Source of the DNA: Pusillimonas caeni
Lineage (GTDB): Bacteria > Pseudomonadota > Gammaproteobacteria > Burkholderiales > Burkholderiaceae_B
Reading direction: 5' to 3'
Length of the DNA: 64,000 nt
Assembly (NCBI RefSeq): GCF_003545815.1
Contig: NZ_PDUW01000003.1
Span: 124,001-188,000 of the forward strand
Under the pieces are notes generated by a model, which was given only the letters and a program-made list of their open reading frames with translations, was not told where the DNA came from and searched no databases. A program made the position numbers and the translations under genes. Shown piece after piece: positions 1-64,000 of the stretch (position 1 is its first letter; each line of letters opens with the position of its first letter).

Positions 1-73
1 ACCATGGAGTGACCAGTCGGCACAGGCCTGAAAATAGTGGGTGGTGCTACTGTGCATGGTCAGCCGATCGGCT

Positions 74-1303
74 TCAGATACCCATCACCATGACCCAGCC
101 CGCCAGCCCGGCCAGCAGCACCACGAGCGCTGGCGGCACCCGCCCTACGGTCAGCAGTCCGAACGAGAGCAGCGCCAGTCCAAAGTCAGCCTTGTTGTGG
201 ATGGCGCTTGTCCACACCGGGTCGTACAAGGCTGACACCAGAATGCCGACCACGCCGGCGTTGATACCGGCCATGGTCGTCTGGATGCCTGCGCGGTGGC
301 GCAGCCCTTCCCAGAACGGCAGCGCGCCAACGAGCATGAGGAAGGCGGGCAGGAAAATCGTGCCCAGCAGCGCCAGCCCGCCAACCCATCCGTGCAGCGG
401 CCCATTGGCCACCGCGCCGAGATAGGCCGCGAAAGTGAACAGCGGCCCCGGCACGGCCTGCGCCGCGCCATAGCCAGCCAGGAAGTCGGCATTGCTCACG
501 GCGCCGCTGGGCACGACTGTTGCCTGCAGCAGAGGCAGCACGACGTGGCCGCCGCCGAAGACCAGCGCGCCAGAGCGATAAACCCCTTCCACCAGGGCCA
601 GCGTAGACGAGCCGGTGGCCGCCGCCCACAGCGGCAGCCCGGCGAGCGGTACGGCAAACAACAGCAGCGCGGCAACGCCCAGCTTGCGCGAGACTGGGTA
701 GCTGTGGGCCTGGCCGCCGCGCGGTTGCTCGACTTTCAACCCCCACCAGCCCAGCAAGCCCGCCGCCACGATGGCGGCAACCTGCCCCGTGGCCGAAGGC
801 AGGACCATGGTCAGCAGCGCCGCCAGAATAGCCAGGGCAGCACGCGGGCGATCCGGGCACAGCGACTTGGCCATCCCCCAGACGGCTTGCGCCACGACGG
901 CTACGGCCACGATCTTGAGCCCGTGCACCCAGCCGGATTGGGCCAGCCCCTGGTAGTTGTCGATACCCAAGGCGAACAGGATCAGCACGATTGCTGACGG
1001 CAAGGTGAACCCTGCCCAGGCCGCCAGCAGCCCCAACCAACCCGCCCGCTCCAAGCCCAGCGCCATACCCACCTGGCTGCTAGCCGGGCCGGGTAGGAAT
1101 TGGCACAGGGCGACCAAATCGGAATAGCTGCGGTCGTCCAGCCAGCGGCGGCGCTCGACGAACTCCGAGCGGAAGTAGCCCAGGTGCGCGATCGGCCCGC
1201 CGAAGGAGGTCAGTCCCAGCTTGAGAAAGGCGCCGAAAACCTCCACGGGCGAGCCGTGTGCTGCAGTGGATTCTTGTTGCACGGTACCGGTTGGATCTGT
1301 CAT
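74..1303 (-). CDS. chrA: Chromate efflux transporter ChrA (CHR family)
   Basis: Inner-membrane anion transporter of 409 residues that exports chromate; the length is usual for the long, two-domain CHR type. The N-terminal half has the SFGGP motif (about residue 33) and the C-terminal half a second FGGGH motif in a tandem CHR repeat, with about ten hydrophobic segments in all. The start overlaps the stop of the upstream padR gene by four bases (ATGA), so the two are translationally coupled. It is probably a resistance cargo of the conjugative element. The family is clear; chromate as substrate is inferred from the family. Confidence 0.9.
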   Translation of the reverse strand: MTDPTGTVQQESTAAHGSPVEVFGAFLKLGLTSFGGPIAHLGYFRSEFVERRRWLDDRSYSDLVALCQFLPGPASSQVGMALGLERAGWLGLLAAWAGFTLPSAIVLILFALGIDNYQGLAQSGWVHGLKIVAVAVVAQAVWGMAKSLCPDRPRAALAILAALLTMVLPSATGQVAAIVAAGLLGWWGLKVEQPRGGQAHSYPVSRKLGVAALLLFAVPLAGLPLWAAATGSSTLALVEGVYRSGALVFGGGHVVLPLLQATVVPSGAVSNADFLAGYGAAQAVPGPLFTFAAYLGAVANGPLHGWVGGLALLGTIFLPAFLMLVGALPFWEGLRHRAGIQTTMAGINAGVVGILVSALYDPVWTSAIHNKADFGLALLSFGLLTVGRVPPALVVLLAGLAGWVMVMGI

Positions 1304-1629
1304 TTGTGCATTGCCTCCCCGGCGAACTCCCGGATGCGGTCCTTGGCCAACGCTAGGCCTTCCCTGCCTTTGGGGGTGATCGTGTAGAGCTTGCGCACGG
1401 TTCGTCCCTCACGTTCCTGGTGGGAGACGAGGTAGCCGTCTCGCTTCATCTTGTGCAGCATCGGGTACAGCGTTCCTGGGGAGAGGCGGTAGCCGTGATG
1501 AGCCAGCTCATCGATCATCCACTGCCCATAGATCTCCTGCTCGGCCGCGTGGTGCAGTACATGCAAACGGATCAACCCCGACAGCAGGTCGTGGTGCTCC
1601 ATCGTTCGCGGTATCGGTTGTTTTTTCAT
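1300..1629 (-). CDS. PadR-family transcriptional regulator upstream of chrA
   Basis: Winged-helix repressor of 109 residues. The typical PadR block with GTLYPMLHKMKRDGYL lies at about residues 50-65, followed by a wing containing GRTVRKLYTITPKG. It is coupled to chrA by an ATGA overlap and probably regulates it and itself. The start at 1629 was chosen because a strong promoter ends only 9 bases upstream; no Shine-Dalgarno is present, so the message is probably leaderless. In-frame alternatives are 1602 and 1728. PadR next to a CHR transporter suggests metal/oxyanion control, which is inference. Confidence 0.85.
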   Translation of the reverse strand: MKKQPIPRTMEHHDLLSGLIRLHVLHHAAEQEIYGQWMIDELAHHGYRLSPGTLYPMLHKMKRDGYLVSHQEREGRTVRKLYTITPKGREGLALAKDRIREFAGEAMHK

Positions 1630-1667
1630 TATCGAAAAACGATAACGAAATTCGATAGTTTCGTCAA
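1630..1667 (-). promoter_or_regulatory. padR-chrA promoter with overlapping palindromic operator
   Basis: Read on the minus strand, TTGACG (1667-1662) and TATCGT (1644-1639) are separated by 17 bases, a near-consensus sigma-70 promoter. The palindrome TATCG-AAAAA-CGATA (1630-1644) covers the -10 and a second one, CGAA-A-TTCG (1646-1654), lies in the spacer. Repressor binding there would block RNA polymerase, so autoregulation by PadR is the simplest reading. The expected transcription start is 2-4 bases before the ATG. Confidence 0.65.
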
Positions 1668-1932
1668 GCAAAGCCACCTTGAGAAGCAGGCGGGGCTGAC
1701 CGGGCTCTGTGAGAAATTTGACTTTCAAGACAGTTGCTCACGCCTTCGCGCCTGCCGGCGCTGCGCACTGTCGTTTGCAATGGGCCGTTGGCCCAGTTTG
1801 ACCCACGCCAGGGCGCGGGTAGGGGCGCTCGCCGCGCGGCCGGATCGACATGCCAATGCCGGGCGCCTCTGATTCCCGTCCTGTCAGCCCGTCGCCCCAA
1901 AACGCCGACTGTATCACTGCGGTCCGGCGCTC

Positions 1933-1990
1933 CAAGGGCTTTCGCGGCATAAACCGGTCGCTGCGCTCCCTATTTATTCCACGGTCCCTT
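1933..1990 (+). repeat. Intergenic repeat, copy A
   Basis: A 58-base segment nearly identical to 6996-7056. Shared blocks include GGGCTTTCGCGGCATAAACC and CTCCCTATTTATTCCACG. Both copies lie upstream (roughly 180 and 90 bases) of a plus-strand gene group with good ribosome sites, so a shared promoter or operator is plausible. The rest of the 1668-2170 gap shows no gene I can support. Confidence 0.7.
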
Positions 1991-2170
1991 TCCGCTTGTC
2001 CCTACGTGACCCAGCACGGCAAGGGCGACGAACTAACAGGACGGGCGGCAACACCGAAGCAGGCAACTGCTGTTGTCGATTCCGAAAACCCACGAAGGGG
2101 GCTCGGAATCTTCAGTCCAGGTCAGCAGGAAAAGCCCATTTTTTGAAGCGTTTGTTTAAAGGAGAAAAAC

Positions 2171-2356
2171 ATGAATGACCAAATCCCGGCCCATGGCTTT
2201 GATAACTACGAGGACGCGTGCGATGCGACGTTGTCGCGGGAGCGGGCAATTGCAGAAGTTGAGCGCCATGCCTTGAATGTGGACGACTTCTTGAGCGAAG
2301 TAGGCGACAAGCCTGCCTATACCGGTAAGGAAGTGCTGGACTGGCTCGGGTACTAA
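2171..2356 (+). CDS. Small acidic hypothetical protein
   Basis: 61 residues, acidic, with no membrane segment and no recognised family. The start is supported by a strong ribosome site (AAAGGAG, 6 bases before ATG). It is the first gene of the rightward housekeeping group that includes ssb and the ParB-like gene. Small acidic proteins at the leading end of plasmid operons are sometimes anti-restriction or regulatory factors, but nothing in the sequence shows this. Confidence 0.7.
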   Translation: MNDQIPAHGFDNYEDACDATLSRERAIAEVERHALNVDDFLSEVGDKPAYTGKEVLDWLGY

Positions 2357-2383
2357 CCCAGGGCGATAACTGAGCAAATGAAC

Positions 2384-2545
2384 ATGACTACTGCACGCGC
2401 CTGGGCGATCTTCGACTACTGGTTCAACTGGCACGGCCATTGGGTTTTCGGCACGTCTGACGCCGATAAGGTCCGCGCCGAAGAGGCATGGAAGACGCGG
2501 GGTATTTACAGCCTGCCCGACTATCCGGGCCCGCGTCCTGACTGA
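2384..2545 (+). CDS. Small tryptophan-rich hypothetical protein
   Basis: 53 residues, beginning MTTARAWAIFDYWFNWHGHW and ending PGPRPD. It has five tryptophans (positions 7, 13, 16, 20 and 36) and a positively charged middle. An in-frame ATG at 2378 would add two residues. The ribosome site is weak (GAG, 9 bases upstream), and it lies 27 bases after the preceding gene on the same strand, so coupling is possible. Coding status rests on position, strand and a composition unlike random GC-rich DNA. No family recognised. Confidence 0.45.
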   Translation: MTTARAWAIFDYWFNWHGHWVFGTSDADKVRAEEAWKTRGIYSLPDYPGPRPD

Positions 2546-2627
2546 CAACCCCGGCTCATGCCTCGCGGCGCGGGGCATCGGCAGCGGCTGTCGCTGAATC
2601 TTTTCTCAACAACCACAAGGAGTTCTC

Positions 2628-3092
2628 ATGGCATCGGTCAACAAAGTCATTCTCGTCGGCAACCTGGGACGCGAGCCGGAAGTGCGCTACAGCCCCGATG
2701 GGGCCGCCATCTGCAACGTCTCCATTGCCACTACCTCGCAATGGAAAGACAAGAGCACCGGCGAGCGCCGCGAAGAAACCGAATGGCATCGCGTCGTCTT
2801 CTACAACCGCTTGGCTGAAATCGCCGGCGAGTACCTGCGCAAGGGCCGCTCGGTCTACGTGGAAGGACGCATGAAGACGCGCAAGTGGCAAGACAAGAAC
2901 TCCGGCGAAGACCGCTACAGCACCGAGGTCGTGGCCGATCAGATGCAAATGCTGGGCGGTGATCGTCAGAACAGCGAGGCGGCTGCAGGCGCTTCAGATA
3001 AGCCAGCAGGACCCAAAGGTAAGACCCCACGCGCAAAAGGTAAGCAGCAGCCCGCACCCGCTGACCTCGACGACAACAACATTCCCTTTTGA
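2628..3092 (+). CDS. ssb: Single-stranded DNA-binding protein
   Basis: 154 residues. The OB fold occupies about residues 3-108, with the family start [20 protein letters not shown] and the [15 protein letters not shown] strand. The C-terminus is a variable Ala/Lys/Pro linker ending in DLDDNNIPF, the acidic tip that binds replication and repair partners. The ribosome site AAGGAG precedes the ATG. Plasmid-borne SSBs coat the transferred strand and support replication in a new host. It lies in the rightward housekeeping operon. Confidence 0.97.
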
Positions 3093-3160
3093 TCGATAAA
3101 ACCTAGCCTCGGCCAACACGGTCGAGGCTCACTCCGAGCAAACGAAACGAGGCCAATATC

Positions 3161-3520
3161 ATGAAGAACGCAGCTACACAACCCGGAACCGTCGTGCGTA
3201 CCTTGCTGCGAATTGCCGTCGCAGGGCGCGAAGAACGCTTCGTCGCCGATGCAGTGGTCCAGTATTTCGACCGAATCATGAATGCCTCGGGACGCAAGCT
3301 CAAATCCTATGGTCTGCGGCCGGTGGTCGCACCTGTTGCGGCCGAACTGGCATTGAACCGCGCTCGCAGCGCTCGCACCTATCACGAGTTCGTTGCCCGC
3401 TTGATCGATGACGACGAATACGTGGCGCAGATGGCACTGCGCGCCGTCCAGTTCTACGCCTCGAGCGCGCAAAACGGTGCGGCCCAGGCAGTGCGCCGCA
3501 ACCTTGCCTATATCCACTGA
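3161..3520 (+). CDS. Conserved plasmid-type hypothetical protein
   Basis: 119 residues, mostly alpha-helical by composition, basic at the N-terminus, no signal peptide or membrane segment. It follows ssb with a 68-base gap containing a hairpin (3105-3129). The ribosome site upstream of ATG is modest (GAGGCC). I do not recognise a family; its place between ssb and the ParB-like gene suggests plasmid maintenance. Confidence 0.7.
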   Translation: MKNAATQPGTVVRTLLRIAVAGREERFVADAVVQYFDRIMNASGRKLKSYGLRPVVAPVAAELALNRARSARTYHEFVARLIDDDEYVAQMALRAVQFYASSAQNGAAQAVRRNLAYIH

Positions 3521-3529
3521 AATTAAGAA

Positions 3530-3559
3530 GCCCCTCGTCGGCGGCAACCGACAAGGGGC
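3530..3559 (+). other. Intergenic RNA hairpin
   Basis: GCCCCTCGTCGG (3530-3541) pairs with CCGACAAGGGGC (3548-3559) across a 6-base loop with one internal mismatch. There is no following T-run, so it is more likely an mRNA-stabilising, processing or pausing element than a terminator. Similar hairpins occur in two other gaps of this operon (3105-3129 and 5715-5738). Confidence 0.5.
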
Positions 3560-3593
3560 GAACATCACTACCAACTGTGAAGGAGTATTAGCG

Positions 3594-3749
3594 ATGCAAC
3601 CCGATCTTACCAAACTCGCTGTCACCGTGCTGCGAGCCCATCTCGAACACCGGCCAATTCGGCTACCAGCTATGACGATGCGCCAGCTTGGCACCTTGTC
3701 GAATCTGCTGCGCCAGCTTGAAACCCCCGCTTCGCCCACCCGCCACTAA
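3594..3749 (+). CDS. Small hypothetical protein
   Basis: 51 residues, beginning MQPDLTKLAVTVLRAHLEHR, amphipathic-helical and rich in Leu/Arg. The start is set by a good ribosome site (AAGGAG, 8 bases before ATG). It ends 16 bases before the ParB-like gene, so the two are probably cotranscribed. No family recognised. Confidence 0.6.
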   Translation: MQPDLTKLAVTVLRAHLEHRPIRLPAMTMRQLGTLSNLLRQLETPASPTRH

Positions 3750-3765
3750 TCAAGGAGGAACAACC

Positions 3766-5706
3766 ATGACCATCACATACATTCCCCTCAGCAAGATCAC
3801 CCTGTCCAAGGAATACCAGTCCCGTAAAACGGTCAGCGAAGTGGGCATTGTCGAGTTGGCCGAAGAGATTCATGCAGAGGGCCTGCTGCAGAACTTGGTT
3901 GTCGTCAAATCAAAGAAGCGGGGTCATTTTGAAGCCGTGGCAGGGGGCCGTCGCTATCGCGCCATGCAACGCATCGTGGCCGATGGACGCTGGCCGAAGG
4001 ACCATCTTGTACCGGTGCTGGAGGTTCCAGCCAAGAAGGGTCTCGGCAATTCCATCGCGGAGAACGTCTATCGAGAGCCCCTGCATCCTGCGGACGAGTT
4101 CGAAGCTTTTGCGGAACTCATTGCGCAGGGCGAATCTGTCGAAGATGTGGCAGCGCGTTTTCGCGTGACGCCCAATATCGTCAAAGGTCGCATGAAGCTT
4201 GCCAATGTTGCGCCCGAGTTGCTGCAAGCCTATCGGAACAATGAGCTATCACTGCAGCTATTGATGGCCTTTACGATCACGGACGATCAGGCGCGGCAGA
4301 TGGAAATCTGGAACCAGATGAATGCCTGGGATCGAAAGAATACGCAGCCATCCGTCGTACGCAAGCAGCTCACGAATCAGGCGGCAACTGCGAATCATCC
4401 GTTGGCCCGTTTTGTTGGCCTGGACGCATACGCGGCTGCCGGAGGCCAAACCTACCGCGACCTGTTTGCCGGAGAGAACGATCTGCAGGGCATCTATCTG
4501 CAGCACTTCGACATCCTGCAATCGCTGGCCGAGGCGAAGCTACAAGCGGAGATGGACCGAGTCGGCGAGGGCTGGGCCTGGATGCAAGGGGCACTGTCGC
4601 AGCAGGACGCACCCTGGGCCGGTTACAGCAACAAATTTGGACGTGTTTACGCGAAGGAGGGGAAGCTCACGAAGGCCCACGCAAAACAAGTCAAGGAGCT
4701 GACTGCGCGGATCGACGCGCTCAGCGCCCAGATGGATGCCCTGGTCGATGATGAAGGCGACGAAGACGAATGGCTCAAGCTGGAGGAAGAGCACGACAGC
4801 TTGGCCGCGCAGCGCGCTCAAATTCATGAGGCTGCAAAAGCGTGGCCCGATGAAGCCAAACAAATATCTGGCGTCGGCGTTTATGTCTCCCACGATGGAA
4901 CACTCGACATCACCTATGGCTTGATCCGGCCCGAGGACCGTAAAGCCGCCCAAGAAGCAGCGCAATCGTCCGGTGAGGGCGAGGACGGTGAGGAGCCGGG
5001 CATGCGCACCTCCCTGCCTGCACCAATGACGCGGCCCACTCACTCGGAAAGGTTAGTCAGGCAGTTGTCGGCCAATAAAGTTGGCATCGTCGGGGTGGAA
5101 CTGGCAGGCCGGCCCGACATTGCTCTGGCGGTGCTGGTCGCGCAGCTGGCTCGGTCTTCGTTCGGGACCGGCTACTTTTCGGTGGGGGACTACGGCCTGG
5201 GCGTCAATCTGAAGACGGAAGCGATCGATGCCCACGCGCCGGATTTTGCACAGAGCAAGGCCGGGACCGAAATGGCTAAGTACCGTCAACACTGGCTCGA
5301 CCAGTTGCCCATCGACGAGGACGGTGAATTGAGCGAGGGCGTTTTGCAATGGGCGCTGGAGCAAGACACCGCATCGCTGCTCGAGCTATTGGCTTTCATC
5401 TTAGGAACCAGCGTGCAGGGTGTGCGACACACCGAATCGGTCAGGGCAACCACCCTGGACCAATTGGCGGTTGTTATCGGCGTCGACGTTCACCAGTGGT
5501 GGGAGCCCACTGCCGATAGTTATCTGGGCCACGTCTCGAAGGGCCAAATCACCACGGTCGTGGCCCAGGCGCTTGGCGATGAAGCTGCTGCCCCGCTCGC
5601 GAAGCTCAAGAAGGGCGAGGCCGTATCGCACGCCGAGCAGCTGCTGGCGGGCAAAGGATGGTTGCCCGGGCCGCTGCAGGTTATCACTCCATCGGCTGAA
5701 AACTAA
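3766..5706 (+). CDS. ParB/RepB/Spo0J-family protein (large plasmid form)
   Basis: 646 residues, about twice the size of a normal ParB. The N-terminal ParB/sulfiredoxin-like domain (about 1-95) has VELAEEIHAEGLLQNLVV, the AGGRRYRA motif and an NIAENVYREPLHP-like box; a helix-turn-helix KorB-like region follows (about 110-160, with EDVAARFRVTPNIVKGRMKL). The middle (about 300-370) is charged and probably coiled coil. The start follows AAGGAGGA. No ParA gene lies beside it. Large ParB-like proteins of this sort are common on conjugative plasmids; whether this one partitions DNA, acts as a nuclease or regulates genes cannot be told. Confidence 0.85.
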   Translation: MTITYIPLSKITLSKEYQSRKTVSEVGIVELAEEIHAEGLLQNLVVVKSKKRGHFEAVAGGRRYRAMQRIVADGRWPKDHLVPVLEVPAKKGLGNSIAENVYREPLHPADEFEAFAELIAQGESVEDVAARFRVTPNIVKGRMKLANVAPELLQAYRNNELSLQLLMAFTITDDQARQMEIWNQMNAWDRKNTQPSVVRKQLTNQAATANHPLARFVGLDAYAAAGGQTYRDLFAGENDLQGIYLQHFDILQSLAEAKLQAEMDRVGEGWAWMQGALSQQDAPWAGYSNKFGRVYAKEGKLTKAHAKQVKELTARIDALSAQMDALVDDEGDEDEWLKLEEEHDSLAAQRAQIHEAAKAWPDEAKQISGVGVYVSHDGTLDITYGLIRPEDRKAAQEAAQSSGEGEDGEEPGMRTSLPAPMTRPTHSERLVRQLSANKVGIVGVELAGRPDIALAVLVAQLARSSFGTGYFSVGDYGLGVNLKTEAIDAHAPDFAQSKAGTEMAKYRQHWLDQLPIDEDGELSEGVLQWALEQDTASLLELLAFILGTSVQGVRHTESVRATTLDQLAVVIGVDVHQWWEPTADSYLGHVSKGQITTVVAQALGDEAAAPLAKLKKGEAVSHAEQLLAGKGWLPGPLQVITPSAEN

Positions 5707-5714
5707 GCACCTGC

Positions 5715-5738
5715 AGGCCGGGTCGGACGACCCGGCCT
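5715..5738 (+). other. Perfect intergenic hairpin after the ParB-like gene
   Basis: Ten-base perfect stem AGGCCGGGTC / GACCCGGCCT with loop GGAC, 8 bases after the stop codon. There is no T-run. The next gene starts 21 bases later, so this is a read-through or mRNA-processing element rather than a clean terminator. Confidence 0.5.
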
Positions 5739-5759
5739 ACCACGACTCAAGGAGACATC

Positions 5760-6032
5760 ATGATCGACATGGAATTCTTGCTGGCCATTGATAAGCTGCC
5801 CGAAGTGGGCGTGCGTGTTCTGCGACGGCGAGACGGGGTACTGAGCCTCTTGTCCAGTGCCGAAGACTTGCGCCGACGTGCCGACCTAATCGAGGACCAA
5901 GCGTTGCAGGCACAAAATGCACTCAAGGCTCGGGTGGGAAAGCTGTGGACTGACAAGGAAATGGTAGGCATTCTCCGAGGCCAAAGGTCAGAAACATCGG
6001 AACGACCCGCCGCCACGGAGCAACGAGAGTAG
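5760..6032 (+). CDS. Small hypothetical protein
   Basis: 90 residues, charged, with a probable coiled-coil helix around residues 35-62 (EDLRRRADLIEDQALQAQNA). The ribosome site AAGGAG lies 5 bases before the ATG. It is the last gene of the ssb/ParB group. No family recognised; a partner role to the ParB-like protein is possible but unproven. Confidence 0.6.
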   Translation: MIDMEFLLAIDKLPEVGVRVLRRRDGVLSLLSSAEDLRRRADLIEDQALQAQNALKARVGKLWTDKEMVGILRGQRSETSERPAATEQRE

Positions 6033-6056
6033 GTTGCCATGTCCCTAACCATGTTA

Positions 6057-6094
6057 TTGCAAGTTGATATCAGATAAATTATAATGATATCAAC
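6057..6094 (+). promoter_or_regulatory. Promoter and palindromic operator of the fitAB-like toxin-antitoxin pair
   Basis: TTGCAA (6057-6062), a 17-base spacer and a perfect TATAAT (6080-6085) form the promoter. The inverted repeat GTTGATATCA / TGATATCAAC (6063-6072 and 6085-6094, 12 bases apart) spans the spacer and -10. This fits binding of a ribbon-helix-helix antitoxin dimer-of-dimers and autoregulation, as known for FitAB/VapBC systems. Confidence 0.75.
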
Positions 6095-6120
6095 GATGTC
6101 TTTCTTAAAAGGATGCTTTC

Positions 6121-6378
6121 ATGGCGAACGTCACCGTTAGAAATTTACCCGCTGAGGTGCATCGCGCACTTCGCGTGCGGGCGGCACAACATGGCCGCAG
6201 CACCGAGGCGGAGATTCGCGACATTCTTGAAAACGTGGCTCGACCCCCAAAGCGCGTCAAACTCGGCTCTCTGCTGGCGTCCATCGCCCGCGAGGCGGGC
6301 GGGCTGACCAATGCCGAGGCCGAACGCATTAACCAACAGCGCGACAAAACGCCCGCCGAGCCGATGAGGTTTGAATGA
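6121..6378 (+). CDS. FitA/VapB-like antitoxin (ribbon-helix-helix)
   Basis: 85 residues. The N-terminal ribbon-helix-helix fold begins MANVTVRNLPAEVHRALRVR and continues with AAQHGRSTEAEIRDILE, the FitA-like pattern. The C-terminus is the toxin-wrapping tail. The ribosome site AAAGGA lies 8 bases before ATG. Its last codons overlap the toxin start (ATGA). It neutralises the PIN toxin and should repress the upstream promoter with it. Confidence 0.9.
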   Translation: MANVTVRNLPAEVHRALRVRAAQHGRSTEAEIRDILENVARPPKRVKLGSLLASIAREAGGLTNAEAERINQQRDKTPAEPMRFE

Positions 6379-6800
6379 TCGTTCTCGATACTAACGTCAT
6401 TTCCGAGTTGTGGAAGGCCGAGCCGGATCCGAACGTAATGGCCTGGATGGACGCCCAGGCCATCGAAACCCTTTATCTGTCCGCGATCACCGTGGCCGAA
6501 CTGCGCTTCGGCCTTGCCGCGATGCCCAAGGGCAAGCGCCGGACAGTTTTTCAGGACCGCATGGAGCAAGTGGTTTTGCCGATCTTTGAGGGCCGCGTAC
6601 TGGCCTTCGATCTGGACACGTCTAAAACCTATGCAGAGCTGATGGCGAGGGCGAGAGCAGAGGGTAAAGCCATCGGCAATGCAGACGGCTACATAGCCGC
6701 CACCGCTGCTACGCATAGGTTGATCGTGGCGACCCGCGACACAAGCCCATTTGAAGCCGCAGGGGTTGAAGTCATTAATCCTTGGGAGGCATCGCTCTAA
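6375..6800 (+). CDS. FitB/VapC-like PIN-domain ribonuclease toxin
   Basis: 141 residues, the usual size. The four acidic PIN positions are visible: MIVLDTNVISE (Asp5), AELRFG (Glu44 region), GKAIGNADGYIAA (Asp near 104) and VATRDTSPF (Asp near 121). Known family role: cleaves specific RNAs when the antitoxin is lost, giving post-segregational stabilisation. It overlaps the antitoxin gene by four bases. Confidence 0.92.
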   Translation: MIVLDTNVISELWKAEPDPNVMAWMDAQAIETLYLSAITVAELRFGLAAMPKGKRRTVFQDRMEQVVLPIFEGRVLAFDLDTSKTYAELMARARAEGKAIGNADGYIAATAATHRLIVATRDTSPFEAAGVEVINPWEASL

Positions 6801-6995
6801 ATATCAGAGGGGTCCATTCAATGACGCTCATTGTTGTCGTCGACCGGAACTCTGGCTCGTCAGAAAAAAAACCGGGTGAGTGCTCCGCAAATCTAGACAT
6901 TGCACTGCACGGCGCATACTGTCGCCGCCTCTTGCAGCGCGGCCGCACTGAACCCGCTCGGCTCGAAAGCTTGTAGCCGATCCGGATCAGTGCTT

Positions 6996-7056
6996 CAAGG
7001 GCTTTCGCGGCATAAACCAGTCGCGGTGCCCGCTCCCTATTTATTCCACGTCCCTT
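6996..7056 (+). repeat. Intergenic repeat, copy B
   Basis: Near-identical to 1933-1990, with a 3-base insertion and a one-base deletion. It lies 88 bases before the methyltransferase start. The whole 6801-7143 gap holds no supported gene; apart from this repeat it contains only an AAAAAAA-rich stretch near 6867. Confidence 0.7.
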
Positions 7057-7143
7057 GACCGCGCTGCCTTCGTCCGCGCCTGCCTGCCCCGTGCAGTGCA
7101 ATGCGGATCGGCCGCCATTGCTGCACCTTCTCAAGGAGCTGCC

Positions 7144-7779
7144 ATGGGGCGTTACTACTTGGGCGACTGTCGCGCCATACTTCCTACTTTCCCAGACCAA
7201 TGCATTGACTTTGTGCTGACAGACCCTCCGTACTTGGTGAACTACCAGGATCGAACCGGGCGCAGCATCGCCAACGACCGCGAAGCCGACTGGCTCGCAC
7301 CAGCGTTCAAGGAAACGTACCGGGTCTTGCGCCGTGACGCATTCTGCGTCTCATTCTATGGATGGAATAGGGTCGATCAGTTTTTCAAGGCCTGGAAGGA
7401 GGCAGGCTTTCGCGTCGTGGGCCATCTTGTCTTTGCCAAGACCTATCAGTCCAGCGCAAAGTACGTTCAATATCGGCATGAGTCTGCCTATCTGTTGGCA
7501 AAGGGAAAGCCAGCGCTGCCGGTTAACCCGCTGCCCGATCTATTGCCATGGAAATACACCGGCAACAAGTTACACCCCACCCAAAAGCCGGTCGAAAGCC
7601 TTGCGCCACTGGTGGAGGCATTCAGCGAACCCGGAGCGATCGTGCTCGACCCCTTCGCTGGGTCCGGTTCAACTTGCGTAGCCGCTCATAAGGCGGGGAG
7701 ACGCTACATTGGTATCGAACTTGATGCGGGCTACCATGCGGCCGGTCTTGACCGATTGGCAGCCCAGGGGAGGGCATAG
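7144..7779 (+). CDS. Orphan DNA adenine/cytosine-N4 methyltransferase
   Basis: 211 residues, beta-type (catalytic motif before SAM motif). DPPY at about residue 27 is the catalytic motif; LDPFAGSGSTCVAAH at about 168-182 binds S-adenosylmethionine. The start at 7144 follows AAGGAG and matches the family start (GDCRAILPTFPD). No restriction endonuclease gene is adjacent. On conjugative elements such solitary enzymes usually protect the DNA from host restriction or alter regulation; the recognition site cannot be predicted. Confidence 0.92.
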   Translation: MGRYYLGDCRAILPTFPDQCIDFVLTDPPYLVNYQDRTGRSIANDREADWLAPAFKETYRVLRRDAFCVSFYGWNRVDQFFKAWKEAGFRVVGHLVFAKTYQSSAKYVQYRHESAYLLAKGKPALPVNPLPDLLPWKYTGNKLHPTQKPVESLAPLVEAFSEPGAIVLDPFAGSGSTCVAAHKAGRRYIGIELDAGYHAAGLDRLAAQGRA

Positions 7780-7782
7780 GCT

Positions 7783-8037
7783 ATGCAGACCCATCCCTCA
7801 GACTCCAGCACACACGATTTAAGTGGAGAACTTGCAAATTATCTACGTGGTTACATAGGGCATGATGCTTCAAGGTTGGGCTTCGTCCTGCAGTATCCCG
7901 ATTGGCCTGGAGCTGCATTGATTTCCCTGAAGATGCGTGCAACGGCGTTACTTGACCGATTGCCCGATGACCATCTGCATGCTATTGCGACTGGGGTGGT
8001 CAGCCTTGCTGACACCGCTCGCGGCCTGGCTCGTTAG
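7783..8037 (+). CDS. Small hypothetical protein downstream of the methyltransferase
   Basis: 84 residues, starting three bases after the methyltransferase stop; the weak GGCT before ATG suggests coupling. It has no membrane segment or recognised domain; the C-terminal half looks helical (DDHLHAIATGVVSLADTARG). Same strand and spacing support a shared transcript. Confidence 0.55.
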   Translation: MQTHPSDSSTHDLSGELANYLRGYIGHDASRLGFVLQYPDWPGAALISLKMRATALLDRLPDDHLHAIATGVVSLADTARGLAR

Positions 8038-8063
8038 CTATTGCCATCGCATGCACAGCCCTC

Positions 8064-8212
8064 CCCACCAGGCATTCGCCTGGTGGGTCCCCAGTGGTCG
8101 ACGTCGCCCCTTAAGCGGCCTACCGGCCCCTTAAGGGCAGGCCCACTACGGACCTGAATCCTATCGGATTCCGCCCCTTAAGTGAGCCACACAATACGCA
8201 CCCTACGGGTGC
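8064..8212. other. Hairpin and CCCCTTAAG repeat cluster (possible oriT or control region)
   Basis: Three perfect hairpins occur: CCCACCAGGC-ATTC-GCCTGGTGGG (8064-8087), GAATCC-TATC-GGATTC (8156-8171) and GCACCC-TAC-GGGTGC (8198-8212). Three copies of CCCCTTAAG sit at 8107, 8127 and 8174. The first hairpin may be the terminator of the upstream operon, although no T-run follows. The density of inverted and direct repeats beside a putative DNA-binding accessory gene fits an origin of transfer, but no known nick site is recognisable. Confidence 0.35.
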
Positions 8213-8397
8213 CGTAAATCATTGTTTTACTGACAGGTTTTCTCAGACATGTGCGACAGCGTGTCGGACAACATGCGAGCTGGCCCGCATAAAGACTATG
8301 TCTACATGGATGACAATGGGCTGAATAGGCACTGGGCGCCAAATGGCAAGACTCGTCATGACAGATTCTTTGTTCATTCGCACATAAAAAGATCTAT

Positions 8398-8457
8398 TCG
8401 TACAAATACGATAATTGGTCCGCGAAATTGGACAGAAATAAGGCATATGTATATAGT
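8398..8457 (+). promoter_or_regulatory. Predicted promoter and palindrome upstream of 8493
   Basis: TTGGAC (8428-8433) is followed after 16 bases by TATATA (8450-8455), or after 18 by TATAGT. Just upstream lies the palindrome TCGTA-CAAA-TACGA (8398-8411), a candidate operator. The 8213-8492 stretch is AT-rich for this window and holds no convincing gene. Confidence 0.45.
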
Positions 8458-8492
8458 TTTGTTCCAATACCGTACAAGAATGGACGATCCCT

Positions 8493-8921
8493 ATGGACCA
8501 CCCCAAATTGTTGCTCGAAAGGCTTGAAAATTCACTGGCCGAGTGGGAGGTTTTTGGCCGGCGCGCCCAGCTCGAGGCCATCATGCCCGTGATAGATTTG
8601 CTGACCGCACACAAAGTTGGCTGCACGGTGCTGGCCAAACTATTAGCTGAACGTAAGTTCGAGATCAAGGCCGACACCTTGCGCCAGTCTCTGCATCGAT
8701 GGAGATTGAAGCAGAACCGCCAATCCGATCAGTCGACGCTGGCGGATGCGGGTTCGCGCGTCCCTGACGAGCAGGGCGTCTATTCGCGAAGTGAACCTGG
8801 CGTATTACCGGGGGCAAACCTGCCGGCAAAGCCGTTGACCAAAGCGGGCCTGGCGGAAATACGTAACGGACACGTGGACCTTGGCGAAATCGTAAGGTCG
8901 GCTCGCAAGAAAAGCAGTTGA
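8493..8921 (+). CDS. Putative plasmid DNA-binding/relaxosome accessory protein
   Basis: 142 residues. A helix-turn-helix-like segment lies at about 28-65 (LTAHKVGCTVLAKLLAERKF then IKADTLRQSLHRWR), reminiscent of TraK/MobC-type accessory proteins in which a tyrosine or glycine-rich turn is followed by a TLR motif; the rest is disordered and basic at the end (RSARKKSS). The ribosome site is weak. It has its own promoter and is read toward the transfer operon. The relaxosome role is inference; a simple regulator is equally possible. Confidence 0.5.
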   Translation: MDHPKLLLERLENSLAEWEVFGRRAQLEAIMPVIDLLTAHKVGCTVLAKLLAERKFEIKADTLRQSLHRWRLKQNRQSDQSTLADAGSRVPDEQGVYSRSEPGVLPGANLPAKPLTKAGLAEIRNGHVDLGEIVRSARKKSS

Positions 8922-9020
8922 TAAAGAAAACTGCGATCGGAACGAAATACCATAGACACCGAACAAAATGCATAGGCCTTTTATTCCTCATCAATGGCAT
9001 CATGGAGGCGGCTCCGGGCA

Positions 9021-9045
9021 AAAAAAAGGGACGCCGAAGCGTCCC
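9021..9045 (-). terminator. Rho-independent terminator of the relaxase operon
   Basis: Read on the minus strand: stem GGGACGC / GCGTCCC (9045-9039 and 9034-9028) with loop TTCG, followed by seven T (9027-9021). It stands 20 bases beyond the stop of the last gene of the leftward operon and is well placed to end it. Confidence 0.85.
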
Positions 9046-9065
9046 TGTGCCATTGTAGTGCGGCC

Positions 9066-9359
9066 TTATTTATTCCATTCTCCAACGCCATCCCAGAGGG
9101 TGTTCACCGCGGTCTTCATTATCGATGCCGCTCCAGCGTCCGTTTGCGCGAAAAGCACCTCGTACAGCTGAAATTGCATAAGCCCTAATCCGCTAGGCGC
9201 CAGATATTGGCCATATGCACGGATAACAGCATGTGCTTCTTCTATTCTCTCAATGTATGGGGCCACGGCCAGGTCATAGTCTTCGCACGTGTCAGGGTCT
9301 GGTTCAATTAAAGCGAGGTATTCTAGCGCTCGCTTGAAGTCTTCGAAGTCGGTAGTCAT
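9066..9359 (-). CDS. Hypothetical protein, last gene of the trw-like operon
   Basis: 97 residues, strongly acidic at the N-terminus, helical, with no membrane segment. The start overlaps the relaxase stop by one base, so translation is coupled. It is followed directly by the operon terminator. I do not recognise the family; position suggests a transfer-related accessory role. Confidence 0.65.
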   Translation of the reverse strand: MTTDFEDFKRALEYLALIEPDPDTCEDYDLAVAPYIERIEEAHAVIRAYGQYLAPSGLGLMQFQLYEVLFAQTDAGAASIMKTAVNTLWDGVGEWNK

Positions 9360-12346
9360 TACATTCTCATGGCATAATCGTTTGTCCCATTAAGAGAGGG
9401 CCTTTCGCTGGCTATCTCTTTGCGGAGACGGAGATGATGGGAACTCTGTGCGAGTCCGATATCAAGCGCGGCAGACTTTTCCTCTCGCCTGGACACGGCG
9501 AAAGGCAATTTCGTCATATCGTCAGTAAAGATCCGGATGGACTCACGGGCTCGAGAGATGCCGACGTAGAAGACATCGGATTTCGTAGTTCGGGAGAAAG
9601 ATTCCATATTCAAGATGACGCCTTGTTCAGATAGACCTTGGGCACTATGAGCAGTCGTCGCATAGGCCAAGTCCATGTGGAACGGCCTGGCTTTGTCACC
9701 GCCCGTCAGCAGTACTTCTCGCTTTACCTGGCCATCTGCATCGACGCGACCCAGCTTGACCGTGCCGGCCGTGACCGCCAAGACCTCATAACGTTCGCCA
9801 TTGGCCAGATCCAAGCTCGCATCGTTGCGTGTGATCCGCACCATGTCGCCGGCAGACAGCTCGGTTTGCAGACGCTCATAAACGGATATCCTGGTGGTGC
9901 GTGAAGGATTGAACGTCACTTTCTCGCCTGTCTGGAGGTCCACCACCGCGATTCGATTACGCTGGCTGTCGACGTTGACGATGGTGTACTGCCCGTCGTG
10001 CCGCAGCCCATTCTTATAGCCGCGTTCCGGCTGTATGATTTGGCCCACTTGGAAGTATCTGGCCGATCGGCGTTGAGCTTGAGTGGTGTCCACGCGGGTG
10101 AGCAAAGTGAACTCCAGTCCCTTGCCTTCGAGGCCACGTTGTCGGTGAACGTACTCATTGATTACTCGGCGGGATTCGTTTGTGCCTGTAACAATCAAGG
10201 TTTCACGTTGCGACGCCAAAGACAGGCTTGAGAAGGCCTCGGCAACCTGTTCATAGCGTTGTTGGCTGTCCGAGACTTCTGCCACCGCCCCTAGCTTGTC
10301 CTGAATCACATGTAGTGCTTCAGAGGATCGACCCCAAGCGGCCAGCTCGACCCCTTTCCGCAACTCCAGATTTGTTTGACGAACGATATCGCCCATCAAC
10401 GCGGTTTGCATGCCGGCATCCTGCAATTGGTGCATGGGCCGGCCCGCCTCGATCGCCTTGGTCTGTTCCTTGTCCCCCATCATGACGACCCGAGCGCCAG
10501 CCTTCTCTGCCTTCTTGAGAATCTGTTCCATCTGGCGGGTGGGAACCACCGCTGCTTCGTCTATGACAAGAACTGTCCTTTCATCCATCTCAAACCGGTT
10601 CTGCTTTTGCGTAAGCATGGAGGCCACAGTAATGGCCTCTACTCCAAGTCGACGTAGTTCCTTGACTTGGGAACCGTACGGGGCAACTGACTTGACGGTA
10701 TAGCCCTTTGACTCTATTTGGGCCTTTACATGCTTGAGCATGAAAGATTTGCCCACACCTGCGAGCCCCTGTACGCCAACGATTCGATTTGTCGACGTGA
10801 GAATGAGTTCGGCCGCTGCCAACTGGCCGGTCTTCAGACCGGAATCGGCAAAGGCATTGATTGCGGCTGCTTTGTCAAAGAGTGGAGAAACTTTGCCCCG
10901 GCCCTCCCTCTCGATCTGCAGGATTCGTTTCTCGAGCTCGCGTGCATATTGGGTGGTGTAATGCACATCAGTGAGCGCCAGCCCGCCCGTGGCGATCGCG
11001 CGCCGTACATCTTGACGTGCCTGCTCCGGCGTTACTCCCTCGCGTACCATGCGCTCGACCCAGGTCTGGCGAGAAAGTACAGCTGCACTTTGATCGCCAA
11101 CGCTAGACTGATAGAGCGGTGCGCCTTGCACCAGGTGCCCGTCTTGGACCGCGTGCTGAATTGCCCGCTTGACGTCCCAGTAGGTGGCGCCCGTGCCCAT
11201 GGCGTGGTTCATCGCCGTGCCAATGAGCTTGGCCTCGGTCATGGTCGATTCGCGTTCGGAGATATGTCGAATGGCCCATTTCACACATTGGTCCGCAATA
11301 CCCGCACGTAAGGCCTGAACCGGATGCCCAGCGTCCGGCGCTTCTTTTTCGTTGCTTGGCCTTGGAGCCGGCCTGCCTCTGCTCGTCGGGGGGAGGCCCG
11401 ATTCAGGTAGTCGGAAAGGCCTAAGCTCCTTTTCAGCTCCCTGCTTGGCGCGGGTAAAGTCGATACCCATATCCTTGGACTCTTGAGCCCAATGCCGTTG
11501 CAGCGCATCGCGTGTAATCGCGGGACGTTTCTCGTTGCGCGTTGCGAGCGTAATCGCTTGTTTGAGCTCACGGCTGGCCGAGCCGCGGGTCTTGCCGATC
11601 TTGGCCAGTTCTGACTGAACCGTCATGCCGCGTTTTGAGAAGTGCTCTATCTGCTCGCGGCTGATGTGTGCCAGTTCGAAGTTGTCCTTTTCATAGCGAA
11701 TGGCGTAGCCGGCGTTCTCTAGGTACGTGGCCATCTCGCATTTATAGATCATATCCAGCAGCATTTTTGAACGAAAGATCTGCTCATTACTGATCGATAC
11801 CCATGTCCCATCGGCGCGCTGCGTCGCGTTCATGAGGATCGAATGCGTGTGGAGCTGAGGGTCCGCTTCGTCATATTCGGTCGGTCTGGCGGTCTCATGT
11901 CTAAATTTGGCGATGATCGCTTTGGCTGTCTGCTCTGAGGTGGATTGGCCATCCTCCTTTTGCCGTCCTCGTATCAATTCCTTTTCCAAGTACTCGAGCG
12001 CTTTGGTCACGGCATGGTCATGTGCTTTCAGAATCGTGGCGTCCTTGCCGATGAGGGCTTGCATGCTCACGGACTTGGGCGCGGAGAATGTGACATCAAC
12101 GCCCGCACGCGCCTTGGCATCCTTGCGTACAGACCGAGAAATGCCCACCTCAGGACCGAAATCGCCACGCATCGCGGCCACGAATTGTGCTTGCGTGACT
12201 TCGCCGGTTAACCCTATTTGCTCGGCACCTCGGCCCTGCCATTGCGCTGCACCGCCTTCTTTGCCGTAGTAATCATCTTTTTGGTCGGCGTAGTAGTGGC
12301 CGGCCTTGTTGGCGTTACCCCTGTGTAGGGTCTGAAGGGAGATCAT
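9359..12346 (-). CDS. trwC: TrwC/TraI-type MOB_F conjugative relaxase-helicase
   Basis: 995 residues, the usual size for TrwC. The N-terminal relaxase domain has tyrosine pairs at 18/19 and 26/27 (AGHYYADQKDDYYG), spaced exactly as in R388 TrwC, then FSAPKSVS and the metal-binding RHETAR...PQLHTHSI histidines. The C-terminal SF1 helicase has Walker A GLAGVGKS (about 525), Walker B VLVIDEA and a late YATTAHSAQGLS motif. It nicks oriT, stays bound to the 5' end and unwinds the strand. It overlaps the upstream coupling-protein gene by 32 bases. Confidence 0.97.
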   Translation of the reverse strand: MISLQTLHRGNANKAGHYYADQKDDYYGKEGGAAQWQGRGAEQIGLTGEVTQAQFVAAMRGDFGPEVGISRSVRKDAKARAGVDVTFSAPKSVSMQALIGKDATILKAHDHAVTKALEYLEKELIRGRQKEDGQSTSEQTAKAIIAKFRHETARPTEYDEADPQLHTHSILMNATQRADGTWVSISNEQIFRSKMLLDMIYKCEMATYLENAGYAIRYEKDNFELAHISREQIEHFSKRGMTVQSELAKIGKTRGSASRELKQAITLATRNEKRPAITRDALQRHWAQESKDMGIDFTRAKQGAEKELRPFRLPESGLPPTSRGRPAPRPSNEKEAPDAGHPVQALRAGIADQCVKWAIRHISERESTMTEAKLIGTAMNHAMGTGATYWDVKRAIQHAVQDGHLVQGAPLYQSSVGDQSAAVLSRQTWVERMVREGVTPEQARQDVRRAIATGGLALTDVHYTTQYARELEKRILQIEREGRGKVSPLFDKAAAINAFADSGLKTGQLAAAELILTSTNRIVGVQGLAGVGKSFMLKHVKAQIESKGYTVKSVAPYGSQVKELRRLGVEAITVASMLTQKQNRFEMDERTVLVIDEAAVVPTRQMEQILKKAEKAGARVVMMGDKEQTKAIEAGRPMHQLQDAGMQTALMGDIVRQTNLELRKGVELAAWGRSSEALHVIQDKLGAVAEVSDSQQRYEQVAEAFSSLSLASQRETLIVTGTNESRRVINEYVHRQRGLEGKGLEFTLLTRVDTTQAQRRSARYFQVGQIIQPERGYKNGLRHDGQYTIVNVDSQRNRIAVVDLQTGEKVTFNPSRTTRISVYERLQTELSAGDMVRITRNDASLDLANGERYEVLAVTAGTVKLGRVDADGQVKREVLLTGGDKARPFHMDLAYATTAHSAQGLSEQGVILNMESFSRTTKSDVFYVGISRARESIRIFTDDMTKLPFAVSRREEKSAALDIGLAQSSHHLRLRKEIASERPSLNGTNDYAMRM

Positions 12347-14000
12347 TCATACTCCGTAAGGTGGTCGGCTCGCCCGAAGTAGGCCCCTCTGGGCTGATAT
12401 CGCATGGCGGGGCTTGCGTTTGTCCGCCCGGCCAACTGCTGGTGGACGCTGCTGAGAAGTTCAAGCCGGCCCGCTCCACAAACGCTGCGTTCTTCGAAGC
12501 AAACGAGACAGGTATGAGTTTGAACTTTGTGATTGGTCGATCCTCCGCGAAGGCCACATAGCCGGTCAGTTCAGGAAGTGCCTGAATTTGCGATGGCGTG
12601 ACAACCGCCTCCTTAATAGTCTCCATTTGCTCTGTGGTGCCCGTGTCGCGGCCAGGGTTCCGTGAATCCACATACTTTGGACGAAGTACTTCGTGTTCAC
12701 CCAGTGCTGTGGACATCTCCTTTGCGGTTTCAGGATCAGTTTTTGAACCTCCAAGGACCACCAAGTTCCTAAAGCTCGCCCTCAATGTCTGCGCCATCTC
12801 TTTGCCATAGATGCTTGCTAGCTGGGACACTGATTGCAGACCGGCCACGACCCGAACACCATGTTTTCTGCCTTTAGTCAGCACATCCTCTAATGAGGCG
12901 AGCTTCTCGAGTGATGCAAGCTCATCGATAAAGAGCCACCACCTGGCGCGGGGATTCTCTGGCATGGACAGCACGGCCGAGCAGAAAACGTCAACCCAAG
13001 CCGATAAGAGGGGTTTCATGGCGGTCTTCATGTCTTCGCGCCAAGTAATGTATAGGCTCCCTTTACCGTTCTCCATCCAATCTCGGATACTGAACTGGCC
13101 GGCCGGCATGGAGCGGTGCTCTGAGAGCTTGTTGGACAAGACGAACCGTGCGCTATCGAATGCTCGAGTCGATTCAGAGGCGCCCGAGAAGAGCGCCTCG
13201 GCCTCAGTGTCTTTGAGGAAAATCTGTAGGTCTTTGAAGGGCGCTTCGCAGCACCAGTAGATCACCTGTTTGATATCCCAGATGTTGGCCATATGTAGCT
13301 TTCGCGATACGGCACGCAGCAATAGGCGGCCGAAGCTATTCCATTCTTCGGCATTGGCATCTGGGCCCAGTGGAACGACTGAGAAGGACAGGCGCTTCCA
13401 GTCATAATCGGCACGTACTTCATTGAAGAACATCCATTCTTGCGTACGGGCGTCATAGGGATTGAGCAGGATGTCCTGACGACGCCCGAATTTGCTAAAC
13501 AGATCTCCATTTGGGTCTACGACGACTGCGCGATCCCGCCGTTTCAGTACTGAGAAAAGGAGTGCCCGAAGAAGTACGGATTTGCCCGAACCTGTCGCGC
13601 CATTGAGAAGAAGATGCAGATTCTCGAGCGCCGACGGCATCGGGACGCCTGCGACGTCCACTTGCTGCATTCCCTTTTCTCGGCAACGCCGGACGAGTGT
13701 CTTGAAGGGGACTACCTGCGTGCCTCGAATATATTTCTTGTAGCCCGCTCCATCGAATCCCTTTGTTCGTGAAAACTTCTTCAACGATATGCCTAATGCC
13801 AATGCAATGAAGAGGCCGGCGACTGGGGCAAGGGTGAGTTCCAGATGAAAAGGGGTGGCCCGCATCCAATGGGCGACATGTAGCCAAGTAGCAGACCTGG
13901 GTGCAATTCCACTCAGTACCAAGGCAGTTATGAGCCAGAAGCAAGCCGGAAAGACGAGAAGGGCGAGCTTAGTGATTCGCCTGCGAATATGTGGTGCCAT
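12315..14000 (-). CDS. trwB: TrwB/TraD-type coupling ATPase
   Basis: 561 residues. Two N-terminal membrane segments (about 10-30 and 50-72) precede the cytosolic ATPase. Walker A is GATGSGKS (about 134), with VVVDPNGD just after and WWLFIDELASLEKL as Walker B (about 350). Hexameric DNA pump linking the relaxosome to the secretion channel. The C-terminus is Pro/Ser-rich and probably disordered. Overlap with the relaxase gene supports coupled translation, as in R388. Confidence 0.95.
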   Translation of the reverse strand: MAPHIRRRITKLALLVFPACFWLITALVLSGIAPRSATWLHVAHWMRATPFHLELTLAPVAGLFIALALGISLKKFSRTKGFDGAGYKKYIRGTQVVPFKTLVRRCREKGMQQVDVAGVPMPSALENLHLLLNGATGSGKSVLLRALLFSVLKRRDRAVVVDPNGDLFSKFGRRQDILLNPYDARTQEWMFFNEVRADYDWKRLSFSVVPLGPDANAEEWNSFGRLLLRAVSRKLHMANIWDIKQVIYWCCEAPFKDLQIFLKDTEAEALFSGASESTRAFDSARFVLSNKLSEHRSMPAGQFSIRDWMENGKGSLYITWREDMKTAMKPLLSAWVDVFCSAVLSMPENPRARWWLFIDELASLEKLASLEDVLTKGRKHGVRVVAGLQSVSQLASIYGKEMAQTLRASFRNLVVLGGSKTDPETAKEMSTALGEHEVLRPKYVDSRNPGRDTGTTEQMETIKEAVVTPSQIQALPELTGYVAFAEDRPITKFKLIPVSFASKNAAFVERAGLNFSAASTSSWPGGQTQAPPCDISPEGPTSGEPTTLRSMNDLPSDPTQG

Positions 14001-14057
14001 GGGCAGTACTCTCTACTTTGAATAAACAACACAAGGCGCGCAGGGTGCGCCCCGCGA

Positions 14058-14456
14058 TCAGGAAGTCAGGACTACGAGGCAGACCAGGCCCCCCACCAGC
14101 GCACCCAGCAGTCCACAAGCACCTGCAACGGCGCCGACGAACCAGGCGTTTCGAGTGCTGGCGTTGAGCAATGTCTTACCTGCACGACGAAGGTCCTGCT
14201 CTGAGCTGGCCAGCGCTGCGCATGAAGCCTGCAGCTGCTGTGCCGATTGGCTGCAGGCCTGATTAGCCGCCGTCGCGGCTACTTTCTGTAGAACGGCAGG
14301 CATAGACGACAACGTAATGGACGCCGCCTTCAAGTCATTCACCAAGCCATCGTTTGCTTGCTGTAGCCGCTCGATGTCGATGAGCAGTTCGCGGTACAGG
14401 AACTCGAGCTTGGATCGAGGCTGCGCTGAAGGCTGAAGCATTTCCCGATCTTGCAT
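14058..14456 (-). CDS. StbC/TraM-like membrane-anchored protein
   Basis: 132 residues: a hydrophilic helical region (heptad-like, about 15-105) then a C-terminal membrane segment (FVGAVAGACGLLGALVGGLV). It lies 7 bases after the StbB-like ATPase. In R388 and IncP plasmids a small tail-anchored protein of this type accompanies a ParA-like ATPase (StbB/StbC, TraL/TraM). The assignment rests on position, size and topology, not on clear sequence identity. Confidence 0.6.
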   Translation of the reverse strand: MQDREMLQPSAQPRSKLEFLYRELLIDIERLQQANDGLVNDLKAASITLSSMPAVLQKVAATAANQACSQSAQQLQASCAALASSEQDLRRAGKTLLNASTRNAWFVGAVAGACGLLGALVGGLVCLVVLTS

Positions 14457-14463
14457 ACGACAC

Positions 14464-15171
14464 CTAGGCGAAAAGAGCGCTGAACGCGTCGTCCAGTTGA
14501 CGTTGTACAGGCTTGGCCAGACTGCGCAGCGCGATCATGTCGGTGATTCGTTCGATACTCTCTTCATCGTCCAAGTCCGTTTCCCGTAATTGCTGGCGGT
14601 AATCGGTGGCATCCGCCAGTACTGCTTCGATGGTGGTGCGCCGATTGGCCAACAAGTCGAAAAGTTCAGTCTCCAGGATCTGGGCCTGCGGGTTGGCCAG
14701 AAACGAGCCAGACACGCGCTCGTAGGCGAATATCGCTTCGAACTCATCCACAGCGCGCACGTCTACACGATTGAACAGCACGCGAATGCGGTTGCGGTCA
14801 ACGCCTGCAGCGCTAAGGGCTTGGATCGTTTTGATGGTTTCTCGCTGTGCTTTACCAGAGCTGATGACGGGCAGAACGTAGTAGTCGATCTCTGATTGGG
14901 CTTGGTCATACTTGACGAGCTCGCCCAGGAAGTCTTCGATGTTCGAGGCGCCCACGTCGATGATGGCCGCCGGTACGACGAGAAGTTTGCGGAATATCTT
15001 GCCGAAATGTTCGCCCCGCACCTGGTCCACGTCCAGGCCCAGGTCAGCAGCGCTCTCGTTGGTCGATTCGACCGCGATGATTTCAGCGCCAGGGATGCGC
15101 GGGGCAAGCAAGTGGCTGGTGGACACGGTTTTGCCGACCGAGCCGGAAAAGTTCACGAGTGCAACTTTCAT
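14464..15171 (-). CDS. stbB: StbB-like ParA-superfamily ATPase
   Basis: 235 residues from the chosen start (GGAG, 6 bases before ATG at 15171). It begins MKVALVNFSGSVGKTVSTSH with a deviant Walker A (FSGSVGKT), then AIIDVGASNIEDFL as the switch/Walker B region and VLFNRVDVR as the nucleotide-base motif. R388 StbB is required for conjugation and balances stability against transfer. It is first in the leftward stbB-stbC-trwB-trwC operon. A single iteron-like site lies 56 bases upstream. Confidence 0.8.
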   Translation of the reverse strand: MKVALVNFSGSVGKTVSTSHLLAPRIPGAEIIAVESTNESAADLGLDVDQVRGEHFGKIFRKLLVVPAAIIDVGASNIEDFLGELVKYDQAQSEIDYYVLPVISSGKAQRETIKTIQALSAAGVDRNRIRVLFNRVDVRAVDEFEAIFAYERVSGSFLANPQAQILETELFDLLANRRTTIEAVLADATDYRQQLRETDLDDEESIERITDMIALRSLAKPVQRQLDDAFSALFA

Positions 15172-15226
15172 GGAAACTCCAAAACAGGTGGGCTCGCACG
15201 GCATACTTGCGACGAGCCGAGAGTGA

Positions 15227-15241
15227 GTGTGTAAAAGACGG
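15227..15241 (+). repeat. Isolated iteron-like site upstream of stbB
   Basis: GTGTGTAAAAGACGG differs at two positions from the main iteron core GTGGGTAATAGACGG. It lies in the probable stbB promoter, about 600 bases from the iteron array. If bound by Rep it could link copy control to transfer gene expression. The surrounding 15,172-15,514 stretch has no supported gene. Confidence 0.45.
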
Positions 15242-15514
15242 TGGCTTCGCATGGCGCAGCAGCGAAGCGGATGATCGCGTTTGCGCTATGGGCGAGGAGC
15301 GACTCGCCAGCCGTTCATGATCCCCCGCGTGGAGCGAGAGCAAGGTCGGCGCCGATGGCGCCGGGACGGGTGCTGCATGCTGGTCCAGGCCAGACACGCC
15401 GCCAGGCGATCCGCGGGGGGCATAGGCGGGTTGGTACGTGTCGGGCGCTAAAGAATTCGAAAGGCTGCACGTCCTGGGCCCGCTACTGACCCGTTCTTTG
15501 GTGGACGTCCGTCA

Positions 15515-15687
15515 TAGGCGGTCGGCGTAGCCGCCTAGGCAAACAGCCGTACTCAGGGGGGCTACCAATCCCCCCAACCGGAGCCGCAGGCTACGGGAAG
15601 GGGGACTCTTCCTTGAACAGGCCGTCGCCGCAGGCGACGGGGCGAAGGGAGCGAAGCGACCGGAGGGTAGGGGCGCCCGCAGGGCGC
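15515..15687. other. Cluster of GC-rich hairpins between stbB and oriV
   Basis: Four or more perfect short hairpins in 175 bases: TAGGCGG/CCGCCTA (15515-15537), GGGGGG/CCCCCC (15555-15576 region), CCGTCGCC-GCA-GGCGACGG (about 15622-15640) and GCGCCC-GCA-GGGCGC (about 15673-15687); AGCC-GCA-GGCT near 15582 has the same GCA loop. No ORF is credible. Candidate roles are oriT, a single-strand origin or a primosome-assembly site. The region is beside stbB, where R388-like plasmids place oriT. Confidence 0.4.
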
Positions 15688-15717
15688 AAAAAAAAGCCCA
15701 ATGCTTTGAGGCTGGGC
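15688..15717 (-). terminator. Terminator facing rep and oriV
   Basis: On the minus strand GCCCA (15717-15713) pairs with TGGGC (15700-15696), followed by eight T (15695-15688). It would stop leftward transcription coming from the Rep gene through the origin before the stb operon region. The stem is short with a 12-base loop, so efficiency is uncertain. Confidence 0.5.
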
Positions 15718-15832
15718 GACAGTTATGCACAGGCACTTTCGGGTTTTAAATAAGATTCAAAAGATTTAAAAAGATTTAGGCAGAAAAAAGGCGAAAAAAG
15801 CTCTTCAAATCAATGGGTTGGAAGAGGGGGTA

Positions 15833-15931
15833 GTGGGTAATAGACGGGATTTGGTGGGTAATAGACGGGTTTCGGTGGGTAATAGACGAGTTTCGGTGGG
15901 TATTCGACGGAAAGCGGTGGGTAATCGACGG
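15833..15931 (+). repeat. Five direct iterons, 21-bp period
   Basis: The core GTGGGTAATAGACGG begins at 15833, 15854, 15875, 15896 and 15917, exactly 21 bases apart, i.e. two helical turns, so Rep monomers would bind the same DNA face. Copies 4 and 5 vary (TATTCGACGG, TAATCGACGG). Confidence 0.92.
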
Positions 15932-15977
15932 CTGATATCAAGAAAATGAAGATTTATCCACATAAGAAGAGGCCGGA

Positions 15978-16254
15978 CCGTCTATCACACACCCGAATCG
16001 GCCTCTCTGCGCAAATACAGAGTCCTGCCGACTGAGCACATTGCCGTCTAATAGCCGCCCAAATTTGCATGGAGGCGTCTGTTCAAGCAGGAGCCGCTTT
16101 CCGTCGAATACCCACCGAGGATCTAGGACCCTCTCGTGAATGTATCGGACCGTCGAATACACACCGCAGCGTCGTTCATTCGATATGAACACGAGGATGG
16201 ACCGTCTTTTACCCACCGTCCCGACGTGTACTTGTGCCACCGTCTAATACCCAC
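15978..16254 (-). repeat. Six opposite-orientation iterons with irregular spacing
   Basis: Copies of CCGTCTAATACCCAC (complement of the iteron) start at 15978, 16044, 16101, 16150, 16202 and 16240. The spacing (66, 57, 49, 52, 38) is not periodic. They lie between the direct array and the rep stop codon. Oppositely oriented Rep sites commonly serve copy-number control by handcuffing. Confidence 0.85.
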
Positions 16255-16307
16255 CGCTCCGCTAAAAGAGTCGCAGAGCGTAGATGATGTAAGGCTATGC
16301 GGGTTCT

Positions 16308-17384
16308 TTACGCGTCGGCCTCATTGTCTATAGCTTCTGATAACTCCCCTGGGAGCGCATCTCGATTTGTGATGATGAGCATCGGTCCGGACTTGCCTTC
16401 GTCCTCGGCTAGGGTGTATTCGGGTAGATCGTTGGCCGAAATCAAACGGCGAAGCATTCGGCTGAACTCTTTGAAGGAGCCGAGACTGCCGCTGCGTTTG
16501 TAGATCAGCTTGAACGACCATCTGGCACGGCCGCGGCCGGCGACCCGCCGGGCTAGGCGGTACAGGAATCGGCCCAAGCCTGGCTCGATCAAGAAGTAGT
16601 TTGGGTGGACCGTCAGAATCTCAGGATGCTTGGATTCGACGACCTCGCGATAGATCCAATTGGGAACCTCGATCTCAACGCTGGCCACGGTGCCATTTTG
16701 CGCATAGGAGGACACTCGATAGTTGCTCAGCAGGCCCTCTCCCTCTACTTCTCGCATCGTGCGCCCGCCGCGCCCTTTGCGAGTGCGCACGATCTTCAAC
16801 GTCGTATTCTTGAGGCGGTCCAGAGCATTTTCAATCTCTTCGTACTGTCGGCCGCCATCCGATCGCCGGCAGAATTTGAGTATGTCGACGACGGCCGGCC
16901 GTACTGTCCTGCCGGGTTTCTCACACAGACCCTCACGATGGCGGTTCATAGCTTCGGTAAGGCACGAGATTGCCATTAGCACAATATCATAGTCCCAAAC
17001 GGATGCCATGCCGTCTGGCCCTGCTTTGACTTCGACATAACCATCGACCAGGTCATAGCGGATCGTCTCGCCGGCGCGCTTGTCTCGTTTGGAGAGCCTG
17101 AAAACTGCCACATCCATCAACGATCGGCTGTCTTTAGTTGCCACATCCCACATCGAGGGCACGAATAGATCTGCTTGTGCGTCGCCTCGGGGCATCTTGC
17201 GAAGTGCGCTGGCAGAGGCCTTGCCCTTTGGGATATCGACGTCGGACTCGTCAGACTCGCGCAAATACCGCATCTGAGCCTGCTGCATGGTCTCCCCGGG
17301 TAGTGCTTGTGCCTCGATGGCCCTTCGGTGGGCGGCTAAGGCTGTTGATTGAATCTTCTCCAAGGGGGTCGGGGCGTTGCGCAT
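16308..17384 (-). CDS. RPA-family plasmid replication initiator
   Basis: 358 residues from the chosen start (AGAGG about 10 bases upstream of ATG at 17384; longer in-frame starts exist to 17495). RPA-family features are visible: YVEVKAGPDGMASVWDYDIV, then YEEIENALDRLKNTTLKIVR, the strand IEVPNWIYREVV, and YFLIEPGLGRFLYRLARRVAG, which form two winged-helix domains. It binds the adjoining iterons and opens oriV. The gene reads toward the origin, as in many iteron replicons. Strong family match. Confidence 0.9.
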   Translation of the reverse strand: MRNAPTPLEKIQSTALAAHRRAIEAQALPGETMQQAQMRYLRESDESDVDIPKGKASASALRKMPRGDAQADLFVPSMWDVATKDSRSLMDVAVFRLSKRDKRAGETIRYDLVDGYVEVKAGPDGMASVWDYDIVLMAISCLTEAMNRHREGLCEKPGRTVRPAVVDILKFCRRSDGGRQYEEIENALDRLKNTTLKIVRTRKGRGGRTMREVEGEGLLSNYRVSSYAQNGTVASVEIEVPNWIYREVVESKHPEILTVHPNYFLIEPGLGRFLYRLARRVAGRGRARWSFKLIYKRSGSLGSFKEFSRMLRRLISANDLPEYTLAEDEGKSGPMLIITNRDALPGELSEAIDNEADA

Positions 17385-17522
17385 AAGGTATATAGCCTCT
17401 TTGGAACGGACACGATCGGCCCGCCTGGAGCCAGCGCAGGCGAGCGGTCGGGGCATATGAAAATGGCATCCCAGCAAGGTGCCGGCATGCCACATGAGAA
17501 AGTGTTGGGAGTAAGAGGCGGG

Positions 17523-17804
17523 CTAAGAGGGCCCGAGTTGCTTAGAGTGGGTACAGCCGTCGAATCCAAGACCATGGTCTTTGCAGAACTCGCGCTTGGC
17601 AACTTCCCATGCGCGACAGCGCCATACTTGTCCACCGCCCCACGGATTAGCCAGATCAATCTGGTGGATGATTTCGTTGTCGGTCAGTCCTCGACGCCGC
17701 CCAGCTTCGAGCACGTCGAGCATCGCCATGTACGCCTGCCCCACGTCCTCATTCCTCAAGTTCAATTGACGTTTTGTCTTGTTCATTTGCGTTCCAGGCC
17801 TCAT
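17523..17804 (-). CDS. Small hypothetical protein coupled to virB11
   Basis: 93 residues; the ATG overlaps the virB11 stop (TAATG), so it is translationally coupled; a second in-frame ATG at 17786 has a GGAA site. Helical N-terminal half (GQAYMAMLDVLEAGRRRGLT) and a Trp/Cys-bearing C-terminal half (GQVWRCRAWEVAKREFC). Unknown family; last gene of the virB operon, before rep. Confidence 0.6.
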   Translation of the reverse strand: MRPGTQMNKTKRQLNLRNEDVGQAYMAMLDVLEAGRRRGLTDNEIIHQIDLANPWGGGQVWRCRAWEVAKREFCKDHGLGFDGCTHSKQLGPS

Positions 17805-18889
17805 TACATCGTCACCGCGGCGCGCTGAGGATCAAAGTACACTTCAACTAGCTTGAAATCGGAGTAGTACAGGGCAATATCCAAAGTAGCGCGCAAGTAT
17901 CCGCGCAATGTCTCGATATCCATCTGTTGGCCCGCTGCCGATTGCTTGATGAGCATTGCCACCCGTTCAAAAGTGTCTCTTGCCGAGTTGGCGTGCGTCG
18001 TGGTGATTGAACCGGGATGCCCCGTGTTCAATGCCGACAAGTAGTCCCACGCCTCAGGCCCGCGCAGCTCAGATAGAAAGATTCTGTCGGGCGAACTACG
18101 CATGCACGCGGCCACACACTCCAAGGCGCTGGGCTGACCTATGCCTGTTCCGTAGATCAAATGCACACGGTTCGGGTGTCTCGGTAAGTACAGCTCGTGG
18201 ACGTCCTCGATGGTAATGAGCCGTTCATGGGTGGGTACGAGCTCGATCAGGCTGCGAGCGAATGTGGTCTTCCCCGAGCCGGTCTTCCCACCGATGATGA
18301 TGTTCTTGCGCAGTTGCACCGCCCGCCTGAGAAACTGCGTGATGGAGCCCGCCTTGAAGAGCTCGATCAGCTCTGCGTCCAGGGGGGCCAATTCGGCTTG
18401 ATCATTCGTATTGCGCCAGGATTGGAAGGCGCCGCTCTGGGCCAGCTCCTCGAGCGACATCACGACGCTTGAATGTTTCCGAATATTGATCGATATCGTG
18501 CCCTCGAGGACCGCCGGCGGCAGCATAACTTGCGCCCGCTCACCGTTTAGCAGCTTGAGCGACATTATGGAAGTGAAGTCCATTCCCTCGTTATAAGAAG
18601 CCATCGCGGCAGCAAGGCCTTTCAAGTAGGCGTAATGCAACTGCGGCATGGACACTTCATGCCAGGCGCCACCTTTTCGAAGGAATGCGTGTTGCGGCCG
18701 AGGAATAGTGATTTCTCGAACGCTTTCGTCGGCCAGGTAGGGCTCCAGTGGCCTGAGCATAGAACGAAGCGCCACCTCGTTGGGATTGGTCGTTGGAGCA
18801 TGGCGGGCTGCGCCATCTGTTGAGGCGTTTGCGCCGTTCGAACCAGGCATGGTGATCGGGGCCGCAATGTGTAGAGCTTGTTTAGGCAT
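17804..18889 (-). CDS. virB11: VirB11-type secretion ATPase
   Basis: 361 residues. N-terminal domain about 35-165; C-terminal RecA-like ATPase with Walker A GGKTGSGKTTFA (about 200), ITIEDVHEL (Asp box), LSELRGPEAWDYL as Walker B and NTGHPGSITTTHANSA as the His box. Hexameric traffic ATPase at the inner membrane, required for pilus assembly and substrate transfer. The start has a weak ribosome site; a 188-base gap with DnaA-type boxes separates it from virB10. Confidence 0.95.
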   Translation of the reverse strand: MPKQALHIAAPITMPGSNGANASTDGAARHAPTTNPNEVALRSMLRPLEPYLADESVREITIPRPQHAFLRKGGAWHEVSMPQLHYAYLKGLAAAMASYNEGMDFTSIMSLKLLNGERAQVMLPPAVLEGTISINIRKHSSVVMSLEELAQSGAFQSWRNTNDQAELAPLDAELIELFKAGSITQFLRRAVQLRKNIIIGGKTGSGKTTFARSLIELVPTHERLITIEDVHELYLPRHPNRVHLIYGTGIGQPSALECVAACMRSSPDRIFLSELRGPEAWDYLSALNTGHPGSITTTHANSARDTFERVAMLIKQSAAGQQMDIETLRGYLRATLDIALYYSDFKLVEVYFDPQRAAVTM

Positions 18890-19028
18890 TTCTATTCACG
18901 CAATGAGAGACGTCTAGTCATAGGCAAGCGTACATACCTGGCATGTGATCGCAAGGTGCGCAATCATCGGTCGAGGGCTGGCGCAGGACGGCCCGCTTAA
19001 TTTTGAATTGTCGAATTCGGGCTTATCC

Positions 19029-19064
19029 CCCGGGTTATGCACATAAACTGTGAATAACCCAGGG
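19029..19064. other. Inverted repeat containing two convergent DnaA boxes
   Basis: TTATGCACA (19035-19043) and the complement of TTATTCACA (19049-19057) face each other across 5 bases. The flanks extend the symmetry (GGGTTAT / ATAACCC), giving a hairpin of about 14 pairs with a few mismatches. It lies in the 18,890-19,078 gap between virB10 and virB11. It could be a weak terminator, a DnaA-responsive control site or an origin relic. Confidence 0.45.
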
Positions 19065-19078
19065 CAGGTCCGCCGGCA

Positions 19079-20269
19079 TCACCGAGAGATCATCACGGTT
19101 GAGGCTTGAACCACTTGCAAGTCGTAAACGGAGCTAAAGTCCAGATCTCGGGCTACGAAGATGCCGACACGGCCGCCTTGATTCCGATACAAAGTGGGAG
19201 GAATGTTGATCGTGTTGTCCAATACCGTACCGACAGCGTCTCGAGCCGCATCGCTGGATCGATCTAAGCGGATGCTATCTTGGCCTTGGCCGCTGCTTCG
19301 ATTGCTCAAGTAGCTGCCAAGGTCGTCGATCAAGCTAATCATGATGGCTGCGCTGAAGCGCTCGGCAAAGTGCGAATCAATCTCCCCATCCAAGCCGGCT
19401 TCACCCAATGGCCCTGTGGCAGGCGAATCCAGGTGCACCACGACGCCATCGGGCGTCTCCAGACGAGACCACACCACCCCGATGCGCGGCTGGCCATGCG
19501 CCAAGACGCTTTGTTGGTACCCAGTGAACTTCGTTCCGGCATCGATCAGTACCACTCGGCCGGTGGCTGAGCGCACGTCGCGTGTGGCATAGCACGTGAT
19601 CATCCCGGCCTGCGCCGAGACGAAGCGAGTTTGCTGGACACAATCAATCATGGCCCCTTGCGTGAGCAAAAGGTCCCGGTTACGGAGCAAACCGGCCGCG
19701 GCTGCACTCAACCGCATGGGACGTAGGCGGTCGGCCATCGGGCCGCTGTCGGAAGCTTCCGGCTGCTGTGCAGATGCGCCCGACGAGCTGCTTGGGGGCC
19801 GCTCCGAATCGGACCGCCTGAAACCAGCCTTCAATCGCCGGTCCTCGATAGGATCTATGCCCAGTAATGATTGGGTTTCACCAGGTAGGCTGGGTCGGGC
19901 CAGGACCGGCGGCACCTTCGGTTCAACAGGCGGCGGCTCCGGCTCTGTAGGATCGGGGGTCGAGGTCGGTTCCGGGACAGGGCGGCGCAAGTTCAGCTCA
20001 GGCAAAACATTCTCGATACGCGGTGTGAGCCTGCCAACGGGCCTGTCATTGGATTCGTCCTTGCTGCTTGTGACCCTGAGAACTAGGACAGTGATAAGCG
20101 CTATGCCGATCAATGCCAGAACCGTTAGAAAGCCTTTGGCCCCGGGAGCCATGGGCCTGGCGGCGCCGTCCAGCGACGGACGCCCGTGAGCATCGCTTAA
20201 TTCATCTTGACTGGCCTCGATCTCTGACACCGCATCGACAACGCCGCGCCGCTTCCTAAACCATTTCAT
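19079..20269 (-). CDS. virB10: VirB10-type core-complex protein
   Basis: 396 residues from the ATG that overlaps the virB9 stop by one base (TGATG). Cytosolic N-terminus, one membrane helix (about 55-75, LTVLALIGIALITVLVLRV), a proline-rich periplasmic stretch (about 95-140) and the C-terminal TrbI/VirB10 barrel (about 195-390) with LTQGAMIDCVQQTRFVSAQA and ISLIDDLGSYL. Spans inner and outer membranes as the energy-sensing scaffold. Confidence 0.95.
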   Translation of the reverse strand: MKWFRKRRGVVDAVSEIEASQDELSDAHGRPSLDGAARPMAPGAKGFLTVLALIGIALITVLVLRVTSSKDESNDRPVGRLTPRIENVLPELNLRRPVPEPTSTPDPTEPEPPPVEPKVPPVLARPSLPGETQSLLGIDPIEDRRLKAGFRRSDSERPPSSSSGASAQQPEASDSGPMADRLRPMRLSAAAAGLLRNRDLLLTQGAMIDCVQQTRFVSAQAGMITCYATRDVRSATGRVVLIDAGTKFTGYQQSVLAHGQPRIGVVWSRLETPDGVVVHLDSPATGPLGEAGLDGEIDSHFAERFSAAIMISLIDDLGSYLSNRSSGQGQDSIRLDRSSDAARDAVGTVLDNTINIPPTLYRNQGGRVGIFVARDLDFSSVYDLQVVQASTVMISR

Positions 20270-21078
20270 CACTGCGACTCCTTGCGTAGCACCCGCTTGA
20301 CCTGCGGGGATACTGTGCCCGTCGGCAAGCCACGCGTCTGACTGGGGTTCTCGTTGTAGATCGCGAGCACTTGGTCCCCGAGGCGAACATGCCATTTGGC
20401 GGCCACGCGGTGGAGGACCATGGTTTGGGCATCTTCCATGTGACGGTTAACGATCACTTCGTTACCATCAGCATCCACGAAATAGACGGCCGGCAGATCT
20501 TGGCCCGGGGCAAACCTCAGCCACGTCTGTGCCCCATCGTCCCAGGCGTTTAGTGGTGCCAGGGAATGGTCTCCGCTCATCGTGTAACCGGTCCAGTTGA
20601 TTGCTAAACCGGGATGTGCCAGCGCCTGCTCAAGCTGACGCGACTCATTCAACTGAGCCGCTCGAGTAGTGTCAATGTCCGGATATCCCAGGGTAAGCCG
20701 AACGACGTCTTTTCCAGCGCCGGCCGGTTGATGCTGCAACAGGAATGAGTAGCTGCGCTTGTCAGTAATGACGATCAAATTCGTATTGGCCTGTGGCGCG
20801 GCTGGCTTGATGATGAGATGCTTTCCTGTCTGCTCGAAATGGTATGCGTCCGGATCACCAAACCCGCTCCATACAAACTGTTCGTCGTCAGAGAGCTCAA
20901 TATGGGTCGCAATGCCGGTTACGGTAGGTATCGCGATCACGTCGCTTGGATCATACTGAGTCGTTCTGATACGCCAGTCCTTGGAAGAAGGCTTAGGGTT
21001 ATCCAGTGCCATGGCATTGACACTGGCCCCCGCCAGAACGAACGCCCAGAACGCCTTGCGCCATTGAGGCTTTCTCAT
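20269..21078 (-). CDS. virB9: VirB9-type core-complex protein
   Basis: 269 residues. Signal peptide of about 24 residues ending NAMALD. The N-terminal domain (about 25-130) includes YDPSDVIAIPTVTGIATHIEL; the C-terminal domain includes NWTGYTMSGDHSLAPLNAWDDG and the family YNENPSQTRGLPTGTVSP end. Periplasmic/outer-membrane ring partner of VirB10 and VirB7. The start overlaps the previous gene by ATGA. Confidence 0.95.
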   Translation of the reverse strand: MRKPQWRKAFWAFVLAGASVNAMALDNPKPSSKDWRIRTTQYDPSDVIAIPTVTGIATHIELSDDEQFVWSGFGDPDAYHFEQTGKHLIIKPAAPQANTNLIVITDKRSYSFLLQHQPAGAGKDVVRLTLGYPDIDTTRAAQLNESRQLEQALAHPGLAINWTGYTMSGDHSLAPLNAWDDGAQTWLRFAPGQDLPAVYFVDADGNEVIVNRHMEDAQTMVLHRVAAKWHVRLGDQVLAIYNENPSQTRGLPTGTVSPQVKRVLRKESQ

Positions 21079-21653
21079 CGCCCCATCTCCATGGCCCGTT
21101 CTGCCTTCCCGGTGTCCAGACTGTACGATTTGGCGTGTTCCATGCCTGCCGGAAGTTCCGACTCCATCCGCGTGACAAGACCTACACCGCCGATGGACGC
21201 TTGCGGATAGCGGACGGCCAGATCCTTGTCTCGGTCGGTAACTTCGAAGGCGCAAACCAAGCTTGCCCGCTTATGCACGATGAAATCGCCCGTTTCTTTA
21301 TCCAACTGCATGACGCAGTTGGGCGTGATACCCACAACTGGGCCCACATACTGGCGATGCGGCTCGGGCTGGCGTAGCTGCTTGTCCTGCTCATAGTGCA
21401 AATCAACGGGCCGGCGTTCACGATCCATCCTTACTTCGAAATGTTTGGCCAGTGCCGGGGCGGCCTGAATGGCCGAAGGCAAGCGCAAATTGGCATCTTT
21501 GCTCAGATGGTCTTTGCACAGGCGCGCCGCGCCATAGAGATCCCGAGCCGCATACCGCTCAAGGTCCTTGAGCAACGCCACACGTTGCTCATTGGAGAGC
21601 TTGTGCGCCTGTTCGAGACGAGCAATCAATTCTTGGTCCTTGGAAGCTGTCAT
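21075..21653 (-). CDS. KfrB-domain protein inserted in the virB operon
   Basis: 192 residues from the ATG with AAGAGG upstream. N-terminal half helical and charged; about 120-160 reads RQYVGPVVGITPNCVMQLDK...FIVHKRASL, matching the short KfrB beta domain found in plasmid proteins (alternation of GPVVGVT and VVHDR-like strands). It lies between virB8 and virB9 with ATGA coupling to virB9. KfrB-type domains have unclear function; a regulatory or DNA-linked role is possible. Unusual place for one. Confidence 0.6.
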   Translation of the reverse strand: MTASKDQELIARLEQAHKLSNEQRVALLKDLERYAARDLYGAARLCKDHLSKDANLRLPSAIQAAPALAKHFEVRMDRERRPVDLHYEQDKQLRQPEPHRQYVGPVVGITPNCVMQLDKETGDFIVHKRASLVCAFEVTDRDKDLAVRYPQASIGGVGLVTRMESELPAGMEHAKSYSLDTGKAERAMEMGR

Positions 21654-21658
21654 GTTCT

Positions 21659-21916
21659 TTACCTCTTCTTCGAATATGAAACCGGCGGGAGTAGCACCCA
21701 ACGAAATAGGCCGACGACGCTGGTGAGCATGAAACCCAGCTGCATGACCAGCAGGCCAAACGTTTGAGTAAACAGCGCGTAGGCGATCCAGCACAGGTTG
21801 GACGTCAAAAAGGCCAGGAACCCCCAGCCTGAGTAACGGTGGTGGGCGACCAGCAAAGCCGCGCCGCATAGGCCGAGCAATGCGCCGGACCATTCGAACA
21901 GAGTCGCGGCCGTCAT
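21659..21916 (-). CDS. Small three-helix membrane protein
   Basis: 85 residues, almost all hydrophobic: helices at about 5-24, 30-50 and 53-75, with a basic tail (SYSKKR). It overlaps virB8 by four bases (ATGA). The size and pattern resemble SemiSWEET/PnuC-like small membrane proteins, but no diagnostic motif is present. Candidate roles are entry exclusion or channel accessory. Confidence 0.65.
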   Translation of the reverse strand: MTAATLFEWSGALLGLCGAALLVAHHRYSGWGFLAFLTSNLCWIAYALFTQTFGLLVMQLGFMLTSVVGLFRWVLLPPVSYSKKR

Positions 21917-22599
21917 CGAAATGCCACCTCTACGTCGGTGTCGTAGCTGAGCACTTGAAATCCGATGGGATTGATGCGACCCGCATCCTCGGTCAGATCG
22001 GCGTTCACATAGTCGTAGGCGAGGGTGGCAATGAGATTCTCTTCCTTGGTCACTTGGCCCATGTTGTTCTCTGTCCTGCGGGAGAACCGGACGTTTGCGC
22101 TTTGCTTGGGACCTAGCGTGATTGACCGCACGTCGACGCGTACCCGGGTGTGCTGGGCGTAGGTTTTCTGAAGCGCCTGTTCTCCTTGGAATTTTTTGCC
22201 ATACTCCTTCTGTACTGACGGGGCACTGTAGAGGGCACAGCGATCATGCGTGTTCTGGATCGTGTACCAGTCGTAGCTCTCGCAGGCTAGGACGAACTCA
22301 TTGATGAACGTCCGGGTGAGGCGATCACCGTAATTTTCCTTCGCATCGGCTAGCCGGGATACGTATTTGATTTCGCCAGTAGCGTCGTTGACTCGAACGA
22401 CATAGAGCTCGGGAGGTTCCTTCAACGGTGTAATGGCGGCCACAGCTACTGTGGCGCAAATTGTTGTAAATACGGACGCTGCGGCCACCTGCCATGCGCG
22501 ACGCCGTGATAGTAAGATTTGGGAAAGCAGGTCGCGCTCGACACCTTGCGCACGCGCTAGTTCATCCTCAAGGGAGAGTTTTGGATCGTCTGAAGACAT
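21913..22599 (-). CDS. virB8: VirB8-type inner-membrane core protein
   Basis: 228 residues from ATG 22599 (AGGA upstream). Short cytosolic tail, one membrane helix (about 37-57, AAASVFTTICATVAVAAI) and the periplasmic NTF2-like domain with YVVRVNDATGEIKYVSRL and LTRTFINEFVLACESYDWYT. Nucleates assembly of the secretion channel. A 385-base gap lies upstream. Confidence 0.93.
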   Translation of the reverse strand: MSSDDPKLSLEDELARAQGVERDLLSQILLSRRRAWQVAAASVFTTICATVAVAAITPLKEPPELYVVRVNDATGEIKYVSRLADAKENYGDRLTRTFINEFVLACESYDWYTIQNTHDRCALYSAPSVQKEYGKKFQGEQALQKTYAQHTRVRVDVRSITLGPKQSANVRFSRRTENNMGQVTKEENLIATLAYDYVNADLTEDAGRINPIGFQVLSYDTDVEVAFR

Positions 22600-22877
22600 T
22601 GCACATCCTGAGCGGAGGACGCAAGCGGCCACCGCATGCTGGCGATAGCCGATGCGGTCAGCGAGCTTGCAGTGGAAAGGAGGAGGTAATGAGGGGCGCT
22701 CACCGCGTGAGCCAGATCGGCGTCGCCAAATCAATTATGATCAGCGATGGACGCAGGCGACACCAAACCGAGATTGCGGTAACGGTCCTACATCGTGCTT
22801 GGACTTGGACCTAGTGAGGCGCTCTGACGACATGCCATCTGGGGCACTGGAGAGCGTTAGAACAGATTGGAGCTCTA

Positions 22878-22916
22878 CCGAAAGATATTCGGAAGGCTAT
22901 TGTTTAGCAGCTAAAC
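22878..22916. promoter_or_regulatory. Two palindromes upstream of virB8 (KorA-like operator)
   Basis: CCGAA-AGATA-TTCGG (22878-22892) and GTTTAG-CAG-CTAAAC (22902-22916) lie 9 bases apart. The second equals the IncP KorA operator halves (GTTTAG and CTAAAC) with three added central bases. They sit in the 22,600-22,984 gap, in which I find no lipoprotein or other gene. A promoter for the virB8-virB11 half of the operon is likely here. Confidence 0.5.
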
Positions 22917-22984
22917 TATCGGCGTAAGGCTTGATGGGAGATCCGAGTAGTCGAAGTCGATCAGGCGATAGGCGGACAGTGCGA

Positions 22985-23308
22985 TCAGATATCGTAACCA
23001 CCAAGCTTGGCTTGCCTGCGCCGTTCTTCATTGACGTCATACTTCTTTTTAGAATCTGTGCTCACGGCCATCATCTTGAGCCAGCTGAGCCCGAGCAGCT
23101 TCAGTGGCCACCAGATAAAGGGGCGCACGATCCAATTGCCGATAAAGAGGGCCACACGGCTGAACAGGAAGCTCATCTGGGCGTTCTGCAGCTTCTCGGC
23201 CAGCTGGGCGGCTTCCGCGTCGGGCTTGCCAAGGTCCAGCAGTTTGGGATTGTCACCCACGCCTACTTTCTCGGCCGGCCAGAAAGGCTTGAAAGGGGAA
23301 TTGTCCAT
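22985..23308 (-). CDS. Hypothetical membrane-associated protein between virB6 and virB8
   Basis: 107 residues with an excellent ribosome site (AAAGGAG). Hydrophilic N-terminus, then a hydrophobic, Trp-rich stretch at about 47-85 (SRVALFIGNWIVRPFIWWPL) and a basic C-terminus. It occupies the virB7 position but has neither signal peptide nor lipobox, so it is not a VirB7 by sequence. Function unknown. Confidence 0.7.
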   Translation of the reverse strand: MDNSPFKPFWPAEKVGVGDNPKLLDLGKPDAEAAQLAEKLQNAQMSFLFSRVALFIGNWIVRPFIWWPLKLLGLSWLKMMAVSTDSKKKYDVNEERRRQAKLGGYDI

Positions 23309-23435
23309 AGCAACTCCTTTCCGAAAATGTGAATTCGATACTACCTAGCCTATGTGGCTTCATACCAAATGTATCAGAAACTCTGTGCGTTTGTACAGTA
23401 CTTCTTGCAGCGTTGCCGGAGGCGCAATCAATGGT

Positions 23436-24317
23436 TCAAATCTTGCCAATAAAGGGCATATCTACGGAGAATCCGCCCGTGACTTTGCCCACAATTACGG
23501 ACGGCATCTTAAGCAGGAATATCGCTACCGAGGACACTAGGAATATTACCGCCAGAATCTGAAGGATATTAACTTCATCTGCACCAACCATGTAGACCAG
23601 TATTGCCTGGATGTGGCTCAGCATACCCATGACGATGCTGAACACGGAAGTGAATAGCATGCCGTAGAAGGCAAAGTACAACGCCTGCTGCAACCAGTAT
23701 CTGAAGAATTCCTTGGTCGGCTCCCACAGTGCAGCGGCAATGAAGAACGGTCCTACCGTCACGATGAGGGCCATACCCACTTTAGCGACGGTCATTAGGA
23801 GAAGCCCGATGACGGTCACGAGGGTATACATTAGGACGATGGCCAGAGATACGAGCGAGAACAAGACGGTACGCCCCATTTCTGTCCAGAAGCTGGGCGC
23901 ACGTTCTTCAAGTCGAGTGGCCGTCTCCAGGCCGGAATTGTGAAACTCAGACAGGATGTCTCGAGCATCGCCCGGACCGCCCATGATGACCTGCATCAAC
24001 CCATCCGGTAGCGACAGCATGGCGCCCATGATCTGAGTCTGGTAAAACCCGCCGCTCTCGATTAATCCGACGACGATTAGAACCTTGACTATATTCCCGA
24101 GCGCCTGACCAAATGGCGTAGGGATCTGTTGGGTGGCGATGAGATACCCATAGAAGAGTAAGCCAATCGTGACGCCCAACTCAAGGGGTAGCCAGATCGC
24201 CGCGGTGATCCGTTCCAAGTTGGTGGCGACACTGTTCAATAACATAGTATTGACCATCTGGTCTAACCATTGGACGATAGCCCCCAAGCTGGTTAGCCTT
24301 ACGGACGGCGATTCCAT
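23436..24317 (-). CDS. virB6: VirB6/TrbL-type polytopic channel protein
   Basis: 293 residues with six or more membrane segments, e.g. about 45-65, 78-98, 150-175, 180-205, 230-252 and 258-278, and the family's conserved Trp in GPFFIAAALWEPTKEFFRYW. Part of the inner-membrane channel. The ribosome site AGGATC is upstream. A 130-base gap follows the preceding gene. Confidence 0.92.
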   Translation of the reverse strand: MESPSVRLTSLGAIVQWLDQMVNTMLLNSVATNLERITAAIWLPLELGVTIGLLFYGYLIATQQIPTPFGQALGNIVKVLIVVGLIESGGFYQTQIMGAMLSLPDGLMQVIMGGPGDARDILSEFHNSGLETATRLEERAPSFWTEMGRTVLFSLVSLAIVLMYTLVTVIGLLLMTVAKVGMALIVTVGPFFIAAALWEPTKEFFRYWLQQALYFAFYGMLFTSVFSIVMGMLSHIQAILVYMVGADEVNILQILAVIFLVSSVAIFLLKMPSVIVGKVTGGFSVDMPFIGKI

Positions 24318-24448
24318 ATGAATGATCCTGATGAGAGCTTACGCCAGGCCTCTGGCGCCTAAGGCTATTGCTGGCGGCTTTGGCAGCCGATCTATTCGGG
24401 CAGCGGCCTTGGTCGACAACTACTTGATGCCTTTTTCGCAATGAAGCG

Positions 24449-24796
24449 TTATTGCCATGACCGGCTCGTGCGGTGTCGCATCACTATTCGATTAAGGTTC
24501 AATGAGATGGCCATGCTGTAGGCGCCAATTGGCAACCAATGAAGCTCCTGCGAGATTGCCAGCATCAAATTCTTCAGATCTGAGGCTGGAACAGCACTAA
24601 TACCCTCGAAGCCGCTAAAGAAGGCAAACAGTAGGACCAAGCTACAAGCGGCTACTCCGGCTAGCACGATCGTCAAGGCAAATCCCGATAGGGCGGTCCC
24701 ACGTACAAACTTCCAGCATCGTTGGCCCGATCCTTCGCCAGTAAAGTAGGACCGAAAGATTCTTTCCTTGTCTTTCATGGTCTTCATGTCATTCAT
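24449..24796 (-). CDS. Small membrane protein in the eex position
   Basis: 115 residues: basic, cytosolic start (KDKERIFRSYF), membrane helix about 38-62 (FALTIVLAGVAACSLVLLFAFF), a second weak one near 85-100, and a basic end. It begins four bases past the virB5 stop. In pKM101 and R388 the entry-exclusion gene sits between the virB5 and virB6 homologues; this protein lacks the lipobox of those Eex proteins, so the analogy is by place only. Confidence 0.6.
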   Translation of the reverse strand: MNDMKTMKDKERIFRSYFTGEGSGQRCWKFVRGTALSGFALTIVLAGVAACSLVLLFAFFSGFEGISAVPASDLKNLMLAISQELHWLPIGAYSMAISLNLNRIVMRHRTSRSWQ

Positions 24797-24799
24797 GGT

Positions 24800-25513
24800 T
24801 TATGGAATGTGAGGTAATGGAGCGCGAATTGCATCGACACTCAGCGAGCTTTGGCGAGCCAGCTTGGCGGATTGCTGCTCGATAAGGGCTTTCTCAGACT
24901 CAAGTTGGCGCGAGAGCAAATCGGCCCGGATTTGATCTGCCTGGATGTTCGCTTGCTCCACCTGCAGCCTGGCCTGAAGATCGGAGATTGCCTTGGGGTC
25001 GGTGGCCAAATTGATCTGCTGCTGCAGCTGATCCAGCTGCTGCATCCGGGTCCCAATGCCTTCTTGCGCCTGCTCGAGCAGAGCTTGGCTTCGTAGGCCC
25101 AGATCCTCAACACGCCGCGAGAGCGCCTGGCTGTCGGCCGCGTAGTTTCCGGTGAGCCGTTCTTCGTTCCGGATGCGATCAACCGAATGCTGAATGGACC
25201 CCACAGAACTTTCCCCGCGCCTGAGCACACCGCGCACATCGGCCGGAATCGAATTGCGGATGGCGGGGTTGTTCAAGATGTCGCCCAGATTACGAGCCCC
25301 GGTGATGGCCTCGTACTGGCGGTGGGCGCTCTCCAGCTGAGCCTTGAGTGTTGCGATCTGCTCAAGATACTTCGCCAGTGACTCGGCGTGCTGTGCGGCT
25401 CGGGCGGCGATGCTCGCACCGTCGTTCACTGGAATCTGTCCATAAGCTGGCCAGGCGAGCGCCAGCAGGGTAGCGGCCGCCAATCGGCGAGGCGACTGAA
25501 GGGTGATGGTCAT
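24800..25513 (-). CDS. virB5: VirB5-type minor pilus protein
   Basis: 237 residues with a signal peptide (about 1-25, ATLLALAWPAYGQ). The mature part is a long helical coiled-coil domain (LAKYLEQIATLKAQLESAHRQY...) typical of VirB5/TraC. Tip adhesin of the conjugative pilus. Ribosome site AGGAG. It follows VirB4 by 15 bases. Confidence 0.9.
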   Translation of the reverse strand: MTITLQSPRRLAAATLLALAWPAYGQIPVNDGASIAARAAQHAESLAKYLEQIATLKAQLESAHRQYEAITGARNLGDILNNPAIRNSIPADVRGVLRRGESSVGSIQHSVDRIRNEERLTGNYAADSQALSRRVEDLGLRSQALLEQAQEGIGTRMQQLDQLQQQINLATDPKAISDLQARLQVEQANIQADQIRADLLSRQLESEKALIEQQSAKLARQSSLSVDAIRAPLPHIP

Positions 25514-25528
25514 GGGATGCTCCTTTGG

Positions 25529-27949
25529 CTAGGATTTGCCTAGCTGGGCGACTTTTTGACAATAGACAGGAACCCAATCTTGAGGATTGGGGCCAACCTC
25601 CTTGCGGGCGGCCTCGGCAAGCGCCGAGACGTCCTCTGAGCCAGAGAACACGAGCAGCGAGTCGGGACACGTGGACAGGTCCAGGGAGGCGGTCACGAGA
25701 CTATGACCTTGCTTAATCACAAACTTTCGGCTGAATTCGCCAAGGCCCCTGATCAGTTCGAATTCAGCTGGTGATAGCTTGAACCCCTCGACGTATTCGT
25801 CCTTGCTGGCCTTCGGATTAGGCAGGTAGATCGTGGTCGCTGACTGCTGCACCAGGGATTTGCCCACAGGATTTGCAAGAATGGCTTCGGGCTCTTGGGT
25901 TGCGAAGATGAAAATGCCGTTCTGCTTACGAATGGTACGAGACTTGTTTTGAGCAAGATCCTGAAAGTATGGGACTTTGAGCGGGTGCTGGACTTCATCG
26001 AACACATAGGCGAATCGCCTACCGTCAATCATGCCTTCTGTACGGTAGATCAGGTACGTGAGCGCAGCATCGCGAACAGGACCTTCCTCGAGGAACTCGG
26101 TCAGATCAAACCCGAACAAGTCGTGCCTGGTAAGGTCCAGCTCATCGGTCGGATTGTCAAACAACCACCCATTTTCATGGCCCTGACACCAGCGCTGTAG
26201 GCGTTCACGTAGGCTCAAGTCACCATCCTGGCCGGGGACGTTGGGAAGAAATCCGAGCAGCGCAGAAAGCCGGCGATCGGCCCGATCGACGAACTGCGTC
26301 AGCTGATCGATGGCTTGGGCGATGGTGCGTTGGTCGCGCAAGGACGTCTCTGTGTCGCCTTCACGCGCCAATTGAGTCGTTTGGCGCCGCATGAACGCAA
26401 GATTGCGCTCGTTCGGCTCCAATTGCAGATAGTTCCAGCCGGTCGGTACGCCAAGCTCCAACACAAAATATTTGCCGTCCATGGCTTCAACGGTGACTTG
26501 CAATCCGCGGTCTTTGTCAAAGACCGCACCGGTATAGCCCAACTTGCGGGCCTGGGTAAGGCAGTGTCCGAGCAGTACTGTCTTACCCGTACCCGAGGCG
26601 CCGACGATCATCGTGTTACCAAGCCGGCGCTTGCCTGTTTCGTCTACTTCGTCCAATGAACTGTGGAAGTTCATGAAGTAGGGCGTTCCACTATTTGTCT
26701 TGAGCATGGTGACCGCTGGCCCCCATGGGTTGCCGGCGGGCTTGCCAAACAGGTAGTTGTGAAATCCCGAGAAACTAAGAAAGCACTCAGACGTGATTGC
26801 GGCCGGCCTGGGTCGCCAGTGCCAGTTGCAGGGAAGCTGCGCGCGCCACGCGGCAATTGATGCCCGATCGACAACTTGGCCAATGATGCCGGCGTCACTT
26901 AAAACGCCGATGGCATCTGCGCAATGCCGCATTGTTTGATCACCGTCATCGCCAAAGACCATCATCGTGCAGTGATGCTCGCCCATGACAAACTTGCCCG
27001 CAGCGAGTTGGTCCAACGCAACGTCAAGTTCTGCGATCTGACTTCGGGAGTCGTCCGCGGCGTCCACGAGCCATTTGCGTTGTTTGGCGAGGGCAGCGCG
27101 ACCATCGGCCCGAGACATCGCAGAGAACGAGTGGGTCAGAATGAACTCGAACGGCAATGTAAGCAGGGAATTCAAATGACCCGGAGCGAGCTCATTGGTG
27201 TACTCGCGTATCTCGACCGTCGCAAATCGGCGTGATTGCGTCGTGCCCCGCAACTCACCCTGCGGGCCGTGCGTTGCAAAGAAGGGCCGGCTGCGCGGCA
27301 GATAGTCACACAGTCGAGCAGGCAAAACCGGAACAGGCGACACCGAGCCGTTGACGAGGAAGGCCAGAAACTCGGCGGCTTCGGAGAATCGCGTTCCTTT
27401 GCGTTCGACAATGGACAATAGCTCGGCATCATAACGGCGCAGGGTCGTTGCGAGTTTCCGGTTGATATCGTTCAACTGGTCAATGGCGTGGCGCTGCCAC
27501 ATCAGAACGTCGTCCCGGGTACGCCTTTCCATGCGACTGAAGAGCTTCATGGATGAGTCAACCATCATCCGCACGCTGGCCGTGAGATAGAGCTCATTGA
27601 CCATGGGCGGCTCACCTTGAAATACTTGGCGGTAAGCCTTGTCGTGTTGTGCCGAGAACCAATCTGGATACTGGCTCTCGGGATACTCCCGAGCACGACG
27701 CCGAACCAGGTGACTGTAGATACCAAAGCCACTGGGCAGGCCGCGAAGAAGGTTGTTGAGCTCATCCCTCCAGCGGGCCAGTTCAGATTCGGATATCCCC
27801 TCGAAAGTACGGCCGCCGATGCGCCAGGCGGATAAGTATTCCAGGGCTTTCGTACTAATAATCGTCGGCGTTACATGTTGGGAGTAGGGAATATGCTTGG
27901 ACACGCTGGGCTCCCAGACGGGCCGCCGCAGTTCAGCTGGATGGTTCAT
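25529..27949 (-). CDS. virB4: VirB4-type secretion ATPase
   Basis: 806 residues. The C-terminal ATPase has Walker A VGASGTGKTVLLGH (about 445-458) and Walker B FAYVFDEVQHPL (about 640), with IFIFATQEPEAI after it. The N-terminal half is the VirB4/CagE domain (ISTKALEYLSAWRIGGRTFEG near 30-50). Inner-membrane motor for pilus biogenesis and transfer; the largest and best-conserved virB gene here. Confidence 0.97.
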   Translation of the reverse strand: MNHPAELRRPVWEPSVSKHIPYSQHVTPTIISTKALEYLSAWRIGGRTFEGISESELARWRDELNNLLRGLPSGFGIYSHLVRRRAREYPESQYPDWFSAQHDKAYRQVFQGEPPMVNELYLTASVRMMVDSSMKLFSRMERRTRDDVLMWQRHAIDQLNDINRKLATTLRRYDAELLSIVERKGTRFSEAAEFLAFLVNGSVSPVPVLPARLCDYLPRSRPFFATHGPQGELRGTTQSRRFATVEIREYTNELAPGHLNSLLTLPFEFILTHSFSAMSRADGRAALAKQRKWLVDAADDSRSQIAELDVALDQLAAGKFVMGEHHCTMMVFGDDGDQTMRHCADAIGVLSDAGIIGQVVDRASIAAWRAQLPCNWHWRPRPAAITSECFLSFSGFHNYLFGKPAGNPWGPAVTMLKTNSGTPYFMNFHSSLDEVDETGKRRLGNTMIVGASGTGKTVLLGHCLTQARKLGYTGAVFDKDRGLQVTVEAMDGKYFVLELGVPTGWNYLQLEPNERNLAFMRRQTTQLAREGDTETSLRDQRTIAQAIDQLTQFVDRADRRLSALLGFLPNVPGQDGDLSLRERLQRWCQGHENGWLFDNPTDELDLTRHDLFGFDLTEFLEEGPVRDAALTYLIYRTEGMIDGRRFAYVFDEVQHPLKVPYFQDLAQNKSRTIRKQNGIFIFATQEPEAILANPVGKSLVQQSATTIYLPNPKASKDEYVEGFKLSPAEFELIRGLGEFSRKFVIKQGHSLVTASLDLSTCPDSLLVFSGSEDVSALAEAARKEVGPNPQDWVPVYCQKVAQLGKS

Positions 27950-27954
27950 GCGAT

Positions 27955-28335
27955 TTATGAGTCCTCATTACGACACCACGCCCGGCGCCGCTGATAGGGC
28001 GTTGGCGTGAAAGAGATGGCGTTCCAGTAGTGCTTGTTGCGTGCGAATAGCTTCGTGCGAACCCAAAGCTCTAGAACCCAGAATGCACGGTCATCGTTGC
28101 GGCTGATGATGGCCATAATGGGGTACAGGACGGCGACCAGGCCAAGCCAATAGAAATTGAACATGGCCAACCATCCGACACCCACAACCATGAAGATGAA
28201 AGCCCTGACAGGGACTCCGCCTTTGACCGTGGCTACACGAGTGGCACCCTTGAAAAGGGGCACATGGTTTGGGTCAATCGTCCGTTCTTTGGCCGGCGGA
28301 GTCGGCTGGCCTTGTGGAGTGGCGGCCCTTTTCAT
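27955..28335 (-). CDS. virB3: VirB3-type inner-membrane protein
   Basis: 126 residues. VPLFKGATRVATVKGGVPVR precedes a pair of membrane helices (about 45-85, FIFMVVGVGWLAMFNFYWLG), the VirB3 pattern. It overlaps virB2 by four bases and ends 5 bases before virB4, so the three are coupled. Works with VirB4 in pilus assembly. Confidence 0.9.
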   Translation of the reverse strand: MKRAATPQGQPTPPAKERTIDPNHVPLFKGATRVATVKGGVPVRAFIFMVVGVGWLAMFNFYWLGLVAVLYPIMAIISRNDDRAFWVLELWVRTKLFARNKHYWNAISFTPTPYQRRRAWCRNEDS

Positions 28336-28670
28336 GTGAAGAAGAGCTTAATGATCGCACCCACCAACACGCCGGCAAAGAAGACGCCGCCGCCCCACTG
28401 AATCAGCGTGTCTTTTCGGATTACATCGGCTGAGTAGAAGGCTCCCATGACGAGCCCAGCGATTGTGCAGAGAATTGGGATGATCAGCCAAAGCCATTCC
28501 CTGAACCGCTCGAGTACGCTTGTTCCCTGCTCGAGGCCGCCCAAGGACTGAGCCAGGCCAACTGCGGGTGTCATAAGCAGCGCACACGCGCACAGCAACA
28601 CGGCACAAATGTGAAGGACTTTCAAGTGATGACGGTATGCTCTCGGAGGAGAGTCGAACTGTTTGAGCAT
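28332..28670 (-). CDS. virB2: VirB2-type conjugative pilin
   Basis: 112 residues. A long signal/membrane segment (about 20-40, ICAVLLCACALLMTPAVGLAQ) ends in an ALA-type cleavage site, leaving a mature pilin of about 72 residues with two hydrophobic helices (WLWLIIPILCTIAGLVMGAF and GGGVFFAGVLVGAIIKLFF). Major subunit of the conjugative pilus. Confidence 0.9.
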   Translation of the reverse strand: MLKQFDSPPRAYRHHLKVLHICAVLLCACALLMTPAVGLAQSLGGLEQGTSVLERFREWLWLIIPILCTIAGLVMGAFYSADVIRKDTLIQWGGGVFFAGVLVGAIIKLFFT

Positions 28671-28783
28671 GAGAACCTCATAGGCGAACGCCGGCCACCG
28701 ATCGCAACCGGTACCGACGAGATTTAGATAAAAGGAAGAAAAAGGGCCAGGTGAGAGAGTTCGCCCGACAGGATTGCGTGGTG

Positions 28784-29482
28784 CTAAGGACGGCCGCGAT
28801 AGACGATGGAACCGACCTGCGCGCGCGCCTGAAAGGGGTCAGTGAACTGACCTACGCCTTGCGCCTTGAAGGCACTACGCTGGGTGCGGTTAAAGGCGCT
28901 TTGTGAGCTTTGGGCCGGTGTGGGCTCTTCCGCGTTGTCCAGTTTGCGTGGAGTGTCGTCAGATTGTTCCGTGACCTTGCCTCTATGTCCCCGGCTGGGC
29001 TTGGCAAGCGCCGGAACAGTAACTTTCGGGGCTGAGCCGACTCCCGCCACTACCTTGTCCACATAGCCGTTGGTGAAGCCATTCTGGTAGTTGCCGGTGT
29101 TGTAGCAACTGAGCGCGGCATAGAGGGCTTTCTCTGCCGCGAGCTTCTTGCTGGCGCCGTTGTAACAGTTGACAAGCACTCTTTGTGCGGCCTGCAAGTT
29201 GGTACAAGGGTCAAAGACGTTCTCGGGCGTAATTCCAAGCCACTCCCAGTTGGCACTGTTGATCTGTCCGTAGCCGGCATCAAAGTTTTTACCCTGCTCG
29301 AGCAGCTTTTTGACGGTTTGAACCGCTTCTTCCCGCGTCTTTGACTTGATGCTGCGATGGGGCTTTTCGTTCACACCGATAGCCAGGGGGTTAAAGGCGG
29401 ACTCATGGCGTACGATCGCCACCATGGTCGTGGTGTGTACCTCGGGGGCACATACTTTGGCTAGTTCAATGAAGTCAATCAT
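28784..29482 (-). CDS. virB1: VirB1-type lytic transglycosylase
   Basis: 232 residues. The SLT domain (about 8-140) has the catalytic Glu in VAIVRHESAFNPLAIG and the family block DAGYGQINSANWEWLG. The C-terminus (about 150-232) is charged and disordered. No clear signal peptide. Opens peptidoglycan for the transfer apparatus and, since the pil operon lacks its own transglycosylase, perhaps also for the thin pilus. Confidence 0.93.
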   Translation of the reverse strand: MIDFIELAKVCAPEVHTTTMVAIVRHESAFNPLAIGVNEKPHRSIKSKTREEAVQTVKKLLEQGKNFDAGYGQINSANWEWLGITPENVFDPCTNLQAAQRVLVNCYNGASKKLAAEKALYAALSCYNTGNYQNGFTNGYVDKVVAGVGSAPKVTVPALAKPSRGHRGKVTEQSDDTPRKLDNAEEPTPAQSSQSAFNRTQRSAFKAQGVGQFTDPFQARAQVGSIVYRGRP

Positions 29483-29493
29483 GGTCCGCTCAC

Positions 29494-30123
29494 CTACCAG
29501 CTGGAGTGGTTGTATCCATATCGCTCGGCCTCAAGCTGTCGCCGTTCAAGCTCGGCTTCGTACTTCACTCGCTCTGCTTCGTAGTCCTCTGGCGTTACCC
29601 AGTAACCACCGTCCTCATATGTGCCTAAGTAGACGGGGGCCGTGTCAACGAGATCCGTGTACTCATGTTGTACGTATGCCCCGCAGTACGAGGGCTTCTT
29701 GTTGCTCGTACGCACCCAGCCCCGTCCATATCCATCCGTGTACCAATTGCCCAGTACTCGATTCAAAGATGCGGCATCGCACCTTCCTGCGCCCTTTGAT
29801 ATCGCATCGGCCAATGAAGCCATTTGAGGCGTCTGCGAGGCGGTAGGGCATTGACGTAAGAAATCAAAGCGTGCAGCGATGGTGTCAGAAAGATATCTTT
29901 CGCTTATTCCATAGTAGTAAGACAGTGCAGGATTGCAGGCCGCCGTGGCGGGGCCAGCGCTCGAGGACAGGCAAAGAAGGGCTTCGCATGCGAGTCGTAC
30001 GGTTCCAGTGAACAGAGTGGAGTCCGCCTCTTGTGCTTGAGCTGTAGTTGGCGCTGTACTGCTAAGAGCAGCCAGAATTAGGCCGATCGCCCACAGCGAT
30101 CGTCCGCGTGAATGAATCAACAT
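29494..30123 (-). CDS. trbM: TrbM-like mating-pair protein
   Basis: 209 residues with a signal peptide (about 1-30, ending TTAQAQ). The mature N-terminal part has CEALLCLSS...CNPALSYYYGI and RFDFLRQCP, with paired cysteines, matching IncP TrbM. The C-terminal half has YTDGYGRGWVR, GAYVQHEY and an acidic/basic helical tail. It sits 11 bases upstream of virB1. TrbM is a periplasmic auxiliary of mating-pair formation. Confidence 0.8.
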   Translation of the reverse strand: MLIHSRGRSLWAIGLILAALSSTAPTTAQAQEADSTLFTGTVRLACEALLCLSSSAGPATAACNPALSYYYGISERYLSDTIAARFDFLRQCPTASQTPQMASLADAISKGAGRCDAASLNRVLGNWYTDGYGRGWVRTSNKKPSYCGAYVQHEYTDLVDTAPVYLGTYEDGGYWVTPEDYEAERVKYEAELERRQLEAERYGYNHSSW

Positions 30124-30249
30124 GTTTGATTCCTTGGAAAGAGAAGCAGGACGCGCTTGAACGGAAAGCTCGGTCGGATTTAACGATAGTTGAGCGGTAT
30201 CGCGTTACACCTGTAGAGTGCTTGAGCTCTCCTCAGCGTTCGATGAGAG

Positions 30250-31749
30250 CTACCATCGACAGTAGTCGGAAGGTGGGCAGCGGGTAATAGTGTCGACTGC
30301 AACCCAAGTTGCCCCGATACAAACGAGGTTGTATCCATACAATTGTTCCCTGACTTCACAGACCGTTCCTGAAGGGGAAGCGGGGCAGCTCTTGTAAGGG
30401 GCGGAGCGTGCGGGGCAGGAGGCCATATCAACCAGCCTGGAGCTACCCCCTGGTTTTGACCACCGGCCTGATTGACAAGAGACTAAGAGTCCAACACTTG
30501 TGCGTGCAACAAGCCCGTTGGGACTACAGGCTGCACCCTCGGTGACAACGCCGTTCAATTGCAGGTGCTCTCTGGCCGTCAGGCGGTTCCCGGTCATATT
30601 GCCGGTGGCAGTGATTGTTCCGCCCGCGCTCATATTGCCTGAGGCAGTAATGTGGCCCGACGCGCTAACGCTGCTTGACGTGCTGATATTGCCGTTTGCC
30701 ACTATGCTGCCTGAAGCACGGAAGGTTCCCGTTTGATCTATGCTGGCTACTTCGGAGGAGAATCCATTATTAACCCAGCGGAATTTGCCATTGATATTCT
30801 GTAGCCACATGGCCTGCCCGTTCGCGCCTGTGAACTGCATCCTTTGGCCTTGCCCCGCTACCCAAAACATCGCTGCGCTTTGGGTCCAGACGCCACCTTG
30901 GCAAGACATAGGATTCCCTGCGCTATCGCGGGCTACGGTTCCGGCCGGAGAACAGGCAGTGCCCTGGCTTACTACTCGGGTTAGGCGTGTTTCACCTGTT
31001 TGAACTACAGAAGCGTTATTCACAGCGTTGTTATTCATATCAATCGCGGTTGCCATCCGATTGACTTCAGGGCGTCCGGCTACAGCGCCTCGATGTAAAT
31101 AATCGTCTACCGTGCCTGCTTCGCTGTAGAAGAGACCGACGGCGAGATGCCCGGCTCCGGGAGATCCTCCAAAACCGGCGAGCGGAGCTTCCCAGCCACC
31201 GGCGTTCCCAATGGCCACGCTCGGCGAGCTTGAACGAATTGAACCGCCTGATGGAATCCTTCCGGCGATTCGAAGCAGTTCACCGTCGTCGATCGCCCGC
31301 CCTCCTTCCGTGACCACCATAGGTTCCAGGACGTTGCGTACATTAGCGCCAGAGCCTTGACGCACGTAACGCACGCGTACCGAATAGGACTGACCGTAAG
31401 GATTCCGTTGTGTGAGCTGAGGGCTCAAGTATCCTGTGCTGATCAACGTCGACAAGGGTATGGACGTAGCTGCGCCATTAAGGGGTAATGACGAGGTGAG
31501 CGTTGCATAATTGTCCTTCACATACTGGGCGGCGGCCAATGCAACCTTATCCATGTGCGAAGCGGTCTCATTGACCTGAGGAGTTGCCCGGTATTGCCTT
31601 AGCGCCGGCCCGAGCCCCTGGTGAAGTAGGACGATAATGGCCAGGGCCGCCAGCATGGACGGCAAGCCAAATCCAGATTCGCACCGGCGCGATTTGTCGG
31701 CAGAAAAGAATATTTCCGTCAATCTAGTTGATAGTCGCATGTTCTGCAC
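30250..31749 (-). CDS. pilV: PilV-type minor pilin/adhesin of the thin pilus
   Basis: 499 residues. Type IV prepilin-like leader CESG/FGLPSMLAALAIIVLL at about 22-45. The middle has Asn/Ser/Gly repeats of the form ASGNMSAGGTITATGNMTGN (about 345-390), as in R64 PilV. The cysteine-rich C-terminus ends RCPPSDYCRW. In R64 PilV caps the thin pilus and selects recipients through a DNA-inverted shufflon; I see no recombinase gene or alternative C-terminal cassettes here, so this tip is fixed. Confidence 0.88.
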   Translation of the reverse strand: MQNMRLSTRLTEIFFSADKSRRCESGFGLPSMLAALAIIVLLHQGLGPALRQYRATPQVNETASHMDKVALAAAQYVKDNYATLTSSLPLNGAATSIPLSTLISTGYLSPQLTQRNPYGQSYSVRVRYVRQGSGANVRNVLEPMVVTEGGRAIDDGELLRIAGRIPSGGSIRSSSPSVAIGNAGGWEAPLAGFGGSPGAGHLAVGLFYSEAGTVDDYLHRGAVAGRPEVNRMATAIDMNNNAVNNASVVQTGETRLTRVVSQGTACSPAGTVARDSAGNPMSCQGGVWTQSAAMFWVAGQGQRMQFTGANGQAMWLQNINGKFRWVNNGFSSEVASIDQTGTFRASGSIVANGNISTSSSVSASGHITASGNMSAGGTITATGNMTGNRLTAREHLQLNGVVTEGAACSPNGLVARTSVGLLVSCQSGRWSKPGGSSRLVDMASCPARSAPYKSCPASPSGTVCEVREQLYGYNLVCIGATWVAVDTITRCPPSDYCRW

Positions 31750-31762
31750 CGCTTAAAGTGGG

Positions 31763-32743
31763 CTACCTCGACGAAAGGGTCGAACGCCAGTACCTTGCCT
31801 TCTGCATCTGAATATCATCCTGAAGGGCAGCGAAGTTGCCTTCGCGGATCTTCCCTATGGCGCCCAGACAGGATTGATCGTCTCGATCCAAAACCAAGCA
31901 GTCCGAGCTAAAGCGGGGGATATGGCGGTCGCTGGAGTCGGTCACGTAAGTTTTGGTAAGGTGGACGATGCCAGCGATTGACATCGCTAGCCTGGAGCTA
32001 GCTTCTGTGCCGCTTGCCCCTCGCGCACGGAGGTAAGAGTGATATTTGTCGAGTGCTTCGGGGACTGACGAAGCGTGCATGGTGACCAAGACGGGCATAT
32101 CGGTATTGGCGACATCAAGGGCTTCAACTGCTGTGTCTGCATTTCGAATCTCACCTACGAGGATGAGATCCGCCCGTGATCGACGTACAAGTTGCAGTGC
32201 TGCCTGATACCCACCGAGTCTGCGCGAGATCGGGATCGAAACAATGCGGCCCGACCCGGCGCGGCCGGCCATCTGGACTTCCGCCGTCGGATCTTCCATG
32301 GCGACCCCTGTACCTCCTCGTTCCGAGACCCGATGAGCAAAGAGGCTTGATGCAGTCGTGGTCTTGCCTGTGCCAAAGCCGCCTGTGATAAGGATCAACC
32401 CATGCAGCTTTGGGCGCAGGCAGAAGGCCACGAACTGACCTGGCACGGGAAGCTTCTGTATGGGGCGTACCTGGGCATCGATACGCGACAAAAACCAGAC
32501 GGGTCCAACGTCTTGTTGCATGGCGGTGACCCGGAAGCGCATCCCTTCGTGAACGAGCGTGAACTCGGCATCAGCGGCCGAGGCGTCGCGACACATGGCA
32601 CGCAGCCTCTGCACATCGGCCGGACAGTCTGTTTCCACGTCATAGAGGCAAGTCTGTTCCGGCCCTTCAACCTTGATGTCGCAGAAGTCGGGCCCCAACA
32701 CAATGTCTACGAACTCCCGTTGTGAAAGACGCCCCATGTTCAT
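31763..32743 (-). CDS. PilT-like type II/IV secretion ATPase
   Basis: 326 residues, RecA-like ATPase with Walker A GGFGTGKTTTAS (about 120), an Asp-box region VAMEDPTAEVQ, Walker B LILVGEIRNADTA and His box VLVTMHASS. It resembles PilT-family ATPases but the first Walker base pattern (GFGTGKT) differs from the usual GPTGSGKS. It overlaps pilS (TAATG). A retraction motor is the natural inference; R64-type operons normally have only PilQ as ATPase. Confidence 0.8.
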   Translation of the reverse strand: MNMGRLSQREFVDIVLGPDFCDIKVEGPEQTCLYDVETDCPADVQRLRAMCRDASAADAEFTLVHEGMRFRVTAMQQDVGPVWFLSRIDAQVRPIQKLPVPGQFVAFCLRPKLHGLILITGGFGTGKTTTASSLFAHRVSERGGTGVAMEDPTAEVQMAGRAGSGRIVSIPISRRLGGYQAALQLVRRSRADLILVGEIRNADTAVEALDVANTDMPVLVTMHASSVPEALDKYHSYLRARGASGTEASSRLAMSIAGIVHLTKTYVTDSSDRHIPRFSSDCLVLDRDDQSCLGAIGKIREGNFAALQDDIQMQKARYWRSTLSSR

Positions 32744-33261
32744 TAGTAGGCCACGAAACTTAGGTCACTGGCACCTGCGTTACTGCAGGAAGGTACCGGT
32801 TCGGCGAACTCTCCGGTCGCCATCGCCGCCGTAACAAATCGGTCGCATGCCGAGGTCGGGACGCCGTTGTAAGCGATCTGCAGCTCACTTGCCGTTCCCG
32901 TCACAACGACGGTGCCGTTCCAACCGTTGCGCACAGTGCCGCCGGGATCTGCACCAGTCATAGATCCGAACGCTTGCATCCTTTGCAAAGCGGCATTGTT
33001 GACACTGGCATAGGAGCCTCCTGACTTGAGAGATTTGGAGGCGGAAGCAATCATCATTAGATTGTTGGTTTCGATCTGAACGGAAGTCCCCGATTTCATG
33101 TACTTGAAATATCCCCAGAGCGCGAGCGAGATCGCGGCAACGATGATAAGTCCGAACATCACAGAGGAAACGGACATTCCCCGTTCACGCTGCTTGCCGC
33201 CACGGGTGGGTCCGAGAAAGTGGCAAAGAAGCTTACGTTCAATAGACTGAAGTTGGTTCAT
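32743..33261 (-). CDS. pilS: PilS-type IVb major prepilin
   Basis: 172 residues from ATG 33261 (AGGTAA upstream). A long leader of about 28 residues ends in RERG/MSVSSVMFGLIIVAAISLAL, a type IVb processing site with Met at +1. The globular part has a C-terminal Cys pair (ACDRF...PSCSN) forming the D-loop. Major subunit of the thin pilus. The prepilin peptidase needed to process it is not in the window. Confidence 0.92.
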   Translation of the reverse strand: MNQLQSIERKLLCHFLGPTRGGKQRERGMSVSSVMFGLIIVAAISLALWGYFKYMKSGTSVQIETNNLMMIASASKSLKSGGSYASVNNAALQRMQAFGSMTGADPGGTVRNGWNGTVVVTGTASELQIAYNGVPTSACDRFVTAAMATGEFAEPVPSCSNAGASDLSFVAY

Positions 33262-33269
33262 GCTTTTAC

Positions 33270-34382
33270 CTATTTGATTGAATTGAAAATTAGTTCGATG
33301 ATGCTCAGAGCAAGCCAGAGCACCCAAAGAGCTACCCAGATAAGACCTATTCCAGTCGCCCGTTTGGCATACTTGTCAATCTGCGTGGCAGTGTCGTCCA
33401 GCCAGTTCTGGGAGTACTCGATTAGCGCTTCCGGCGCGCCAGAAAGCGAGTCGATGCTCTCAATGACAGGTAGCGCCTCCCAATCGGGGAAGTTGTGTCC
33501 GGCATTGCGAAGGGATCGGCCCAGTCCGTACCCTTGGCGAATCCCCAGCATCGCTGCTGATATCCGAGTCCGTAGCCACGGGTTAGCGTTCCTTGCCAGA
33601 GTACTGAGCGCAGTCTGAATAGGCACACCACTTCTTTGAAGCACTGCGAACGTATAGAGAAAGAGGGCGCCATGGATTCGTCTGTATAAGGACCAAGGTG
33701 GGTATCGATCGGCCTTGATCCTCCACGTTCCTTTCCATTGGCTTAGCGAATAAAGGATCGTCAAGACCGCGATTACCAGCATTGCAGCGCCGAGATACCA
33801 ATAGTTCGCCACCGCCATAGCCAACCAGACAAGAATCTGAGTACGCGTCGAGAACTGGGATAGGGTCCAGATGTCCATGCCAGGTAGGAACGAACTGCCG
33901 ATGAAATGAAGCATCCCAAAAACGACGAACGTCATGAATACAGGGTAAGCAGAAGCCATCATGGCCTTTGTCCACATCCCACTTTGCTGGCGAGTGAATC
34001 GGCCCAGCATCATGAAAGCTTCATCCGGTTTTCCGGAAGTTTCTCCCGCTAGCAGAATGGCGCGTTCGGCCGGCGGAAGCCATTCGTGTAGCGCGTCTGC
34101 CAATGACAAGTTCCGCCCTTGCATCCCGCTCTGCGCTACCGCGGCTATAACCGGCTGAAAGGGCTTTGACTTTCCGCCAAGCAGCGCATAGATCCGGTTG
34201 CCCAGTCGATGCCATATCGACTGGTAACCTTGATATGTGTCATACAGCTTCTGCAGTGCGTCGAGCTTACGGGCACCGGCGCGATGATAGAGGTACATCG
34301 CTCGGTAAAAATCCATTCGGTGATGCCGTTTGAAAGAGCTTCTTTTGGTGCGCCATTTGAACAGGCGAATCGTACTGTCCAT
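33270..34382 (-). CDS. pilR: PilR-type inner-membrane platform protein
   Basis: 370 residues, GspF/PilC family. Two T2SF domains; membrane helices near 150-175, 190-215 and 345-368. The motif LPPAERAILLAGETSGKPDEAF (about 103-124) is the domain signature. Anchors the assembly ATPase PilQ. It sits 5 bases from pilQ on one side and 9 from pilS on the other. Confidence 0.92.
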   Translation of the reverse strand: MDSTIRLFKWRTKRSSFKRHHRMDFYRAMYLYHRAGARKLDALQKLYDTYQGYQSIWHRLGNRIYALLGGKSKPFQPVIAAVAQSGMQGRNLSLADALHEWLPPAERAILLAGETSGKPDEAFMMLGRFTRQQSGMWTKAMMASAYPVFMTFVVFGMLHFIGSSFLPGMDIWTLSQFSTRTQILVWLAMAVANYWYLGAAMLVIAVLTILYSLSQWKGTWRIKADRYPPWSLYRRIHGALFLYTFAVLQRSGVPIQTALSTLARNANPWLRTRISAAMLGIRQGYGLGRSLRNAGHNFPDWEALPVIESIDSLSGAPEALIEYSQNWLDDTATQIDKYAKRATGIGLIWVALWVLWLALSIIELIFNSIK

Positions 34383-34387
34383 AATGA

Positions 34388-36040
34388 TTACTCCAGAAGG
34401 TGCGAGTCTGCGTTTAGAGGCAGAACCATGCGCTCAGCATCTGTTGGCGAGATCTGTCCTGCGTTGATCTTTTCGATCATGTGTGTCGCCTTCGTCAGCC
34501 CGCCACGTTCTCGTACCCAAAGACGGCGCATAGAGCCCTCACCATGATTTCGGTACTCAGTAAGTAGTGCCCGATCGGTGGTCAGGACTTCTGCGCAAAT
34601 GGTGCGCTCTCTGAGCGCGCCACGATAACAATGATCGCAGCCAGGCCCGCGCAGGCGCACTGTGTCCGGCGTGCAGTGTGTCTCGATCCGTTCGCGTAAG
34701 CCGTTAGAGAGTGAGCTTCGACCCTTCGGATATGGAATCGAGCAATGCGGACATACCTGCGGAACGAGGCTCTGGTTGGCAAAGAGCCGAAAGATCTCAG
34801 GATCGCTCAGGTAACCCATCTCGATGCCCGCCTCTTGAAGACGAGTGGGTACTAACGTGGCCGTGCTGGCATGGAGCATTCCCCACGTCAAATGGTTCGT
34901 CAGCGCTGACTTGAGTGCTGCGTCCATGGTTTCGCGCAATCTAAGTTCTCCGGCAACTATCCAGTCAGGGTTCCAACGCATTAGCGTGTCAAACCCTGCA
35001 ATCCATGCTTCACCTTCTGCTTTGCGATCCAGACCTTTGCGGAGCACTGCCTTTTGCACCGTCCCAGGAATGCGGATTTCCGGAGGGTCTTCGAGCGTAA
35101 TGACCTTCCGTGCACAGTTGTCTCGCTCCTGTAGATAGCCAATGAAATTGGCTAAAGAAGTTGATTTTCCTGAGCCCGTGGGGCCGGATATGAGCGCAAT
35201 GCCATAGGAGAAGTTCGTGAATTCAAGAAACTGGGCTTCGTGCTCGGCTCTATATCCTAAGTTCACCAGTGATCGAGGCTCTCCAAAGTCGTAATGAAGG
35301 CGCATCGTCATGAAAGGCCGCTCTTCATCGGTTGGTCCAGTTGAGACACGAATCCGGTGTAATCCCAGGCCCTCGATGTGCTTACGTGCGATCCGACCGC
35401 CCTGATCTCGGTTGTAGTCGTACGCGGGGTCCGAAGTCGCTTCGCACATCGAGTCATAGACCGTGCGGATCAATTGTTTAGCGCGTTCCGGCTTTATCGA
35501 AAACCGTCTTTCAATGTCGCCAACAATTCGGTACTGAACCTCTGCCGACTCTTCGTAGACTTCAATGAAGATATCGCTCGCACGCTCCTTCACCGCCTCT
35601 ACGATCATCGCTACAGCTTGAGACTCTTCATTGGTCCGGCTGCCGGCGCTAAGCGAGACGGACCCAACTTCGGCCGATTCTGTGTAGAGTCGCTGAATTT
35701 CAGTGTAGGGGACGGAGCGTATCTCCTTATAAGGAATGATCCTTCCCTCGGACAGCTCGGCGCGTCGATCCAATGCTGCGATGTAGCTGCGAACGAGGAC
35801 ATCGGCCCGCGCACCTTCAGCCAGGAAGAGGATGCCATCTTCGGTCAGGGCAGCTTTTGACTGGACCGCGGGCGATCCTTCGAAATCATGCCCTTTGATG
35901 CCTGTGACTATCCTCGTTCTTGCTTCAACCGCGGCCGGCTCGGAAAGCTCTATGGGTACAACAGAGGGTTGTGAGGGTAGGTCAGTTATTGACGGCTCGT
36001 GTCTTGATTGGATTTGTGGATCTTGAGGCAGTGCGCTCAT
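34388..36040 (-). CDS. pilQ: PilQ-type assembly ATPase
   Basis: 550 residues, GspE/PilB-like. Walker A ISGPTGSGKSTS (about 285), Asp box VITLEDPPEIR, Walker B WIVAGELRLRETMDAALK and His box WGMLHASTATL; a four-cysteine zinc site follows (CPHCSIPYP...CDHC, about 430-475). Powers thin-pilus extension. The N-terminal about 110 residues are poorly conserved. Confidence 0.93.
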   Translation of the reverse strand: MSALPQDPQIQSRHEPSITDLPSQPSVVPIELSEPAAVEARTRIVTGIKGHDFEGSPAVQSKAALTEDGILFLAEGARADVLVRSYIAALDRRAELSEGRIIPYKEIRSVPYTEIQRLYTESAEVGSVSLSAGSRTNEESQAVAMIVEAVKERASDIFIEVYEESAEVQYRIVGDIERRFSIKPERAKQLIRTVYDSMCEATSDPAYDYNRDQGGRIARKHIEGLGLHRIRVSTGPTDEERPFMTMRLHYDFGEPRSLVNLGYRAEHEAQFLEFTNFSYGIALISGPTGSGKSTSLANFIGYLQERDNCARKVITLEDPPEIRIPGTVQKAVLRKGLDRKAEGEAWIAGFDTLMRWNPDWIVAGELRLRETMDAALKSALTNHLTWGMLHASTATLVPTRLQEAGIEMGYLSDPEIFRLFANQSLVPQVCPHCSIPYPKGRSSLSNGLRERIETHCTPDTVRLRGPGCDHCYRGALRERTICAEVLTTDRALLTEYRNHGEGSMRRLWVRERGGLTKATHMIEKINAGQISPTDAERMVLPLNADSHLLE

Positions 36041-36046
36041 GTCATC

Positions 36047-36583
36047 TCACATTGGAGCTGAGTGGCCCGCCGTAAGGACGTCGGGGTGGGATGTAACGGC
36101 GGAGTCGGGCACCGGCAATTCCTTTGGCCTTGCAGAGGGAGTTGTAGGGGAGAGGTCTATCAAGCGCCCGTTGTGCTTGAGTTGTATGCCTCCCTCCGTG
36201 ATATGGGCGACTTCTAACCCTCCTGGCAACGGTTCACCTCGTCCAGCAATCATTGACGTGCCATCTTGAAAGACAAACTTCGCAAGCCAGCCGCTGGCAG
36301 TAGCACGGCGCCAAGCGACATTCGGCAGCGCAAAGGAGTCGATTGCGCGCGTCTTCGAAGACGCGCTTTCGAACTTAGCCAGCTCTGCGTGCTGCTTAGC
36401 TCTGGCGACCTGGGCCTTGTACAAAATTTCTTCTTGCATGATGGCATCCAGGTGCCCGACCGTGAGGGGGCCTTGAATCGGGACATCGATGTCTGTTCCA
36501 TCATCGGCATGTGCCTGCATCGTCAGTCCGACTGCGCAGGCCAGCATCAAGAGGTGTAGCCCTCTATTGACCGTATATTTCAC
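36047..36583 (-). CDS. pilP: PilP-type pilus assembly protein
   Basis: 178 residues with a signal peptide (about 1-27, ending MQAHAD). The central helical part leads to a beta-rich segment WLAKFVFQDGTSMIAGRGEPLPGG typical of plasmid PilP. Periplasmic link between the inner-membrane PilO and the secretin PilN. Overlaps pilO by 20 bases. Confidence 0.85.
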   Translation of the reverse strand: MKYTVNRGLHLLMLACAVGLTMQAHADDGTDIDVPIQGPLTVGHLDAIMQEEILYKAQVARAKQHAELAKFESASSKTRAIDSFALPNVAWRRATASGWLAKFVFQDGTSMIAGRGEPLPGGLEVAHITEGGIQLKHNGRLIDLSPTTPSARPKELPVPDSAVTSHPDVLTAGHSAPM

Positions 36584-37904
36584 CTTTTAGACTCCATTTG
36601 AGTTGCCCTTGAGCGTCGAAGTCGAGCTCAATTTCTTGTAAGCGCAGGCCGTCAGGATTGATTCCTTCCAGTAGTTGTGTGGGGTTTCTTGGCACGCCAT
36701 CGATCGTCCATCGCGCCGTTTTCCAGTCTGGTCGCAGTTCCTGTTGTCCAGAGGAAACAGGAGGTGGTTGATACCCTGGCGCGAATGCCGAATTGGTCGA
36801 GGTCACCTCGAATGGCACCAGTTGCGATTGCCACCAGCTCATAAAATGGCGGGTACGGTTGTCCATCTGGTCAAGGCCTTCATCACCGCCTGGAGACATG
36901 ACCACCGGCCATTCAATGGTTCCTAGGTCGCCGTCGCTGGAGAACTGAACATTTAGGGCCTCTCGCCACGCACGAGCCGTGCTGGCGAAGCCCAAGACAG
37001 TTCGTCCCTCTGTTCGTGCGTAAGTTGCGCTCGTGGAGTAGGCGCTGCACTGTGCATTAAGTAGGACCCAACCGTCCAATGTGACGGGCACTTTGCTTAT
37101 GGATCGAGTACATACCTGGGAGAAGGTCTCCAAACTCGGCTGACTCGTCCAGGGGCGTAGGAGCGAAAGGTCGTGCAAATTCTGTCCGGACTGCTGACGT
37201 AAATGCTCAAGCTCCTTAGCCTGTTTTGCGGCCAGCTCGCTGGCAAGTTTTCGCTGATGCCTATCCCACAGCAGCCACGCGGATATCACTAGCGCCGCAA
37301 GCACCGCCCATACGGCCCAAGTCCTGACGCTAGATTGGGAGAAAGTGGGTCGCTGCCTAAGCCGATGGCGCCGTTTAACACCGGCTAGCAGGTCTTCCAG
37401 GTCGATCGGCTCACCGCCAGGCCACAGAGTGTCCGGCGCATACACCTGAAGTTCGCCCTGCGATGATCGTGAATTCGACAATTCCTGAATCTTGTCAATG
37501 GCCTCTTGAGGCTCGCAGACACGATCCATGCCCGGCACGATAACCTCGTCGACGCAAGACGTTAAGGCATACCGGCCGTCGGGTAACTCGAATGCGGCGA
37601 CAAAGTTGGCGCCCAACATGTCCGCCGCGACGGCCGCCAGGGAGACGGTACCCTTTCGGGCGCGGCCACCTCGACGGATGAAAGCTGCCTGCACCACGTT
37701 TTCATGTCGGCGCAAATGCACGACATCCAGCGCCACGCCAGTGCGCTCAAGTTCGTTACGGGCTATCTTGCGGGCTTCATCTTTGTAGTTGTGGCCGCTC
37801 GGAAGAACCTGCCAGTCTAAGCCGCTCACGAACGTGCGCCGGCGCCCTACTTTGATAGGGGTTACCCCTTTAACGGTTTTGAATATTAAGACGGTTGTAG
37901 CCAT
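36564..37904 (-). CDS. pilO: PilO-type (type IVb) pilus assembly protein
   Basis: 446 residues. Cytosolic N-terminal half with YTLTSCVDE-like and GRYALTSC segments and an actin-like fold pattern, one membrane helix (about 195-215, TWAVWAVLAALVISAWLLW), and a periplasmic C-terminal half ending in WSLKGEIYGQ. Matches PilO of the R64/PAPI type. Inner-membrane scaffold of the pilus machine. Confidence 0.87.
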   Translation of the reverse strand: MATTVLIFKTVKGVTPIKVGRRRTFVSGLDWQVLPSGHNYKDEARKIARNELERTGVALDVVHLRRHENVVQAAFIRRGGRARKGTVSLAAVAADMLGANFVAAFELPDGRYALTSCVDEVIVPGMDRVCEPQEAIDKIQELSNSRSSQGELQVYAPDTLWPGGEPIDLEDLLAGVKRRHRLRQRPTFSQSSVRTWAVWAVLAALVISAWLLWDRHQRKLASELAAKQAKELEHLRQQSGQNLHDLSLLRPWTSQPSLETFSQVCTRSISKVPVTLDGWVLLNAQCSAYSTSATYARTEGRTVLGFASTARAWREALNVQFSSDGDLGTIEWPVVMSPGGDEGLDQMDNRTRHFMSWWQSQLVPFEVTSTNSAFAPGYQPPPVSSGQQELRPDWKTARWTIDGVPRNPTQLLEGINPDGLRLQEIELDFDAQGQLKWSLKGEIYGQ

Positions 37905-37941
37905 CGGTGGACCTGTCCTTATGGCCCTTGATGGACCAAGC

Positions 37942-38379
37942 CTAGACGATCAGAACGACTGCCTGATCTGGAATGGACGCCGGAAGCGTCATGGTAGATG
38001 TGGACCCTGGCGAAACTAGCCTGCCATTTCGTGCGATTCCTGCCAAGGCTGGCACGCCTCGTCCCAATAACGTGGACAGGTCTGCCAAGGGTTGATCGGG
38101 TACGAAATAGACGTACCCACGGCCGGACTGAGCCAGGGCGCGTATTCTGCGATCGGGTTTTAGCCAGGATGGCAATCCCAAACTCGCCAAGGCAATTTGT
38201 CCGCTCGCCCCAGGCGTGGCCTTCAAATAGGCTGCCAGCGCGTTACGCACTGCTAACATGTCGCTGCCCATTGCCCTAGCGCTCGACACCGTGATGTCAT
38301 GCCGGATTTGGCGGCTTGTGTCAAAGGCCGGCTCGACGAGCAATACAGAGAACGTCAAAACCAACAACATCAACGGCAT
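37942..38379 (-). CDS. pilM: PilM-like (type IVb) small pilus protein
   Basis: 145 residues with an N-terminal membrane/signal segment (MPLMLLVLTFSVLLV). The mature part includes AYLKATPGASGQIAL and YVYFVPDQPLADL, as in plasmid PilM. It begins one base after pilN ends. Required for the thin pilus in R64, with an unclear exact role. Confidence 0.75.
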   Translation of the reverse strand: MPLMLLVLTFSVLLVEPAFDTSRQIRHDITVSSARAMGSDMLAVRNALAAYLKATPGASGQIALASLGLPSWLKPDRRIRALAQSGRGYVYFVPDQPLADLSTLLGRGVPALAGIARNGRLVSPGSTSTMTLPASIPDQAVVLIV

Positions 38380-38380
38380 A

Positions 38381-40177
38381 TCACGCTACCTCGAGATCGC
38401 CTTGGCCCTCCAGAAGGCGGGCCAGGAACTGTTTGAAGCCTTCGGTACGCACCATTCCGTGATCACCGCTTCTCCTCATGATCTGTGGGGAAATAATGAT
38501 CACTATGACCCGCCGCTCCTTCGCGCGCATTCCGGAACCAGTCGGTATCCAGGCAGAAACATCGCCGACGCCCTGCTTGGCTGCCGTTTCGCTGGCTTCC
38601 TGGAAGTCGCTAATGACCAGCGATTGGCCGCTGCGCATGCCTACTCGCTGCAGGAACACCTGCCTGTCTACGGACGCCGCGAACACTGGCCGATCTTCGT
38701 CGCCCGGCACCTGTTCGATTAACGCCGGCGGACTCATGTTCAAGGCGAACTGCAAAGTGAGTTCCTGTTCATGAATGTATGGAAGGATATCCATTGCGAA
38801 GCCGGTCATGACGCTGCACATTTCGCTCGCCTCGGTGGCGCCGACTTGAGCCGTATTCGTTTGGCTACGGCCACATACGTATTGACGTTCATTGGTCAAG
38901 TGAATCGGCGTCGGTTGTAGGTGCTGAGTAATGACGCCGCGCTGGCGCATGATCGACACTGAACCTTGCTTGGATAGCGCATTGAGAATAGCTTGGGTGC
39001 CTGCGAACTGGCCGGCGCGGCCCGTGGCTGTATCAAGAATCCCAAATCCAGCACTGGCTGCGCCTTCCACTGAAGGAATGGCGTTCATGAAACCAATACC
39101 GTAATTGCCCGATACCGACTGCCACACTAGATTCCAGTTGATACCCAGGCTGTCGGAGTTCGTCAGAACAACTGATGCGACCGTCACATACAGCATTGCC
39201 TGACGGCTCATGCGTGAGTTGATCTCTTCTATGTATTGTCCGATCCGGTCTAGCACGTCTGGTGTGTCGGTTACGGTGAGTGTGCCAATTGATGTGGACA
39301 AAGCCATTTGGCCGATTCCTGGCGTGAGCATCGCCTCCACTGCCCGTTGTACGTCATTGGCGAATCGAGATTTGATACTGAGTACCGTCTTCTGCGCCGA
39401 CTCGCTGGTTGTCTCATTCGCGCTAGACCCTGAACCGGAGCCGCCCGATGAACCGGTCGAAAGAGTGGCTCCGCTGGTTACGTTGCTTTGGTAATCCAGC
39501 TCGGAGGACAAAGCGATCGGATATGTGCGGGTATCCAAATAGTGGATGACAACGGCGCCAGATCTATAGGACCATGACAAGCCAAGTTGAGACGTCACCA
39601 CGTCCAGCAGGCCGGACAGCGGCTTGCCAAGCCAGCGAATGGGCTGAATCTTTTTTTCGCCGCTGGTGGAGTACGCGAAATTGCGGGCAGACGGCGGCAC
39701 GCTCGGTTGAGGAGGCACAGTCGGAATAGCTGGCACCATGGCAGGCGTACCGCCTGCCACTTGGGGTGCATTCACCGCGCCTCCCGCCATCGCCGCCCAG
39801 GCGTCCTGACTGATGGTCACAGGGAGTCGGCAATCAGCTGTAATAATCTGAGCGAAGTCCGACAAGGCGAGGGGCGTATCAGCAATAAGTTTGATGCTGC
39901 AATCGTGCGAACTTGGAAGCTTGATGCTCTTCGGTTTGACCGTCTCGATCTTCTTGGTTGATATCCAAGGCTCATTCGCTACTTGGATGGGGCTGCGGCC
40001 TTCACGTTGCGCCTGAGCTTGATCGACAGCGATTCGAAATGCTTCCTCTGCTACTTCGGGGGCTTGGTCGATTCGCTCATAGGCTGCGCAGCCGGTAAGT
40101 AGCGTGAGGCAGAGCAATGCGAGGTGACTAGGCAGCCTGACACTCAGCCATGTCGGGTTAATTCTCATGAAGTTCAA
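38381..40177 (-). CDS. pilN: PilN-type outer-membrane secretin (lipoprotein)
   Basis: 598 residues with a lipobox LLTGC (about 26-30) after a short signal. N-terminal periplasmic domains contain IRWLGKPLSGLLDVVTSQLGL; the secretin domain occupies about 300-590 with VLDRIGQYIEEINSRM and the conserved end RSGQSLVISDFQE. Type IVb secretin through which the thin pilus exits. Glycine/Ser-rich linker at about 235-260. Overlaps pilL by four bases. Confidence 0.93.
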   Translation of the reverse strand: MNFMRINPTWLSVRLPSHLALLCLTLLTGCAAYERIDQAPEVAEEAFRIAVDQAQAQREGRSPIQVANEPWISTKKIETVKPKSIKLPSSHDCSIKLIADTPLALSDFAQIITADCRLPVTISQDAWAAMAGGAVNAPQVAGGTPAMVPAIPTVPPQPSVPPSARNFAYSTSGEKKIQPIRWLGKPLSGLLDVVTSQLGLSWSYRSGAVVIHYLDTRTYPIALSSELDYQSNVTSGATLSTGSSGGSGSGSSANETTSESAQKTVLSIKSRFANDVQRAVEAMLTPGIGQMALSTSIGTLTVTDTPDVLDRIGQYIEEINSRMSRQAMLYVTVASVVLTNSDSLGINWNLVWQSVSGNYGIGFMNAIPSVEGAASAGFGILDTATGRAGQFAGTQAILNALSKQGSVSIMRQRGVITQHLQPTPIHLTNERQYVCGRSQTNTAQVGATEASEMCSVMTGFAMDILPYIHEQELTLQFALNMSPPALIEQVPGDEDRPVFAASVDRQVFLQRVGMRSGQSLVISDFQEASETAAKQGVGDVSAWIPTGSGMRAKERRVIVIIISPQIMRRSGDHGMVRTEGFKQFLARLLEGQGDLEVA

Positions 40178-41181
40178 TCCTTTGTATTTTTGATCAGCAG
40201 CACCTTGTTGGAATAGGCAACTGCATAGAATTCGTAACCTGCTCGGCGATAGGCGGTCAGAATTCGTTCGGCCGCCGCAAGGAAGTCGCTGGCCTCTATG
40301 GAGAATGGCGCCTCGATTACGAAGTCAAGTTTGGCATCCCATCGAATCGTCCAATCTTCACGCGCTGCCCACTCACGCAGTAAATCGCTGAGCGCGCTAC
40401 CTTTGGTCGCCGCCCACGTTCTGAGTGTGGCCTCAGTCATTTCCTCGGAGTGCAACGCGACTTCAACCGTCGACTCTCGACCGGGCCCTTGAGCCGGCTG
40501 CAGGGTACCGAGTGTTGAGTTAGGGCTCGGAGTATCATTTGGTGCCACCGGCGACGGTTCGTTCGATGCCTTCGGTTCCGATTGTGATGGCGCCATCATG
40601 TCAGCAGCGGACAGTAGGGGCGCTGTCACATCAAATTCGTCTCCCATTTGCACGAAAGAATCGGGGACGGCGAAGGTCAGTGCTTCTTCACTACCAGGCA
40701 AAACCGCGAATGCTTCATCGGCAGAGGTGATTTTGTGCTGAATTGCATCCGCCTCATCGATGGGAGGCCAATGGAAATGCCATCGGTATTTGTCGGAGGT
40801 TATGGCTATCGACGTACCCATCTGATATGGCAGCGTGATCGGCCAGAAGAAGGTGGCCGCCTGCTCGTTCCCTGTTTGTACCGTTGATCTATCCGAATTC
40901 GTGGGCTGTTTTCTTGCCAAGACTCTGGAGGTGGTTTTCTCCTCCTCCACAGCAATGGGGGCCGCTACGGTATCCTCAACGAGTTGTGTAGGGTGATTAT
41001 CCAGTTCGGATAGAGGCATCCGGATCGAATCTTGCCGTGGCCAGGCATGAGGAAAAGGCGGCGCCCGATTCACGGGGACTCGGTGCCCCTCATCGGGTTT
41101 TGGGGGCTGCTTTGGCGTGAAACCGCAGCCCGCGATAAGACAGGCCGCCGCTAGTGCGGGGGCCGCTATGTGGAAACGCAT
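40174..41181 (-). CDS. pilL: PilL/TcpQ-type lipoprotein
   Basis: 335 residues from ATG 41181 (CGGAG upstream). Lipobox LIAGC (about 14-18). A long low-complexity middle ends in a TcpQ domain (about 245-330, TLRTWAATKGSALSDLLREW). Localises or stabilises the secretin. First clearly pil gene of the operon. Confidence 0.85.
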   Translation of the reverse strand: MRFHIAAPALAAACLIAGCGFTPKQPPKPDEGHRVPVNRAPPFPHAWPRQDSIRMPLSELDNHPTQLVEDTVAAPIAVEEEKTTSRVLARKQPTNSDRSTVQTGNEQAATFFWPITLPYQMGTSIAITSDKYRWHFHWPPIDEADAIQHKITSADEAFAVLPGSEEALTFAVPDSFVQMGDEFDVTAPLLSAADMMAPSQSEPKASNEPSPVAPNDTPSPNSTLGTLQPAQGPGRESTVEVALHSEEMTEATLRTWAATKGSALSDLLREWAAREDWTIRWDAKLDFVIEAPFSIEASDFLAAAERILTAYRRAGYEFYAVAYSNKVLLIKNTKD

Positions 41182-41240
41182 GAACTTACTCCGAGGCGCC
41201 GCCGTCATAGCGGGCTATTTCGACGATAGGCCTGAGACGG

Positions 41241-41645
41241 CTATGGGGAATCGTTGGCAGCGGCACTCCAAGGGGAGTGGCCCAGCCGTTGCAGTTCCGT
41301 CTGAGCACTACGCAGTTGCCCAGGGCTGCAGGCTTGCCTTAATAAAAGCAAAATCTCCAGCAGGATCGGTAAAAGTCCCGCATCTGGGCCAGCCGGCGAC
41401 AGGTTGTCCAAAAGCGTCAATCTCAGTTGAGCTATTTGGTCGGCGACGTACTCATCACTGGTGCTAGCCAGTCGAAGACGTAAGTACTCTGATGGCGACA
41501 CGCCCAACGCTGCGGCTGCGCGGACATATTCCTGTCGCTCAACTTCGGACACCCGAATGGATAGCCGTTCGTTCAACAATGTTCGCATTACGATCACGGA
41601 GTAATGGCGCAGCGGATCGGAGAGCAGTTCGCTTATATTGATCAT
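41241..41645 (-). CDS. Ribbon-helix-helix protein upstream of pilL
   Basis: 134 residues from ATG 41645 (weak ribosome site; 41687 and 41588 are alternatives). A MobC/Arc-type ribbon-helix-helix lies at about 24-52 (RLSIRVSEVERQEYVRAAAA, LGVSPSEYLR), followed by Leu-rich helices. It heads the pil operon and lies about 150 bases from the att site. Roles as pil regulator or as accessory DNA-binding protein are both open. Confidence 0.65.
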   Translation of the reverse strand: MINISELLSDPLRHYSVIVMRTLLNERLSIRVSEVERQEYVRAAAALGVSPSEYLRLRLASTSDEYVADQIAQLRLTLLDNLSPAGPDAGLLPILLEILLLLRQACSPGQLRSAQTELQRLGHSPWSAAANDSP

Positions 41646-41725
41646 TTCTTGTGGAAATGTACTTGGCAAATCTGCTAGGCCGAACAATTACTGCGGGGAG
41701 TTTGCGGTGGATGGTCCCAACATAA

Positions 41726-41779
41726 CAGTGCAGAACAGTACTAAAAGGGTAGTGAGTCAGTGCAAAAAAGTATTAAAAA
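41726..41779. repeat. Two 22-bp imperfect direct repeats near the att site
   Basis: CAGTGCAGAACAGTACTAAA (41726 on) and CAGTGCAAAAAAGTATTAAA (41758 on), 32 bases apart, match at 17 of 22 positions. They lie 22 bases from the att core. Either integrase arm-type sites or operators for the ribbon-helix-helix/pil operon, whose leftward promoter must be here. Confidence 0.5.
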
Positions 41780-41800
41780 TCAATCACCTGTATTTGCCTG

Positions 41801-41850
41801 TCTGGTTTGGGACCAGAGGGTCGCATGTTCGAATCATGTCGCCCCGACCA
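41801..41850 (+). other. Attachment site: 3' fragment of tRNA-Pro(UGG)
   Basis: 50 bases equal to the 3' part of a tRNA-Pro gene: anticodon stem TCTGG, loop TTTGGGA with anticodon TGG, stem CCAGA, variable loop, T arm with GTTCGAATC, acceptor strand and encoded CCA. The D arm and 5' acceptor strand are absent upstream, so this is not a functional tRNA. It marks the element/chromosome junction (distal att site) and predicts an intact tRNA-Pro at the other end. Confidence 0.88.
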
Positions 41851-41856
41851 ATATTC

Positions 41857-41898
41857 AAGCGGCTTTGCGGGTTTACACTGCAAAGCCGCTTTTGTTTT
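41857..41898 (+). terminator. tRNA-Pro terminator retained beside the att site
   Basis: Perfect 11-base stem AGCGGCTTTGC / GCAAAGCCGCT (41858-41868 and 41880-41890) followed by TTTGTTTT. It is the original chromosomal terminator of the tRNA-Pro gene, displaced from its promoter by the insertion, and it insulates element and chromosome. Confidence 0.85.
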
Positions 41899-42016
41899 GG
41901 GGTTATCTGGATCACGGGCCTTGCCCGGCTCGTGACCTGATCTCGGCACGGGGACGTGCCGCGACACTACGGCTGAATTCAATAAAAATTACTTGTCGTT
42001 TCAGGAGGAGCTCGTC

Positions 42017-43759
42017 TTGGCCAGCCATATTTCCAAATTGCTTTTCGCGGTATCTTCCGCCCTTTTTATGCAGGCCGGAGCCTACGCCTCCGCCGACCTG
42101 ATCCTATTGAACGGCAAGGTATTCACCGCCAACGCCGATGAACCGCAGGTTTCCGCCCTGGCCATCAAGGACGGCAAGATCCTGGCGGTGGGTGGAAATG
42201 AACAGATGGAAGCCATGGGGGGCGAGCGCACCATGCGGATAGACCTTGCGGGCAAAAGAGTGATGCCGGGCTTGGTTGATGCGCATGCCCATGTGGTGTT
42301 CGGCGGCCTCCAATTGATATCCACCTCTTTGGAAGATGAAGAACTGCCTGTCAAAGAGCTTGAATTCTACGTGGTCGAACTGCTCGACCAGGGCGATGCC
42401 CTACAGGGAGACATCATATTCGTGCAGGGCATGCATTCCAGCTACTGGTCGCAGATTGCCGAATTGAATCGCGTCTTCAATTCCGGCCGGTGGACGCAGC
42501 GTCCCATTGTATTCTTGGGCAGCGATTTCCACACGGCCTGGATTAATCAACCGATGCGCCGGCGCGCAGGCATCGATGCGCATTATGTCGAAAGCCTGGC
42601 ATCCGACCAGAAGCATACGATAGGTGTGGGCGTGGACGGCATGCCCAACGGCCTGGTCATCGATGCAGGCTGGGACCGGGTGAGCCGGGCGATGCCCAAG
42701 CTGCCCGGCGAAGTGCTGGAGACCGCCGCCGTGCAGGCCGTCAGGCATTTGAACAGCCTGGGCATTACCGCCTGGATGGATCCGGCGGCCAATGCCGCGC
42801 CGGGCGAGGGGCTGTTTGCCATCGCGGCCGAAAGCGACAAAGTGGGCGTGCTGCCAGCCTATAAAGCCTTGGCCGAGCGGGGCGAACTGACCGCGCACGT
42901 CGCCGCGCTGCTGGTGGCGCCTCCGAAAGGGACGCCTCAAGACCTGGATGCTTTGGCGGCGGTGCAAAAGCAGTTTGCCGGTGTGGCCAACCTGAGCTTT
43001 CCGGGCATCAAGATCTTCGCCGATGGGGTACTGGAGTATCCTGCCCAGAGCGCGGCCATGCTCCATGCCTATCACGGTAAGGAAGACGCCGGGCATCTGC
43101 TGATCGATCCGCGCTCTTTCGGTGATCTGGTCAGCGCGGCGGACGAGCGCGGGTGGATAGTGCACATCCATGCTATCGGAGATCGGGCCGTCAGAGAGTC
43201 CTTGAACGGCATCGCCAAGGCCCGAAGCGACAGACAGAGTCGGGTGCCCCATTCGATCACGCATATTCACGTGGCCAACCCGGCCGACTTCAAGCGCTTC
43301 AAAGAGTTGAACGTGGCGGCGGTGATGCAATTGCTGTGGGCCACGGCCGATCATTACACGGTGGACCTGATACAGCCCTATATCGATCCGGACGCCTACC
43401 GATATCAATATCCGGCGCGCTCGCTGCTGCAGGCGGGGGCCGAGATCGCGGGGGCAAGCGATTGGCCCATCTCGCCTCCCAATCCCTGGGAGGCGATTCA
43501 TCAAGCCATCAGCCGTGCGGGACCCCTGGGCGTGCTCAACGAAGCGGAACGCATGCCGCGCGAACAATTGTTTTATGCATACACGCGTAATGCCGCAAGG
43601 GCAGCGGGGCTGGAGGCCGTGACCGGTACGCTTGAAATCGGCAAGAGCGCTGACTTCATCATTTTGGATCGCGACGTGTTCTCTATCGAAGCGGACGAAA
43701 TCGCCGATACCCGGGTGCTGTCCACTTTCTTTGCCGGTTCAGAGGTATATGCGCCCTAG
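42017..43759 (+). CDS. Secreted amidohydrolase (YtcJ-like)
   Basis: 580 residues using a TTG start chosen for the strong AGGAGGAG 6 bases upstream. Signal peptide about 1-24 (ending GAYASAD). The amidohydrolase fold has DAHAHVVFGG (metal HxH, about 90), a central HIHAIGDRA and late ASDWPISPPNPW, the YtcJ-like metal-dependent hydrolase pattern, and the typical end KSADFIILDRD. Substrate unknown (amide, imide or ester). First gene after the element. Confidence 0.9.
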   Translation: MASHISKLLFAVSSALFMQAGAYASADLILLNGKVFTANADEPQVSALAIKDGKILAVGGNEQMEAMGGERTMRIDLAGKRVMPGLVDAHAHVVFGGLQLISTSLEDEELPVKELEFYVVELLDQGDALQGDIIFVQGMHSSYWSQIAELNRVFNSGRWTQRPIVFLGSDFHTAWINQPMRRRAGIDAHYVESLASDQKHTIGVGVDGMPNGLVIDAGWDRVSRAMPKLPGEVLETAAVQAVRHLNSLGITAWMDPAANAAPGEGLFAIAAESDKVGVLPAYKALAERGELTAHVAALLVAPPKGTPQDLDALAAVQKQFAGVANLSFPGIKIFADGVLEYPAQSAAMLHAYHGKEDAGHLLIDPRSFGDLVSAADERGWIVHIHAIGDRAVRESLNGIAKARSDRQSRVPHSITHIHVANPADFKRFKELNVAAVMQLLWATADHYTVDLIQPYIDPDAYRYQYPARSLLQAGAEIAGASDWPISPPNPWEAIHQAISRAGPLGVLNEAERMPREQLFYAYTRNAARAAGLEAVTGTLEIGKSADFIILDRDVFSIEADEIADTRVLSTFFAGSEVYAP

Positions 43760-43941
43760 CGGGCATGCATTAGGGCGCACACACGTGAATTGGGGTAACT
43801 ACCTAGAAGCTTTGCTTCCAAGTTTTAAATACTATTGAGCTCATCCGAAGGTTCGTTGCACAAGAAGCAAAGCACAGAAAAAAGCAGGGCGGGGGTGTTC
43901 GCAGGCTATCCCGCCCAGACAACCCCCCACGGAGACAGCCC

Positions 43942-44949
43942 ATGCGCATTCACCGCCTTCTGCTTTCTGCATTGATCGTATGTTGTTCCAGCAGCGCCTT
44001 GGCCGACACCGCAATCAGGTTTGCGCTCGACTGGCGTTTCGAGGGGCCCGCGGCGCCTTATTTCGTCGCCATCGACAAGGGCTATTACAAGGACGAAGGG
44101 CTGGACGTCACCATCGACGCGGGCGCAAGCTCGGTCGAGCCCATCAACCGCGTGGCCACGGCCACCTACCAGATGGGCTTCGCCGACATCAACTCGCTCA
44201 TCAAGTATCGCGACAACCCCAAGAACCCGCCGGTACGGGCGGTGATGATGGTCTACGACACCCCCGCATTCTCCATCGTCACCCTGAAGGACAAGGGCAT
44301 TACCAAACCGAAGGATCTCGAAGGCAAGGTTCTGGGCGCGCCTGCTCCCGATGGCGCTTACGCCCAATGGCCCATTTTTGTCGACGCCAACGGCATCGAC
44401 GCCTCCAAGGTGCGCATCGAGAACATCGGTTTCCCCGTGCGCGAGCCCATGCTGGCGCAGGGCAGGGTGGACGCCATCACCGGTTTCTGGTTCTCGTCCT
44501 TCATGAACCTCAAGGCCAACGGCGTCAAGGACGAAGACATCGTCGTCCTGCTGCTGCGCGATTACGGTGTCGACCTGTACGGCAACGCCATACTTGCCAA
44601 CCCGGAATTCATGCAGAACCATCCCGAGGCGGTCAAGGGCTTCGTGCGCGCCACCATCAAGGGCATACAAGACACCATCAAGGACCCCGAGTCGGCCATC
44701 GACTCCCTCATGAAGCGCAATGCCATCGCCAATCGCGACGTCGAACTGCAGCGCCTGAAAATGTCGCTCGAGCGCAATTTCGTCACCGACGACGTCAAGA
44801 AAAACGGCCTGGGCGATGTCGACATGCAGCGTCTGGAAAAATCCATAGAGCAGATCGGCCTGACCTTCGACTACACCAACAAGCCCAAGGCGGGCGACAT
44901 ATTCACGGCCGAATTCCTGCCCGCGCGCGAAGAACGCCTGGTCGACTGA
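43942..44949 (+). CDS. ABC transporter substrate-binding protein (NMT1/SsuA-like)
   Basis: 335 residues with a signal peptide (about 1-22, ending SSALAD). Starts IRFALDWRFEGPAAPYFVAI and KGYYKDEGLDVTID, the NMT1/THI5-like fold that binds pyrimidine, taurine, nitrate or aromatic sulfonate ligands. First of three genes forming a complete importer with 22- and 0-base gaps. Ligand unknown. Confidence 0.93.
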   Translation: MRIHRLLLSALIVCCSSSALADTAIRFALDWRFEGPAAPYFVAIDKGYYKDEGLDVTIDAGASSVEPINRVATATYQMGFADINSLIKYRDNPKNPPVRAVMMVYDTPAFSIVTLKDKGITKPKDLEGKVLGAPAPDGAYAQWPIFVDANGIDASKVRIENIGFPVREPMLAQGRVDAITGFWFSSFMNLKANGVKDEDIVVLLLRDYGVDLYGNAILANPEFMQNHPEAVKGFVRATIKGIQDTIKDPESAIDSLMKRNAIANRDVELQRLKMSLERNFVTDDVKKNGLGDVDMQRLEKSIEQIGLTFDYTNKPKAGDIFTAEFLPAREERLVD

Positions 44950-44971
44950 ATCCATTATCGAAGGGGGGCGC

Positions 44972-45757
44972 ATGGCCGAAGCCTTGGTCGAGCTCGAAAA
45001 CATTTCGATGGCGTACGGCGACGGCGACACCGCCGTGCGCGCCATCGAGGATGTGACGCTGTCCATCCGCAAGGGCGAGTTCATCGCCGTCGTAGGTCCC
45101 TCGGGCTGCGGCAAAAGCTCGCTGATGAAGCTCATATCGGGCCTGCACCCGCCGCTTTCCGGCAGCCTTACGGTCGAAGGCAAGCCGGTGAAGGGGCCGC
45201 TCAAATCGGTGGGCATGGCTTTTCAGGCCAGCAATCTGCTGCCCTGGCGCAATTGCGTCGACAACATCCTGCTGCCTCTGGAAATCGTCCAGCCCTATCG
45301 AAAAAACATCTCGTCCCAGCGCGCGCAATATAAAGAGAAGGCGGTGCGGCTGCTGAATTCGGTCGGGCTGACCGGCTTTACCGAAAAATTTCCCTGGGAG
45401 CTTTCGGGCGGCATGCAGCAGCGCGCGTCGATCTGCCGGGCGCTCATCCACGAGCCCGAAATCCTGATGCTGGACGAGCCCTTCGGGGCGCTCGACGCCT
45501 TCACCCGCGAAGAGCTCTGGTGCGCGCTGCGCGACATACAGCAAGAGCGCCAGGTCACGGTAATGCTGGTCACCCACGATCTGCGCGAGGCGGTCTTTCT
45601 GGCCGACACGGTCTACGTCATGTCCAATCGGCCGGGCAGGGTGGTCAAGAAGTGTCCGGTCGATCTGCCGCGCCCGCGTGAACTCGAGGTGACCTACAGC
45701 CAGGAATTCCAGGACATCGTCTACGAACTGCGATCCATGATCGGAGGAAAACACTAA
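44972..45757 (+). CDS. ABC transporter ATPase (SsuB/TauB-like)
   Basis: 261 residues. Walker A GPSGCGKSS (about 43), signature LSGGMQQR (about 144), Walker B ILMLDEPFGALDA (about 166) and switch His VTHDLREAVFLAD. Motor of the importer; the permease follows with no gap. Confidence 0.96.
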   Translation: MAEALVELENISMAYGDGDTAVRAIEDVTLSIRKGEFIAVVGPSGCGKSSLMKLISGLHPPLSGSLTVEGKPVKGPLKSVGMAFQASNLLPWRNCVDNILLPLEIVQPYRKNISSQRAQYKEKAVRLLNSVGLTGFTEKFPWELSGGMQQRASICRALIHEPEILMLDEPFGALDAFTREELWCALRDIQQERQVTVMLVTHDLREAVFLADTVYVMSNRPGRVVKKCPVDLPRPRELEVTYSQEFQDIVYELRSMIGGKH

Positions 45758-46528
45758 ATGCGTCGAGCCGATCTGTTCGTCAACATCATTCCTCCGCTGC
45801 TCTTCACCGTCGTGCTCTTTGTCTTGTGGGAAATCGTCTGCAGGGCTTTTTCCATACCCTTGACCATTCTGCCCGCGCCCTCGGACATCTTCGCAGCCCT
45901 GTGGCAGTATCGCGCGCCCATCATCGACAACTCGTGGGTCACGCTGTGGACGACATTGGTCGGCTTTCTGATGGCCACGGTGGGCGGGCTGCTGCTGGGC
46001 ATTGCGGTCGGCTGGCACAGAAGCCTCTATACGGCCTTGTATCCGGTGCTGGTCGGCTTCAACTCCGTTCCCAAGGTCGCCGTGGTGCCCATTCTCATCC
46101 TGTGGTTCGGCCTGGGCGAAATCCCCGCCATCATCACGGCCTTTCTCATCTCTTTCTTCCCCATCGTGGTCAACGTGGCGACGGGCCTGGCCACCACCAG
46201 TCCCGAGCTCGAAGATGTTTTGCGCGCCTTGGGCGCATCCAAGCTCGACATCATGCGCAAGGTCAGCATACCGGGTTCGCTGCCTTACTTTTTCGGCTCC
46301 CTGAAGGTGGCCATCACCCTGGCCTTCGTCGGGGCGGTGGTGTCAGAGACGGTGGGCGCGAACAAGGGCATCGGCAAGCTCATGCTGGACGCTCAGGCGG
46401 CCTTTCAGGTGCAGATCGTCTTTGCCGGCCTGCTGGTGCTCGCTTTCCTGGGCATTGTCTTGTATGCCGCCACCGCCCTGGTCGAGAAGCGCTTTACGGG
46501 CTGGGCCTTCCGGGGCCAGAATCGCTGA
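45758..46528 (+). CDS. ABC transporter permease (SsuC/TauC-like)
   Basis: 256 residues with six membrane segments and the EAA loop (LRALGASKLDIMRKVSIPGSLP) that docks on the ATPase. It begins right after the ATPase stop. Completes the importer with 43942-45757. Confidence 0.95.
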   Translation: MRRADLFVNIIPPLLFTVVLFVLWEIVCRAFSIPLTILPAPSDIFAALWQYRAPIIDNSWVTLWTTLVGFLMATVGGLLLGIAVGWHRSLYTALYPVLVGFNSVPKVAVVPILILWFGLGEIPAIITAFLISFFPIVVNVATGLATTSPELEDVLRALGASKLDIMRKVSIPGSLPYFFGSLKVAITLAFVGAVVSETVGANKGIGKLMLDAQAAFQVQIVFAGLLVLAFLGIVLYAATALVEKRFTGWAFRGQNR

Positions 46529-46731
46529 CCTGCGCAGCCGCTCGATATTCATAGCCGCTTGGCCGCTGAAAGCGCCGCCCAGCGCCTTGCCGCCTCTGGG
46601 AAGGTGCAGGGCGGCGCCCGGAGATCCCTGCGGTTTCTCGACTGCGTGCTCTGGATTCGCCAGACCTGCCGGTCCGGCAAAGAAGGAGTGGAAATGGATC
46701 GAAGCAGGCTGGAAATTTTTCTCTTTCTATT

Positions 46732-46762
46732 ATTATATAATTGATTAATTAATATATAATAC
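46732..46762. promoter_or_regulatory. AT-rich palindromic operator upstream of the monooxygenase
   Basis: TATTATATA (46732-46740) and TATATAATA (46754-46762) flank the 13-base core ATTGATTAATTAA. A TATAAT hexamer (46756-46761) overlaps the right arm. In a very GC-rich neighbourhood this stands out and is a natural binding site for the TetR regulator encoded two genes on. Confidence 0.55.
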
Positions 46763-46818
46763 AGTCACTGGCTATGGAAAACGAGCCGCGAGTACAGGAC
46801 GAATACAGGGGAACATTC

Positions 46819-48018
46819 ATGGCGAAATCATTGAAAATCGGCATTATCGGCGGCGGCATCGGGGGAGTGGCATTGGCCGCCGCGCTGAACCAGCGCGGCA
46901 TCCAGGCGCATCTGTTCGAACGCGCGGCCGAATTCGGCGAAGTGGGCGCGGGCATACAAATGACACCCAATGCCGTCAAGGTCATCAAGGCGCTGGGAGG
47001 CGAAAGCGAGTTGGACAAAGTCGGCTTCCTGCCCGAGGCCCTGGTGGGCCGCGACTGGGACACCGCCGAGGAAAAATTCCGCATTCCGCTGAAGGCGGAC
47101 TGCCCGCGCCTGTATGGCGCCAATTTTTATCACGTGCATCGCGCCGACCTGCACGAATTGCTGGCGGGCATGATCGGCGATACGAAAGTGACGTTCGGGG
47201 CGCAATGCACGGGCGTCGAACAGAACGAGCAGGGCGCCGTGGCGCACTTCGCCGACGGTTCGCGCTTCGAGGGCGATCTCATTGTGGGCGCCGACGGCGT
47301 GCGCTCGGTCGTGCGCCATGATCTGTTCGGCGCGGACGACCCGCAATTCACCGGACACATGTGCTATCGCGCCGTCGTGCCGTTCGACGAGCGCCCCGAC
47401 TTCGTGCCGCCGGAGGCGGCCTTCTGGCTTGGGCCCAAAAGCCATGTCGTCACCTACTATGTCAACGGCGGCAAGGCGGTCAACATCGTGGCGGTGCACG
47501 AGACCGAAAAATGGGTGGAAGAATCCTGGAACACCCTTAGCTCCCGCGAAGCCCTGCTCGGCGACTTCCCGGGCTGGCACAGCTATATTCAGCAGCTGTT
47601 CGAACGCGTGACCGAAGTCTACCGCTGGGGCCTGTTCGACCGCGATCCGATGCAGACCTGGACCAAGGGCCGCATCACGCTCATGGGCGACGCCGCGCAT
47701 CCGATGCTGCCTTTCCTGTCGCAGGGCGCGGCCATGGCCATCGAGGACGCCTACGTGCTGGCCAAGGCCCTGGACGGCCTGCCGGGCCAATTGGACAAGG
47801 CCCTGGCCCAGTACGAAGCCGAGCGCCTGCCGCGCACCAGCCGGGTGCAGCTCGAGGCGCGTGAGCGTGGCAAGACGTATCACCTCTCCTCGAAAGAGGA
47901 GCAGGCCAAGCGAGACGCCGAATATCGCGAACAGCAGAAAAAAGATCCCCATGCGGGCGGCATCAAGGCGAACTGGGTCTACGCGTACAATGCTACCGAC
48001 TTCACTCCTGTTCCTTAG
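46819..48018 (+). CDS. FAD-dependent monooxygenase (salicylate-hydroxylase-like)
   Basis: 399 residues from ATG 46819 (AGGGGAA upstream). Dinucleotide fold IGIIGGGIGGVALA (about 6-19), the DG motif IVGADGVRSVVR (about 155) and the GD motif LMGDAAHPMLPFLSQGAAMA (about 286). Class A flavin hydroxylase acting on aromatic acids with NAD(P)H; closest in pattern to salicylate and 6-hydroxynicotinate monooxygenases. The substrate is not determined. Confidence 0.88.
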   Translation: MAKSLKIGIIGGGIGGVALAAALNQRGIQAHLFERAAEFGEVGAGIQMTPNAVKVIKALGGESELDKVGFLPEALVGRDWDTAEEKFRIPLKADCPRLYGANFYHVHRADLHELLAGMIGDTKVTFGAQCTGVEQNEQGAVAHFADGSRFEGDLIVGADGVRSVVRHDLFGADDPQFTGHMCYRAVVPFDERPDFVPPEAAFWLGPKSHVVTYYVNGGKAVNIVAVHETEKWVEESWNTLSSREALLGDFPGWHSYIQQLFERVTEVYRWGLFDRDPMQTWTKGRITLMGDAAHPMLPFLSQGAAMAIEDAYVLAKALDGLPGQLDKALAQYEAERLPRTSRVQLEARERGKTYHLSSKEEQAKRDAEYREQQKKDPHAGGIKANWVYAYNATDFTPVP

Positions 48019-48021
48019 GCA

Positions 48022-48729
48022 ATGACTCAAATCAGACGGCGTTCGGAAATATCCGCCCGGGCGGCGGGCCGCCGCCCCGGTCGTCCGGAGGGCGGCGGAA
48101 CGGGCGACAACACGTCCGAGCGCATCCTGGATGCGGCCGAAGAAGTATTCGCCGAGGTCGGATACTCCGGCGCGACGCTGCGCATGGTCGCCGCCCGCGC
48201 CGACGTCACCCAGGCCCTGATCAATTATTACTTCGGCAGCAAGTACGGCCTTTACGAAGCGGTGTTCATACGCCGGGGCCGGGTAATTTCCGAGGGGCGC
48301 ATGAAGCTTCTCGAAGAGTTGAAGCAGCGCGACGACGTTTCTGTGCGCGACGTCGTCAAGGCGTTTCTGGCGCCCACCATCGCCCTGCGCGATACGCCGG
48401 GGGGCAGGCTGTTTTTGCGGCTGCAGGCCAGGCTGCACACCGAGCCGGCCGAGATCTCATACAAGCTGCGCGGCGAGGCCTACGATGCTTCGACGCGCGC
48501 CTACGTGCAGATGATGGCCAAGGTGTGCCCCCAGCTCTCGGCCAAAGAGGTCAACTGGCGCATGGCGCTCATGATCGGCGCCTACATGTATGCGTTTTCG
48601 GATACGCACCGCCTCGAACAACTGGCCCCGGACGTGTGCGACGTCAACGATACGGAAGAGGTCTTCGAGCAGATCACGGCCTTCGTTACGGCGGGCATTG
48701 CCGCGCCGCCGGGTTCCGGCGCCCGCTGA
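48022..48729 (+). CDS. TetR-family regulator
   Basis: 235 residues. Unstructured basic N-terminus (about 1-32), then the helix-turn-helix VFAEVGYSGATLRMVAARAD, VTQALINYYFGSKYGLYEAV (about 45-85). It begins three bases after the monooxygenase and probably regulates it through the AT-rich palindrome at 46732. The ligand is probably the monooxygenase substrate. Confidence 0.88.
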   Translation: MTQIRRRSEISARAAGRRPGRPEGGGTGDNTSERILDAAEEVFAEVGYSGATLRMVAARADVTQALINYYFGSKYGLYEAVFIRRGRVISEGRMKLLEELKQRDDVSVRDVVKAFLAPTIALRDTPGGRLFLRLQARLHTEPAEISYKLRGEAYDASTRAYVQMMAKVCPQLSAKEVNWRMALMIGAYMYAFSDTHRLEQLAPDVCDVNDTEEVFEQITAFVTAGIAAPPGSGAR

Positions 48730-48734
48730 GGCCC

Positions 48735-50636
48735 TCAGGCCGCTTTGGCGGACCTGCGCTGCAGATGAGGCAGCGAATAAGCGCCGTGGCGATATGACCA
48801 GGACGGCCAAAGCGCATGCGCCAGGGCTTCCCGCGCCAGCGATTCGTCCAGCGCCTGCGGCTCGTACTGGTCTGGCGCCAGATAGCGGAATTGCCGCGCC
48901 TCTTTGTGCGGCTCCAGCACGACCAGCCGGTCGCCCTTCAGATACCCATAGTTTTCGCTGTACTGCATCATGGCGCGGCCGCCGCCCTCGCCGGTCAGGT
49001 CGTGCCCGATCATGGGATGTTCGGTGTCCAGCCCGGCCACTGAAAGCAGGGTGGGCGCCAGGTCGATCTGGCTGATGAGGCGATCGTCGCGCCGCGCGGC
49101 AACGTCGGCGCCCACGATGAGCGCCGGAATGTGGAAATGCCGCAGCGGCACCAGACTTGCGCCGCCGACCCGGGAATCGTGGTCGGCCACCACCAGGAAC
49201 ACCGTGTCCTGCCAATAGGCGCTGCGGCGCGCCTGTTCGAAGAACCGGCCCATGGCCCAATCGGCGTAGCGCACCGTGTTCTCGACGGTGGCCGGGTCGC
49301 CGATGGGGTCGATGCGGCCCGAGGGGTACTCCCAGGGGGAATGGTTGCTGACCGAGAAAGCCAGCGTGAGCGTGGGCTGCGCCGGCGGAGCGCTGAGCAT
49401 CTCGTGCAGGCGGTCGAACATGTCTTCGTCCGAAGCGCCCCAGGTGCCGACGAACTTGGGCGCCTGGAAGGTGGGGCGGTCGTACAGGTCGTTGAAGCCG
49501 TTGCCCAGAAAGAAGCTCTTCATGTTGTCGAAGTGCGCCTCTCCGCCGTAGATGAAGCGGGAGCGGTAGCCATGCGTGCCGAGCAGCTGCGCCAGGGTGA
49601 AGAAATTGCTTTGGGCGCCCGGCAGCCGCAGCGCCGCGTCGGCGATGGTGGGGGGAAACCCGGCGGTCACGGCTTCCAGGCCGCGCACCGAGCGTGTTCC
49701 GGTCGCGTAGGCGCGGGTGAAGTTCCAGCCTGTCCGGGCCAGGGCATCGAGCTGCGGCGTCAGGTCCGACCCGCCCAGATTGCCGACATACTGCGCGCCC
49801 AGGCTTTCCTGCACGATGAGGACGATGTTGAGCGGCCGGGGGCGTGGCTGCCGGGACGATTGCCGATGGAGCGTGGGCAGTTCGCCGCCGTAGGGCTGGA
49901 TGCCCGCGCTTTTGCATACGGTGGCGTGCATTTCGGCGGCGTCCATGTCGCCGTAGACGTCGGCGGCGGAGCGCTCGTTCTTCATGCTGTACACCGCGTA
50001 GCAGACGTTATAGAACGAGTTGAGCGGAAGGGTGTTGAGCATGCTGTCGCCGCAGTAGGCGACCGTCGAGGGGTTCATGGGGCGATGGCCCAGCGTGCCG
50101 CGTATGGCCAGAAAGCTGACGGCCAGGACGGCCAGAGATACCAGCAGCGCCTGCCACCAGGGCATGGCCCAGTCGGGGCGCACATCCTGAAACATCTCGT
50201 GGCCCATCCAGGCGAACGCCGCGATGCCCGCCGCGGCGGCGACGAGCAGACCCTTGTAGCCCTTCCACAGCATGCCGAAGACCTCTTGCGGATGGCGCAG
50301 GTATTCGATGTAGAGCCGGTTGGGACGCGTGTCGTACTCGGTGATGAACTGCGGTGTGGAAAGCTCCAGCAGGACGAGCAGCAGCCAGGCGAGCTCGAAC
50401 CACCATCCCGTGGCGGCCACCGCCATCGGCATGTGGCCCAGCCACGGGGCGAGCAGGGCGGGAATGCCGGCGAAGATGGCGATCTGGTGCGCATCGATGC
50501 GCAGCCCGCCCCGAAGCACGGGCAGGAGTCCGCCCGCCCGCTCGACCCGACGCCATTGCCATGCTGCGAGCAGGCAGCGGCTCAACGTCAAAAGACACAG
50601 GCTCGAGACCATGAAAACGAGGACGAGTTGGCGCAT
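48735..50636 (-). CDS. LTA-synthase-like membrane sulfatase/phosphoglycerol transferase
   Basis: 633 residues from the first Met preceding the first membrane helix (ribosome site weak; longer starts to 50819 exist). Five membrane helices within about 1-190, then the alkaline-phosphatase-like domain: NIVLIVQESLGAQYVG (metal site, about 275), THR/SVR catalytic region ATGTRSVRGLEAV, and VVADHDSRVGG (about 505). Probably transfers phosphoglycerol or phosphoethanolamine to envelope glycans. Convergent with tetR, 5 bases apart. Confidence 0.85.
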   Translation of the reverse strand: MRQLVLVFMVSSLCLLTLSRCLLAAWQWRRVERAGGLLPVLRGGLRIDAHQIAIFAGIPALLAPWLGHMPMAVAATGWWFELAWLLLVLLELSTPQFITEYDTRPNRLYIEYLRHPQEVFGMLWKGYKGLLVAAAAGIAAFAWMGHEMFQDVRPDWAMPWWQALLVSLAVLAVSFLAIRGTLGHRPMNPSTVAYCGDSMLNTLPLNSFYNVCYAVYSMKNERSAADVYGDMDAAEMHATVCKSAGIQPYGGELPTLHRQSSRQPRPRPLNIVLIVQESLGAQYVGNLGGSDLTPQLDALARTGWNFTRAYATGTRSVRGLEAVTAGFPPTIADAALRLPGAQSNFFTLAQLLGTHGYRSRFIYGGEAHFDNMKSFFLGNGFNDLYDRPTFQAPKFVGTWGASDEDMFDRLHEMLSAPPAQPTLTLAFSVSNHSPWEYPSGRIDPIGDPATVENTVRYADWAMGRFFEQARRSAYWQDTVFLVVADHDSRVGGASLVPLRHFHIPALIVGADVAARRDDRLISQIDLAPTLLSVAGLDTEHPMIGHDLTGEGGGRAMMQYSENYGYLKGDRLVVLEPHKEARQFRYLAPDQYEPQALDESLAREALAHALWPSWSYRHGAYSLPHLQRRSAKAA

Positions 50637-50805
50637 GATTCGTAGGGCGGGCGAGGGCCGCCGGTTGGGCGCGCACCCGCGTGGACATGCCGCGGGCGCC
50701 TGGCGTCGGTGGTGGTGAGACTGCCACGGACATTGAAAAGGATGGCGTAATATATAACAATGCGACGGAAAAAGCGCGATTGATGATACTTTCAGGCCTA
50801 GATCG

Positions 50806-51285
50806 ATGACCAAAAACACGCGTCGCTCACCCGGCTTTCCGGCATCCGAAAGCTACGATTTCTCCGAGCAGGTGGGGCACCTGCTGCGCCGCGCCTATCA
50901 GCGGCATACGGCGCTTTTCCAGCAGATCATTCCCGACACCCAGCTTACCGCGGCGCAATTCGTCGTGCTGTGCGCCGTGAGAGACAGCGGCGCCTGTTCG
51001 CTCAGCCACATCGTCAAGCAGACGGCCATCGACCAGGCCACCATACGTGGAGTCATAGACCGGCTCAAGGCGCGAAAGTTCGTTTCCGTGCGTCACGACG
51101 AAATGGACCGCCGCAAGGTGCTGGTCAGCCTCACCGAGGCGGGCGAGCGCCTGGTCGAGTCCATGGTGCCGTTCGCGTTCGAGATCACCGAAAAGACCTT
51201 CAACGGATTTAATCCGGCCGAGCGGATGGCCCTGCTCTATCTGCTCAACAAGATGTGCGCGGCCGATGTCGATGAAGAAGAGTGA
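50806..51285 (+). CDS. MarR-family regulator (NicR/BpsR-like)
   Basis: 159 residues. Winged helix at about 50-115, with LTAAQFVVLCAVRDSGACSL, TAIDQATIRGVIDRLKARKF and the wing DEMDRRKVLVSLTEAG. The N-terminal pattern SEQVGHLLRRAYQRHTALFQ resembles NicR and Bordetella BpsR, repressors of nicotinate degradation that respond to 6-hydroxynicotinate. It is divergent from the sulfatase and precedes the Liv-type importer. Confidence 0.85.
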   Translation: MTKNTRRSPGFPASESYDFSEQVGHLLRRAYQRHTALFQQIIPDTQLTAAQFVVLCAVRDSGACSLSHIVKQTAIDQATIRGVIDRLKARKFVSVRHDEMDRRKVLVSLTEAGERLVESMVPFAFEITEKTFNGFNPAERMALLYLLNKMCAADVDEEE

Positions 51286-51601
51286 CGGGGGCGGTTGGTC
51301 CGCACAGGGCCAGAACCCTGAATTTATCGCGTATACGCTTAAAAATCGCGACTGTTGCCCCGCGTCGACGCCGATCTGGGCTGGCCTCGTTCATTTTGTT
51401 TCATATCGCTTTGTTGTATTTTTCGCAGTTTCAAGCGGGTGAGCGGTGAGGGAATCCACAATTGAATAAAGGGTTTATCCCTATGAGTACAACCTTTTGT
51501 TCAAAAAATTACATGTGTACACTTCAATCGATGCACCTAACCCTTCAATGTCGCGCGACCTCCGGCCCTGTCCGGAATCGTGCATTGAATAAGGAATTTC
51601 C
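51286..51601 (+). promoter_or_regulatory. Control region of the Liv-type importer operon
   Basis: A 316-base gap without a gene. It holds the palindrome GTGTACAC (51515-51522) inside CATGTGTACACTTCAAT, and AT-rich sequence around 51,470-51,515. The ribosome site before the next gene is AAGGAA. No confident -10/-35 pair. A MarR-type site is plausible. Confidence 0.4.
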
Positions 51602-52810
51602 ATGAAAGGCTCGAGAGTTTGTTCAATACTGATGGCCGCAATAGTGGGTGTTTCACTATCCATGTCGGCCTCGGCGCAAGAAACGCTCAAGATCGGGGAG
51701 ATCAACAGCTACAAGACACAGCCTGCATTCCTGGGCCCCTACAAGAACGGCATGGACCTGGCCATCGAGGAAATCAACAAAGAGGGCGGAATCGACGGCA
51801 AGAAGGTCGAGCTCGTCATCCGCGACGACAACTCGAATACGGGCGATGCGGTCCGCGCGGTCGAAGACCTGCTGGCGCGCGACAAGGTCGACGTGCTGAC
51901 CGGCACCTTCCTGTCCCACATCGGTCTGGCCGTCACCGACTATGCCAAGCACAAGAAAGTGTTCTTCCTGGCCAGCGAGCCGCTCACCGACAAGATCGTC
52001 TGGGAAGACGGCAACCGCTACACGTTCAGGCTGCGCGCTTCCACCTATATGCAGGTGGCCATGCTGGTGCCTGAGGCGGTAAAGATGAACAAAAAGCGCT
52101 GGGCCCTGGTGTATCCCAACTACGAGTATGGCCAGTCCGCCGTGGCAACCTTCAAGAAGCTGCTCAAAGAGGCCCAGCCCGACGTCGAGTTCGTCGCCGA
52201 ACAGGCCACGCCGCTGGGCAAGGTCGACGCCGCCAACGTCATCCAGGCGCTTGCCGACGCCAAGCCCGACGCCATGTTCAACGTGCTGTTCGCCGCCGAC
52301 CTGGCCAAGCTGGTGCGCGCCGGAACCCAGCGCAACTTCTTCAAAGACCTTTCGGTGGTCAGCCTGCTGACCGGCGAGCCCGAGTACCTCGATCCGCTGG
52401 GCAATGAAACCCCCGAAGGCTGGGTGGTCACCGGCTATCCCTGGTACGCCATCGATACACCCGAGCACAAGAAGTTCCTTGATGCCTATCAGGCCAAGTT
52501 CAACGACTATCCGCGCCTGGGCACCATCGTGGGCTACAGCGCGATCAAGTCGCTGGCGGCCGGCATCAAGAAGGCTGGCGGCTCCACCGACACCGAGGAC
52601 ATGATCAAGGCCTTCAAGGGTCTCGAGGTCGAGACGCCCTTCGGCCAGATCGTCTACCGCCCCATCGACCATCAGTCGACCATGGGCGCCTACGTGGGCA
52701 AACTGGCCAAAAAAGACGGCAAGGGCATCATGACCGACATACGCTATATCGACGGTGCGGACGTCCAGCCTTCCGACGAAGAAATCAAGAAGATGCGCCC
52801 GGCCGATTGA
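51602..52810 (+). CDS. Branched-chain-amino-acid-type ABC substrate-binding protein
   Basis: 402 residues with a signal peptide (about 1-25, ending SASAQE). The periplasmic binding fold type I has LKIGEINSYKTQPAFLGPYK, MDLAIEEINKEGGIDGKKVE and later GYSAIKSLAAGIKKAGG. The Liv family often carries aromatic acids, amides or urea as well as amino acids. Followed by a strong hairpin and the permease. Confidence 0.93.
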   Translation: MKGSRVCSILMAAIVGVSLSMSASAQETLKIGEINSYKTQPAFLGPYKNGMDLAIEEINKEGGIDGKKVELVIRDDNSNTGDAVRAVEDLLARDKVDVLTGTFLSHIGLAVTDYAKHKKVFFLASEPLTDKIVWEDGNRYTFRLRASTYMQVAMLVPEAVKMNKKRWALVYPNYEYGQSAVATFKKLLKEAQPDVEFVAEQATPLGKVDAANVIQALADAKPDAMFNVLFAADLAKLVRAGTQRNFFKDLSVVSLLTGEPEYLDPLGNETPEGWVVTGYPWYAIDTPEHKKFLDAYQAKFNDYPRLGTIVGYSAIKSLAAGIKKAGGSTDTEDMIKAFKGLEVETPFGQIVYRPIDHQSTMGAYVGKLAKKDGKGIMTDIRYIDGADVQPSDEEIKKMRPAD

Positions 52811-52819
52811 CCACGCAAG

Positions 52820-52842
52820 AGCGCGCCGCCTCGCGGCGCGCT
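52820..52842 (+). terminator. Attenuator hairpin between binding protein and permease
   Basis: Perfect ten-base stem AGCGCGCCGC / GCGGCGCGCT with loop CTC, followed by TCTTC rather than a T-run. Such hairpins stabilise the abundant binding-protein message and lower downstream expression, as in other Liv operons. Confidence 0.65.
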
Positions 52843-52868
52843 TCTTCGACCACGAGGTATGAAGAAAA

Positions 52869-54779
52869 ATGGATTTGTCGGGTTTGATCGTCCAGCTCCT
52901 GAACGGGCTGGCTGAAGCGTCATCGCTGTTCCTGGTTGCCGCGGGCCTGTCGCTGATCTTCGGCGTCACGCGCATCGTCAACTTCGCGCACGGCTCGCTC
53001 TACATGCTGGGCCTTTATGTCGCCTACACGCTGGTTCAATCCATCGGCCAGACGCCGCTGGGTTTCTGGGCCGGGCTCATTGCCGCGGCCCTGCTGATCG
53101 GCGCCCTGGGCGCCGCCATCGAAATCATCTTGTTGCGGCGCATCTATCGCGCGCCGGAGCTGTTCCAGTTGCTGGCCACCTTTGCGCTGGTGCTCATATT
53201 CAACGACGCCGCGCTGTGGCTGTGGGGGCCCGAAGACCTCCTGGGTCCGCTGGCGCCCGGGTTGAACGGCTCCTTCCAGATCCTGGGCCGCTACTTCCCG
53301 TGGTACGACCTGGTGCTGATCTTCATCGGGCCGGTCGTGTTGGGCCTGCTGTGGCTGCTGCTGACCCGTACCCGCTGGGGGACGCTGGTGCGCGCCGCCA
53401 CGCAAGACCGCGAGATGCTGGGAGCGCTGGGCGTGAACCAGGCCTGGCTGTTCACGGGCGTGTTCGCCCTGGGCGCCTTCCTTGCGGGCCTTGGCGGGGC
53501 GGTGCAGATCCCCCGCGTTCCCGCCAACCTTACCCTGGACATCAGCGTCATCGGCGACGCCTTCGTCATCGTGGTGGTGGGAGGCATGGGCTCCATTCCC
53601 GGCGCCTATATCGCAGCGCTGATCATCGCCGAGCTCAAGGCGCTCTGCATCGCCCTGGGCACGGTCTCCTTCGCGGGTGTCAGCTTCGCCTTTCCCAAGC
53701 TCACTTTGGTGGTTGAATTCATCTTCATGGCCATCGTGCTGGTGTTCCGGCCGTGGGGTCTGTTCGGTCGGCCGCAGGGCCACAGCCGCAATTCGGCGCC
53801 CATCGAGGCGCCGCTGAGGCGCTCGACTACGCCGTTCAAGGTGTTCATCGCGGCGGTGATCGCCGTGCTGATCGCCATTCCTCTGTTGTCCGAGTGGTTC
53901 CCGTATGCGCCGGTGCTGATGCTGGACATCATTATTGCCGCCTTGTTCGCCCTCAGCCTGCACTTTATGATGGGTCCCGGCGGCATGAATTCGTTCGGCC
54001 ATGCCGCTTATTACGGCTTGGGCGCCTACGGAGCCGCCCTGCTGCTCAAAGAGGCCGCTTTCTCGATGGGCTGGGCCATTGCAACGGCACCGCTCATCGC
54101 CGGGGTAGGCGCGCTCGTATTCGGCTGGTTCTGCATCCGGCTGTCGGGCGTCTATCTGGCCATGCTCACCCTGGCCTTCGCCCAGATCGTCTGGTCCATC
54201 GTTTTCCAGTGGGACGACTTCACCGGCGGCTCGAACGGACTCATCGGCATCTGGCCGCCCGCGTGGCTCGAAGGCGACACGTACTACTATTTCGCACTGG
54301 CCATCGTGCTGGCCGCAGCCCTGTTGCTGCGTCGCATACTGTTCTCGCCCTTCGGCTACGCCATGCGTTCATGCCGCGACTCCACCCTGCGGGCCGACGC
54401 GGTCGGCATCGACGTCAAGCGCGTGCAGTGGATCACCTTCGTGATAGCGGGCGTTTTTGCCGGCCTGGCCGGCGCACTGTTCGTGTTTTCCAAAGGCAGC
54501 GCGGCGCCTGAAGTCATTTCCATCAGCAAGTCGGTCGACGCCCTGGTCATGGTGTTGCTCGGCGGCGTGCAGACCCTGATCGGACCGGTCGTGGGCGCGG
54601 CTACCTTCAAAGTGCTGCAGGACTACTTCCTGGGCGCCACGCAATACTGGCACGCCATGTTCGGCGGGGTCATATTGTTACTTGTGCTGGCCTTCCCGCA
54701 AGGCATCGCGGGCTTCTTCAAGCAGCTGTTCGAGAACGGGGACGCCCGTCGCCTGAAGGTCAAGGAGAAAGCGGCATGA
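52869..54779 (+). CDS. Fused LivH-LivM ABC permease
   Basis: 636 residues joining both permease subunits. The LivH half (about 1-300) begins IVQLLNGLAEASSLFLVAAG with LSLIFGVTRIVNFAHGSLYM; the LivM half (about 325-620) has LHFMMGPGGMNSFGHAAYYG and LTLAFAQIVWSI. About 16 membrane segments. A charged linker (about 300-320, GRPQGHSRNSAPIEAPLRR) joins them. Overlaps livG by ATGA. Confidence 0.94.
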   Translation: MDLSGLIVQLLNGLAEASSLFLVAAGLSLIFGVTRIVNFAHGSLYMLGLYVAYTLVQSIGQTPLGFWAGLIAAALLIGALGAAIEIILLRRIYRAPELFQLLATFALVLIFNDAALWLWGPEDLLGPLAPGLNGSFQILGRYFPWYDLVLIFIGPVVLGLLWLLLTRTRWGTLVRAATQDREMLGALGVNQAWLFTGVFALGAFLAGLGGAVQIPRVPANLTLDISVIGDAFVIVVVGGMGSIPGAYIAALIIAELKALCIALGTVSFAGVSFAFPKLTLVVEFIFMAIVLVFRPWGLFGRPQGHSRNSAPIEAPLRRSTTPFKVFIAAVIAVLIAIPLLSEWFPYAPVLMLDIIIAALFALSLHFMMGPGGMNSFGHAAYYGLGAYGAALLLKEAAFSMGWAIATAPLIAGVGALVFGWFCIRLSGVYLAMLTLAFAQIVWSIVFQWDDFTGGSNGLIGIWPPAWLEGDTYYYFALAIVLAAALLLRRILFSPFGYAMRSCRDSTLRADAVGIDVKRVQWITFVIAGVFAGLAGALFVFSKGSAAPEVISISKSVDALVMVLLGGVQTLIGPVVGAATFKVLQDYFLGATQYWHAMFGGVILLLVLAFPQGIAGFFKQLFENGDARRLKVKEKAA

Positions 54780-55555
54780 GCCTGCTCGAAGTCAGAAACC
54801 TTTCCAAGAAGTTCGGCGGCAACGTCGCCGTGGACGATATCAGCTTCGACCTTCACGAAGGCGAGCTGCTTGCCCTGATAGGCCCCAACGGCGCGGGCAA
54901 GACCACCACCTTCAATATGGTCAACGGCCAGTTGAACGCCACGGCGGGTTCGGTGCGTCTGCAAGACACCGAGCTGATCGGCCTGGCGCCGCGCAAGATC
55001 GCGCATATGGGCGTGGGCCGCACTTTCCAGATCGCCGCGACCTTCGCCTCGCTGACCGTGGTCGAAAACGTGCAAATGGCGCTGCTGTCGCATCACCGCA
55101 AGGTGTATTCCTTTCTCAGCGTGGCGGCCGATCAGTACCGCGACGAGGCCCTGGGCTTGCTCGGGCAGGTCGGCATGGAGACCCAGGCCGACCGCCCCTG
55201 CAGCGAACTGGCCTATGGCGACGTCAAGCGGGTCGAGCTGGCCATGGGCCTGGCCAACAACCCCAAGCTGCTGCTTATGGACGAGCCCACCGCCGGCATG
55301 GCGCCCAAAGAGCGCAACGAGCTCATGGCGCTGACCAAGAAGCTGGTGGTCGAACGCAACATGGCCGTGCTGTTCACCGAGCACAGCATGGACGTGGTGT
55401 TCGCCTACGCCGACCGCATGATCGTCCTGGCCCGGGGCAAGCTCATCGCCGAAGGCAACGCCGACCATATCCGCAACCATCCCAAGGTGCAGGAAGTCTA
55501 CTTCGGCACCGGCAAGACATTCGAAAAGAACCAGAACGCGCAGGCAACGACATGA
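54776..55555 (+). CDS. livG: LivG-type ABC ATPase
   Basis: 259 residues. Walker A GPNGAGKTT (about 37), Q loop, the LAYGDVKRVELAMGL signature-like region and Walker B LLLMDEPTAGMAPKE. First of two ATPases; overlaps livF by four bases. Confidence 0.95.
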   Translation: MSLLEVRNLSKKFGGNVAVDDISFDLHEGELLALIGPNGAGKTTTFNMVNGQLNATAGSVRLQDTELIGLAPRKIAHMGVGRTFQIAATFASLTVVENVQMALLSHHRKVYSFLSVAADQYRDEALGLLGQVGMETQADRPCSELAYGDVKRVELAMGLANNPKLLLMDEPTAGMAPKERNELMALTKKLVVERNMAVLFTEHSMDVVFAYADRMIVLARGKLIAEGNADHIRNHPKVQEVYFGTGKTFEKNQNAQATT

Positions 55556-56301
55556 ACCAGACAGCCACCGACACCGGCCAGCCCTTGCTCGAGGTATCCG
55601 GCCTGAACGCCTGGTACGGCGCCGCTCACATCCTCTTCGACGTCAGCCTGAACGTGAAGCGGGGCGAAGTGGTGGCGCTGATGGGCCGCAACGGCGCCGG
55701 CAAGTCGACGACGTTCAAGTCCATCATGGGCCTGATGGCCAAGTGGAAGGGCGAAGTCACCTTCATGGGCAAGCGCATTACCGGCCAGCAGCCGTACGAG
55801 ATAGCGCGCGCGGGCCTGGGCTTCGTGCCCGAAGACCGCCGCGTCTTCACCGACCTGACGGTCACTGAGAACCTCGAGGTGGGCCGCCAGCCGGCGCGCA
55901 AATGGCCGGACGGCTCCGCGGCGCCAACCTGGACTCCCGAGGCTTTGTACCAGCTGTTTCCCAACCTGGGCGCCATGCAGGACCGCCCCGGCGGCCACAT
56001 GAGCGGCGGCGAACAGCAGATGCTGACCGTGGCCCGCACGCTCATGGGCAACCCTTTCCTGGTGCTGCTGGACGAACCCTCCGAAGGCGTGGCGCCGGTC
56101 ATCGTCGAGCAGATGGCCAATATGATCATCGCGCTGAAAGAGCAGGGCGTCAGCATCCTGCTGTCCGAGCAGAACGTGCACTTCGCCGAACTGGTGTCCG
56201 ATCGGGTCTATGTACTCGAGAAGGGTCAGATACGCTATAGCGGATCGATGGACGAGCTTGCCGCGAACGAGGAAGTGCGTCGGGCTTATTTGACGGTGTA
56301 G
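55552..56301 (+). CDS. livF: LivF-type ABC ATPase
   Basis: 249 residues. Walker A GRNGAGKST (about 46), signature HMSGGEQQML (about 150), Walker B LVLLDEPSEGVAPVI (about 170) and switch region LLSEQNVHFAE. Completes the importer. The operon ends before two large intergenic palindromes. Confidence 0.95.
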   Translation: MNQTATDTGQPLLEVSGLNAWYGAAHILFDVSLNVKRGEVVALMGRNGAGKSTTFKSIMGLMAKWKGEVTFMGKRITGQQPYEIARAGLGFVPEDRRVFTDLTVTENLEVGRQPARKWPDGSAAPTWTPEALYQLFPNLGAMQDRPGGHMSGGEQQMLTVARTLMGNPFLVLLDEPSEGVAPVIVEQMANMIIALKEQGVSILLSEQNVHFAELVSDRVYVLEKGQIRYSGSMDELAANEEVRRAYLTV

Positions 56302-56434
56302 GGGCAGCTGACACGCGTGGGTGTTTCCTACTGCGTTTTTTCGGCTAAGTTTTCTCGTAGGGATGTCGGAGCCCGAAATGGCGGCGTCTTGAGCCTCTCT
56401 GACGATTTCATCTTTCTTATGACCGGGGCGGGGC

Positions 56435-56629
56435 GGTGTACGGGGTAACGGGCCGCACCATGCGGTCCCGCTACGCGGCACTCCCCGAATTTTTCTGTTC
56501 CGGCCGGGCGGCGGGAGAACTCGACCTCGCCGCTGCGCGGCTCGGGACTCAGACAGGCTCTCGCCGACTGCCCCCCGTCCGAAACAGAAAAATTCGGCGC
56601 ATGCTGAACGGCCCGTTACCCCGTACACC
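56435..56629. repeat. Large imperfect palindrome 1
   Basis: Two perfectly complementary 21-base arms (56435-56455 and 56609-56629; left arm begins GGTGTACGGGGTAACGGG) enclose a second pair of perfect 15-base arms, CCGAATTTTTCTGTT (56485-56499) and its complement (56583-56597). The centre is only partly symmetric. Both strands would translate to similar peptides (YGVTGR, RNRKIR, GPLPRTPP), confirming the symmetry. No ORF here is credible. Confidence 0.85.
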
Positions 56630-56682
56630 ACCCCACCCCTACCGATGGGGTGTAATGAGCCGCCCAATACACGAGACTGTGA

Positions 56683-56899
56683 GCCTGGCCGGGTAGCACT
56701 ACCTAAAATGTGCGTTCGGCATGCGCCGGGTGCTGACGAAGGGAAGGCGGGGGCAGTCGGTGAAAACTGTTTGAATCCCGAGGAGCGTAGCGACGAGGTT
56801 GAGTTTTTTCACCGCCCGCCTGGACGAGGCAGACCCGGGAAGTCCGGCGAAGCCGGACCGCATGACGCGCACATTTTAGGTAGTGCTACCCGGCCAGGC
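56683..56899. repeat. Large imperfect palindrome 2
   Basis: Exact 32-base arms (56683-56714 and 56868-56899) contain GGCCGGGTAGCACTACCTAA and its complement. The 153-base interior has further partial pairing (GGTGAAAAACT-like with AGTTTTTTCACC, CCGGCGAAGCCGG). It lies 54 bases from palindrome 1 and 38 bases before the stop of the leftward cytochrome gene; it may end transcription from both sides. Confidence 0.88.
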
Positions 56900-56937
56900 G
56901 GGTTAAAGATTCAATACGGCCATCAAATCAGCAACCG

Positions 56938-59835
56938 TCAGCCCTCCGCCCCTTCTCGCAGCGAGCGAATCTTCTCCGGCAGACCTTCCCAGGCCGGTTT
57001 GTCCGGCGCAAACCGCATCCGCAGATACTCGAGCAGCGTTTCCAGCTGCTCGTCGTTCATGCTGTCGCCGAAGCCCGGCATATAGCCCAGCTCCGCCATG
57101 GCCGGATTGTCGATGCCGTGCAGCAGGATCTGGATGGCGTTGTCCGGACTGTCGCTGTGCAGATTGGTGTTCAGCGCCAGCGAGGGCCGGGCGCCGAACA
57201 GCGGCGGGCCTTCGCGCGCATCGTGGCAGACCGCGCAGGCGCCCTGGAACAGGTTTTCACCCGCCAGCGACAGCACCCTTTGATCGTTGCGGCTCTGCTC
57301 TTCCAGATGGGCCGCCTGCAGCGCCGGGCTGACTCCGGCAGACGGCGCGGGCGCCAGAGTGCCCAGGTAGTGGGCAATGGCGCGCACATCCTGGTCGGGC
57401 AGCTCGGCCATGCTTTGTATGACGGGCGCCATCGGGCCCGACGCCACGCCATGCAAAGACGAGTAGCCCGTGCGCAGATAGCCGTACAGCTCCTCCTCGG
57501 TCCAGGGAATGGGCGCCTTTGAAAGCGCATTCAATGCCGGAGCCTCCCAGCCCTCGGCAAAGCCGCCCGCCAGGAAATTCTGCTCGCCCGACTTCTCGGC
57601 CCCCAGCGCATTGCGCGGAGAATGGCAGGCCGCGCAGTGGCCCATGCCCTGCACCAGGTAGGCGCCGCGATTCCACAGCGCGGTTTGCGATGGATCGGGC
57701 TGATAGGTTTCGTTCTTGTGAAAGAGCAGATTCCATCCCGCCAGCAGCGGCCGCATGCTGTACGGAAAAGACAATTGCGTCGGCTCGACCCGGTTCGTCA
57801 CGGGCTCCTGCGTCATCAGGTAGGCGTACAGCGACTGCATGTCCGCGTCCGACATCTTTGCAAATGCCGTGTACGGAAAGGCCGGATACAGGTGGCGGCC
57901 GTCGCGGTGTATGCCCTCGCGCATGGCGCGCTCGAAGGCGGCGTACGACCATGCGCCTATGCCCGTCTCTTTATCGGGCGTGATGTTGGTGGTGTAGATC
58001 TTTCCGAATGGCGTTTCCAGCGCCAAGCCGCCCGCGTTGGGCACGCCGCCCTCGGCGGTGTGGCAGACCATGCAGTCGCCGGCCGCCGCGACGAGGCGGC
58101 CGCGCTCGATCGCCGCCGCCGAATAGATGGAGGTGTCGATGTTTGCCACCGGCGCGACGGCGGGCCTCCAGGGCATGGCCGCGACCAGCAGGCTGCCGGC
58201 CGCCGCGGCCATGCCGCCCAATAGACCGTAAGCCGCCTTCCTGGAGCGGCCGCCACTCCCGGCAAGCGACAATTGCCGCTTGAGTTCGCCGGCGTCGAAG
58301 GGCGGCTGGCGAAGGCGTATGCCGGTGGCATCGTGAATGGCGTTGGCGATGGCCGCCGCCGCGGGCAGTTCAGCGTCGCGGCTCCAGGCCAGCCCCACGG
58401 GGCCCTGTTCGACGAGCTGCACCTGGGTGGCGGAGCGGGCAAGCGGAAAATCGGTTTCCGGAGAGGCGCCCCAACTATCGTGGCTCGAGGCATCCCGCAG
58501 CCAGCGCGTCGCGGCCTTGCGCACGTCTTCTTCGATGCGCGGCGCAGGTGAAGCCTGCAAGGCGCCGGTATTGTGGCCGACGGTCAGTCCTGTGAGATCG
58601 ATGGCGCCCGTGGCGGGGTCTACGCGGATGTCGGCCACCCAGGCGGACCACACTTCCTGGGGCGGCTGCCGGGTCTGATCGATGACATGGGCATAGGCGA
58701 AGCCCCGGCCCTCGTAGGAATGCTTGCGGCGGGCCTGCGACCATTTTGCGCGCGTCGCCACCGAAGCAATCAGCTCGCGGCCCGTCGCATCGTCGATCGC
58801 GTCGAGCCGGGCCTGGACCGGATCGTGGCCGCGCAATGCACAGGCTTCGTCGAAGAAGGATTCTTGCGCGAATACCTGTGCGGCGGCGGGCAGGCCCAGC
58901 ATGCCCGCCTGCGGGCGAGCATCGCTCGAGGCCGGCAGGTGGCGCGCCTGTGGGGCGCAGTCGGCCATGCACACGACATGCTCGGGCCGATGCTGGATTT
59001 CAAAGCCGCACAGCAGGGCCGCGATCGAAGGGCGGCGGCCCGGATGCAGATCGGAGGAAACGATGAGCTCGCTTACTGGCAGAGGCGAGCCGCTGCCGCC
59101 GGCGGAGTCCCGCGATGCGCCGGCCGGGGCGGGCGTTCCCGACACACTGACGCTTATGGGCTGCGCATTCAACGCATCCGGATCTTGCTGCACCCGTACT
59201 GGCCGCCCGCAGGAGCGGGAAAGCAGGGCGGCGTCCGCAGCGACGTCGTAGCCTTCGGTATCGATCTGGCCGTTCGCGATGATGCGCACCGCCTCTTGCG
59301 GCAGTCCGCACAATTGGGACAGCTCGCGGCGCAGCGCATCGCTGTGGCGGGTGCAGGTCCACACGACCAGGGCGTCGCCGGAATACTGGGCGATGGCCCA
59401 CGCCGGAGCCTGTTGCTGCGGGGCGGGCCAGAAGTAGGTTCGAGAAAGCCCGCCTTCGCTTTGCGATGGCGCAGCGGTTTCCCGGCCCGTGGCCGAACCC
59501 GCGGTGTCGGCGGCCGAAATTCCCGGCGCCGTGACCGGCACCGCCCAGCCCGGCTGAAGCCGTGTCCGGGCTTGCCGCGCTTGCCCGGGCTGCGAGGCGA
59601 TGATGCCGATAAAATCCTGGCGCACCACGACGTCGACCACGCCCGGCGTGCCGCGGGCCGCTTCGGCGTCGAGATGGCTGAGGCGGGCGCCTGTATAGTT
59701 CGAGCCGTCCCAGGCGATGTCCGTCGGACGCAGGGTGACGGCATGCAGCAGTTCGCCCGCGGAGGGCGGAGCGATGCTGGAGGAGCCGGCATGGGAGGGC
59801 GCGCCCTGCGCGGGCCTGTGCACCGGGGCCGTCAT
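56938..59835 (-). CDS. Membrane-anchored triheme cytochrome c with degenerate molybdopterin domain (NicB-like)
   Basis: 965 residues. About 20-515 resembles the xanthine-dehydrogenase molybdopterin fold but is eroded: where active enzymes have a GxGE motif followed by AIANAI, here it reads SRDAELPAAAAIANAI, so the catalytic Glu context is lost. A membrane helix follows (about 540-560, AYGLLGGMAAAAGSLLVAAM), then three heme sites: GDCMVCH (about 587), GHCAACH (about 732) and GACAVCH (about 865). The C-terminal half passes electrons to the respiratory chain, as in NicB and IorB-like dehydrogenases. Overlaps nicA by four bases. Confidence 0.85.
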   Translation of the reverse strand: MTAPVHRPAQGAPSHAGSSSIAPPSAGELLHAVTLRPTDIAWDGSNYTGARLSHLDAEAARGTPGVVDVVVRQDFIGIIASQPGQARQARTRLQPGWAVPVTAPGISAADTAGSATGRETAAPSQSEGGLSRTYFWPAPQQQAPAWAIAQYSGDALVVWTCTRHSDALRRELSQLCGLPQEAVRIIANGQIDTEGYDVAADAALLSRSCGRPVRVQQDPDALNAQPISVSVSGTPAPAGASRDSAGGSGSPLPVSELIVSSDLHPGRRPSIAALLCGFEIQHRPEHVVCMADCAPQARHLPASSDARPQAGMLGLPAAAQVFAQESFFDEACALRGHDPVQARLDAIDDATGRELIASVATRAKWSQARRKHSYEGRGFAYAHVIDQTRQPPQEVWSAWVADIRVDPATGAIDLTGLTVGHNTGALQASPAPRIEEDVRKAATRWLRDASSHDSWGASPETDFPLARSATQVQLVEQGPVGLAWSRDAELPAAAAIANAIHDATGIRLRQPPFDAGELKRQLSLAGSGGRSRKAAYGLLGGMAAAAGSLLVAAMPWRPAVAPVANIDTSIYSAAAIERGRLVAAAGDCMVCHTAEGGVPNAGGLALETPFGKIYTTNITPDKETGIGAWSYAAFERAMREGIHRDGRHLYPAFPYTAFAKMSDADMQSLYAYLMTQEPVTNRVEPTQLSFPYSMRPLLAGWNLLFHKNETYQPDPSQTALWNRGAYLVQGMGHCAACHSPRNALGAEKSGEQNFLAGGFAEGWEAPALNALSKAPIPWTEEELYGYLRTGYSSLHGVASGPMAPVIQSMAELPDQDVRAIAHYLGTLAPAPSAGVSPALQAAHLEEQSRNDQRVLSLAGENLFQGACAVCHDAREGPPLFGARPSLALNTNLHSDSPDNAIQILLHGIDNPAMAELGYMPGFGDSMNDEQLETLLEYLRMRFAPDKPAWEGLPEKIRSLREGAEG

Positions 59836-60308
59836 GACCGGGCTTGTGCGGCCTGAAGCGCCGACGCCATGATTTCAACGTGGGTGCCGCAACGGCACAG
59901 ATTGAACTTGAGCTCGTTGCGGATCTGTTGCTCGGTCGGATGCGGATTGCGGTTGAGCAATGCCTGCAGCGTCATGATCATGCCGTTGAGGCAATAGCCG
60001 CATTGCGCGCCCTGCTGTTCGATGAAGGCCCGCTGAATGGGAGCGAGCCGGTCCAGCGTGCCCAGGCCCTCGAGCGTGGTGACCTCGTGGCCCGCCACGC
60101 CCTTGACCGGTATGACGCAGGAGCGCGCGGCGACGCCGTCCACCAGCACCGTACAGGCGCCGCACTCGCCCAGGCCGCAACCGAACTTGGGGCCGTTCAG
60201 CTGCAGGTCGTTGCGCAGCACATAGAGGAGAGGCGTGTCGGCTTCGACCTCGATCTGATGCGTTTGCCCGTTGACGACGAGGGTTTGTCTCTCTGTGCGG
60301 CGGTTCAT
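59832..60308 (-). CDS. nicA: 2Fe-2S subunit of nicotinate-dehydrogenase-like hydroxylase
   Basis: 158 residues from ATG 60308 (AAGAAGAG upstream; 60320 possible). Plant-type cluster GCGLGECGACTVL with C44, C49, C52 and C64; second cluster QCGYC...CRCGTH. Very close in pattern to NicA of Pseudomonas putida. Transfers electrons from the molybdenum site to the cytochrome part. Cotranscribed with the cytochrome gene. Confidence 0.9.
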   Translation of the reverse strand: MNRRTERQTLVVNGQTHQIEVEADTPLLYVLRNDLQLNGPKFGCGLGECGACTVLVDGVAARSCVIPVKGVAGHEVTTLEGLGTLDRLAPIQRAFIEQQGAQCGYCLNGMIMTLQALLNRNPHPTEQQIRNELKFNLCRCGTHVEIMASALQAAQARS

Positions 60309-60437
60309 GCTCTTCTTCAAGTATGCGCGAGTGCGCTCACGAGTGGATGGACGATTAAAGTGTATGCGTGTTAATTTTTTAGGTAAAGCGGTTTTGAGAA
60401 TTGGGACGCAGAGTATGAGATTAACGTGCGGCCCGAA

Positions 60438-60562
60438 AATAAGGGTGAGAGAATAGAGTTTTGTTGTAGTGGATTACCCTTATTGCTCTGCATGGATCGC
60501 GCTCGGCAACTTTATTTCCCGGCCTATTTGCAGTATGGTGAAAGTTCAATGTATACGTTGAA
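60438..60562. promoter_or_regulatory. Divergent control region of the molybdenum hydroxylase genes
   Basis: Within the 60,309-60,619 gap are an inverted repeat AATAAGGGT / ACCCTTATT (60438-60446 and 60476-60484) and the near-perfect palindrome TTCAATGTATACGTTGAA (60545-60562, 16 of 18 symmetric). Both genes are read outward. The second site resembles MarR-type operators. Nothing else is supported in the gap. Confidence 0.55.
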
Positions 60563-60619
60563 TTGCTTCATCAGCGACGCGCCCTGCGCCGCCTCTCGGC
60601 CAATATAAAGGTGTGCACT

Positions 60620-62881
60620 ATGTCGTTCGCTCGGCCCAAAGAACAGCTCCAGGCCCTTTTCGGCCGCCCCGACACTTTGCTGGTAACACGCTCGCCGGGA
60701 AAGTCGCCCAAGCCGCCTCCCCGCCAGCCCGGCATCGCATCCGACTATCTTCAGCCCTACGACGACATTTTCATCGCCATGCTGCCCGATGGATCGGTTC
60801 AAGCGTTCAATGGCCATGTCGACCTCGGAACCGGTGTGCGCACTGCGCTGGCCCAGGTCGTGGCCGAAGAGCTCGACATCGATTTCGGCTGCGTGGACAT
60901 GGTTCTGGGCCATACGTCGGCCACGCCGAACCAGGGGCCCACCATCGCCAGCGCCACGCTGCAGATATCGGCCGTGCCGCTGCGCCAGGCGGCGGCCCGG
61001 GCCCGGCATTATCTGGTGGCCAAGGCAGCGGAGCAATGGGGCGTGGACGTCGGGTCGTTATCCGTCTCGAATGGTCTCATCAGCGCGCCCGACGGACGCT
61101 CGGCCCCATACCGGTCTTTGCTGAAAGGCGAGCAGATCAGGCTGGAGCACGACGCCCAGACGCCCACCAAGCCCGCTTCCCGCTACACGCTCATCGGCCA
61201 ATCCATTCCCCGGGTCGACATCCCGGCCAAGGCCACGGGCCGGCTCGTTTTCGTGCACGACGTCCGGGTTCCGGGCATGTGGCACGCCCGGGTAGTGCGG
61301 CCGCCCTACGTGGGCCGCGACAGCGGCGACTTCGTCGGCAAAAGCCTGATCTCCATCGACGAATCGTCGGTCGCGCATATTGCGCCCGGGATACGCGTGG
61401 TCGCCATCGGCGATTTCGTCGCCGTGGCGGCACAGCGCGAAGAGCACGCCATCAAGGCCGCCAAGGCGCTGAAGGTGACATGGCAGCCGCCGCCCGACCT
61501 GGTCGACCTGTCCGACCTCGACGCCGCACTGCGCAGCCAACCCTATCAAGAGCGCCTGCTGCTCGAGCAAGAGCAGGTCGGCGCCGAAACCCCGGCCGGC
61601 GCATTGCTGGAACGCAGCTACGTCTGGCCCTACCAGATGCACGCCTCGGTGGGCCCCTCCTGTTCGGTGGCCGATTATCAAGAAGGGCATGTGCGCGTCT
61701 GGTCCGGAAGCCAGAATCCGCACATGCTGCGGGTCGAACTCGGCCGCCTGCTCGAACTCGACGAAGGCGAGGTCGAAATCATCCGCATGGAGGCCTCGGG
61801 CTGCTATGGCCGCAACTGCGCCGACGACGTCTGCGCCGACGCCGCCCTGGTATCGCGCGCCATCGGCAGGCCCGTGCGGGTGCAGCTGAGCCGCGAACAA
61901 GAGCATGGCTGGGAGCCCAAAGGCTCGGCCCAGCTCATCGACGTGGTCGGCGGCCTGGACGAGCGCGGCGAACTGCGCTCTTACGACTTCACTACGCGCT
62001 ATCCGTCCAACGACGCGCCCACCCTGGCCCTGCTGCTTACGGGGGCCACCAGCGCCGAGCCGCGCGTGCTCGAGATGGGCGACCGCACCGCCGTGCCGCC
62101 GTACGCCTATCCCAATATGCGCATCGCCTGCCACGACATGGCCGCCATCGTGCGGTCGGCTTGGCTGCGGGGCGTCTCGGCACTACCCAATTCCTTCGCG
62201 CACGACTCTTTCATCGACGAGCTCGCCGCCGAGGCGGGGCAGGACTCCGTCGACTTCCGGGTGCGTAACTTGAAAGACGAGCGGGCGCGCGACGTCATCC
62301 TCGCAACGGCACGCCATGCGGGCTGGCAAGCCGGCCGGCAGGGCTCGCGCGGCCGTCCCGATGCCGAAGGCATGCTGCATGGGCGCGGCGTCGCCTATGC
62401 CCGATACACGCACAGCCGCTTCCCGGGTTTCGGCGCTTCCTGGAATGCCTGGGTCATCGATCTTTCAGTCAATGCCGCGACGGGGCGGGTCACCGTCACT
62501 CGCGTCGTGGTAGGCCAGGATACCGGCATGATCGTCAATCCCGACGGCGTGCGGCATCAGATCCGGGGCAACATCATCCAGATGCTCAGCCGCACGCTGA
62601 AGGAAGAGGTGGCCTTCAATAAGCGCGGCGTCGTCGACCTGGAGTGGGGCGCCTACCCCATTATTTCGTTCACCGACATCCCGCCCATCGAGGTGGTGCT
62701 GGTCGACCGCCAGGACGAACCGCCCATGGGGGCGGGTGAGTCGTCGTCGGTGCCGGCACCCGCCGCCATCGCCAATGCGCTGTTCGATGCGACGGGCCAG
62801 CGGTTCCGCACCGCGCCGTTCACACCCGACAAGATACTGCGGGCGCTTGAAAAGGCCGGCGCCGCCGAAGCGCTGGCCTGA
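60620..62881 (+). CDS. Molybdopterin-binding subunit of aromatic/N-heteroaromatic hydroxylase
   Basis: 753 residues from ATG 60620 (AAAGGTG upstream). NGHVDLGTGVRTALAQVVAE (about 73-92) and GHTSATPNQGPTIAS are the NicB/IorB signatures; the active-site Glu lies in PPMGAGESSSVPAPAAIANA (about 702-720). It lacks the cytochrome domain usually fused in NicB, which is encoded divergently by the gene at 56938. Hydroxylates an N-heteroaromatic ring with water as oxygen source; nicotinate or a relative is likely but unproven. Confidence 0.88.
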   Translation: MSFARPKEQLQALFGRPDTLLVTRSPGKSPKPPPRQPGIASDYLQPYDDIFIAMLPDGSVQAFNGHVDLGTGVRTALAQVVAEELDIDFGCVDMVLGHTSATPNQGPTIASATLQISAVPLRQAAARARHYLVAKAAEQWGVDVGSLSVSNGLISAPDGRSAPYRSLLKGEQIRLEHDAQTPTKPASRYTLIGQSIPRVDIPAKATGRLVFVHDVRVPGMWHARVVRPPYVGRDSGDFVGKSLISIDESSVAHIAPGIRVVAIGDFVAVAAQREEHAIKAAKALKVTWQPPPDLVDLSDLDAALRSQPYQERLLLEQEQVGAETPAGALLERSYVWPYQMHASVGPSCSVADYQEGHVRVWSGSQNPHMLRVELGRLLELDEGEVEIIRMEASGCYGRNCADDVCADAALVSRAIGRPVRVQLSREQEHGWEPKGSAQLIDVVGGLDERGELRSYDFTTRYPSNDAPTLALLLTGATSAEPRVLEMGDRTAVPPYAYPNMRIACHDMAAIVRSAWLRGVSALPNSFAHDSFIDELAAEAGQDSVDFRVRNLKDERARDVILATARHAGWQAGRQGSRGRPDAEGMLHGRGVAYARYTHSRFPGFGASWNAWVIDLSVNAATGRVTVTRVVVGQDTGMIVNPDGVRHQIRGNIIQMLSRTLKEEVAFNKRGVVDLEWGAYPIISFTDIPPIEVVLVDRQDEPPMGAGESSSVPAPAAIANALFDATGQRFRTAPFTPDKILRALEKAGAAEALA

Positions 62882-62956
62882 GTCGCCGAGACGTGTCCGG
62901 GCGCGGCACGCTGCGCTCCGGAGGCGCCGCAGCGCGGGCCGCGCAACAGCGCCGGC

Positions 62957-64000
62957 TCAAGGCACCAGGGCCAGTCCCACGCGCACCTGTCCCGAGCTCT
63001 TCTGGTTGTAGCCCATCAGCGTCTCGCCGTAGCCCTTGAAGTACTGAACGTGCAGATAGCCGTTCATGTCCAGGAAGGTGCGGCGCAGGGGCCAGGCGGC
63101 TTCGAACTGCATGGCGTTGCGCCCCTCGGTGCCCTGGCGGTACAGGCCGGTAAGGACCAGGCCATTGTCCTGCGCCCAGCGCAGCTTCCAGTCCACATGC
63201 CCTGCGTAGTGGGCGTAGTCGTCATTGTCTGGCTTGCCGAAATAGGCCTTGACGCGGGGCGCGAACGCCAGGGTGCTGCCGCCGCTGAAGCGATACCGGA
63301 ATTCAGGCTGTATGAACAAATCGTTGACCGAGCGCGAGTCGGCGCCGCTCTTGCCGTTGGACTTGTGCTCCACGCCGGTGGCCAGGCCTACGTAGAAGGG
63401 ACTGTGCTCGGCGGGGCTCCAGACGCGCTCTTTGTGCCAGAACAGACTGGGGTTGTAGGTAACGTCGACGAAGGGTTTGGAGTCGCCGTCCAGATCCCAC
63501 AGCGCCAGCTGGGTATAGCCCAGATAAAGATGATTGAAAAAGCCCGGCCGGGCCGGATCTTTGGGCGTGGCCAGGCGGTACTTGAAGCTGAGCTGGAAGC
63601 GCGCATTGGTGCCGCCCTTTTGCCCTACGTCGAAGTAGATCGGTTCGTAGGTCGAGATGGCATTGCGGAAATTCTCGAACGCCGCCGAGCTCGAATCCGC
63701 GGCCGCCATCGTGGTCGGCGCGGCGGGGCGGGGGCCTTGTTCGGCATTGGCGCCCGCGGCCGCTACCACACTGTCGGGCAGCGGCGGGTCCTGGGTCGAG
63801 CCGGGGGGCGCTGCGCCGGCATCCACGACCGGGGTAAACGCGGGCGTGCCCGCCACCTGGCTTTCCTGCAAGGGGCTGGTGTCCAGCGCCAGCAGCACCG
63901 ATTCGCCCTCGATGTTAAGAGCCTGCAAGCCCCTGGCTTCTGTGGGCACGACCGCCTTCCACGAAAACGCCGCAAAATTGTTGATCGGCAGCTCGACCTG
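62957..64000 (-). CDS. pldA: Outer-membrane phospholipase A (partial, runs off the window)
   Basis: The visible part has about 347 codons, stop at 62957; the frame stays open to the window edge, so the N-terminus is missing. Catalytic region GVEHKSNGKSGADSRSVNDL holds the His and Ser of the OMPLA triad, with IQPEFRYRF and alternating beta strands of a 12-stranded barrel. The N-terminal 110 visible residues are Ala/Pro-rich and lie outside the barrel. Hydrolyses outer-membrane phospholipids when activated. Confidence 0.88.
   Translation of the reverse strand, partial: QVELPINNFAAFSWKAVVPTEARGLQALNIEGESVLLALDTSPLQESQVAGTPAFTPVVDAGAAPPGSTQDPPLPDSVVAAAGANAEQGPRPAAPTTMAAADSSSAAFENFRNAISTYEPIYFDVGQKGGTNARFQLSFKYRLATPKDPARPGFFNHLYLGYTQLALWDLDGDSKPFVDVTYNPSLFWHKERVWSPAEHSPFYVGLATGVEHKSNGKSGADSRSVNDLFIQPEFRYRFSGGSTLAFAPRVKAYFGKPDNDDYAHYAGHVDWKLRWAQDNGLVLTGLYRQGTEGRNAMQFEAAWPLRRTFLDMNGYLHVQYFKGYGETLMGYNQKSSGQVRVGLALVP

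Follow-up and report, generated by a model that had tools for sequence, protein, structure and literature searches.

The question raised by this locus is what a long nested palindrome lying between two genes of Pusillimonas caeni represents, and whether it stands alone or belongs to a family. The window is the whole stretch of 64,000 nucleotides in which the palindrome lies. An initial annotation described perfect arms of 21 bp and 15 bp able to form a cruciform or an RNA hairpin, and proposed that it belongs to a mobile or gene-converted repeat family and is not an ordinary terminator.

The palindrome at the window locus

The arms are present as annotated, and both perfect pairs proved to be embedded in longer ones. 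The 21-bp arms (56435-56455/56609-56629) are the inner part of an outer pair of 31 nt (56425-56455/56609-56639) that is 94% complementary, and the 15-bp arms (56485-56499/56583-56597) sit within a 35-nt pair with 83% complementarity. The proposed hairpin potential was borne out, with the RNA fold of positions 56400-56660 reaching -148.4 kcal/mol against a shuffle mean of -103.05 (sd 5.33; z = -8.51) and none of 200 shuffles folding as well. A second nested palindrome, with perfect 32-bp arms at 56683-56714/56868-56899, is a relative of the first in the opposite orientation; the covariance model R1 scored 70.7 bits at 56498-56574 on the minus strand and 67.2 bits at 56750-56825 on the plus strand. 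The palindrome under study, hereafter element A, is one half of an inverted pair with this second palindrome, element B. The features of the locus are listed below, the strand given for each element being its inferred functional strand.

55552..56301, plus strand: left neighbour, ABC transporter ATP-binding protein (best model UrtE at 241 bits, under its cut-off of 285.8; LivF-like second)
56407..56917, no strand assigned: composite unit of two nested hairpin elements in inverted order, their tails pointing outward; it takes up most of the space between convergent genes (outer tail limits approximate)
56407..56424, no strand assigned: outer tail of element A, a degenerate TTTCTTATGACC here and GRGTTCTTNARC in other copies
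56425..56639, minus strand: element A, the palindrome under study, with outer arms 56425-56455/56609-56639 (arm search, fold, model R1)
56468..56478, minus strand: side hairpin of element A, of small size, with the plus-strand sequence CCGC-TAC-GCGG and the minus-strand loop C-GTA-G (sequence and fold)
56478..56604, minus strand: inner stem of element A, arms 56478-56512/56570-56604, including the perfect 15-bp part
56498..56574, minus strand: conserved core of element A (model R1)
56683..56899, plus strand: element B, with the perfect 32-bp outer arms
56750..56825, plus strand: conserved core of element B (model R1)
56900..56917, no strand assigned: outer tail of element B, GGGTTAAAGATTCAATAC (reverse complement TTGAATCTTTAACCC), a degenerate match to the tail motif
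56938..59835, minus strand: right neighbour, convergent, encoding a protein of 965 aa; molybdopterin oxidoreductase and cytochrome c models match it weakly, every score lying far under cut-off

The locus was compared with known signals and collections. A terminator-like scan gave no match inside the element and a single match at 56317-56331, which precedes it, at a chance expectation of 1.0; no GC stem followed by a T run, the criterion of an intrinsic terminator, was found at the element. No sigma-70-like promoter was found in 56250-57000 by a scan covering this one promoter type. At E<=1, Rfam returned nothing for the element except two chance-level miRNA matches far below the gathering score, and at the gathering score it returned none at the elements of 20 further loci, where the only matches were unrelated ones to tRNA, cspA and group II introns. 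The interval 56407-56917 had no match in the plasmid and phage collections. As for the similar peptides noted initially on both strands, overlapping ORFs do exist on both; they are expected of any palindrome and are not evidence of a gene, and protein coding over the palindrome was rejected as these ORFs are explained by its symmetry.

A dispersed family with a common plan

When a 261-bp query spanning the palindrome was searched in the P. caeni genome, it gave 12 matches. One is the query itself, two are its arms matched on the opposite strand, and nine lie elsewhere; two of the nine (at the start of contig C19 and the end of C20) have long identical stretches in common and may be one locus. 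Across 41 genomes, comprising relatives and P. caeni itself, the query matched in six. Besides the 12 in its own genome there were 20 matches in G002 and three in G001, congeners whose inferred identities are Pusillimonas noertemannii DSM 10065 and a Pusillimonas MAG, seven in G019, inferred to be an Alcaligenaceae MAG, and one weak match each in G033 and G037. The sequence is multi-copy, in keeping with the repeat family proposed initially and not with a single-copy sequence lacking conservation. Together the copies make up a family of nested hairpins, each ~200 bp long, that is scattered through genomes of the Pusillimonas group, and we found no description of it in the literature searched, subscription papers lying outside the scope of that search.

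The 36 copies that were folded have a common plan among the folds listed: an outer stem, a side hairpin, an inner stem and a core with the consensus AACTC..ACCTC-hairpin-TCGG..TC..ACA, in a full element of 202-231 bp. Outer arms occur in 35 of the 36 copies, the exception being truncated by a contig end; they measure 28-38 bp with 0-3 mismatches each, amounting to 22 mismatches in 1087 pairs. A left arm is on average 0.980 identical to its own right arm, against 0.445 to the right arms of other copies; for a 19-nt sample of the core, the identity between copies is 0.814. It is thus the arms that differ most from copy to copy, at a mean pairwise identity of 0.445, and the sampled core that differs least, which reverses the initial picture of perfect arms inside a diverged centre. 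Many copies carry the tail GRGTTCTTNARC to the left of the stem, and in some of them (L240, L059, L042) this left tail is tandemly repeated with a spacing of ~40 bp. A tail pattern matched 17 places in three of four genomes (control 1). A pseudoknot or guide pairing of the tail GAGTTCTT with the core segment AAGAACTC was considered and dropped, because the mini elements described next have the tail without a core and because tails, as judged by eye, do not track core subtype.

A mini form of ~115 bp keeps the outer stem and the tail and has only a short loop with no core. It matches 51 places in the P. caeni genome, a set obtained from 63 rows by dropping 12 (11 reverse-strand echoes of listed elements and one part of a full element), and the 51 still include at least one stem that belongs to a full element, at C1:47238. 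Within 400 bp of each other lie 20 neighbouring mini pairs, 19 of them in one order with tails outward; the pair formed by elements A and B has the same order, and full pairs have tails outward in three of four cases.

The covariance model detected 11 core-bearing copies in the P. caeni genome. In an even sample of 398 Pseudomonadota genomes, searched with strict filters and with 12 candidates scored per genome, it matched four including P. caeni (11, 5, 4 and 2 matches). The three other genomes have a shorter core: the core regular expression matched none of their 11 loci, and the architecture was recognised by eye in the seven that were listed. A short-core pattern occurred at 20 places in 10 of the 398 genomes (control 3), with none in P. 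caeni, and several of the single matches look like chance. The core pattern itself was found in at least 113 stretches of named genomes, of which 80 were listed with titles; among the taxa listed are Thauera, Herbaspirillum, Methylibium, Pseudohongiella and delta-proteobacterial and Patescibacteria MAGs, names that may be wrong since many of these entries are MAGs. Most of the cases listed have paired arms of their own. The distribution of the family across Pseudomonadota is patchy.

In one genome, G257, four relatives (L302, L306, L310 and L313) have the shorter core CTGTCTGAGCCC-GAA-GGGCGAGTT with variable perfect arms on their flanks, and an inverted repeat of the AAAGAAAG type adjoins three of these four listed relatives.

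Compensated changes and strand-specific mismatches

One orthologous copy (L037/L055) is kept at the same place in two species whose flanks are 86-87% identical. Among its 88 stem pairs, six were changed on both sides, five of which still pair, and four on one side; the six double changes compare with 0.73 expected by chance, and none of the 32 unpaired positions was changed. At this one locus, the changes read from the sequence argue for selection on the structure in place, and the in-place conservation of the pair suggests selection at the site, not only selfish spread.

The mismatches that remain in the stems are strongly biased between strands. Read on the AACTC strand, the 32 copies of the Pusillimonas group (1609 pairs) hold 29 A.C and 7 G.T mismatches (p = 3e-4); 88 other copies, including another Alcaligenaceae (2769 pairs), hold 79 and 17 (p = 1e-10); and 26 mini elements (831 pairs) hold 17 and 0 (p = 1.5e-5). 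The first two counts left out cores without a stem. On the strand opposite AACTC..ACA, the same mismatches read as G.T or G.U wobbles. The three sets agree in direction, and the p-values overstate the case because the copies are related and the counts are not independent.

Further features mark the same strand. Of 137 apical loops read on the wobble-bearing strand, 68 have the form C(GNA)G, 10 have the form C(GNNA)G and none has the opposite-strand form; loops were not included in the search pattern. Across 37 diverse copies, the core structure pairs in 80.2% of cells, compared with 55.6% in shuffles, and one core pair covaries without exception (21 G-C, 16 A-U). By inspection, two adjacent GA steps stand opposite each other on the wobble-bearing strand, which in non-Pusillimonas copies is not independent evidence because the search pattern fixes these letters. 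In single-stranded DNA, loops of the C(GNA)G type and GA pairs in tandem have an unusually high stability. With mismatches and loops both strand-specific, selection for the structure probably acts on one of the strands in its folded, single-stranded form. The family offers a large natural set of hairpins whose stems have been rewritten many times with pairing retained, and a strand-specific wobble signature that indicates which strand folds.

Placement, mobility and interpretation

Among 31 classed cores, 22 lie in convergent gaps, 9 in codirectional gaps and none in divergent gaps, a preference for convergent gaps when set against background gaps of at least 50 bp (68 convergent, 134 codirectional and 88 divergent), with all classes resting on crude ORF calls. 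This count used 32 cores found by regular expression, 31 of them in a gap; the expression missed some cores, as model R1 later gave 35 strong matches in the same 33 regions. A separate count placed 24 copies in convergent and 10 in codirectional gaps, out of 34 with two neighbours. Codirectional copies run five along the gene direction and five against it, which gives no suggestion of read-through RNA. The orientation of the elements to replication, tallied by hand, showed no clear bias (16 vs 10); a bias of 11 vs 3 in one subtype was set aside, the subtype having been chosen afterwards.

The C23 site of P. caeni (L040) holds two elements, and the corresponding gap measures ~76 bp in G002, that of G001 ~52 bp. 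Occupation in P. caeni and empty sites in two congeners amount to an insertion polymorphism and point to mobility; together with the dispersed copies and the terminator scan above, this supports the mobile repeat family proposed initially over an ordinary terminator. At the window locus, the flanks are conserved in G002, but the gap there contains a single element of another subtype. No target-site duplication was seen in the single pair recognised by script nor in about eight pairs inspected by eye, the ends of the elements being uncertain. A 3.2-kb segment of G002 (L047 2205-5411, compared with G000 C16:570880-574093) is inverted in the P. caeni genome; in G002 elements flank it on both sides, at L047 1940-2154 and 5454-5929, and in P. 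caeni no elements occur at either junction. This inversion fits recombination between inverted elements, whichever way the change ran.

A mobilising enzyme was sought in the genomes that carry the family. The PF01797 domain (RAYT/Y1 tyrosine transposase) was absent from all four genomes searched, three of them drafts and one a 90% complete MAG-like assembly, and the control matched 5 of 14. PF04986 (IS91 type) was found in none of seven genomes, but its control likewise matched nowhere, so no conclusion follows. No transposase-like neighbour stood out in the 15 largest clusters of neighbouring genes, the largest of which consisted of false ORFs of the elements themselves.

The closest parallels are the REP, REPIN and BIME sequences of the GTAG and CGTC superfamilies. 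Those are multi-copy extragenic hairpins with a one-sided unpaired tail, frequent inverted dimers and strand-specific reading as single-stranded hairpins (PMC3733652, PMC3116915, PMC8266576); here the 20 mini pairs, 19 in one order, and the window pair match the dimers, and the wobble bias and loops bear only indirectly on the strand-specific reading. REPs are likewise described as forming dimers and lying mainly between unidirectional and convergent genes (PMC3733652), as in the 22/9/0 distribution above, where divergent gaps are avoided, and TnpA-REP as recognising hairpins strand-specifically (PMC8266576). In contrast, the elements here measure 115-231 bp instead of 20-40, most copies carry a GRGTTCTTNARC-like tail in place of GTAG or CGTC, their arms are hypervariable between copies, and the RAYT domain is absent from the four genomes. 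CGTC-type REPs are also without a dedicated transposase according to PMC3733652, and differ in size, tag, nested architecture and conserved core. Since unit size, tag and RAYT domain do not agree, we file the family as working like REP/REPIN and not as a member. Bacterial MITEs and stem-loop repeat families such as NEMIS, ERIC, YPAL and Bordetella Bor-1 are similarly short, palindromic, intergenic and multi-copy. Table 3 of PMC2267715 gives six Bordetella stem-loop families, from the same bacterial family as Pusillimonas. MITEs have terminal inverted repeats conserved for the transposase, unlike the arms here. Integron attC sites also keep structure as sequence varies and act through the bottom strand as single-stranded DNA (PMC8266576); in contrast to integrons, no cassette arrays were seen.

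The reading that we favour with moderate confidence takes element A and its inverted partner to be non-autonomous mobile elements of a REP/REPIN-like kind, a folded single strand being the form in which they would be recognised. Each half, ~200 bp long, is a nested hairpin whose outer and inner stems vary, with a small side hairpin between the stems and a core that is conserved; the folded strand is more likely to be DNA exposed in replication or transposition than RNA. The recognising enzyme would read shape, loops and tails and not the sequence of the arms, which may then drift provided they stay paired, and insertions would survive mainly between convergent genes, where no promoter is disturbed. 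On this best reading, the family would be an apparently new form of REP-like non-autonomous elements, set apart by its tag, size, hypervariable arms and nested core. A broader version can be advanced only tentatively: the core, in which GA steps pair beneath a C(GNA)G loop, might be a single-strand recognition structure shared across several phyla by undescribed, shape-reading mobile elements, with arms free as long as they pair and a reader that is not RAYT. Against the favoured reading stand the lack of a family-linked transposase in the genomes and neighbour clusters searched, the degenerate tails of the window's own elements, the ortholog pair conserved in place and the fact that RNA would account for the G.T/G.U bias as well.

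That last point leads to a structured RNA, in which the same strand would be transcribed and folded to act as a 3'-end stabiliser, a processing site or a small RNA, mobility being secondary. The G.U-type tolerance on one strand, the stable fold, the core with its covariation, the position at 3' ends of genes and the unpaired bases conserved in place all agree with this explanation. We consider it rather doubtful, given that codirectional copies split evenly along and against the genes, that the scan of 56250-57000 for one promoter type found none, that Rfam gave only chance-level miRNA matches here and nothing at the elements of the 20 further loci, and that wobbles are a small share of pairs (29/1609, 79/2769 and 17/831). 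The strand bias also bears on a rival close to the idea in the initial annotation, namely that arm-to-arm gene conversion or template switching keeps DNA palindromes perfect with no single-strand function. Near-perfect arms that differ among copies would follow from such a process, as would the double-sided changes in the orthologous copy, yet repair is symmetric for both strands, and neither the mismatch ratios of 29:7, 79:17 and 17:0 nor a loop rule that holds on one strand only (78/137 vs 0) is symmetric. Gene conversion alone fails to predict this bias and is improbable. Selection between convergent genes for a long bidirectional terminator is the least credible explanation, with very little probability left to it: the convergent placement, a short hairpin at the empty site in G001 and a hairpin with a T run at a G000 junction, both seen by eye, speak in its favour, but no T-run terminator was found at the element, 9 of 31 cores are codirectional, related cores occur in distant taxa, and a 200-bp nested structure with conserved core and side hairpin far exceeds what termination needs.

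The large set of rewritten hairpins, with its strand signature, makes it possible to test how a folded single strand is recognised and spreads in bacteria seemingly without the known REP transposase.

Other repeats adjoin the mini elements at contig ends. At the end of L344 and the start of L348, a repeat end beginning TGTCGTGGTC.., which we take to be of IS3 type from its appearance, abuts the loop of one of the mini elements and has no plasmid match. A different sequence of ~223 bp, about 98-100% identical between copies, lies at five P. caeni contig ends (L343, L345, L346, L347 and L351), and there adjoins the tail of a mini hairpin (GCTNAAGAA, then TCTATGG). Its likeness to plasmid sequence is 69-71%, and in two annotated matches the gene immediately upstream encodes an IS110 family transposase. 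By sequence likeness, the repeat is probably an IS110-type element that targets the tails, as reported for REPs, which are targets of IS elements (PMC1525189). With elements at the ends of the inverted segment and next to these IS110-like end copies, the family may mark hot spots of genome change. The start of C19 and the end of C20 (L349/L350) have two identical 127-bp blocks in common but differ by a mini element lying between the blocks; this may reflect either alternative assemblies of the region or sequence lost by deletion between the elements of a pair.
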